Assembly: GCA_017694935.1 (NCBI GenBank)
Contig: JADIME010000018.1
Span: 1 to 33,995, forward strand
DNA length: 33,995 nucleotides
Direction: 5' to 3'
Origin: Candidatus Merdivivens pullistercoris
GTDB lineage: Bacteria > Bacteroidota > Bacteroidia > Bacteroidales > UBA932
A program made the translations under genes and the position numbers. Below the pieces are notes generated by a model. The model did no database searches, was not told the origin of the DNA, and saw nothing but the letters and a program-made list of their open reading frames with translations. Every line of letters begins with the position of its first letter. Position 1 is the first letter of the stretch. Shown here in pieces: positions 1 through 33,995 of the stretch.

Positions 1-20
1 AGACAGGCTTCCGCGCAGGT

Positions 21-129
21 TTTTGTCGTTTTTTGAGGAGAATAGCAGCGCTATTTTACGATAAAAACGGCGAAAACGTGCCGGAAGGATGCCACAAAGA
101 ACTTTTGAAAAAATTTTAAACAGCTTCTT
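21..129 (-). repeat. Dispersed AGAAGC-headed repeat, left window copy
   Basis: About 105 bp that reappears almost exactly (I count about two mismatches) as an inverted copy at 33890-33995. Read on the minus strand it starts with the head TTAAGAAGCTGTTTAAAA, continues with CAAAAGTTCTTTGTGGC, and holds a small perfect hairpin AATAGC-AGC-GCTATT at 41-56. Shorter relatives lie at 656-708, 4870-4915, 26585-26633, 28058-28105 and 28287-28345. No open frame runs through it. Function unknown. Confidence 0.8.
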
Positions 130-163
130 AATCTATTGCTAATAAGGTAAATGACTTGGAAGC

Positions 164-216
164 CAAAAAAACGGGGCAACCTCTTTTCTGCTCATTTGCA
201 TAAATATAAGTTGCCC
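164..216 (-). terminator. Probable Rho-independent terminator of the GG-leader peptide gene
   Basis: On the minus strand, 12 nt after the peptide stop codon, GGGCAAC (216-210) pairs with GTTGCCC (180-174). A run of seven T residues follows (about 172-164). The loop is long (about 29 nt), so this is a plausible rather than perfect terminator. Confidence 0.5.
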
Positions 217-227
217 TCGTCAAATAA

Positions 228-506
228 TTAGAATCCTACACCCGTATTGTCATCACCTAAATTACCGACTATTCCGGCAGATCCTGGCGAACCTATGTAT
301 CCACCTCCCATATTACAAGTAAGTTTATCATTAATGCTTGAACAACTCACATACTTGTATGGACAATAAGCGTCTCCATTATGAGACTGGCAATAATGCA
401 CAGAACCTTTGCTTGTACATATCAAATTGCCTCCAATGATGTTGGATTCCTCCATTTTACCCAACCTGCCTTTTTCAAGGACTTTGAATGATTTGTGTTC
501 TTCCAT
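228..506 (-). CDS. Orphan cysteine-rich peptide with double-glycine leader (RiPP/bacteriocin-like precursor)
   Basis: A 92-residue peptide. Residues 1-26 look like a GG leader: a charged, amphipathic stretch followed by GKMEESNIIGG, with the predicted cut after G26. This resembles the 'natural product precursor, GG-Bacteroidales' leaders that are exported and cleaved by C39-peptidase ABC transporters. The predicted 66-residue core carries five cysteines at C30, C39, C48, C55 and C64 (spacing 9, 9, 7, 9) and then a Gly-rich tail without cysteine (residues 67-92). The gene has its own promoter-like sequence (534-565) and terminator (164-216), so it appears monocistronic. No transporter, radical SAM enzyme, cyclodehydratase or immunity gene lies next to it in the window. 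I recognise the leader type but not the core, so the product could be a bacteriocin, a signal peptide or an unmodified disulfide peptide. Confidence 0.7.
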   Translation of the reverse strand: MEEHKSFKVLEKGRLGKMEESNIIGGNLICTSKGSVHYCQSHNGDAYCPYKYVSCSSINDKLTCNMGGGYIGSPGSAGIVGNLGDDNTGVGF

Positions 507-533
507 AATATTATGACATTAAATTAACCAAAA

Positions 534-565
534 CAAAATTACTCTGGCTCACACAACTTGGTCAA
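534..565 (-). promoter_or_regulatory. Putative promoter of the GG-leader peptide gene
   Basis: On the minus strand TTG (565-563) lies 21 nt before TAATTTTG (541-534), matching the Bacteroidetes -33/-7 pattern. The expected start of transcription would leave a 5' leader of about 20 nt before the ATG at 506. Confidence 0.45.
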
Positions 566-655
566 TACCATAAATGGTAGACTTCGCCTGTTTGGCACAA
601 AAACATCATTTGCCATGCCGGGATATATGATTTTAGTCCGGGACTTTCCTACTCC

Positions 656-708
656 TGCCGGAACTATGTCACAAAGAACTTTTGAAAAAATCCGGACAGA
701 TTCTAAAT
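656..708 (-). repeat. Diverged copy of the AGAAGC-headed repeat
   Basis: Shares GCCGGAA, CACAAAGAACTTTTGAAAAAA and a TTCTAAAT end with the window-end copies, but the middle has drifted. It sits directly upstream of the cvpA promoter. The minus-strand frame of 74 codons that crosses it (763-539) is best explained as repeat sequence. Confidence 0.6.
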
Positions 709-711
709 AAA

Positions 712-743
712 TTTGCATTGCTCTCGGCTTCTTGTTACTTTTG
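712..743 (+). promoter_or_regulatory. Promoter of cvpA-tsaB with the conserved CTCTCGGCTTCT spacer
   Basis: TTTG (712-715), 20 nt, TACTTTTG (736-743): a full match to the Bacteroidetes housekeeping promoter. The spacer contains CTCTCGGCTTCT, which is also found in the promoters at 4204-4235, 28622-28653 and 28708-28739. The start codon of cvpA lies 39 nt after the -7 element. Confidence 0.75.
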
Positions 744-781
744 CCAAGCATTAACGTCTTCACTTATTTCAGGAACAGGCC

Positions 782-1276
782 ATGAATTGGATAGACATCA
801 TACTCATACTGTGTTTCATACCGGCCATCATCAGCGGGATACGCAAGGGCTTCATCTCGCAGGTGGCATCCATAATCATCATTGTGGCCGGTGTCTGGCT
901 GTCATACGAATTTTCCGGGCAACTGTCCGAATGGATGTCCGGCTGGCTGCATGCGAATGAAAATGTCATCCGTGTCATCTCATTCGTAGTAATTTTCCTG
1001 ATTGTCGCAATAATACTTACGCTACTGGCGCGGGTACTCGAAGGATTGCTGAAAATCATACTGCTCGGATGGCTGAACAAACTGCTGGGATTCATATTCG
1101 CCATACTGAAATACGCGCTTATCCTGTGTCTGCTGGTTTACGTGTTCGACATTATAAACAAAGGCGGGGCGATTATCCCGGAAAATGTCCTTGACGATTC
1201 GGTGCTGTATGGAGTCCTTTCGCACCTGAATGAAATCATATTCCCTTACCTTCAAGGATTCCTTACCTCGTTTTAA
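782..1276 (+). CDS. cvpA: CvpA family membrane protein
   Basis: A 164-residue inner-membrane protein with four hydrophobic segments (roughly 4-21, 27-45, 64-86 and 99-125) and the family's N-terminal pattern of an MNWIDI start followed by a GIRKGF loop between the first two helices. CvpA proteins are linked to colicin V secretion and envelope stress in Proteobacteria; their biochemical role is not settled, and in Bacteroidetes they are simply conserved membrane proteins. The ATG at 782 follows the promoter at 712-743 by a normal distance. Only 9 nt separate it from tsaB, so the two genes are probably cotranscribed. The shared transcript is not evidence of shared function. Confidence 0.9.
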   Translation: MNWIDIILILCFIPAIISGIRKGFISQVASIIIIVAGVWLSYEFSGQLSEWMSGWLHANENVIRVISFVVIFLIVAIILTLLARVLEGLLKIILLGWLNKLLGFIFAILKYALILCLLVYVFDIINKGGAIIPENVLDDSVLYGVLSHLNEIIFPYLQGFLTSF

Positions 1277-1285
1277 AGACATTGC

Positions 1286-1996
1286 ATGATGGACAAAAAA
1301 CCGATACTCATACTGATAGAGACAAGCACGGTCGCGTGTTCGGCCGCCATATCCGTGGGAGACAGGATTGTAGGATACAGAGAGTCCGATGAGCCCAAGG
1401 CCCATGCGTCCTGCCTTGCCGTTTTCATAGACGGGCTTCTGAAAGAACAGGGCATCTCCGCCAAGGAATGTTCGGCAGTGGCCGTAAGCAACGGACCGGG
1501 TTCCTATACCGGCCTGCGTGTCGGGGTTTCCACCGCCAAGGGCATAAGTTTCGGGGCAGGCATACCTGTAATCTCAGTCGGCACCCTCGACACCCTTGCA
1601 TACCAGGCCATAACGGAAAACCTCCTGCCTGATGGTTGCCGCACAATAGTACCGATGATCGATGCAAGAAGGATGGAAGTGTATTGTTCCGTATTCGACA
1701 CGGACGGGAACGAGACAGGAAAGACAGAAGCCGCCATACTCAATACCGGTTCTTTCACGGAAATAACAGATAAAGGGAAAACCCTGTTCATCGGAGACGG
1801 TGCCGAAAAATTCGCAAAACTGCTGGACGGAAGCCGCCTTAACGCATATTTCCATCAATGCTGCCCGAAAGCATCGGCAATGGCAATCCCTGCATTGAAA
1901 AAATATCTGAACGCGCAATTCGAGGACACCGCCTACTTCGAGCCATTCTACCTCAAGGAGTTTGTGGCTACGAAAAGCAAAAAAGGGCTTTTATAG
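1286..1996 (+). CDS. tsaB: tRNA threonylcarbamoyladenosine biosynthesis protein TsaB
   Basis: A 236-residue ASKHA-fold protein, partner of TsaD (with TsaE and TsaC-type enzymes) in making the t6A modification at position 37 of ANN-decoding tRNAs. Visible marks are the N-terminal ILIETST strand, the SNGPGSYTGLRVG loop (about residues 71-83) and AKGISF just after it, all standard for TsaB. TsaB lacks the metal-binding histidines of TsaD and acts as a scaffold. The start could be either of two adjacent ATG codons (1286 or 1289). The last 6 nt overlap the 3' end of the opposing lipoprotein gene at 1991, a tail-to-tail arrangement with no room for a separate terminator. Confidence 0.93.
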   Translation: MMDKKPILILIETSTVACSAAISVGDRIVGYRESDEPKAHASCLAVFIDGLLKEQGISAKECSAVAVSNGPGSYTGLRVGVSTAKGISFGAGIPVISVGTLDTLAYQAITENLLPDGCRTIVPMIDARRMEVYCSVFDTDGNETGKTEAAILNTGSFTEITDKGKTLFIGDGAEKFAKLLDGSRLNAYFHQCCPKASAMAIPALKKYLNAQFEDTAYFEPFYLKEFVATKSKKGLL

Positions 1997-3139
1997 CTCC
2001 GAACGGATGATACGCTCCAATTCCACGCGGTCGAACTCCCCGCTGTCGATGACAGTATCACCTATTATGACAACTGTCGTGGGCAAATCCGTAATATTGT
2101 AAAACGTCGAGGATGATGCATCGTAATCATTCACGTTTATCCAACCCGCATTCTGTTTGGAAACCACTTGCGCCCACAATGCCTTGTCCGTATCGTACGA
2201 AACGGCATAAATCTCGAGCCCTTTTCCCTTGTACTTGTCATACAACGGTTTCAGTACCTGAGTGTTGTATATGTTCTGAGAAGCATCCGACGCCGTCCAG
2301 AAATGCACCAGAATCACCGGCGCATCCACTGCGGACAGTTGTACGTCCTTTCCGTCCACGCCCGGAAGCACCAAATCAGGAAAACCGACCTCTTCGACAT
2401 TTTCCATGCCTATCCTCATGGCAAGTGCGTTTTCCCGGGATGAAATCTCTTTGTCCAATGCGTCAAGATATTTGGACTGAGGATAATACGCCGCTATCGA
2501 ATCGCGCACCCTTTTGAAATGGGCCACATCCGTATCAGTCGCGAATACCTGCAGGTTGTCACCCACACGCTGGAAAAGCACGCTTACCGAAGCCATGGAT
2601 GCAGGATGTTCCATGACGAAAGCCACGCACTCGCGATAGTATGATACGAACAGGCTGCCCATGTCCTTGCGGAAAGAATCCGCTTTCTGCATATCTTCAT
2701 AATTGGCAATCAGGCGATCCGACAATACCTCGAACTGCTCCGAAACCTCCGCGTACCTTTCATCGGCCAGACGGAGCAAATCGCAATCCCCGGAGCCTGA
2801 AACGGAATATCCGCCATCGGCAACTTCAACCCTGATCTTGTCCCCTCCTTTCAATACTAAGGAAGCTATCCTGTCACCGTTACTGTAAATGTAAAAGAAA
2901 TCCGGATCCGCAGCCGGTACTTTGACTTTAAAACCGGCATGACCAGACTCATCGCACACCAGAGTATCCACGACCGAATTTTTATTTACATCCAACCGGG
3001 TTACGACAATTTCGCTATCCGCCCCGTCTTTCATGCTTATAGAGACCCTGGCCTTCTTTTCGGATGTACATGACGGGGACAACAGTGACAGTGACACAAA
3101 CGACAATACCGTCAGTGTGCCGAGGATGGTTCTTCTCAT
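1991..3139 (-). CDS. DUF4369/thioredoxin-like lipoprotein lacking the CXXC motif
   Basis: A 382-residue predicted lipoprotein (signal peptide ending near LSPSC, lipid-anchored Cys24). Residues about 30-120 fit the DUF4369 N-terminal domain found before TlpA-like thioredoxin domains in Bacteroidetes. The middle part (about 125-235) is helical and charged, and residues about 245-380 have the AhpC/TlpA thioredoxin fold signature: VILVHFW strand, LYDKYKGKGLEIYAVSYD and a cis-Pro loop DLPTTVVI. Where redox-active members have WCxxC, this protein has FWTASDASQ, with no cysteine. It is therefore unlikely to be a disulfide oxidoreductase and may be a binding or structural relative. It lies 26 nt after the HIT gene on the same strand, probably in the greA operon. 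Confidence 0.85.
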   Translation of the reverse strand: MRRTILGTLTVLSFVSLSLLSPSCTSEKKARVSISMKDGADSEIVVTRLDVNKNSVVDTLVCDESGHAGFKVKVPAADPDFFYIYSNGDRIASLVLKGGDKIRVEVADGGYSVSGSGDCDLLRLADERYAEVSEQFEVLSDRLIANYEDMQKADSFRKDMGSLFVSYYRECVAFVMEHPASMASVSVLFQRVGDNLQVFATDTDVAHFKRVRDSIAAYYPQSKYLDALDKEISSRENALAMRIGMENVEEVGFPDLVLPGVDGKDVQLSAVDAPVILVHFWTASDASQNIYNTQVLKPLYDKYKGKGLEIYAVSYDTDKALWAQVVSKQNAGWINVNDYDASSSTFYNITDLPTTVVIIGDTVIDSGEFDRVELERIIRSEL

Positions 3140-3165
3140 GAAAATGCAATTTTCAATATGTGATA

Positions 3166-3570
3166 CTACAATAACTCGAAATTTCTCAATATCTCATTGG
3201 CCGTCTTTGCAAAATCAGCCTCGCTCATCTTCACCCGCTCTTTCTTGAAATCCATATCGGACTCAGATTGAAGAGGAATGAGATGTATGTGGGTATGAGG
3301 AACTTCCATTCCGAGCACGGCGACTCCTACCCTCTTGCACGGAACGGCTTTCTTTATAGCTTTGGCCACCTTGGCTGCAAACTTTGTCAGGCCTTCATAA
3401 GTATGCTCGTCCAAATCGAATATATAATCCGCCTCCGTGTTTTTCGGAATGACGAGGGTATGCCCCTCCGTCAATGGATTTATATCCAGAAAAGCATAGA
3501 AATCATCGTCTTCAGCGACTTTGTAAGAAGGTATCTCCCCTTTTGCTATGCGTGTGAAAATCGTTGCCAT
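3166..3570 (-). CDS. HIT family (histidine triad) nucleotide-binding protein, HinT-like
   Basis: A 134-residue HIT protein, the usual length for the HinT branch, which hydrolyses nucleoside phosphoramidates and related adenylated compounds. The triad H92-x-H94-x-H96 followed by LIP is plain, and the N-terminal IFTRIAKGEIPSYKV and FLDINPLTEGHTLVIPK blocks are typical. Natural substrates in bacteria are uncertain. It starts 12 nt after greA and precedes the lipoprotein gene by 26 nt, so all three likely share the greA promoter. Confidence 0.93.
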   Translation of the reverse strand: MATIFTRIAKGEIPSYKVAEDDDFYAFLDINPLTEGHTLVIPKNTEADYIFDLDEHTYEGLTKFAAKVAKAIKKAVPCKRVGVAVLGMEVPHTHIHLIPLQSESDMDFKKERVKMSEADFAKTANEILRNFELL

Positions 3571-3582
3571 GATACAGTCGGA

Positions 3583-4053
3583 TTATATTGATATTTCCAG
3601 AACTTCCAATTTCAGCATTCCGGCAGGAACCTGAACGTCCACGATGTCTCCCTTGCGATGACCTATCAAAGCCTTCCCTATAGGGGTAGTCACAGCAAGT
3701 TTGCCGGCCGCAAAATCGGCTTCACTTTCTCCCACAAGGGTATATTCGACTACCATTTTATTGTTAAGATTGCGCAGTTTCACCCTGTTGAGCATCTGGA
3801 TCTGGTCTGTATTTATCTTCGACTCGTCAATCACCCTCGCATTTGCGATCAAATCCTGCAATTTCGAAATCTTGAGTTCCAGCAGACCCTGTGCTTCCCT
3901 TGCAGCATCATACTCCGCATTCTCCGAAAGATCACCCTTGTCACGGGCTTCGGCAATCTGTTTTGAAATAACCGGCCTCTGTGCCATGGCTTCCGCCAAT
4001 TCTTTTTTCAGGCTTTCGAGCCCTTCGGCCGTAACGTAATGTAAATTAGCCAT
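3583..4053 (-). CDS. greA: Transcription elongation factor GreA
   Basis: A 156-residue protein of standard GreA length. The N-terminal coiled coil (about 1-75) includes the tip motif GDLSENAEYDAA, whose acidic residues enter the RNA polymerase secondary channel and stimulate cleavage of backtracked RNA. The C-terminal FKBP-like domain carries TPIGKALIGHRKGD. First gene of a minus-strand unit with the HIT protein and a thioredoxin-like lipoprotein. Its probable promoter (4204-4235) leaves a leader of about 140 nt, longer than usual, containing AGAAGC/GCTTCT inverted sequence (about 4090-4153). Confidence 0.96.
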   Translation of the reverse strand: MANLHYVTAEGLESLKKELAEAMAQRPVISKQIAEARDKGDLSENAEYDAAREAQGLLELKISKLQDLIANARVIDESKINTDQIQMLNRVKLRNLNNKMVVEYTLVGESEADFAAGKLAVTTPIGKALIGHRKGDIVDVQVPAGMLKLEVLEISI

Positions 4054-4203
4054 AATTATTTTCTTTGTTACTATTTATTCAAAAAACATCAAGAAGCAGT
4101 TACCCTGCATTTCCGGGACTGCCTCCAAAAACAGCTTATCATACAGCTTCTAAAAAAAGGAATCCCGTCTGACAACGGAATCCACTTTCTCCATTTATTT
4201 GGG

Positions 4204-4235
4204 CAAATATACGCAGAAGCCGAGAGAAATGCAAA
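4204..4235 (-). promoter_or_regulatory. Promoter of greA with the conserved CTCTCGGCTTCT spacer
   Basis: On the minus strand TTTG (4235-4232), 20 nt, TATATTTG (4211-4204). The spacer again contains CTCTCGGCTTCT, matching the cvpA and cmk promoters. It is the only strong promoter match seen upstream of greA. Confidence 0.75.
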
Positions 4236-4283
4236 TGAATTTGCATTTGCATGTTTGCATGTTTCGTCAGGAGGAGCCGGGAG

Positions 4284-4445
4284 GCCTCGGACTCACGGAT
4301 ACGACGGGCGGAACATGTGATGCAAGCCGTCAGGCTTGCATTGCCGAGGCGTGAACCGTATTTCCGGCGAAGCCGAATATCGCAGAAGCCGGAAACGGCA
4401 CGGCCTGCATCGCAAGGAAGGGACGGGTGCCCGGTTTGTACCGGG
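4284..4445. other. Hairpin-rich non-coding stretch upstream of greA
   Basis: GCCTCGG (4284-4290) pairs with CCGAGGC (4344-4350) and encloses a perfect 9-bp hairpin, ATGCAAGCC-GTCA-GGCTTGCAT (4320-4341). Next come TTTCCGGC/GCCGGAAA (4361-4368 with 4388-4395) and CCCGG/CCGGG (4430-4434 with 4441-4445). The stems are consecutive and do not overlap, as in a structured RNA, but no promoter was identified and the strand is unknown. Open frames through it (4251-4631 and 4336-4680) read the same repeat in different frames and look non-coding. Confidence 0.45.
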
Positions 4446-4487
4446 GGAAAGTGCTATGGTTTCGCGGCAAATCGATTCACTTTCCCC
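4443..4487. repeat. 45-bp direct repeat, copy 1
   Basis: Identical over 45 bp to 4549-4593, 106 bp apart. Each copy ends in inverted arms, GGGGAAAGTG and CACTTTCCCC, that can form a 10-bp stem around a loop of about 24 nt. The loop is conserved along with the arms. Confidence 0.9.
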
Positions 4488-4548
4488 GGAAGAATGGGAG
4501 AGGGATGCAGGCAGAATGGCCGTAGAACCGAGAACGCGATTATACCAC

Positions 4549-4593
4549 GGGGGAAAGTGCTATGGTTTCGCGGCAAATCGATTCACTTTCCCC
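4549..4593. repeat. 45-bp direct repeat, copy 2
   Basis: Second perfect copy of 4443-4487, including arms and loop. The copies lie in different reading frames relative to each other (106 is not a multiple of 3), which argues against conservation as protein. Confidence 0.9.
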
Positions 4594-4604
4594 CAAGAAT
4601 ACAA

Positions 4605-4845
4605 CATTGCATTGGCAGATGCTTTTTATGAAAATTCCTGGAGCGGTCACAAATCGTTTGATTTATGCAAAACCTTGTAAATCAACACATCCCGGGGGCA
4701 TGAGTTAAGTCTGCCTGCTCCAGCAGGCCTGTTATTACATCGTTGCTGGAGCAACTGAAAATTGTCAATATTTTACAAACTACACATTATCACCAAGTTA
4801 CAACACCGTGAATTAAGTCGGAGTGCTCCAGCAAATTCTGTTTTA
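4605..4845 (+). repeat. About 240-bp dispersed repeat with TGCTCCAGCA hairpins, copy 1
   Basis: Closely similar to the reverse complement of 28378-28618, from a GCATTGGCA start through to a GTGCTCCAGCAAATTCTG end. TGCTCCAGCA (4716-4725) and TGCTGGAGCA (4744-4753) form a perfect 10-bp stem around 18 nt. Further GCTGGAGC/GCTCCAGC words occur near 4639 and 4829. No substantial reading frame is preserved between the copies. Confidence 0.8.
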
Positions 4846-4869
4846 CACAGGCACAGTCAAACCAGCCGG

Positions 4870-4915
4870 AATGATGCCGCAAAGAACTTTTAAAAAATTT
4901 TTAACTGCTTCTAAA
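4870..4915 (-). repeat. AGAAGC-headed repeat just after the small repeat-protein gene
   Basis: Read on the minus strand it begins about 3 nt after the stop codon of the gene at 4918-5364 with TTTAGAAGCAGTT, then AAAAGTTCTTTGCGGC and a GCCGG end. It is in the same orientation as the gene it follows, as is also seen after the DUF4783 gene (26585). Confidence 0.7.
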
Positions 4916-4917
4916 GT

Positions 4918-5364
4918 TCAGAACTTGGGCCTCATTATCTCTGAGAAAATCACAAGCTTTTTCGGATCGTCTATCAATTTCTTCCCCGAACGGCTATCAT
5001 TTGAATGACTGTCATTCGGATGACCTCCATTCTCGGCAGAAGGGAAGACCTCCGGGACAGATGTGTTTTCAAGAGAAGCAGAAACGGCATCCCCATGCAT
5101 GGATGCAGGATTGCTTCCGGCATCCCATCTCATCGAAGCCTGTCCGCAAGGCGCGGCCACATCGCCATGCGGCTCCTCGGATACGGCCACATTACCATGC
5201 GACCCCTCATGCATGGCGGCATCGCCATGCGGCACCTCGGATACGGCCACATTGCCTTGCGGTTCGACATGCTTGACAACATTGCGGTACGGCCTGCGCA
5301 CCGGCGCATCGTCCATTGCCTCCAGAGCCTCTATCAACTCATCAAAAAAACTGCATTTTCCCAT
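4918..5364 (-). CDS. Small protein with internal His-Gly repeats and conserved-looking ends
   Basis: A 148-residue protein of unknown function. The N-terminus (GKCSFFDELIEALEAMDD) and C-terminus (KKLIDDPKKLVIFSEIMRPKF) look like ordinary folded or docking segments. I have the impression that such ends occur in small uncharacterised Bacteroidetes proteins encoded after ribF, but cannot verify it. Between them residues about 33-115 are low-complexity, with near-repeats such as HGNVAVSEEPHGD. At DNA level a unit of about 63 bp is repeated within about 5157-5260. No signal peptide or membrane segment. The ATG at 5364 has a strong AGGAGG 8 nt upstream, unusual in this phylum, produced by a triplicated sequence that begins in the end of ribF. 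Confidence 0.6.
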   Translation of the reverse strand: MGKCSFFDELIEALEAMDDAPVRRPYRNVVKHVEPQGNVAVSEVPHGDAAMHEGSHGNVAVSEEPHGDVAAPCGQASMRWDAGSNPASMHGDAVSASLENTSVPEVFPSAENGGHPNDSHSNDSRSGKKLIDDPKKLVIFSEIMRPKF

Positions 5365-5430
5365 TATCGCAACCTCCTGATTCCATTATCGCACCCCCCC
5401 TGGTTCCATTATCTCAATCTCCTGATTTTC
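5361..5430 (-). repeat. Triplicated 22-23-bp RBS/start-codon unit at the ribF 3' end
   Basis: Three tandem units, each reading (minus strand) ATCAGGAG-type purine block, then GCGATAATGG or GAGATAATGG. ATG codons fall at 5409, 5386 and 5364. The first unit is the end of ribF, whose TAA overlaps the ATG at 5409 (TAATG). The second contains a run of seven G (5394-5400). The ATG at 5409 opens a 7-codon frame whose TAA overlaps the ATG at 5386, which itself opens only a 14-codon frame. The ATG at 5364 starts the 148-residue gene. Confidence 0.8.
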
Positions 5431-6302
5431 ATCATGGCCGCTTCCCGATCCTCGGAGAGACGGCATTTCAAGTCATTGACGGAATCGAACCTCACCTCTC
5501 CCCTGATCCTTGAAATGAAGCGCAATTTCATGTCAAGTCCGTAAATATCCGAAGAAAAATCGAACACATTCGTCTCGATCGTTCTTTTCATCGCGGCGGA
5601 GACTGTCGGCCTCGTCCCGATATTCGTCATCCCATAATAGGTGGAGCCGAGCACATCGGCCTCTACGACGTATGCCCCGTCTCCTGGCAGAAGTTTCAAA
5701 GGCTCATACAATTCCATATTGGCAGTAGGAAAGCCTATCTCTCTCCCGAGCTTGTTTCCCGAAACCACTACGCCGTGAAGCCCGTACCTGTAACCGAGCA
5801 TATCGTTGGCCTTCTCTATTTCCCCCGCCTTCAGCATGTTCCTTATCACGGTAGAACTTATGGGAATCCCGTCGAAGTCCTCTTCGCCCATCCTGTACGT
5901 TTCAAGCCCGAGCCTTCTGGCCAAGTTCTCCAGCTCTTCCCTCGACATCGGGGGGCCTCCTCCGAGACGGTGATCGTAGCCGAGAATCAAGGTGGTACCG
6001 CCGAAACGCCCCACTATATAATCACGGATGAACTCCTCGGCCGAAAGACGGCTGAACTCCTTCGTAAAGGCAAGCACTTCTATCCTGTCCACACCGAGAC
6101 CGTGCAATATTTCTTTCTTCTCGTCGAGCGAAGTAAGCAGCCGCAGCCCCTCGGCATCCTGTTGCAAGACATTGCGCGGATGCGGCCAGAAAGTAACGAC
6201 CATGCTCTCCTCGCCACGCTCGCGGGCAACGCGGCACAAGGCCGATATGACAGCCCTGTGCCCCAGATGCACTCCGTCAAAAAATCCTGTCGCTATAACC
6301 AT
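5409..6302 (-). CDS. ribF: Bifunctional riboflavin kinase/FAD synthetase
   Basis: A 297-residue protein that converts riboflavin to FMN and then FAD. The N-terminal FAD synthetase (nucleotidyltransferase) half shows GFFDGVHLGHR with the HxGH-type motif at the very start and ISSTVIRNML near residue 148. The C-terminal flavokinase half has GREIGFPTANM and the YYGMTNIGTRPT block. Compared with many RibF proteins it lacks about 12-15 residues ahead of the first strand, a form I believe is common in Bacteroidetes. It overlaps the 3' end of the glycogen phosphorylase fusion by 10 nt, so it is probably translated from the same mRNA although the pathways are unrelated. Confidence 0.95.
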   Translation of the reverse strand: MVIATGFFDGVHLGHRAVISALCRVARERGEESMVVTFWPHPRNVLQQDAEGLRLLTSLDEKKEILHGLGVDRIEVLAFTKEFSRLSAEEFIRDYIVGRFGGTTLILGYDHRLGGGPPMSREELENLARRLGLETYRMGEEDFDGIPISSTVIRNMLKAGEIEKANDMLGYRYGLHGVVVSGNKLGREIGFPTANMELYEPLKLLPGDGAYVVEADVLGSTYYGMTNIGTRPTVSAAMKRTIETNVFDFSSDIYGLDMKLRFISRIRGEVRFDSVNDLKCRLSEDREAAMMKIRRLR

Positions 6303-9300
6303 CTCACCAAATCAAAATCCTGTCTGTGAGGCAATTCCGGATTCTTGGCATAAAACCTCCCCGCTATCGAGAACTGCCCTGACCGGTCAGGAACGATTTC
6401 CACGCCATACTTGGCTATGCCGTCCTTGTACTCGACAGGGGACATTTCGTATTTGTCTTCAATCCTGATATTGCCGTCCCGGTCCATGGTGGCCACGATG
6501 ATTTCCACCCCTATTTCTTCCGGAGAAATCTCTCCTATGCTGAGCGTCACCTCCGAGTGTATCTTTTCCCCGAGGAAGACAGAATGGTGCGAAGAGTCGA
6601 AACGCACGAACGACAAAGCCTCCACGTTTTTCCACTCCCTTCTCATGCGCCGTTTCCATTCGGCTATTTCCTTGGCTTTCCTGAAGTCATCCTCTTTCAG
6701 GCCGCGGCCTCTTTCGGAAAGCGGAAGATAATATTTGTCAAGGTAGTCGGTAAGCATCCTGTTCGTGGTAAAATTGCAGGCGACCATTGCCACCGTGTTC
6801 TTTATATACCTGATCCAGCCGGAAGAAAGTCCCGAGCCGTCTTTTGCATAGAACAACGGCACAATCTCGGTTTCAAGCATATTGTAAATGGTCGCCGCAT
6901 CCAGCTCGTCCTGATAGCTCTGGTCATCATACGTCCGTTCCATTGGCAACGCCCATCCGGCGCCTTTCTTGTAACCTTCGATCCACCAACCGTCAAGAAC
7001 CGAGAAATGCATCACTCCGTTCATTGCCGCCTTCTCGCCGCTCGTCCCCGATGCCTCGAGAGGACGCGTAGGGTTGTTCATCCATACGTCCACCCCCTGC
7101 ACCATCAGTTTGGCCAATGATATGTCATAATCCGGCACGAAAACTATTTTTCCTATGAACCGGGGCATCTTGGATATGTCCACGATCTTCTTTATCAGAT
7201 CCTGCCCCGCCTTGTCTGCAGGATGCGCCTTGCCTGCAAATATGAACTGCACCGGCCTGTCCGGATTGTTCACTATGTCACCGAGACGGTCGAGGTTGCT
7301 GAACAGAAGATGCGCCCTCTTGTAAGTGGCGAACCTGCGTGCGAATCCTATGGTAAGTATGTCCGGGCGCAAAGTGTTCTGAATCGTGACAATCTGCCTC
7401 GGAGTGTAATGGCTCGACACATTAGGATCCGAGAGCCTGTCCTTTATATAGTTTATCAGCCTGCCGCGCAAGAGAGTGCGCGTATCCCATACTGTCTTGT
7501 CATCCACATTGTATATGCCTTCGAAACAGCTTTTGTCATAATGATGGCTGCCGAAAGAGCTGCCGAACACGCCGGCATGGATTTTCTTCCACTCGGGAGC
7601 AGTCCACGTCGAATAATGCACCCCGTTGGTAACATAGCTTATGTGCAATTCTTCAGGAAGATACCCCGGCCACATCCCCGCGAATATCCGGCGGCTGACC
7701 TTTCCGTGCATCCAGCTTACGCCGTTTATTTCCTGCGACAGGTTGGCCGCAAGCACGCTCATGGAGAATTTTTCATTGTTGTCCGAAGAATTGTAACGTC
7801 CCAATCCCATAAGCGCCTTCCATTCGATACGCAGGCGGGATGCATAATGGGCGAGATAGGTCCTCAGCATGTCCTCCGAAAAAGCGTCATGGCCGGCCGG
7901 CACCGGAGTATGGGTCGTAAACAAGGATGTCGCCCTCACCACCTCGAGGGCTTCGGTGAAAATAAGATTCGAATGTTCCACATATTCACGGAGCCTTTCT
8001 ATTCCGGTGAATGCAGCATGTCCCTCATTGCAATGGTACACGTCGGCATCTATGCCCAGGCGCCGCAATGCCGCTATGCCGCCGATTCCGAGAAGTATCT
8101 CCTGTTTGAGCCTGTTTTCCCAGTCACCGCCATAAAGCTGGTGCGTTATAGCCCTGTCGTCCTTCCTGTTGTCTTCAAAATCGGTATCGAGCAGATATAG
8201 ATCGGTACGCCCCACTTCCACTTTCCACAAACGCGCATAAAGGTTGCGTCCAGGGAACGCCACGCTTATGATCACCCAATTGCCGTCCGCATCTCTTACG
8301 GGAGATGCCGGTATCTTCATGAAGTCCTGCGCGTCATACGAAGATACCTGATCGCCTGAAGCCGAAAGTTTCTGGGTAAAATACCCGTATCTGTAAAGCA
8401 GCCCGACCGCCACCATGTCTACGTTCATGTCGCTGCTTTCCTTGAGATAGTCCCCGGCGAGTATCCCCAAGCCCCCGGAATATATCTTCAAAGACGTGTC
8501 CAGACCGTATTCCATGCAGAAATACGCTATCGATGGCTTCCTGCGGTTCTTCTTCTCGGCCATGTAAGCCGAAAACTCCGCATATACGCCGTCCATCTTC
8601 GCAAGAAAGGCATTATCCTCCGAAAGTTCCTTGTAACGGCCCATCCTTACCATGTCCAGCATGGCAATCGGATTGCGTTTGGAAAGGCTCCACAGTTCGG
8701 GGTCTATCGAAGCGAAGAGTTCCTTTGCCGAGTCGTTCCAGCACCACCATAGATTGCGGGAAAGTTTCTCAAGAGGGGAAAGCCTCTCGGGCAAATGGCT
8801 GCTGAACATGACCGAAGTCCATGTGGGTCTGTTTATTTCCACTTTATCGAAAGCCACCGGGGTATCCGCCGACATCTCGGGATATTCCCCTTTGGACTTT
8901 ATCAGGACATCTATAGAGGCCGAATAGGCTTTTTTGTAAAATCCGATGTTATTCTTCCACAAAGCCACTTCCGACACCTTCACCGCATTCGTCCTGTACG
9001 CCTCGGCCTCGGCAACCGAAAGCCCGGCAATCTCAAGTATGCGCGCCACCGTACAGTCCACGACATCGTCATAATTCGAATCGTCCCTGTCCACTATGGC
9101 TATGCCCGGGTGTTCCCCTTCGTAACGGCTTCTTACCCAAAGGCCGAAACCGGCCAGAGTAGTCGTAAGCGTAGGTACATGGAACGCAAGGCTCTCCAAA
9201 GGCGTATATCCCCACGGCTCGTAATAAGACGGAAAAACCGTCAGATCCATGCCTGAAAGGAGGTCATAATACGGCATATTGAAAACGCCATCGTTGCCGT

Positions 9301-10528
9301 TAAGGTACGAAGGGACAAAAAACAGCCGCACTTTGTTCTGGGAAGAATTGAAAAGACCGCGTTGGCGCATCCTTTTCGTAATTATGTCATTGTCCTGATC
9401 CACAAGATAATGTGTCGTAACCGCAGTATATCCGCTCTGTTTCCCGCCAAGTACCGAAAGCAGGTTCCTGTCCACGCCCTTATTGCCGGAAGGTATCATG
9501 AAAAATGCACAGATACGCCTCCCAGTATATGCCGAAGCGTCTATCTTCGCAAGAGCGTCTATGAACACGTCTATGCCTTTGTTCTTAAACTCGTAACGTC
9601 CGCTTATCCCCACGATCAGCGCATCGTCCTGAATGGCTTCCCCGCACATTGCCGAAGCCACTTTCAGCATCTTCTCGCGGGCCGTGCCGCGGACTGAAGA
9701 CAAGTGCGAGGCATCAGGAAGCATTTCTTCGGAAAATCCGTTAGGAGTGATCACGTCCGGCTCCTTGCCGAGGAAACGCGCACACTCCCTCGCCGTTATC
9801 CGGCTTACAGTAGTGAATATGTCGGCATTGGCGGCCGAGTGCTTTTCAAGCGAATGGCTTGCCAGCACTCCGGACTCGCGCGCCTTTTCGTCCGGATTGT
9901 AATTGTCCATGGACTGGTACAGAGGAAGGTTGTTCCCGGCAAGACAACGCCCGAGCACTGTCGCGTGAGTTGTGAATACCGTCGCCACAGGAAGATCCCT
10001 GTCCTTGATATACAGAAGACCCGCACCTGTCATCCATTCATGGAAATGCGCGACGACCTTATTGTGCGGGCTGAGGTTGAACTTCACAAAGCTTTCTATC
10101 ACCATGCCGGCGGCATAACCGAACAGTGCCGCTTCGATATAATCCCAGTTGCCGGTAAGCGAATCCACCCCGAATCTTTTCCACATGGCCGTAAGTATCT
10201 CGTCCTTACGTGAAATGAAAGGAGTAAAGTCCACCAATACCGCTATAGGGTTCCCGGGAATGTTCCACCTGCCGACACGCACGTTCAGGCCTTCTTCGGC
10301 AGCCTTCTGCTTCCATGAACGGAACATCACCTTGTCTTCGGAGAACTCCGGGTTCTGTGCTGTATCCATCCACACGTCGGGGCCTATGGTTATATAATTC
10401 TTCTTCAATTCTCCTTCAACTAAGGCGGACTTGGTAGACAGCACCGTATGAATTCCGCCTATCTTGTTGCATACCTCCCAGCTGACCTCGAAAAGGCAGT
10501 CCGGGAAAGTTCTATCCGATTGTCCCAT
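6293..10528 (-). CDS. Glycogen synthase (GT3-like)-alpha-glucan phosphorylase (GT35) fusion
   Basis: A 1411-residue fusion. Residues 1 to about 545 resemble the eukaryote-type GT3 glycogen synthase (FEVSWEVCNKIGGIHTVLSTK at the N-terminus, FPSYYEPWGYTPLES near residue 430), which adds glucose to glycogen from a nucleotide sugar. From about 555 a phosphorylase of the GT35 alpha-glucan family begins (SRNLWWCWND), which releases glucose 1-phosphate. It includes YFCMEYGLD, GGLGILAGDYLK and the pyridoxal-phosphate segment EASGTSGEK with the expected lysine at K1166. The last ~120 residues form an extra beta-rich tail. Such fusions are known in Bacteroides. ATG at 10528 is preferred to the TTG one codon earlier. 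A 117-nt gap with hairpins separates it from the GH57 gene. Having both directions in one chain suggests coordinated glycogen turnover (inference). Confidence 0.93.
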   Translation of the reverse strand: MGQSDRTFPDCLFEVSWEVCNKIGGIHTVLSTKSALVEGELKKNYITIGPDVWMDTAQNPEFSEDKVMFRSWKQKAAEEGLNVRVGRWNIPGNPIAVLVDFTPFISRKDEILTAMWKRFGVDSLTGNWDYIEAALFGYAAGMVIESFVKFNLSPHNKVVAHFHEWMTGAGLLYIKDRDLPVATVFTTHATVLGRCLAGNNLPLYQSMDNYNPDEKARESGVLASHSLEKHSAANADIFTTVSRITARECARFLGKEPDVITPNGFSEEMLPDASHLSSVRGTAREKMLKVASAMCGEAIQDDALIVGISGRYEFKNKGIDVFIDALAKIDASAYTGRRICAFFMIPSGNKGVDRNLLSVLGGKQSGYTAVTTHYLVDQDNDIITKRMRQRGLFNSSQNKVRLFFVPSYLNGNDGVFNMPYYDLLSGMDLTVFPSYYEPWGYTPLESLAFHVPTLTTTLAGFGLWVRSRYEGEHPGIAIVDRDDSNYDDVVDCTVARILEIAGLSVAEAEAYRTNAVKVSEVALWKNNIGFYKKAYSASIDVLIKSKGEYPEMSADTPVAFDKVEINRPTWTSVMFSSHLPERLSPLEKLSRNLWWCWNDSAKELFASIDPELWSLSKRNPIAMLDMVRMGRYKELSEDNAFLAKMDGVYAEFSAYMAEKKNRRKPSIAYFCMEYGLDTSLKIYSGGLGILAGDYLKESSDMNVDMVAVGLLYRYGYFTQKLSASGDQVSSYDAQDFMKIPASPVRDADGNWVIISVAFPGRNLYARLWKVEVGRTDLYLLDTDFEDNRKDDRAITHQLYGGDWENRLKQEILLGIGGIAALRRLGIDADVYHCNEGHAAFTGIERLREYVEHSNLIFTEALEVVRATSLFTTHTPVPAGHDAFSEDMLRTYLAHYASRLRIEWKALMGLGRYNSSDNNEKFSMSVLAANLSQEINGVSWMHGKVSRRIFAGMWPGYLPEELHISYVTNGVHYSTWTAPEWKKIHAGVFGSSFGSHHYDKSCFEGIYNVDDKTVWDTRTLLRGRLINYIKDRLSDPNVSSHYTPRQIVTIQNTLRPDILTIGFARRFATYKRAHLLFSNLDRLGDIVNNPDRPVQFIFAGKAHPADKAGQDLIKKIVDISKMPRFIGKIVFVPDYDISLAKLMVQGVDVWMNNPTRPLEASGTSGEKAAMNGVMHFSVLDGWWIEGYKKGAGWALPMERTYDDQSYQDELDAATIYNMLETEIVPLFYAKDGSGLSSGWIRYIKNTVAMVACNFTTNRMLTDYLDKYYLPLSERGRGLKEDDFRKAKEIAEWKRRMRREWKNVEALSFVRFDSSHHSVFLGEKIHSEVTLSIGEISPEEIGVEIIVATMDRDGNIRIEDKYEMSPVEYKDGIAKYGVEIVPDRSGQFSIAGRFYAKNPELPHRQDFDLVRWL

Positions 10529-10645
10529 CAAAAATCAAAAATCTATTCAATATAAACGTTAAACTTGCCGCCGGAACCTGTCAAGAAGCGTACTTTGCCC
10601 TTCCCGAAACCCGAAAGTTTCTTTCCGGCAGGTTTTCCACGGCTT
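10529..10645 (-). other. Structured 117-nt gap between GH57 and the synthase-phosphorylase gene
   Basis: Starts at the GH57 stop codon with TTAGAAGCCGTGGAAAAC, a head like the AGAAGC repeats. It includes CCGAAAG (10611-10617) facing CTTTCCGG (10621-10628), plus GCCGG words near both ends. It could be a weak terminator or processing site that sets the relative level of the downstream gene; no T-tract follows the hairpin. Confidence 0.4.
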
Positions 10646-11890
10646 CTAACGGCGGCCGTGTCGCCTTGTCTTTGTCGGCGCGGCATCGTTCTCCGCCATC
10701 GCTGCTGCGTCGTTCACGCGCACTATGAAATCGCTCAGCACATTCATGTAGTTTATGAACGCCTCGTAAGGGGTGTCGTACGGGTTGAAATATTTATGCA
10801 CGGCCCCGTCCGAGAAAAATTTCGTACACATATAATAAAAATGGTCGCTTTCCTGCAATTTGCCGAAATCCGACAATATCGACTCGTTCTTTATATCGGC
10901 AATCTTGTCCTCCAAAGCATAAAGTTTTGAAAACGCCTCGTTCTGGAGTTCATTGCCGAGCCATGCGGAAACATCCCTCTCTTCATCGGCCCATGAAACA
11001 GTATGGGCGACCTCCAGGTCCCCTACCGAGTCATGCTTTGCGGTTGCCTGCGAAGGGGTGAGGAATTCGAACCCGCCGTCTGACAATACAGCTTCCGGAA
11101 GATATGCAAGAAAATCGAAAATTCCCGTAGCCGGTTTCTGGTGTTCCCCGAAAGTCTCATAATCCATAAAAAGGTTCACGACTTCGTCATTCTCGCCGCT
11201 GCCATGCAACCATCCCGTGAATTTTTCCGCCGTCACCGGCCACTCTTTCCACGAATTGTCGGAAAACCTGAAAGCGATGTCGTCGCTAAGGGAAAAATTC
11301 CTCAGCAGCAGCTTCTGGTCCTTATGCCGCGGGTTATTGTACACGAAATCCGGGCTTTTCCATCCCAAGACATGTTTCGCCCCCTCGGTAAGCACGGTCC
11401 TGAAGCCCAGATCGTACACCATCGAGCCTATGTCGTCCGAGTAAATCAGCTCGGTATTGCGGAAAGCGGCAGGAACAACGCCGAAATATTCTTCAATGGT
11501 ATCCCTGTGCTTGATTACCTGCGCCTTGAACTCTTTCCCCGAAACGAGCGACGCAAGCGAATGGTAATATGTCTCACAGAGAAACTCAACGCATCCCGTG
11601 TCGGCCAATTCCCTGAAACTGTCAATCACTTCCGGGGCATAACGCTCGAACTGTTCCAGCACAGAGCCGGAAATGGAAAATGCCACGCGGAAAGCCCCTT
11701 CATGCTTCCTGATCAACTCCGACAACAGCCTGTTGGCCGGCAGATAACATGTCTGCGCGACCCTCTTGAGTATGGTCCGGTTTGCAAAATCGTCATAATA
11801 ATGCGAATCGCGGCAGATATCGAAGAAACGGTATTGCCTCAACCGATCCGGCTGATGCACCTGAAAGTACAAACATATAGTCTTTTTCAT
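10646..11890 (-). CDS. GH57 family alpha-amylase-type glycoside hydrolase
   Basis: A 414-residue GH57 protein, cytoplasmic (no signal peptide), that probably cuts alpha-1,4-glucan. The family's N-terminal YFQVHQPDRL motif is present at residues 8-17. The likely catalytic nucleophile is E147 in FRNTELIYSDD and the likely acid/base is D243 in FMDYETFGEHQ. GH57 enzymes of this length are often annotated alpha-amylase. Substrate is inferred from the glycogen neighbourhood. It follows the GT4 gene by 11 nt. The C-terminus ends in a basic stretch (KTRRHGRR), which is unexplained. Confidence 0.9.
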   Translation of the reverse strand: MKKTICLYFQVHQPDRLRQYRFFDICRDSHYYDDFANRTILKRVAQTCYLPANRLLSELIRKHEGAFRVAFSISGSVLEQFERYAPEVIDSFRELADTGCVEFLCETYYHSLASLVSGKEFKAQVIKHRDTIEEYFGVVPAAFRNTELIYSDDIGSMVYDLGFRTVLTEGAKHVLGWKSPDFVYNNPRHKDQKLLLRNFSLSDDIAFRFSDNSWKEWPVTAEKFTGWLHGSGENDEVVNLFMDYETFGEHQKPATGIFDFLAYLPEAVLSDGGFEFLTPSQATAKHDSVGDLEVAHTVSWADEERDVSAWLGNELQNEAFSKLYALEDKIADIKNESILSDFGKLQESDHFYYMCTKFFSDGAVHKYFNPYDTPYEAFINYMNVLSDFIVRVNDAAAMAENDAAPTKTRRHGRR

Positions 11891-11901
11891 AATTTGTATC
11901 T

Positions 11902-13188
11902 TTAATCGTTTTCAATCACTTCTTCATATACTTTTTTTATTCTCGCCGCTGCCGCCGTCCACTTCAAGGCATTCACCTCGTCCTTTCCGCACCTTGCGGC
12001 CATGGCGGAAATCGCCGGATAATTCACGAGGGCGTATATGGCGTCGGCCATTGCGTTTATGTCCCAGAAGTCCACCTTTATGGCGTATTTCAAGACCTCC
12101 GCGACACCCGACTGTTTCGATATTATGGCAGGGACGTTGGTCTTCATGGCCTCCAACGGAGAAATACCGAAGGGTTCCGAAACCGAAGGCATCACATACA
12201 CGTCCGAAAGGGCGAACATCTTATATACGTCGGCACCTCTCAGGAAACCGGTAAAATGGAACCTGTCCGCTATTCCGAGCTTGGCCACATGGCGGACGCA
12301 CCTGTTAAACATGTCGCCGCTCCCGGCCATGACGAAACGCACATTGTCGCATTTTTTCAAGACCAAGGCGGCAGCCTCGATGAAATACTCCGGGCCTTTC
12401 TGGAAGGTAATCCTCCCGAGGAAAGTCACTACCTTTTCCTTCACGCTGCGCGGCATGTCCACTTCGCCGCGCCCCTCGAAGTCCACGGCATTGTGTACAG
12501 TGACGACCTTTCCGGGATTTATCCCGTATTTGTTAATGACTATGTTACGCGTAAGGTCGCTGACGGTTATCACCCTGTCGGCGGCCTCCATCCCGGCCTT
12601 TTCTATACGGTAAACTTCCGTATTGATATTTTCGCCGCTGCGATCGAACTCGGTAGCATGGACATGTATCACCAACGGTTTCCCGGACACGTTTTTCGCG
12701 GCCACTCCCGCAAGGTAAGTCAGCCAGTCATGGGCATGTATCACATCGAAGTCGTTTTCCATGGCCACCTCCGCCCCGACGGCAGCGTATCTCGCGACCT
12801 CTTCCATGAGATTCTTACCGTATTTTCCCGAAAATCTGTATTTTGAGCCGAATTGGATGCGGAACTCTTTTTTCTGCCTTTCCTTCTCTTCCTCGACCGT
12901 CTCTTCAAACTCCTCGGGACTGAGGTACGGCACCATGTTGGAGCCTATCCTGAGGAACTTTACCTTCTCGAAAAACTCATCGATGTCTTCTATGGCCACA
13001 TTGCAGCTTACGTCGCTCGCATTGATGATCTTCACACTGCTCTGATCCTCGTCGCCGTATGCGGAAGGCATGACAAAAAGCACTTCGACACCGTTTTCGG
13101 CAAGCCCCTTGGTCATGCCGTAACAGGCCGTCCCCAGCCCGCCTGCTATATGCGGGGGAAATTCCCAACCGAACATCAAGACTTTCAT
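11902..13188 (-). CDS. GT4-type glycosyltransferase, glycogen/starch synthase-like
   Basis: A 428-residue GT-B fold glycosyltransferase. The N-terminal WEFPPHIAGGLGTACYGMTKGL block (residues 8-29) has the KxGGL-like loop of glycogen and starch synthases. The C-terminal half has VTFLGRITFQKGPEYFIEAA and the EPFGISPLEAM acidic motif that binds the sugar nucleotide. In Bacteroidetes glycogen clusters this gene accompanies GH57 and GlgB and is taken to be a glucan synthase; donor sugar and product are not shown by sequence alone. Only 3 nt separate it from the debranching enzyme gene. Confidence 0.88.
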   Translation of the reverse strand: MKVLMFGWEFPPHIAGGLGTACYGMTKGLAENGVEVLFVMPSAYGDEDQSSVKIINASDVSCNVAIEDIDEFFEKVKFLRIGSNMVPYLSPEEFEETVEEEKERQKKEFRIQFGSKYRFSGKYGKNLMEEVARYAAVGAEVAMENDFDVIHAHDWLTYLAGVAAKNVSGKPLVIHVHATEFDRSGENINTEVYRIEKAGMEAADRVITVSDLTRNIVINKYGINPGKVVTVHNAVDFEGRGEVDMPRSVKEKVVTFLGRITFQKGPEYFIEAAALVLKKCDNVRFVMAGSGDMFNRCVRHVAKLGIADRFHFTGFLRGADVYKMFALSDVYVMPSVSEPFGISPLEAMKTNVPAIISKQSGVAEVLKYAIKVDFWDINAMADAIYALVNYPAISAMAARCGKDEVNALKWTAAAARIKKVYEEVIEND

Positions 13189-13191
13189 GGC

Positions 13192-15123
13192 TTAAATCTC
13201 CCTGTTTTTTTCAATCATATATTTCACTCTGATGATTTCCGCCACCGTAAGGGCCGAAGAAATGGCACCGTGAGGAGAATGAGGAGGATCCCCGTCGTAT
13301 ATTTCCGAGAACGTGCCCACCCCGTGGATGTTGATATCCTCTTCAAAACCCTCTATCAGCTTCGAAATGAATGAAGTCGAAGAATGTCCGAACAATTTGT
13401 AACAAGCCTTTGCGTATGCCCCTAGAAGGAACGGGCGCGTACATCCGTTGTAGGAAGCCTCGTCCCTCATATTCTGGTTGCCTTCATAAACCCCCTTGTA
13501 TCTCCTGTCTTTCGGCGAAAGGGTCCTTATGCCACGGGAAGTTACGAGCTCGCGCCTTATTACCTTCATGACGGCAGCCTGCGACATCTCGTCCAGAGGA
13601 GAATAATCCAGCGATACGGCATACAACTGGTTCGGCCTCATTTCCCTGTTCATGCCTTCCGGGCCGCAGAAATCGGCAAGATGCCCCAGCTCGTCAGACC
13701 AGAACACCTGTTTGAAATTGTTTTCTATGTTATTCCTTATAGGAGTCCATATCCTGACGAAAGCATCGTCCGAGCCGTATTTGTCCTCCATTTCTATTGC
13801 AAAGCATACGGCATTGTACCACATCGTATTGACTTCGACCTGGTATCCCGGCCTTTCATTTACCGGCCTTCCGGCTATGTAAGTATTCATCCATGTAAGA
13901 GCCGCTCCGTCCTTCTGTGCCCAAAGCAGGCCGTTAGGATGCATCGCGACTTCTTCCCTCCTGCCGGGAAGATAACTCTTCAATATGTTTTTCAGCACAT
14001 AACCGTATTTGCCCCACAATCTTCGCGCATCGGCGCCGAAGTCTATGTACTGCTGCAAAGTGTCGGTCAGCAGCAACGGGGCCTCTATCTGTGTTGTCCT
14101 GTGGAAAAGACGTTCTTCATTGTCGCGGATGAGGTTGTCGAGGATTTCCTCGAACAGCTTCCTGTCCCCGAGGCCGTAGAGAGCTATGCCCGGCAGCGCG
14201 ATTATGGTCTCGCGCAGCAGTCCCGGTTTCAGCCATGAATAGCCGGCATAAATCTGCTTGCTGCCCTGAACGTCCCATACCATCGATTTGGCGGCGGCAA
14301 GGAGCAGGTTTTCATACGAATCCGTCGGTATGGTACTCGAAAGCACCCTCGTAAAGCGGCTCTTTATCCCTTTAGGGTTCACTTCATTCGTGGATGCGGA
14401 CATTACTATGGTAGTCCCCTTTTTCACATTGAAGACGAACGAACCCGGCACCATCAGGTCTTCCTTGCAGTCAAACCCCCTGCGGTATTCATCGCTGTAC
14501 GTTATCCCGAGATACCACATCGGATTGTGCGTGTATTCAAAAGCCTCGCTGAATTGCAGGTTCAGATAAGGGAAGCCCTCGTACATCCTGTACGCCACAC
14601 CGTTAGCCACCTCTTTGAAAGAAAGGTCGGCCTCTGAATTCTTATGCGTCAGGACATGGGTGCGCCTGAAAGCTAGGAACGGGGACAGTGACATCACCGT
14701 GCCTGCAGGAGCCTCGACAAACGCATATTTTATCAGGATTTGATTGCTGTCCGGCGTAAACAGCAACGATTTTTTCAGGACAATGCCCCCGACCTCGTAT
14801 GTTATCACCGGAGAAGGATCCATTTCAAAATCCCTGATATATTTGTGTCCCCGGGGATCGTATATGTCCCCGTAAGCATGTATTCCGAGATGGAAATCCT
14901 TGCCGGCCACGGACAATGTTTCGTCCACGGACGAGAGCAGCACGTATCTTCCGCCGTCGAAATTGTAAATAGGGACAGCCAGCAAGGCGTGATACTTACG
15001 GGTATTGCACATGCAGATTGTGGTATTCCCGTATGCACCGCTGCCGCTGCCCGCGACAAGTTCACGCTTGAGCGAATACTCAAGATTAACCAATTCTGAT
15101 TTGTTGAATTTAATATACGCCAT
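13192..15123 (-). CDS. Glycogen debranching enzyme (archaeal/bacterial GDE type)
   Basis: About 643 residues. N-terminal domain of the GDE_N type (EYSLKRELVAGSGSGAYGNTTICMCNTRKYHALL), followed by the alpha/alpha-barrel GDE_C domain (TQIEAPLLLTDTLQQYIDFG, PNGLLWAQKDGAALTWMNTY, RPNQLYAVSL). It removes alpha-1,6 branches from glycogen. I chose the ATG at 15123 (MAYIKFNKSELV), where family similarity begins; an ATG at 15147 would add eight residues without obvious similarity. Cytoplasmic, 57 nt after glgB and 3 nt before the GT4 gene. Confidence 0.9.
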   Translation of the reverse strand: MAYIKFNKSELVNLEYSLKRELVAGSGSGAYGNTTICMCNTRKYHALLAVPIYNFDGGRYVLLSSVDETLSVAGKDFHLGIHAYGDIYDPRGHKYIRDFEMDPSPVITYEVGGIVLKKSLLFTPDSNQILIKYAFVEAPAGTVMSLSPFLAFRRTHVLTHKNSEADLSFKEVANGVAYRMYEGFPYLNLQFSEAFEYTHNPMWYLGITYSDEYRRGFDCKEDLMVPGSFVFNVKKGTTIVMSASTNEVNPKGIKSRFTRVLSSTIPTDSYENLLLAAAKSMVWDVQGSKQIYAGYSWLKPGLLRETIIALPGIALYGLGDRKLFEEILDNLIRDNEERLFHRTTQIEAPLLLTDTLQQYIDFGADARRLWGKYGYVLKNILKSYLPGRREEVAMHPNGLLWAQKDGAALTWMNTYIAGRPVNERPGYQVEVNTMWYNAVCFAIEMEDKYGSDDAFVRIWTPIRNNIENNFKQVFWSDELGHLADFCGPEGMNREMRPNQLYAVSLDYSPLDEMSQAAVMKVIRRELVTSRGIRTLSPKDRRYKGVYEGNQNMRDEASYNGCTRPFLLGAYAKACYKLFGHSSTSFISKLIEGFEEDINIHGVGTFSEIYDGDPPHSPHGAISSALTVAEIIRVKYMIEKNREI

Positions 15124-15180
15124 ATAAACAATGTTTCGTACAGTCATTTATCCTGAAACCGTCCTGTCCCGGACTGTTTT

Positions 15181-17166
15181 TCAGAGTCTTTTCAAAACCA
15201 ATGCGCTCCTGCACGGCAGATACAGCGACAGTTTCCCGTAGCCGCCGTCATTTCCGGATGCAAAATGCGGCATGGAATCGTCATTCCTCCCGAAGCCTCC
15301 GTACTCGGAGGAATCGCTGTCGAGCGCTATCCCGTAGCACCCGGCCTCAACATCAAACGAATAATCCGCGAAAGATTCATTTACGTTGAAATTCAAGGCA
15401 AATATATAATTTTTACGCTTGAAAACCAAGACTTTTTTCTCCTCGTCCCTTACTATGGGCGAAACTTCCCCTTCCAACAGCGACGAGCGGGACAGAAGAT
15501 GCACCATGTCCCTGTCAAAATTCCACAGGAACCTGTACTTCAGGCCGGGATCGTCCACGAGATGCCATTGGCGGCGCGCGTATTTGTAGGACCAGCCGTT
15601 CCCTTCACGGGGAAAATCTATCCACTCGGGATGACCGAACTCATTACCCATGAAATTGAGATAGCCACCCCCGGCGGTGGCGGCAGTAACGAGACGTATC
15701 ATCTTGTGCAAGGCCATTCCCCTGTCTATCACAGGGTTGTGATCATCTTTGCGCATACCGCAATACATTTCTTTGTCCATCAGCCTGAAAGCTATGGTCT
15801 TGTCGCCCACCAGCGCCTGATCGTGGCATTCCGCATAACTCACTGTTTTTTCGTCCGCCCGCTTGTCTGTCAGCACCCAATAGATTTCACCCATGCTCCA
15901 TTGCTCGTCAGGGACTTCCTTCAGCCATTTTATCCAATGGTCGGCTATGCCCATCGACATCCTGTAATCGAAGCCGACACCTCCTCTGTCAATCGGAGCG
16001 GCAAGGCCCGCCATCCCGCTTACGTCCTCGGCCACGGATATGGCGCACGGATCCATTTCCTTAATCAGCCTGTTGGCCAAGGCAAGGTAAACAAGGGCGT
16101 CTTCGTCCACGCCCCCGTCAAAATAGTCTTCATAACCTTTGAAGTCCCTTCCCAGGCCATGGTCGTAATAAAGCATGCTCGTCGCCCCGTCAAAACGGAA
16201 ACCGTCCAGGTTGTATTCCTCCATCCAATATTTGCAGTTGGAAAGCAGGAAATACCTTACCGGCCATTTGCCGTAATCGAAGCAGAGAGACCCCCATGCC
16301 GGATGCCTGCCCCTTTCGCCGTCGTGGAAATAAAGAGACTGCGAACCGTCTATCAGGCCCAGGCCTTCTTCCGCATTGGCCACGGAATGGGAATGCACGA
16401 TATCCATTATCACCGCGATGCCGAGAGAGTGAGCCTCGTCCACAAGCCTTTTGAACTGCTCCGGTGTCCCGAAACGGGAACTGAGGGCGAAAAAATTGGA
16501 AACCTGGTAACCGAACGATCCGTAATACGGATGCTCCTGCAGGGCCATGAGCTGCAATGTATTGTATCCGAGTTCTGCGACACGGGGCAGGACATTCTCC
16601 CGGAAATCGTCGAAACCCGCGACCCTCTCGTCCTCACTGCACATCCCGATATGGGCCTCGTATATCAGAGGGGTCCCTGTCTTCGGCTTTCCGTGCCGCC
16701 ACACGTACCGCACCGGAGGTTCCCACACCTGGGCTGCGAACACCTTGGTTTCCGGATCCTGCACGCACCGGAAACTGTATGCCGGAAGACGTTCCCCGCC
16801 TCCTCCGGGCCATTCGACATAAAGTTTATACAACATGCCGTGCGAAAGGAACATTCCCCCGAGCCTTATCTCCCAGTCCCCGTTCCCGAGAGGACGTAGC
16901 TGGTAAGCCGGGACACGTTTCCAGTTGTTGAACTCCCCTATCAGATATATGCGTACCGCATTGGGAGCCCACTCGCGGAAGACCCAGCCGTCGCCGTCGC
17001 GGTGCAGGCCGTAATACAGATGATTGTTCACCGCCCCGCTGATTTTCCCGGACCGGGAGATACGGGACACGGCCTCAGCTATTTTCCGATGCCTCCCGTC
17101 TATTGTATCCCGATAAGGTTCCAGCCAGGGATCGTCATCATATATCATTTTCTTCGTATCGTCCAT
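15181..17166 (-). CDS. glgB: 1,4-alpha-glucan branching enzyme
   Basis: About 661 residues, GH13, with an N-terminal CBM48 module (HYGLHRDGDGWVFREWAPNA) and a catalytic barrel. It cuts an alpha-1,4 chain and rejoins it as an alpha-1,6 branch. Catalytic residues visible: nucleophile D326 (FRFDGATS), acid/base E380 (VAEDVSG) and D449 (ECHDQAL). The ATG at 17166 (MDDTKKMIYDDDPW) is preferred because the longer frame from 17238 would overlap xseB. This form resembles the eukaryotic-type branching enzymes more than E. coli GlgB. 23 nt after xseB. Confidence 0.93.
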   Translation of the reverse strand: MDDTKKMIYDDDPWLEPYRDTIDGRHRKIAEAVSRISRSGKISGAVNNHLYYGLHRDGDGWVFREWAPNAVRIYLIGEFNNWKRVPAYQLRPLGNGDWEIRLGGMFLSHGMLYKLYVEWPGGGGERLPAYSFRCVQDPETKVFAAQVWEPPVRYVWRHGKPKTGTPLIYEAHIGMCSEDERVAGFDDFRENVLPRVAELGYNTLQLMALQEHPYYGSFGYQVSNFFALSSRFGTPEQFKRLVDEAHSLGIAVIMDIVHSHSVANAEEGLGLIDGSQSLYFHDGERGRHPAWGSLCFDYGKWPVRYFLLSNCKYWMEEYNLDGFRFDGATSMLYYDHGLGRDFKGYEDYFDGGVDEDALVYLALANRLIKEMDPCAISVAEDVSGMAGLAAPIDRGGVGFDYRMSMGIADHWIKWLKEVPDEQWSMGEIYWVLTDKRADEKTVSYAECHDQALVGDKTIAFRLMDKEMYCGMRKDDHNPVIDRGMALHKMIRLVTAATAGGGYLNFMGNEFGHPEWIDFPREGNGWSYKYARRQWHLVDDPGLKYRFLWNFDRDMVHLLSRSSLLEGEVSPIVRDEEKKVLVFKRKNYIFALNFNVNESFADYSFDVEAGCYGIALDSDSSEYGGFGRNDDSMPHFASGNDGGYGKLSLYLPCRSALVLKRL

Positions 17167-17189
17167 ACCCTTTTGTTTTTGTCCGGGCT

Positions 17190-17408
17190 TTACATATCCT
17201 GCCGCAAGCTGTCCACTTCCCGGAAGCCGGACATGCACGAGCCTTCAAGATCCCTCAGATACGACCGGCACCCGTTTATCAGCCCCATGGCCTCATTTAT
17301 CAGAGCGCCAGCCGAAGTCACCGGCAAATCAGGAGACTCCAGGCGCGACAGTATCTCTTCCACCTTTTTTACGGATTTTTCATAATCGAAATTTTTCTCT
17401 TTTCCCAT
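17190..17408 (-). CDS. xseB: Exodeoxyribonuclease VII small subunit
   Basis: A 72-residue helical protein with the XseB pattern: FDYEKSVKKVEEILSRLESPDLPV, then INEAMGLINGCRSYLRDLE. It binds XseA to form exonuclease VII, which degrades single-stranded DNA in both directions. Starts 5 nt after xseA, and the two are surely cotranslated. Placement at the head of the glycogen genes is probably only shared transcription. Confidence 0.92.
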   Translation of the reverse strand: MGKEKNFDYEKSVKKVEEILSRLESPDLPVTSAGALINEAMGLINGCRSYLRDLEGSCMSGFREVDSLRQDM

Positions 17409-17413
17409 GATGT

Positions 17414-18556
17414 CTATTTTTCCTCCTCAATATCGTTTTTGTCCCGCCTGACGGCTTCCACCCGGCAATGCAGGGAACCGTCCGCGAGCAGCACTTCTAT
17501 CCCGTCCCCTTCCTCTCTACCGGCAACGGAGCTGAAACGCCGTCCCTGCCCGTCCAACAGAAGCACGTAACCTCTTTTCAGGACATTTTTAGGGTCGGAT
17601 GCTCTCAATCTTTGTTCCAACAGGTCCAGCCGGGATGACAAAGACACGAATTTCATGCGTACGGCCTGCTTCAGGGCCGCGCTGTAGGATTCCAGTTTCA
17701 TGTCCTCGGAAACGAAGATGTCTATTATCATGTCCGAAAGGGCCGTCGGGGTCTTGACACTGTAGGCCGACACCAAGTCGCACACATGCACATCCTTGTC
17801 ATGTCCCACGCCGGACAATACCGGCAACGGGAACTGGGCTATGTTCGCTGCAAGGTCATAGTCGTCAAAACAGGAAAGGTCCGAATTGGAGCCTCCGCCC
17901 CTTATCAGCACCAATGCGTCGAAATCGCCTTCCCTTCCGGCCACCGTGTCCATCGCGGCAACTATGGACCGGGGGGCTTCTTTCCCCTGCATGACGGCGG
18001 GAAAAAGTTCCGTGACAAACCTGAAACCGTATCTGTTCCCGTGAAGATGCTTCATGAAGTCGGCATAGCCGGCAGAGGTTTCGGAAGAGACTATGGCGAA
18101 ACGGCGGGGCAGCAACGGCAAGGACAGCGATTTGTTCATGTCCGATATGCCTTCTTCCTCAAGACGGCGGATAGTCCTGCGCTTTTCCAGTTCCGCCTCC
18201 CCGACAGAGTAGGAAGGCTCTATGTCCACGATGGACAGATTCAGCGAATACAGTTCGCTGTAAGACACCTGGACCTTGACGAGTATCTTCATCCCCGGCT
18301 CGAGGGAACGCCCGGTCTCCGAATGAAAATAGGGAGCAATCATGCGATAGGCCTGGCTCCATATCACGGCCTGCGCCCTCGCTTCGGCTCCCGAGTCCGA
18401 GTTTTCCACCAGCTCCAGATAACAATGCCCCGACGCGCGTTGCTTGATGTCCGCGATTTCGGCAAAAACCCATACGGGAAAAGGCACCGCGTTTTCCACG
18501 CCCCTGCGCACTATCCCCAAAAGCCCTTTCAGCGTAAAAGCATTCTTCACGTCCAT
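17414..18556 (-). CDS. xseA: Exodeoxyribonuclease VII large subunit
   Basis: About 380 residues, a little shorter than E. coli XseA. The N-terminal OB-fold (residues about 5-100, with VWVFAEIADIKQRASGHCYLEL) is followed by the catalytic region with SSETSAGYADFMKHL, LIRGGGSNSDLSCFDDYDLA and the GVGHDKDVHVCDLVSAYSVKTPTA segment. I chose the ATG at 18556 (MDVKNAFTL); a TTG at 18613 would add 19 residues with no family similarity. First gene of the long minus-strand run that continues through the glycogen cluster. Confidence 0.92.
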   Translation of the reverse strand: MDVKNAFTLKGLLGIVRRGVENAVPFPVWVFAEIADIKQRASGHCYLELVENSDSGAEARAQAVIWSQAYRMIAPYFHSETGRSLEPGMKILVKVQVSYSELYSLNLSIVDIEPSYSVGEAELEKRRTIRRLEEEGISDMNKSLSLPLLPRRFAIVSSETSAGYADFMKHLHGNRYGFRFVTELFPAVMQGKEAPRSIVAAMDTVAGREGDFDALVLIRGGGSNSDLSCFDDYDLAANIAQFPLPVLSGVGHDKDVHVCDLVSAYSVKTPTALSDMIIDIFVSEDMKLESYSAALKQAVRMKFVSLSSRLDLLEQRLRASDPKNVLKRGYVLLLDGQGRRFSSVAGREEGDGIEVLLADGSLHCRVEAVRRDKNDIEEEK

Positions 18557-18630
18557 CTTGCGTACGGTTGTATTTGTGCCGTTTTCCGGTTCTTCCGGAA
18601 ATACAACACGCAAATTTAAGAAAAATCAAT

Positions 18631-18638
18631 TATCTTTG
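18631..18638 (+). promoter_or_regulatory. Probable -7 element for engB
   Basis: TATCTTTG matches TAnnTTTG exactly and lies 31 nt before the engB start codon in the divergent gap. No good TTTG is found 19-21 nt upstream, so the promoter is only half supported. Confidence 0.5.
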
Positions 18639-18669
18639 CCCCGTCCAAAGGCAAAACTGTTAAAATCCG

Positions 18670-19275
18670 ATGAAGATTAAAGAGGCCACATATAGCAAAA
18701 GCAGCATCGACGGGAAACAGAACGAGGGGGAAAACCTCGCCGAATTCGCGTTTATCGGAAGATCGAACGTGGGAAAATCGTCACTGATAAACATGCTGTG
18801 CGGCAACAGGAAGCTCGCCCTCACTTCATCCACTCCGGGCAAGACCAAACTGGTGAACCACTTCCTGATAAACGGAGCATGGTACATAGTGGACCTGCCG
18901 GGTTACGGATTCGCGAAGGTGTCCAAAGGGGAAAGGGACAATCTGAACCGGATGATATGGAGATATATCACCGGCTCTGAAAACATGGTCCTGCTTTTCG
19001 TGCTGCTCGACAGCCGCCACGAGCTTCTGAAAAACGACCTCGAATTCCTGATGAGGCTCGGGGAAAAAGGCATACCGTTTTCGATAGTATTCACGAAAGC
19101 CGACAAAAGCGGCAAGAGGGCTTTGGAAAACAGGGTAGCCTCCATAAAGCAGAAACTGCTTGAATATTGGGAAGAACTTCCGCCGTGTTTCATCACATCT
19201 TCGGCGGACAATACGGGGAAGGAGGAAATGCTGGACTACATGGGGGAAATACTCGAAAGCATAGGACAGAAATAG
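18670..19275 (+). CDS. engB: Ribosome biogenesis GTP-binding protein EngB/YihA/YsxC
   Basis: A 201-residue TRAFAC GTPase needed for late assembly of the 50S ribosomal subunit. G1 is GRSNVGKSS (residues 30-38), G3 is DLPGYGFAKV, G4 is TKAD and G5 lies around TSSADN. The STPGKTKLVNHF switch region is typical. Heads a plus-strand group with prs, a small membrane protein and der. Two ribosome-assembly GTPases (EngB and Der) therefore lie in the same direction within 3 kb. Confidence 0.96.
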   Translation: MKIKEATYSKSSIDGKQNEGENLAEFAFIGRSNVGKSSLINMLCGNRKLALTSSTPGKTKLVNHFLINGAWYIVDLPGYGFAKVSKGERDNLNRMIWRYITGSENMVLLFVLLDSRHELLKNDLEFLMRLGEKGIPFSIVFTKADKSGKRALENRVASIKQKLLEYWEELPPCFITSSADNTGKEEMLDYMGEILESIGQK

Positions 19276-19323
19276 GATTCACGCAAAACCGATAAACAAC
19301 ATAACAAAAACAACTATTGAATC

Positions 19324-20274
19324 ATGCAGCACGAACACACATTGAAAATCTTCGCTTGCAGCGGCTCCGAGGAACTCGGGGCTAAAATCGCGGCGAAGTT
19401 GGGGCTGTCTTTGGGCAACTCGCAGACACTACGTTTCAGCGACGGCGAATTCCAGCCATGCTACCTTGAAAGCGTAAGGGGCGCCACCGTCTGTATCATA
19501 CAATCGACATACCCGCCTGCAGACAATCTGTTTGAACTGCTCCTGATGATAGACGCGGCCAAGAGGGCTTCGGCGCACAGGGTAATCGCGGTCATACCGT
19601 ATTTCGGATGGGCAAGACAGGACAGGAAAGACCGCCCGAGGGTTTCCATCGGCGCGAAACTCGTGGCCAACCTGCTTGAAGCGGCAGGATGCGACAGGGT
19701 GATGACCATGGACCTCCACGCGGATCAGATCCAGGGATTCTTCGACCTTCCTGTGGACCATATCTATGGAAGCATGATACTGCTCCCGTTCATCAGGAAC
19801 CTCAACCTTCCTAACCTTGCGATAGCCGCGCCCGACATGGGAGGGGCAAAAAGGGCCAATGCATATTCGAGGACGCTCGCCTGCCCTATGATCATTTGCC
19901 ACAAATCAAGGGAGAAGGCAAATGTCGTAGGCTCCATCACCGCAATCGGCGAAGTGGAAGGCAAAGACATAGTAATCGTGGACGACATGATAGATACGGC
20001 AGGAACGATCTGCAAGGCAGCAAACGTGCTGATGGACATGGGGGCATCGAGCGTCAGGGCAGTGGCGACACACCCGGTATTCTCCGGCCCGGCATACGAA
20101 AGGCTGGCCGAGAGCAAGCTCGCCGAAATAATCGTGACCGACACCATTCCTCTGCTGCACAGCCAGGACAAGGACACGTCCAAGATAACGGTGCTTTCGG
20201 TTGCCGACATATTCGCAACGGCCATAAACAAAGTTTACAACTACGAATCCATAAGCGAGGATTTCGTATACTAA
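19324..20274 (+). CDS. prs: Ribose-phosphate pyrophosphokinase (PRPP synthetase)
   Basis: A 316-residue class I PRPP synthetase making PRPP from ribose 5-phosphate and ATP for nucleotide, His and Trp synthesis. Visible: FSDGEFQPCY near residue 38, the ATP-binding stretch FGWARQDRKDRPRVS, MDLHADQIQGFFDLPVDH and the PRPP loop VDDMIDTAGT (about residues 219-228). The usual Asn of the FxxGE/N region is replaced by Gln-Pro-Cys, a small deviation. 48 nt after engB and 36 nt before the next small gene. Confidence 0.95.
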   Translation: MQHEHTLKIFACSGSEELGAKIAAKLGLSLGNSQTLRFSDGEFQPCYLESVRGATVCIIQSTYPPADNLFELLLMIDAAKRASAHRVIAVIPYFGWARQDRKDRPRVSIGAKLVANLLEAAGCDRVMTMDLHADQIQGFFDLPVDHIYGSMILLPFIRNLNLPNLAIAAPDMGGAKRANAYSRTLACPMIICHKSREKANVVGSITAIGEVEGKDIVIVDDMIDTAGTICKAANVLMDMGASSVRAVATHPVFSGPAYERLAESKLAEIIVTDTIPLLHSQDKDTSKITVLSVADIFATAINKVYNYESISEDFVY

Positions 20275-20310
20275 AAAACACGGACAAAGGATGTTGCCGC
20301 CATACAGAAG

Positions 20311-20577
20311 ATGACACTATTTATAATAACCGTGCTGATAGTCGCCTTAGCGGTATTCGGCCTTTGTTTCAATATCATTTTCCGGAAAAACGGACAGTTT
20401 CCGGATACTGAAATCAGCCACAACAAGGAACTTCGCAAGCGCGGCATCATCTGCGCCAAAGAAGAGGAACTGAGACTTTGGGGAAAGAAAGCCGGGAAGA
20501 CCGGCTGCACCCCCCAAGGGTGTGGCGACTGCCATGCATGTGCTGCAGGCGATTTACAAAAAAAGGATGAATTATGA
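20311..20577 (+). CDS. Small single-pass membrane protein with Cys-rich tail
   Basis: An 88-residue protein with one N-terminal transmembrane helix (about 3-24), then a soluble part containing [28 protein letters not shown] and a tail with clustered cysteines ([13 protein letters not shown]). I recall proteins with the [17 protein letters not shown] motif in many Bacteroidetes, of unknown function. The cysteines could bind metal or form disulfides, but nothing in the sequence decides this. The stop overlaps the der start (ATGA), indicating translational coupling. Confidence 0.75.
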
Positions 20578-21878
20578 GTTTGGTAGCCATAGTAGGACGG
20601 CCCAATGTGGGGAAATCCACGCTTTTCAACCGCCTCGTAGGAATGAGGCAGGCCATCGTCGATGAGACGGCAGGAGTTACAAGAGACCGCCATTACGGAA
20701 AATGCGAATGGTGCGGACACGAATTTTCGGTGGTGGACACAGGAGGTTATACATCCGACTCGGACGATATCTTCGAGGACGAAATCCGCAAACAGGTTGC
20801 AATCGCCGTGGAGGAATGCGACCTTGTGCTCTTCATGGTGGAAGCGGACACGGGGATAACGGACTATGACGACGAGATAGCCGCCCTGCTGAGAAAAAGC
20901 GGGAAACCCGTAACCGTGGCCGTGAACAAGGTGGATACGGGGAAAGACCTTCCGGACTCGTACCAGTTCTACTCATTGGGACTGGGAGAAGTATGGCCTA
21001 TCGCGGCCGCCACGGGAAGCGGCACCGGCGACCTGCTGGACGAGATAGTATCGAAGCTGCCTCCCGAGAAGGAGACGGCGGACAATGAAGGGATACCGAG
21101 GGTAGCCATAGTGGGACGGCCAAATGTTGGAAAATCGTCGCTCACCAATTCGCTGCTCGGAATAGAACGGAATATCGTCACCCCTATCGCCGGGACGACC
21201 CGTGATTCAATAGAAACGCTTTTCAACAAATTCGGACACAAATTCATCCTTATAGACACGGCCGGGATGCGCCGTAAAAGCAAGGTAAAGGAAGACCTGG
21301 AGTTCTACTCGGTCATGCGCTCCATCCGGGCCATCGAGAATGCGGACATCTGCGTGCTGATGATAGACGCAATGAACGGGATGGAATCGCAGGACATGCA
21401 CATATTCAACTTGATAGCAAGGAACAGAAAAGGATGCGTATTGGTAGTGAACAAGTGGGATACTCTCGAGAAAGACACGAATACGATGAAAGAATACAGG
21501 GAACTCCTGAAAAAAAGGCTGGCCCCTTTCAATGACATCCCGATTGTATTCACATCGGTCACGAACAAGCAGAGGATCATGAACGTGCTGAACGAAATCG
21601 ACAACGTTTACACCAATTATTCCAAAAAGATTCCTACCGCAAAGCTGAACGAAGCCCTGTTGCCTGAAATCGAGAATTTCCCTCCTCCGGCATGGAAAGG
21701 AAAATACATAAAGATCAAATACGTGACGCAACTGCCGACACGCAGCCCGTCTTTCGCATTTTTCTGCAACCTGCCGCAATATGTAAAAGACCCGTACAAA
21801 CGTTTCCTTGAAAACAAATTACGGGAAAAATTCAACTTTTCAGGCTGTCCGATACAGATTTTCATCCGACAGAAATAG
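20574..21878 (+). CDS. der: Ribosome assembly GTPase Der (EngA)
   Basis: A 434-residue protein with two tandem GTPase domains and a KH-like C-terminal domain, the hallmark of Der, which acts in 50S maturation. G1 motifs are GRPNVGKST (residues 8-16) and GRPNVGKSS (181-189), with DTGGYT and [11 protein letters not shown] as the two G3 regions and NKVD and NKWD as the two G4 motifs. The C-terminal KH-like part includes [17 protein letters not shown]. The 3' end overlaps the opposing histidine kinase gene by 17 nt. Confidence 0.97.
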
Positions 21879-24800
21879 TCCCAGGCCCCTGACGAGGACT
21901 TTCTGAATACTCAGGCACCGATACGCGGAAATCCGCGCCTCCCAGTTCTTCCGAGGCATGGTATTCTATTGTGCCTCCTACCTGCTCCACCACGCTCTTG
22001 CAGATGGCAAGGCCGAGACCCGAACCGCTGCTCTTGGTGGTAAAGCGCGGGGTAAACAGTTTCTTCATGTTTTCCGGCGAAACCCCGGGTCCGTTGTCCT
22101 CCACGTCCACACGCACGTAACGCGTTCCAGGACGGCCCCATCCGGAATCTTTCCCGGCAGTGAACTTCGTAAGCGTCACGTAAATCTTGCCCCTGCGCCC
22201 GGTCTTGGGCTGATACGGCTCAAGAGCCTGCACCGCATTGGTCATAAGATTGACGAACACCCTTATCATCTGGGACTTGGGGGCATATATATGATAGGTC
22301 TCCCCTACCATCTCACCGGCACGCCGGTACTCTATGTCGATTCCTTCATAGCCTCCGAACAACACCATCTGCTCCCTCAGGGCGGCATCAAGGTCTATGT
22401 CCTCGCTTTCTTCCATGTTGAAACGGGCAAAAGACGAGAACTCCGTAGCCGTGTCGGCCAGCACATCTATCTGCTCCAAGAGCGAGTTGCATATTTTCTC
22501 CAGTTTCCCGTCCAGATCCGGGACGCCGTTCTGCTTCATCCTCAACAGGTGCTGTATATTAAGCCTCATAGGGGTCAGAGGATTCTTTATTTCATGGGCG
22601 ATCTGGCGTGCCATATCCCTCCATGCCTGCTCCCTTTCGGACACGGCGAGCCTCCTCGTACTGTCCGCCACATTGTCTATCATCCTGTTATACGCCCTTA
22701 CTATGTACGAAACCTCATCATTGTTGTCGTATTCTATCTTTTCAGGAGTGGAAAACAGGTCGGTCTTTTCCATCCTTTCATACAGTTTCAGCAGCGGACG
22801 GAACAGGGAAGTCGTAAGCGCGGCCCCTATCAGCACGACAGCAATGATCATGAGCACGAATACATTCACAATGGCCGCCGTAGTAGACACGAGTTCCTTG
22901 CGGAAAGTCTCCGTCTGCTCGAAATAAGGGATGTTTATGATGGCTATCAGGTTCCCTTCATTGTTTATCACGGGCGCGTACAATGAATAAAAATTCTTTC
23001 CGGCTATCTTCTCCTTGTTGAAGAAACTCTTGCGATGTTCGTATACAATGCTGTAAAACGCATCGGGATCGATTTTCGAGCCTGCCAGCGTAAGATAATA
23101 CAGCTCATTGCGGGTAGAGCGCATCAGATGCCCGTGAGTGTCGTAAAGGTTTATATCGGTATGCGTATACGCCGCAATCCTGTCCATCAGGCTCCTTACC
23201 TCGCTGTTCATCAAAGCGTCTATGTCTGAGGCGTTCCGGCTGACATCCAAGAACATGGACTGCACGGTATTGAGCTTGTCTTCCATCTGCTCGGAACGGT
23301 TGCGGGCGTTCCTTCCCGCGAAAAAGACTATCGTCGTCACGGTAAGCAGCAGGACTGTGCCGGACACGGTACCGAGCAGGAGGGCCATCAGCTTGGCCCT
23401 GAATTTATTGGTACGTATGGGCACGGTATTCTTGCGCGGTTTCCACAGAAGCAGGAGCATCACCAACGGTATGGTCAGAAGCGACAGGTACGAATAGGAA
23501 ACAAGGTATGTAAACACCGAACGCCTCTCCCTCGCTATCACTATCACGTCGCCGAATGACAACTTATTGACAAAGAGCAAGTTTTTCCCCACCCTTCTGT
23601 AAGAGAACCCTTCTTTCATGTCATTCAGGCGCCCCGGATCCATCGAAACCGGGAAATTGTATTCGCCCCTGTAAAACACGAGCGTCCCGGAGATGTATTT
23701 CGCATACGAATAGTCGGAAGGTATATTGAAACCTTCGCCGGTCCTTTCGGGGAATATGTCCGAATAGCCCCTCTGTTCTTTAAGGAGGCGCGACTCAATC
23801 TCTACATACAGGCGTTTCAGCCCGACTTCCGGAATCCTGTAGACAAAAAGTCCCAGATACCTGATTTTCCCCGAATTGTCATTGATATAGAAAAAATGGG
23901 AATCGTCATGCAACGGGACACCCTTCGCAAGTATGCCGCGAAAATAGGAAAAACAGTCCGTCAGCACGCCGTCCACCAAAAGCCTGTCCCCGTCCCCGCA
24001 TACCGTGGCATTTATGTCATAGCCGGTGGAAAGGGTGGAAAAATAATTTTCCAATTGCTCGGCCACCAACATGCTCCCGTTCGGTCTCGCCAGCAACATG
24101 CTGATAAGCCTGTCCTGCGCTATAGGCTCTTCTATCATCCTGAGCAGCAGCTCTGTATTCAGGTCCCTCTCGACCGAAAGCCTGTTCGCCCACGCCTTTG
24201 CCATGTTTATTTCCTTTGTATGCCCGTATATGCCTATGACAAGCATCATGTAGAACGATACCGCAAGCGAATACCTCAGAAGAAAACGGCCGTTGAATAT
24301 CGTGAACTTTTTGCGCGCCGCCAAAGGCAGCAGAAGCTGCGCGATGAAAAGCAGCGCCACGAACAACATCAGATACGACAGATAGACCAAAAACGAATAT
24401 ACGGAAAGTTCATCCAGACGGAAGATTTCCAGAACGATGTTGGAATTGAATATCAGCGACCTGAGCGACATGTGCATATATAAGGCAAGCGCCAGCGCGG
24501 AGATGACGACAAGGGAAGAATAGAATATCCTGAAAGGACGTCCGCGCTTGGAGTACCAAAGCATCAGGCGTTTCCTGCCTATGAATACCGACAGCCAGAA
24601 TATGAATATATACAGATTGCACAGCAACAATGCCCCCAATGAACTGTACAGTGCCGAATCGGCATAGATCACGGGGGAGAACAGGGTAGAATACCCTCTC
24701 ATGTCCGCCGCCCAGCCGAAACTCAGCACCGCACTGACAGCGATGGAGAGCATCATCATGACAAATGTAAAGACATTCCTGTTCTTTGCATAGTATGAAA

Positions 24801-25542
24801 ATACCGTGGCGAGCGAAAACAGCAGGGCCAGCCATTTCATCCACGGATGGGTATAATCCATGCCCGAAGGGCGGCCTTCCTTGAATGCCACATTGAATAC
24901 CGGACGGGAGTCCGCGAAGACGGTCACCCCGTCGGCCGAAGAAACCGGCAACACTGTCATCTGCGGAGGCAATTTCAGCTTGGGATTGATATCCCCGAAA
25001 GAAGACAGCACCGAATTGCCGTCATTTTTTATCAATATGCCGCATATCAGCTTTACCTTTCCCTTTTCGTACGTGCGCATCAGATACCATTGCTCCCCGA
25101 TGCTCATGTATGAAAGTTCTTCACCCACATACGACAGCAAAGGCATGAAGAGTGTCTGCACACGGCTGAGCCGGTTGTATCTTACACCGAAATGGCCGCC
25201 TTCCGTAATATCATCGTTCCTTAAAGGGAAATGGTTTATCCACGAATGGAGGGTGTCCCTTACATATTTGTAAATCACGAAATATTCCGGTATGTCGCCT
25301 ATGTCCGCCCACTGGGATGCGGGCATTTCGAGAATCTTCTCCGCATACCTGTCCATCTTCCTGTCCAGCCTGTCTATCCGCCTCTCGGCCACGGAAGCCG
25401 CATGTCTTACGCCGGAAAGATCCCCGTTGGTCATCCACGAAAGACACAGAAACAGGAGGGCGAGGGCGAAAAAGATATTGGCCGTATTGTCGGCCACCGT
25501 CTTCGCCGCATCGGTTATCATTTTTTTAAACTTTCCGCCCAT
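21862..25542 (-). CDS. Very large NtrY-like membrane sensor histidine kinase
   Basis: A 1226-residue kinase. The N-terminal half is membrane-rich: one helix near 22-40, a soluble segment to about 225, and roughly six or seven helices between about 228 and 450. A second sensor-like segment (about 455-680) is followed by helices near 690-710 and 722-745, a CACHE-like extracytoplasmic part (about 750-890) and a helix near 900-920. A HAMP linker leads to the H-box [10 protein letters not shown] with H983, and to the HATPase domain with N-box N1098/N1102, G1 box around D1149 and GSGLGLAI. It is much longer than ordinary NtrY, and its signal is unknown. Probably cotranscribed with rlmH (66 nt upstream). 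The NtrC-like gene at 26820 is a possible partner. Confidence 0.9.
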
Positions 25543-25608
25543 AGCCTTTATAAATTAATCTTCCCGGCGTTCCGCACCGTTCATACGGCCCGGCAGCGCC
25601 GCCGTACA

Positions 25609-26082
25609 TCATCCGTGATGATAAGGTTCACCTTTAATGATGGTAAAAGCCCTGTACAGCTGCTCCAGGAAAATCAGTCTCGCCATCTGGTGTGAAAACG
25701 TCATCCTGGAAAGCGACATCAGGGCATCCGCCCTGTCGTACACGCGCTTTGAAAAACCGTAGGGACCTCCTATCACGAATACCAGATCCCTTGAATCCCG
25801 AAGGAAACGTTCCTGCAATCCTGATGCCCAAGTGACCGAATCCCGTTCTTTGCCTCGTTCGTCCAGCAAAACGACTTCATCGGACGGTCTGGCATATTTC
25901 AATATCAGATCGGCCTCCTTTTCCTTTACCTGTTCCTTTCCCAATGATGACATGCCCTTTATATCAGGGATTTCCACCATCCTGAAAGGGACATAATGAC
26001 CGATGCGCGAACAATAAAGCCGCACACCTTCCCGCAGATAGTCCTTGTCCGTCTTGCCTATTACCACTAAAACGATTTTCAT
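25609..26082 (-). CDS. rlmH: 23S rRNA pseudouridine-1915 N3-methyltransferase
   Basis: A 157-residue SPOUT methyltransferase of standard RlmH length. It methylates pseudouridine 1915 in helix 69 of 23S rRNA using S-adenosylmethionine. Clear marks are VVLLDERGK, FVIGGPYGFS (knotted SAM site) and the C-terminal SHQMARLIFLEQLYRAF...GEPYHH signature. It has its own promoter-like sequence at 26101-26131 and is followed by the sensor kinase gene. Confidence 0.96.
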   Translation of the reverse strand: MKIVLVVIGKTDKDYLREGVRLYCSRIGHYVPFRMVEIPDIKGMSSLGKEQVKEKEADLILKYARPSDEVVLLDERGKERDSVTWASGLQERFLRDSRDLVFVIGGPYGFSKRVYDRADALMSLSRMTFSHQMARLIFLEQLYRAFTIIKGEPYHHG

Positions 26083-26100
26083 ATTCTGGCCGTTTCACTG

Positions 26101-26131
26101 CAAAAATAGTCATCTGGCTTGGTATTTGCAA
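26101..26131 (-). promoter_or_regulatory. Putative promoter of rlmH
   Basis: On the minus strand TTG (26131-26129), 20 nt, TATTTTTG (26108-26101), ending 18 nt before the rlmH ATG. Good fit to the Bacteroidetes pattern; it lacks the CTCTCGGCTTCT spacer. Confidence 0.6.
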
Positions 26132-26158
26132 GATTCCCACCGGTTAAATGTTTAGTTA

Positions 26159-26587
26159 ATGTACAAAGCAGGCCGCATAACGACAGTTCTGGCACTTTTC
26201 ATCATGAGTGCCGCCCTGGTTGCCAAAGGGCAGCCATTGTCCCTGTTGCAAAACAAGGGAGGCGATGTTTTCGTGCCGATCGGCAAGTACATAGAACAAG
26301 GCAATGCATACAGGCTTTCCGCGTGGTTTCCTGACAATCTGGAAGTTTCAATCCTCGGCAACACCAACGACTGTTGCAGCAAGAACCAGGCGAAAGAGAT
26401 CATGCAGGCCTTTTTCGATGCAAACAAGCCTTACAAATTCGAGATAGTCCACAAGACGGACGAAAGCCTGATGAAACATGCCATCGGACGGCTGTACTGC
26501 ACCAACAACAATTATTCGGTTACCATTTCCGTCTTAATCGGCGAGAACGGCAACCACATCCAGATCCTTCGGATCGACAGTTATTAA
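26159..26587 (+). CDS. Exported DUF4783-family protein
   Basis: A 142-residue protein with a Sec signal peptide (about residues 1-24, ending AKGQ) and a small alpha/beta domain of the DUF4783 type, related to the NTF2-like shape: KYIEQGNAYRLSAWFPDNLEVSI, then QAKEIMQAFFDANKPYKFEIVHK. Two adjacent cysteines (NDCCSKNQA) are typical of the family. Function unknown; probably periplasmic. Divergent from rlmH. Its stop codon TAA merges into the head of an AGAAGC repeat. Confidence 0.85.
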   Translation: MYKAGRITTVLALFIMSAALVAKGQPLSLLQNKGGDVFVPIGKYIEQGNAYRLSAWFPDNLEVSILGNTNDCCSKNQAKEIMQAFFDANKPYKFEIVHKTDESLMKHAIGRLYCTNNNYSVTISVLIGENGNHIQILRIDSY

Positions 26588-26633
26588 GAAGCTGTTTAAA
26601 TTTTTAACGATTATCCGCAAAATTACCCCTGAC
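26585..26633 (+). repeat. AGAAGC-headed repeat, half element with GATTATCCGC arm
   Basis: Begins at the DUF4783 stop codon (TTAAGAAGCTGTTTAAA) and ends with ACGATTATCCGCAAAATTACCCCT. It is the same as the left arm of the nested inverted-repeat element at 28058-28263 but has no right arm. The remainder of the gap (26634-26819) holds no gene that I can support. Confidence 0.75.
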
Positions 26634-26747
26634 CTGTACCTGCAGCAATCTGTTGATGCAACCTGTGGCCTTGACTTTCAAACTTTTCAAACCTTTCTTG
26701 CAAAACCGGAGTGTACTGTCGCATATGAGGTCGTGAGCGGTTTATGA

Positions 26748-26766
26748 GAATGTCCGGTGGACATTC
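26748..26766. repeat. Perfect 8-bp inverted repeat downstream of the NtrC-like gene
   Basis: GAATGTCC-GGT-GGACATTC, 54 nt past the stop codon of the regulator gene. No T-tract follows on either strand, so it is not a classical terminator. It could be a protein-binding palindrome or an RNA hairpin. Confidence 0.6.
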
Positions 26767-26819
26767 GAAAGAGAGCAGAAGAGACCCCAGCATAACGCAG
26801 AAAGTCCCCTTTTGACTCC

Positions 26820-27968
26820 TTATACATAAAGGTTCACATCATTGAGTGTAATCCTGTCACCGGAAAGTATCAGCAGCCTCTCCACGACATTGCGGAGTTC
26901 GCGTATATTCCCCGTCCAGGGCTTTTCTTTCAAAGCATCGACGGCTTCCTTGTCTATCCCCCGCAACGGCTTCCCCGCCTCCTCGCATATAGTCGCGATA
27001 AAGTAATCCACAAGCAACGGTATGTCGTCTATCCTCTCCGAAAGCGAAGGCACACGTATCACGATCACGCTAAGACGATGGTAAAGGTCCTCGCGGAAAG
27101 TCCCTTTCTCGATTTCTTTCTTCAGGTCCTTGTTTGTCGCGGCTATTACCCTGACATCCACCTCTATGTCCTTGTCGCTGCCCACGCGGGACAGTTTGCG
27201 TTCCTGAAGCACCCTCAACACCTTGGCCTGGGCGGCAAGCGACATATCGCCTATCTCGTCGAGGAAAAGCGTGCCCCCGTCGGCCTGCTCGAATTTTCCC
27301 TTGTGCTGCTTGATCGCCGAAGTGAACGCCCCTTTCTCGTGTCCGAACAACTCGCTTTCTATCAATTCGGAAGGTATCGCCGCACAATTGACTTCCACGT
27401 ATGGCATCCCGGAACGTCCGCTTTTCTCATGAAGCCATTTCGCCACGAGTTCCTTTCCTGTACCGTTCGCACCCGTTATCAGCACCCTCGCATCGGTAGG
27501 AGCGACGCGGTCTATCATCTCTTTCACTTTCATTATGGAAGGAGACTCGCCCACCATTTCCGGAACGCCCTTGACCTTCTTTTTAAGCATGTTCTTTTCC
27601 TTCACAAGGTCGGATTTTTCCGTGGCGTTCTTCAATGTTATGAGTATCCTGTTAAGGTCAAGCGGTTTTTGTATGAAATCGTAAGCGCCTTTCTTGATGC
27701 ACTCTACGGCGGCATCTATGGTACCGTGCCCGGAAATCATTATCACAGGCTCTTCATGTCCCGCACCGGCGAATTTTTCGAGGAACTCCACCCCGTCCAT
27801 GTTCGGCATCTTTATATCGCAGAATATGGCGTCGTATTTTTTCTGTCCTGCCATTTCAAGCCCCACGGCCCCGTCCTCGGCCACATCCACCGTGTGTCCT
27901 TCGAATTCCAATATCTCCTTGAGCGTATTCCTTATGCTCCTTTCGTCGTCAATGATAAGAAGTTTCAT
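26820..27968 (-). CDS. NtrC-type sigma-54 activator response regulator without DNA-binding domain
   Basis: About 382 residues. Receiver domain 1-120 with phospho-acceptor D51 (FCDIKMPN) and the conserved FIQKPLD lysine. An AAA+ domain (about 140-370) carries Walker A GANGTGKE and Walker B TLFLDEIGD. The sigma-54 contact loop reads GAFTSA (213-218) instead of GAFTGA. The protein ends with NVVERLLILSGDRITLNDVNLYV, directly after the AAA+ region, with no Fis-type helix-turn-helix. The start at 27968 (MKLLIIDDE) or 27974 is preferred over 28034, because a -7 promoter element overlaps 28034. A likely partner is the NtrY-like kinase 1.3 kb away (inference). Confidence 0.88.
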   Translation of the reverse strand: MKLLIIDDERSIRNTLKEILEFEGHTVDVAEDGAVGLEMAGQKKYDAIFCDIKMPNMDGVEFLEKFAGAGHEEPVIMISGHGTIDAAVECIKKGAYDFIQKPLDLNRILITLKNATEKSDLVKEKNMLKKKVKGVPEMVGESPSIMKVKEMIDRVAPTDARVLITGANGTGKELVAKWLHEKSGRSGMPYVEVNCAAIPSELIESELFGHEKGAFTSAIKQHKGKFEQADGGTLFLDEIGDMSLAAQAKVLRVLQERKLSRVGSDKDIEVDVRVIAATNKDLKKEIEKGTFREDLYHRLSVIVIRVPSLSERIDDIPLLVDYFIATICEEAGKPLRGIDKEAVDALKEKPWTGNIRELRNVVERLLILSGDRITLNDVNLYV

Positions 27969-28031
27969 CCCCATGAAAATTAAACTGCAAAATCTCCGGA
28001 ATCCGTCAAAATCCTTGCCGTTTCCGATTTG

Positions 28032-28039
28032 CAAAGTTA
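28032..28039 (-). promoter_or_regulatory. Probable -7 element for the NtrC-like gene
   Basis: TAACTTTG on the minus strand fits TAnnTTTG and lies about 60 nt before the chosen start codon. No TTTG is visible at the expected upstream distance, where the repeat at 28058 begins. Confidence 0.45.
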
Positions 28040-28057
28040 GAAGTTGTTTTGATTTTT

Positions 28058-28263
28058 TAGAAGCTGTTTAAAATTTTTTACGATTATCCGCAAAATTACC
28101 CCTGTGAAGATGAAAGCAGTAATTACCACGGACAGTATATCCCTCCTACCGCTTCGCGGCAGGCACCACCCGTTCACGAGGCCACGGGCGGCCACGCTGT
28201 CCGTGGCAATTATTGCATACACAATCATTTGGGGTAATTTTGCGGATAATCATAAAATTTTTT
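28058..28263 (+). repeat. Nested inverted-repeat element (MITE-like or structured RNA)
   Basis: After the AGAAGCTGTTTAAAA head, outer arms 28071-28102 and 28231-28263 are inverted copies built around GATTATCCGCAAAATTACCCC. Inner arms 28120-28135 and 28197-28212 (TAATTACCACGGACAG) pair with one mismatch. Further hairpins fall inside: CCGC-TTC-GCGG near 28149-28159 and CCCGT/ACGGG near 28169-28188. No open frame of note and no target-site duplication that I can see. A half copy is at 26585-26633. Confidence 0.75.
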
Positions 28264-28286
28264 CTCAGAACATTCGAGACATGCTT

Positions 28287-28345
28287 CCGTGCAGGTTTTT
28301 GCAGTTTTTGAGAAGAACAGCAGCTTTTTCTACAAAAAGCCATAA
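28287..28345 (+). repeat. Partial copy of the window-end repeat
   Basis: Resembles 6-70 in the same orientation: GCTTCCG-GCAGGTTTTTG, then TTTTTGAGAAGAACAGCAG and CATAAAACGGCG. The hairpin AATAGC/GCTATT of the window-end copies is not preserved here. Confidence 0.6.
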
Positions 28346-28377
28346 AACGGCGTGCCCCCCAAATGTTGGGAAAAAAA

Positions 28378-28618
28378 CAGAATTTGCCGGAGCACCCGGG
28401 CTTAATTTGCCGCACTATAACTTAATGATAATGTGCAAGTTGTAAAATATTGACAATTTTCAGTTGCTCCGGCAGCGATGTAAGAACAGGCCTGCTGGAG
28501 CAGGCCGACTTAACCCACAACTTCGTAATACATTAATTTACAGAACCTTGTACAAATCAAACAATTTGCGGCTGCTCCAGCAATTTTCATAAATAGCTCC
28601 TTCATTGCCAATGCAAAT
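28378..28618 (-). repeat. About 240-bp dispersed repeat with TGCTCCAGCA hairpins, copy 2
   Basis: Inverted partner of 4605-4845. The main stem keeps pairing: TGCTCCGGCA on one side faces TGCTGGAGCA, where the single change gives a G-U type pair on the plus-strand RNA. It lies immediately upstream of the cmk promoters. Confidence 0.8.
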
Positions 28619-28621
28619 TCA

Positions 28622-28653
28622 TTTGCATTGCTCTCGGCTTCTGACTATATTTG
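28622..28653 (+). promoter_or_regulatory. Distal cmk promoter with the conserved spacer
   Basis: TTTG (28622-28625), 20 nt, TATATTTG (28646-28653). The spacer has CTCTCGGCTTCT and also matches cvpA in the flanking CATTG. Confidence 0.7.
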
Positions 28654-28707
28654 CCCTGTCAGGCAGAAATACTGTTGCGCCTCGGAAAAGGAAATTGAAC
28701 AAGTTCA

Positions 28708-28739
28708 TTTCCTTTTCTCTCGGCTTCTGACTATTTTTG
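28708..28739 (+). promoter_or_regulatory. Proximal cmk promoter with the conserved spacer
   Basis: TTTC (28708-28711), 20 nt, TATTTTTG (28732-28739), again with CTCTCGGCTTCTGAC in the spacer, 24 nt ahead of the cmk ATG. Together with 28622-28653 it makes a tandem pair that could come from local duplication. Confidence 0.65.
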
Positions 28740-28762
28740 CACTTTAGGCATTATTTGTTTAT

Positions 28763-29461
28763 ATGGATGCGCGAAAAATCATAATAGCGGTAGACGGATA
28801 TTCCTCGACAGGAAAAAGCACTTTCGCACGCACGGCGGCTGCAAAATTAGGCTATCTTCATCTGGATTCGGGGGCATTGTACCGGAGCGTCACCCTCAAA
28901 GGCATGGAGAGCGGGGCCGTAAGCAAGGAATGCATAGATGCCGGAAAGCTCTCGGAACTGCTCGGATCGCTTGACATAACATTCGGGAAAACTGCGGACG
29001 GGGAATTCCACACATTCATAAACGGGGCCGACTCGGAAAGCATGATAAGGTCCCTGAAAGTCTCTTCGTGTGTAAGCCAAGTGGCCGAACTGCCTTTTGT
29101 ACGCGGATTCGTAGACAGGATCCTTCAAGGTTACGGAGCCGGGAAAGGGATAGTGATGGACGGAAGGGACATCGGCACCACTGTGTTTCCGAATGCCGAA
29201 CTGAAGATATTCATGACGGCAGACAAAAGGACAAGGGCATTAAGGAGGATGAAGGAAATGGAAACTTCCGGAGGGAAAATCCCGTTTGAGGAAATCCTCG
29301 CCAACATAGAACAGAGAGACTACATCGATGCCCACAGAAAGACTTCGCCGCTATCGAAGGCTCCGGATGCAATAGTATTGGACAACAGCGACATGACATT
29401 GGAGCAGGAAATCGAATGGCTGGGGAATATACTGAAAGACAGATTCGGGATATGCATCTGA
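28763..29461 (+). CDS. cmk: Cytidylate kinase
   Basis: A 232-residue (d)CMP kinase that phosphorylates CMP and dCMP with ATP. P-loop GYSSTGKST lies at residues 12-20, the LDSGALYRSVTL substrate block follows, and MDGRDIGTTVFPNAELKIFMTAD is a strong family signature. Length matches the usual 220-235. It is transcribed from one or both tandem promoters and overlaps the ispH start by 10 nt. Confidence 0.96.
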   Translation: MDARKIIIAVDGYSSTGKSTFARTAAAKLGYLHLDSGALYRSVTLKGMESGAVSKECIDAGKLSELLGSLDITFGKTADGEFHTFINGADSESMIRSLKVSSCVSQVAELPFVRGFVDRILQGYGAGKGIVMDGRDIGTTVFPNAELKIFMTADKRTRALRRMKEMETSGGKIPFEEILANIEQRDYIDAHRKTSPLSKAPDAIVLDNSDMTLEQEIEWLGNILKDRFGICI

Positions 29462-30396
29462 AAATCGAGATAGACGAAGGCTCGGGGTTCTGCTACGGCG
29501 TGGTAAGGGCCATCGGCAAGGCGGAAGAAATACTCTCAGCCTCCGGGAAACTGTACTCGTTGGGAGCCATCGTACACAATGACACGGAACTGGAAAGGCT
29601 GGCACAGAAAGGGCTGACCTCCATTTCATACGATGAATTTGAAAACGGCGCTCCCGGACACGGGGCAGGCATACTGATACGCGCCCACGGAGAGCCGCCT
29701 AAGACATACGCGATAGCGGAAAAGAACAGTTACCGGCTTATCGACTGTACCTGCCCGGTGGTACTCAGGCTACAGGAGAAAATACGGGCGGCAGCAAAAA
29801 GAATCGGAGGCAACGGACGCATACTGATCTTCGGCAAGAAAGGACACGCTGAAGTGAACGGCCTCGTAGGGCAGGCGGAAGCCGAGGGATGCGATGTTTA
29901 CGTAATCGAGAATGAAGAAATGCTGCATTCCCTGTCGGCATCCGGCAAGATCGGCGGCACAGGCACGGCGGACAGCCAGACGGAAATATTTTCCCAGACC
30001 ACGAAAGACCCGGACGGATACAGGAGACTGTGCGATTCGCTGAAAAGGCTGATACCGGGAATAAAAATCAATGACACCATCTGCGGCCAGGTGGCATCGC
30101 GCCATGCAAGGCTCACGGATTTCGCCGCAAGACACGATACCATACTGTTCGTGTCCGGCAAGGAGAGTTCCAACGGGAAAGTACTCTACGGGCTCTGCAA
30201 AAAAGCCAACCCGAGAAGTCATTTCATCGAAGACGAAAACGGGATAAAACCTGAATGGTTTCATGAAGGCGAAAGCGTAGGCATCTGCGGCGCCACTTCC
30301 ACCCCAAAATGGCTTCTGGAAAGGGTCGCCACCTCACTGACATCCGGCGTAGGCCTCACAAATTCGCCAGACAAGCGGCCTGACAGTTTACAATGA
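29452..30396 (+). CDS. ispH: 4-hydroxy-3-methylbut-2-enyl diphosphate reductase
   Basis: A 314-residue [4Fe-4S] enzyme, the last step of the non-mevalonate (MEP) isoprenoid pathway, making IPP and DMAPP. Iron-sulfur ligands are C14 (GFCYGV), C101 (CTCPVV) and C211 (TICGQVASRH). The catalytic-region glutamate is expected in the usual place near the first half. The ATG at 29452 (MHLKIEIDEGSGFC) is chosen; the longer frame from 29416 would lie inside cmk and has no similarity. The overlap with cmk by 10 nt suggests translational coupling. Confidence 0.95.
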   Translation: MHLKIEIDEGSGFCYGVVRAIGKAEEILSASGKLYSLGAIVHNDTELERLAQKGLTSISYDEFENGAPGHGAGILIRAHGEPPKTYAIAEKNSYRLIDCTCPVVLRLQEKIRAAAKRIGGNGRILIFGKKGHAEVNGLVGQAEAEGCDVYVIENEEMLHSLSASGKIGGTGTADSQTEIFSQTTKDPDGYRRLCDSLKRLIPGIKINDTICGQVASRHARLTDFAARHDTILFVSGKESSNGKVLYGLCKKANPRSHFIEDENGIKPEWFHEGESVGICGATSTPKWLLERVATSLTSGVGLTNSPDKRPDSLQ

Positions 30397-30435
30397 AAAA
30401 TGACAAAAAACATAACAAAAAAAACACACAAATAC

Positions 30436-30466
30436 TTGCATTTGTGATTTATAATTGTTATTTTTG
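30436..30466 (+). promoter_or_regulatory. Putative promoter of the C10 protease locus
   Basis: TTG (30436-30438), 20 nt, TATTTTTG (30459-30466) in an AT-rich gap after ispH. It predicts a transcript starting near 30473, leaving a leader of about 200 nt before the protease ATG. The element is not part of the duplicated block. Confidence 0.55.
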
Positions 30467-30493
30467 ACGCGAAAAGTTAAGTGTTGAACCCAA

Positions 30494-30592
30494 ATGGAAT
30501 GTAATGTTCATAACTTGGCCAGTGTCAAGATATCACGGATGCTGGCACAGTTCGGTAAGAACGATTTCGAAAAACACAGCCTCTGCCTATAG
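30494..30592 (+). CDS. Possible 32-residue leader peptide upstream of the C10 protease
   Basis: A short frame beginning about 20 nt after the predicted transcription start, MECNVHNLASVKISRMLAQF..., ending EKHSLCL with TAG. The stop codon falls inside the first leader hairpin (30580-30599), the arrangement expected of a regulatory upstream frame. It has no recognised homolog and no clear ribosome-binding site. In the second duplicated block only its last few codons are present. It could be chance. Confidence 0.3.
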   Translation: MECNVHNLASVKISRMLAQFGKNDFEKHSLCL

Positions 30593-30838
30593 GCAGGGGT
30601 CTCCGCAGAATGCTTCCGTCGTCGCGGGGAAGCGAATACCGAAATCAGTTATTAACGACAAAAATATAGTTTATGAACCCCAAAAAAAGAGCTCACATGT
30701 GGACAGTTGCGGTTCTGCAAATGTCCATGGCAATTATATTTTTCCTATGTTCATGCGACAGGTATGAACGTTTGGATTTGTCTCCTCCGGAAATGAAACA
30801 GTATCCGACCGAGATAACATTGGAGGAAGCGGAAAAGA
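30569..30838 (+). repeat. About 270-bp duplicated block (protease leader and signal peptide), copy 1
   Basis: Covers the hairpin leader, the protease start codon, the lipoprotein signal peptide and the first ~55 codons. It is nearly identical to 32723-32998 apart from a few substitutions in the signal peptide, small length differences and the 4-nt hairpin-loop insertion. Confidence 0.92.
30580..30633 (+). promoter_or_regulatory. Two-hairpin structured leader of the protease gene
   Basis: First hairpin: CCTCTGCC (30580-30587), TATA loop, GGCAGGGG (30592-30599), 8 bp with one wobble. Second: GCTTCC (30612-30617) with GGAAGC (30628-30633). Both recur in the duplicated block at about 32732-32790, where the first hairpin loop has four extra bases while its stem is kept. 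No T-tract follows, so control of translation or RNA stability is more likely than simple termination (inference). Confidence 0.5.
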
Positions 30839-32022
30839 TGCTGTTGGAGATGATGTCGGAGTTCGACTCCAGCCCGACGAAGTCCGGAGGCAGCCTTTCG
30901 CGGAAGATATCAGGCGGTTACAGTGTCGGAGAACCGATAAACGTGACCAAGGACGGTGAAGTTTTGCCTTATTTTCATATATTCAATTTCGAAGACGAAT
31001 CCGGTTTCGCAATAATGTCCGGTGACACCCGTGTCACTCCATTGCTGGCTTATGCATTGGAAGGAAATATTAATTATGGCGATACGATAGACAACCCAGG
31101 TTTGGCATTGTATATGTCAAGATTGTCTTCGTATTTCAACGATGTGATAACAATAGATACAATTAGTGGAAGGATAGACCGTGACAGTATAATCTTTATG
31201 GGGGCGTGGGAGTGGGAATTTTCTGAAATGATAAATGGCCCGTGCCCTGTTAAGTGGGGTCAGTGGTATCCATACAATTATTATTGTCCCCAGTATGGCG
31301 AACGCCATATGGCTCCTACGTGTTGCGTAGCGACTGCGGTCGCCCAGCTTATGGCTTGTTATCGTTATCCTGAAAATTATAAAGGACATGGGTTTGATTG
31401 GGACTTGATGATATCCGAGAGCAATGCGATGGATAATCCAGGCACTGGCGAAGGTGTTTCCCCTGTCATTCCAATATATCCTGACATAGAAATAATTCCT
31501 CCGGATTCATTGCCTCTGCCAGTGCCAAGCGAGGGACTATTACAAGTAGCCCGTTTGATGGAACAGTTAGGCTTGCCGGAAAACCTAGGTGTCTATTATA
31601 CAGACTCTTCTAGCAGTGCATATACGCCATTTGTCCCTAAGACTTTGATAAATTTTGATTTTTTAGATGGTGGTATATTTACGGATCTTTCCGATTTTGA
31701 AGATGACAAAGAAATGTTCAAAATGAATCTTATCAATGAGCTCAAGAAGGGATATTATTGTATTATCAGGGCTAACGAAACCCGCGCAAATGGATCCGGT
31801 CATTGCTGGCTGTTGCATGGTTTACTCACCATGACGAATATTGCTGACCATCCCGGTAAAAAAGAATACTATATGTTGTGCAATTTCGGCTGGGACGGTA
31901 ATTCTGACGGATACTATCTGATGGATGTTTTCAATACGACAAAAGGTCCCGTCATTCCTTATTCGGACGGTATAGGCAATTATAGTGAAGGTATTAAATA
32001 TATTATAGGAATAAGAGTATAA
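30673..32022 (+). CDS. C10-family (streptopain-like) cysteine protease, predicted lipoprotein
   Basis: A 449-residue exported protease. The signal peptide has lipobox LCSC with Cys28 as the likely lipid-anchored residue. Residues about 45-180 form the Spi/propeptide type inhibitory prodomain (PYFHIFNFEDESGFAIMSGD). The catalytic domain begins near VKWGQWYPYNYYCPQ. The nucleophile is most likely C218 in TCCVATAVAQLM (C217 precedes it, where family members usually have Gly or Ala). The catalytic histidine is H377 in GSGHCWLLHG, and N404-F-G-W407 matches the usual NWGW. Related enzymes include SpeB of Streptococcus and the Bfp proteases of Bacteroides fragilis. Encoded 3 nt before a lipoprotein gene. 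Promoter 30436-30466. Confidence 0.9.
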   Translation: MNPKKRAHMWTVAVLQMSMAIIFFLCSCDRYERLDLSPPEMKQYPTEITLEEAEKMLLEMMSEFDSSPTKSGGSLSRKISGGYSVGEPINVTKDGEVLPYFHIFNFEDESGFAIMSGDTRVTPLLAYALEGNINYGDTIDNPGLALYMSRLSSYFNDVITIDTISGRIDRDSIIFMGAWEWEFSEMINGPCPVKWGQWYPYNYYCPQYGERHMAPTCCVATAVAQLMACYRYPENYKGHGFDWDLMISESNAMDNPGTGEGVSPVIPIYPDIEIIPPDSLPLPVPSEGLLQVARLMEQLGLPENLGVYYTDSSSSAYTPFVPKTLINFDFLDGGIFTDLSDFEDDKEMFKMNLINELKKGYYCIIRANETRANGSGHCWLLHGLLTMTNIADHPGKKEYYMLCNFGWDGNSDGYYLMDVFNTTKGPVIPYSDGIGNYSEGIKYIIGIRV

Positions 32023-32025
32023 GTT

Positions 32026-32718
32026 ATGAAAAGAATCGCATTATTTTTTATATTGGTGTTGTCGGCCGTTTCCTGCGAGAAACCGGTTGCAACTCCGGCT
32101 CCTCAACATATAGACGGCAGCATCAATTTCACATTCAAGGAAGACAGCGGAGTCTTATCTTCTGACGGAAGGTCGGTATCAACGTTTGAGTATGATGAAA
32201 TCCCATGGCTTCACATAGGAAAAAATGTCATGGGCAATCTGATAGTATCTGTGGAAGAGAATAAAGAAACCACATTCCGCAGTTCGGAATTGGATGTAAT
32301 TTTCGATGACGGTGTTACGGCAACAGTCTCGATAAGGCAAAATGCAAAGCCCAGTTTGAGCAAATTTGACATAAATAGCATAAGGGATCAGCTTTCGGAA
32401 AGGGACTTGACCACAATAGATTTGGAACTGGGAGAAGACACTTATGACATTAGGTTATGGATGGTTCCTAAAGAATTGGCTCCGGATGTTATGGATTTGT
32501 ATATAAACGGTGGCGCTCCTTTTATTGATTATATGTTAAATTCCGATCGAGAAGATATTTATGATTATCAGGAGTATTGCGACATAGTTAATCAATATGG
32601 CGAATTTGTACTAGAGGGTGTGCCATTCATTGCTGCAGGATATAGGTGTTTATATGTTTTTGCATTAGACATGCATGACAACGTGGGTAAAATTTATGAC
32701 TATTCCATGGATGGTTAA
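32026..32718 (+). CDS. BACON-domain lipoprotein, partner of the C10 protease (paralog 1)
   Basis: A 230-residue lipoprotein (lipobox AVSC, Cys17). Residues about 28-108 fit a BACON-type domain: beta-rich, with a WLHI core, LIVSVEENKET, FRSSELDVIF and VSIRQNA at the end. Residues about 110-230 form a second domain shared with the paralog at 33069: LELGEDTYDIRLW, DREDIYDYQEY and a YVFALDMHDNVGK ending reminiscent of degenerate fibronectin-III-like domains in Bacteroidetes surface proteins. It starts 3 nt after the protease. In B. fragilis and B. thetaiotaomicron C10 protease genes are accompanied by small lipoprotein inhibitors. Position suggests a similar partner role, but I see no homology to those inhibitors. 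Confidence 0.8.
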   Translation: MKRIALFFILVLSAVSCEKPVATPAPQHIDGSINFTFKEDSGVLSSDGRSVSTFEYDEIPWLHIGKNVMGNLIVSVEENKETTFRSSELDVIFDDGVTATVSIRQNAKPSLSKFDINSIRDQLSERDLTTIDLELGEDTYDIRLWMVPKELAPDVMDLYINGGAPFIDYMLNSDREDIYDYQEYCDIVNQYGEFVLEGVPFIAAGYRCLYVFALDMHDNVGKIYDYSMDG

Positions 32719-32722
32719 TGTG

Positions 32723-32998
32723 GAAAAACACGGCCTCTGTCTATCTATAGGCAGGGGTCTCCGCAGAATGCTTCCGTCGTCGCGGGGAAGCGAATACCGA
32801 AATCAGTTATTAACGACAAAAATATAGTTTATGAACCCAAAAAAAAGAGCTCACATGTGGACAGTTGCGGTTCTGCAAATGTCCGTGATAATCATATTTT
32901 TCCTATGCTCATGCGACAGGTATGAACGTTTGGATTTGTCTCCTCCGGAAATGAAACAGTATCCGACCGAGATAACATTGGAGGAAGCGGAAAAGATA
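32723..32998 (+). repeat. About 270-bp duplicated block, copy 2
   Basis: Begins 5 nt after the stop codon of the first lipoprotein and ends where the protease frame breaks (GAAAAGAT then ATAAG). It carries the same two hairpins, the start codon context and the signal peptide. The high identity suggests recent duplication or gene conversion. Confidence 0.92.
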
Positions 32999-33001
32999 TA
33001 A
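32831..33001 (+). pseudogene. Truncated C10 protease remnant (56 codons)
   Basis: An open frame of 56 residues identical to the start of the protease except inside the signal peptide (MSVIII instead of MSMAII), ending AEKI-stop at the break point. It retains the lipobox LCSC and the first ~28 residues of the mature part, and lacks the inhibitory prodomain core and the catalytic domain. It may be a dead remnant, or a small lipopeptide still translated from an intact leader and start. The signal peptide changes are all conservative. Confidence 0.85.
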
Positions 33002-33068
33002 GAAAGTAATTTGTTATTTTGTGTGACTTTAATGTATTAATGTAGAATAGACGTTAAAATTGTTTGTT

Positions 33069-33803
33069 ATGAAAAGAGTATATAGTTTAGTATTTGCGTT
33101 GCTGTCATTGTCATTATTGACAGTGTCATGCGACAAGGACGGTAGGATTGATCCCGTGGACCCTCACAATGACAGTGTTTCAAAGGACACGACACTTGCG
33201 ATGAATCTGGACATGGCTTATGTCGAGAGTGAATGTAGATATTCTCCCGAAGGGATGTCGGTTTATTCGGCGGTGTGCGATGAATGCTCCTGGCTGGATG
33301 TGGCAAATGACGGCTCGGGCAGCCTTATAATCTCGGCGGAAAGGAATGAGGAGACTGTATCCCGCAGCGCGGACGTGGATGTCGTATTCAGTAATGGCTC
33401 CTCAGCCGTTCTGACTGTCCGGCAGAACGCGTATCCGGTCCTTAAAGCACTGGATATAAGTCATCCCAAAGACAGCACGGAGATATATCTGGAATTGGGA
33501 GAAGATACGGAGGATGTCCGTATCTGGCTAATGCCAATCTTAAGCGATCTCAGCCCGGAAGAACAGGAATTGATAATGAAGTATTATTCTACTTACGATA
33601 TTTCCATCCTGTATGACTTCATACTCTCGTCAGACCGTAAGGATATCTATGATTATCAGGAGTATCTCGATATGGTAGAAGAGCATGGACGATTTTGCAT
33701 AGAAGGCATACCTATGGATGGATATCCGTATGAAATATTGATAATCCTGACCGTAGACCGATATGGAAATATAGGCAAGGACTACCGCCGTAGTGTGGTT
33801 TAG
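33069..33803 (+). CDS. BACON-domain lipoprotein (paralog 2)
   Basis: A 244-residue lipoprotein, paralogous to the product at 32026. Lipobox LTVSC gives lipid-anchored Cys21. The BACON-type domain includes CSWLDVANDGSGSLIISAE, VSRSADVDVVF and LTVRQNA. The C-terminal domain shares LELGEDTEDVRIW, SDRKDIYDYQEY and YGNIGKDYR with paralog 1, with insertions and moderate divergence. ATG at 33069 is preferred over a TTG at 33060. It lies 67 nt after the truncated protease frame, just where paralog 1 lies relative to the intact protease, so the locus is a tandem duplication whose second protease was lost. The much greater divergence of the lipoproteins than of the leader blocks suggests different histories. 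Confidence 0.82.
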   Translation: MKRVYSLVFALLSLSLLTVSCDKDGRIDPVDPHNDSVSKDTTLAMNLDMAYVESECRYSPEGMSVYSAVCDECSWLDVANDGSGSLIISAERNEETVSRSADVDVVFSNGSSAVLTVRQNAYPVLKALDISHPKDSTEIYLELGEDTEDVRIWLMPILSDLSPEEQELIMKYYSTYDISILYDFILSSDRKDIYDYQEYLDMVEEHGRFCIEGIPMDGYPYEILIILTVDRYGNIGKDYRRSVV

Positions 33804-33889
33804 CACATAAGACATGAGCAGCTTGGCGGACAAAGGTGCGACAGACTTTGCCCGCCATATTTTTTGAGTAAGTTTGCGGATACATTTAG

Positions 33890-33995
33890 AAGCTGTTTAA
33901 AATTTTTTCAAAAGTTCTTTGTGGCATCATTCCGGCACGTTTTCGCCATTTTTATCGTAAAATAGCGCTGCTATTCTCCTCAAAAAACGACAAAA
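33890..33995 (+). repeat. AGAAGC-headed repeat, right window copy
   Basis: Inverted partner of 21-129, beginning TTTAGAAGCTGTTTAAAA 85 nt after the last lipoprotein gene and running off the window end. The interval 33804-33889 shows no gene. Preceded by TTTGCGGAT, a trace of the GATTATCCGC arm found at 26585 and 28058. Confidence 0.8.

Follow-up and report, generated by a model that had tools for sequence, protein, structure and literature searches.

Several described systems resemble the locus considered here. In the GG-Bacteroidales system (TIGR04149/TIGR04148/TIGR04150), a GG-leader precursor is accompanied by a radical SAM maturase. Cys-rich substrates and radical SAM/SPASM maturases are found in ranthipeptides (CteA/CteB, PapA/PapB) and in the Clo7bot (TIGR04334), TIGR04463, and CefB systems. 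A radical SAM plus PCAT architecture is known from RiPP clusters of Bacteroidales (PMC10352776). In prochlorosins (ProcM/ProcA, SyncM/SyncA), each precursor joins a conserved GG leader to a variable core, and the precursor genes lie remote from the single modifying enzyme (PMC10783134). DUF4932 is a putative metalloprotease of a LanB-type cluster (PMC5410138); in the open-licence literature searched, it was named only in that report.

The window, that is, the whole stretch of 33,995 bases that was analysed, is an entire contig of a 2.12-Mb Bacteroidales genome (G000) that is 98% complete and shares its GTDB family with the bins G029 and G237. To judge from sequence, a gene near one end (Table 1) encodes a precursor of an unnamed family of GG-leader, Cys-rich RiPPs that are probably matured by radical SAM/SPASM enzymes. 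The peptide is most likely matured in trans, by enzymes encoded on another contig, C53, of the same genome.

Table 1. Features of the precursor locus in the window.
Feature	Position	Strand	Basis
Interspersed hairpin-forming repeat copy at contig edge	1..130		Genome repeat search and folding
Intrinsic-terminator-like hairpin with U tract, just 3′ of stop codon	163..221	-	RNA folding
Precursor peptide gene, 92 aa, stop codon counted in	228..506	-	ORF call; profile and homolog matches
Core, residues 27-92, with five Cys; contains CPYKYVSC motif and KLTCN; GGYIGSPGSAGI tail in common with G328	231..428	-	Sequence comparison
Leader, residues 1-26, MEEHKSFKVLEKGRLGKMEESNIIGG	429..506	-	12-precursor alignment
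Bacteroidota-type promoter match, TTG-N21-TAATTTTG	534..565	-	Pattern scan

The ORF begins with ATG, and NIIGG at residues 22-26 closes the leader, which bears out the IIGG ending given in the preliminary description. The cysteines lie at residues 30, 39, 48, 55, and 64. The even intervals described earlier (9-9-7-9) are exact for this peptide but are not conserved in homologs, where spacings such as 13-7-7-9, 10-7-7-8, and 19-7-9 occur. In the sequences compared, even spacing is no rule of the family.

The promoter-like and terminator-like sequences claimed earlier were both found. The promoter match, one of 11 of the Bacteroidota type on both strands of the 34-kb window, ends 27 nt 5′ of the ATG. 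Matches in an E. coli-type promoter scan were not in excess of shuffles. About 10 nt beyond the stop codon, a hairpin followed by UUUUUUU folds with −21.9 kcal/mol (z = −3.9), and none of 200 shuffles was equally stable. Owing to its long loop, this hairpin escaped a simple terminator scan. Apart from the repeat at the contig edge, the window has a further set of intergenic repeats in several copies (4202-4840, 28374-28656, and 705-745), with a common TTGCATTxCTCTCGGCTTCT stretch and embedded TAnnTTTG promoter matches.

Searches of Pfam and NCBIfam with the window peptide gave no model matches. The leader had been ascribed to known Bacteroidales natural-product precursors exported by C39 transporters. 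The precursor type agrees with this, as does the C39-ABC exporter that the genome encodes, but the leader did not match the GG-Bacteroidales model TIGR04149 (cut-off 25 bits), with zero NCBIfam matches at E up to 10. The leader fits the family of the C53 precursor. Since it lies outside TIGR04149, the precursor family is, on sequence comparison, a different one, without a name in the Pfam and NCBIfam libraries searched. A description of the family was not found in the open-licence literature, to which the search was limited.

A profile was built from cassette precursors with the window peptide excluded. The peptide scored 55.3 bits, compared with 11.2 bits for the best of 1000 shuffles; with the same profile, leader (20.4 bits) and core (27.6 bits) each scored above the best shuffle. 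By these scores, the window peptide is a real member of the family, beyond chance. The family was first detected via genomes of relatives and then via a radical SAM profile; when the window peptide alone was used in a pattern scan, named genomes gave no match. Among 100 relatives, G029 carried two homologs (E about 1e-6). The closest homolog, in G328 (54% over 77 aa), has CPxKYxSCS…KLTCN…GGYxGxPGSAGI in common with the window peptide. It has four cysteines (19-7-9), and the second Cys of the window peptide is missing, which counts against the explanation preferred here.

The leader consensus of a 12-precursor alignment was MKKFKIIEEGRLSKxEMSxIxGG, with invariant columns at F7, E11, G25, G26, C30, C48, Y52, C55, and C64 (window numbering). 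About 24 precursors were mined beside the cassette radical SAM, nearly all with a leader of the form F-x-[IV]-x-E-x-[GS]-R and a Cys-rich core. At E<1e-5 (best match), the precursor profile found 5 of 300 genomes of the same taxonomic family, all five with the radical SAM. When sampling was widened across the order, none of 392 other genomes had the precursor, the own genome being the sole match among 393. Chance was taken to explain the weak matches in G109 and G307, both without the radical SAM. G010 has a GG peptide next to a radical SAM ORF broken by a stop, a locus that has apparently decayed. A close paralog of the window peptide was absent from its own genome, where the weak matches were C62 (broken by a stop) and C77 (residues 36-80 only, 29% identity).

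The homologs lie beside a conserved cassette of one or more DUF4932 zincins, a radical SAM/SPASM maturase, a C39-peptidase ABC exporter, and HlyD. In G029, the two homologs are directly upstream of DUF4932, radical SAM/SPASM, DUF4932, C39-ABC, and HlyD. The G328 homolog lies between C39-ABC and DUF4932-radical SAM-HlyD, within a complete cassette, and two homologs in G177 adjoin the same type of radical SAM. With the G029 radical SAM as bait, 4 of 250 sampled same-family genomes matched at E<1e-100. Radical SAM bait also recovered the cassette in named genomes, among them Alistipes, Dysgonomonas, and bins of Prevotella-like and soil Bacteroidetes, the named strains being Alistipes sp. CHKCI003, Alistipes sp. 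Marseille-P5061, and Dysgonomonas sp. 216. HExxH was present in 10 of the 11 DUF4932 proteins examined. Homologous precursors beside a radical SAM/SPASM maturase, the mark of radical-SAM-modified RiPPs, were found in G029, G177, G328, and the named loci.

The preliminary description had offered two routes, service in trans or a stand-alone exported disulfide peptide. In the second, a C39 exporter would suffice, and the Cys-rich core would perhaps be oxidised by a VKOR/thioredoxin-like protein on C54. This C39-like/thioredoxin-like protein adjoins another GG peptide, and one resembling it is found next to the cassette of G237. The stand-alone route is nevertheless very improbable: the homologs consistently accompany a radical SAM maturase, and the number of cysteines varies from 4 to 10 in the family and is often odd (five in the window peptide), so simple disulfide pairing does not fit.

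Service in trans, the other branch, is supported by the C39-ABC exporter and radical SAM maturases of the same genome, both of which had been proposed as a check. The cassette genes on C53 encode a GG precursor of 91 aa, a DUF4932 protein containing HETCH, the radical SAM enzyme, a second DUF4932 protein lacking HExxH, C39-ABC, and HlyD. The genome has one radical SAM of the cassette type and one full C39-ABC, both on C53. Both CX3CX2C and SPASM cysteines are present in the radical SAM. Among solved structures, 5wgg (E 1.9e-21), the thioether-forming enzyme CteB, is closest to it in sequence; the curated families nearest to it comprise maturases that act on Cys-rich peptides. The double-glycine ending of the leader and the C39-ABC on C53 are the features of a C39/PCAT substrate. 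Three absences had been named beforehand as counting against the reading of the gene as a precursor: a leader-model match, homologs, and a C39 transporter. Only the leader-model match was absent; homologs and transporter were both found.

Other loci of this genome were also noted. C53 (L011:1-486) begins, by reading of the sequence, in an apparent insertion-sequence end, after which comes what is left of a DUF4932 C-terminus; this suggests that the upstream part of the cassette was interrupted. C71 (L013:5525-8423) carries a complete system of TIGR04148 radical SAM, TIGR04150-like pseudo-rSAM (245.6 bits, slightly below the cut-off of 250), and TIGR04149 precursor (36.7 bits, above the 25-bit cut-off). 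C54 (L012:4741-7550) and L041:8503-14526 carry a module in which a C39-like/thioredoxin-like fusion, apparently lacking the catalytic N-terminal portion of C39, is grouped with a GG peptide, a Porph_ging/GLPGLI protein, and a large protein of outer-membrane type. A module resembling that of C54 adjoins the radical SAM cassette in G237.

Downstream, 227 bp separate the stop codon of the precursor gene from the end of the contig. A 130-bp repeat, interspersed, partly palindromic, hairpin-forming, and with a AAACAGCTTCT end, occupies this edge and also 33888-33995. It has 59 matches in the 2.1-Mb genome, about 40 of them near full length and many at contig ends, and appears MITE- or REP-like. To the right of the precursor are the housekeeping genes cvpA and tsaB. 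The earlier statement that no maturation or export gene lies beside the precursor held on the right side, where no maturase was found; on the left, the contig ends in the repeat. Because the window is a whole contig starting in a repeat, absence of neighbours is assessable on one side only, and the "orphan" status of the gene is uncertain. Elsewhere in the window, a C10-family peptidase with an Inhibitor_I69 prodomain is followed by two lipoprotein-like ORFs (30673-32022), and a 275-bp direct repeat (95.6% identical, 30569-30839 and 32723-32997) lies upstream of the units.

The remoteness of the gene from the cassette may be an artefact of the contig break. A cassette acting in cis, either a second one or a rearranged form of that on C53, could lie just beyond the contig end if the assembly broke at the repeat. 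The position of the stop codon so close to a repeat with dozens of copies is consistent with this, as are the cassettes of G029 and G328, which lie downstream of the precursor, and the start of C53. A cis arrangement is still unlikely, since the terminator closes the precursor gene ahead of the repeat, a single cassette-type radical SAM and a single full C39-ABC were found in a nearly complete genome, and the sequence in which C53 starts is not that found at the end of C92. Service in trans by C53 is favoured by the terminator and by the single copies of radical SAM and C39-ABC.

Two genomes of the same genus have neither the precursor nor the radical SAM, which indicates that the precursor gene is accessory. 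In both, cvpA and tsaB stay together, and a different gene precedes cvpA (MFS-like by reading of the ORF, without a model match). A functional link to cvpA ("Colicin V production") was rejected, as cvpA has a divergent orientation and remains next to tsaB in the peptide-less genomes. An accessory gene could be a duplicated or horizontally acquired precursor that has no matching enzyme left and is drifting, and the window core is closer to the G328 core than to the C53 precursor. A drifting relic is quite doubtful, since the ORF is intact and leader, core motifs, promoter match, and terminator are all kept.

With the gene separated from its machinery, maturation in trans by the C53 enzymes is the most likely route. 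It is counted against this route that C53 already encodes a precursor in its cassette, to which the window peptide bears only a weak similarity (25% over 72 aa). As the window core is nearer the G328 type, specificity for the C53 enzyme is putative. The C53 radical SAM would recognise the window leader and form linkages at the cysteines of the core. With CteB as the closest enzyme of solved structure, these would probably be ranthipeptide-like thioethers. The exporter would then cleave after Gly26 with its C39 domain, and a 66-residue core from Asn27 would be exported via an HlyD-type type I channel. The zincin-like DUF4932 proteins may trim the peptide or serve self-protection. The final peptide might be antibacterial or act in signalling.

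More tentatively, stray precursors may be matured in trans by a cassette with a different precursor, giving combinatorial products per genome, as with prochlorosins, in an unnamed RiPP family of Bacteroidota. The putative features of such a family are a leader of F-x-[IV]-x-E-x-[GS]-R…GG, a core of C…CPxxYxSC…C…GYxGxPG, and paired DUF4932 zincins, radical SAM/SPASM, and PCAT. An unexplained small Cys-rich ORF is now tied to a compact biosynthetic cassette without a name in the curated libraries searched. If processing in trans is true, cluster-centred genome mining would overlook such precursors in Bacteroidota, and the tolerance of the enzyme would be usable. The cassette family may be accessible through the three named strains.

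Compared with known systems, the locus is like the GG-Bacteroidales system in its GG leader, radical SAM maturase, and Bacteroidales host, and the genome holds a copy of that system on C71. The window leader, however, has no TIGR04149 match, the radical SAM of the cassette does not belong to TIGR04148, and the C53-type cassette has two DUF4932 in place of the pseudo-rSAM, plus C39-ABC and HlyD. By profile, the cassette radical SAM/SPASM is closest to the maturases of ranthipeptides and related Cys-rich peptides, with CteB the closest among solved structures. All NCBIfam equivalog matches were far under the curated cut-offs, and the GG leader with C39 export sets the cassette apart. The likeness to ranthipeptides is a sequence relation to CteB/PapB alone, and the linkage chemistry is putative. 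The radical SAM plus PCAT architecture of Bacteroidales RiPP clusters (PMC10352776) is shared by the C53-type cassette; DUF4932 beside the window precursor family is the difference. Prochlorosins are a precedent for remote precursors such as the window gene, but they differ in LanM lanthionine chemistry, Nif11-type leaders, cyanobacterial hosts, and dozens of precursors, compared with one remote precursor here.
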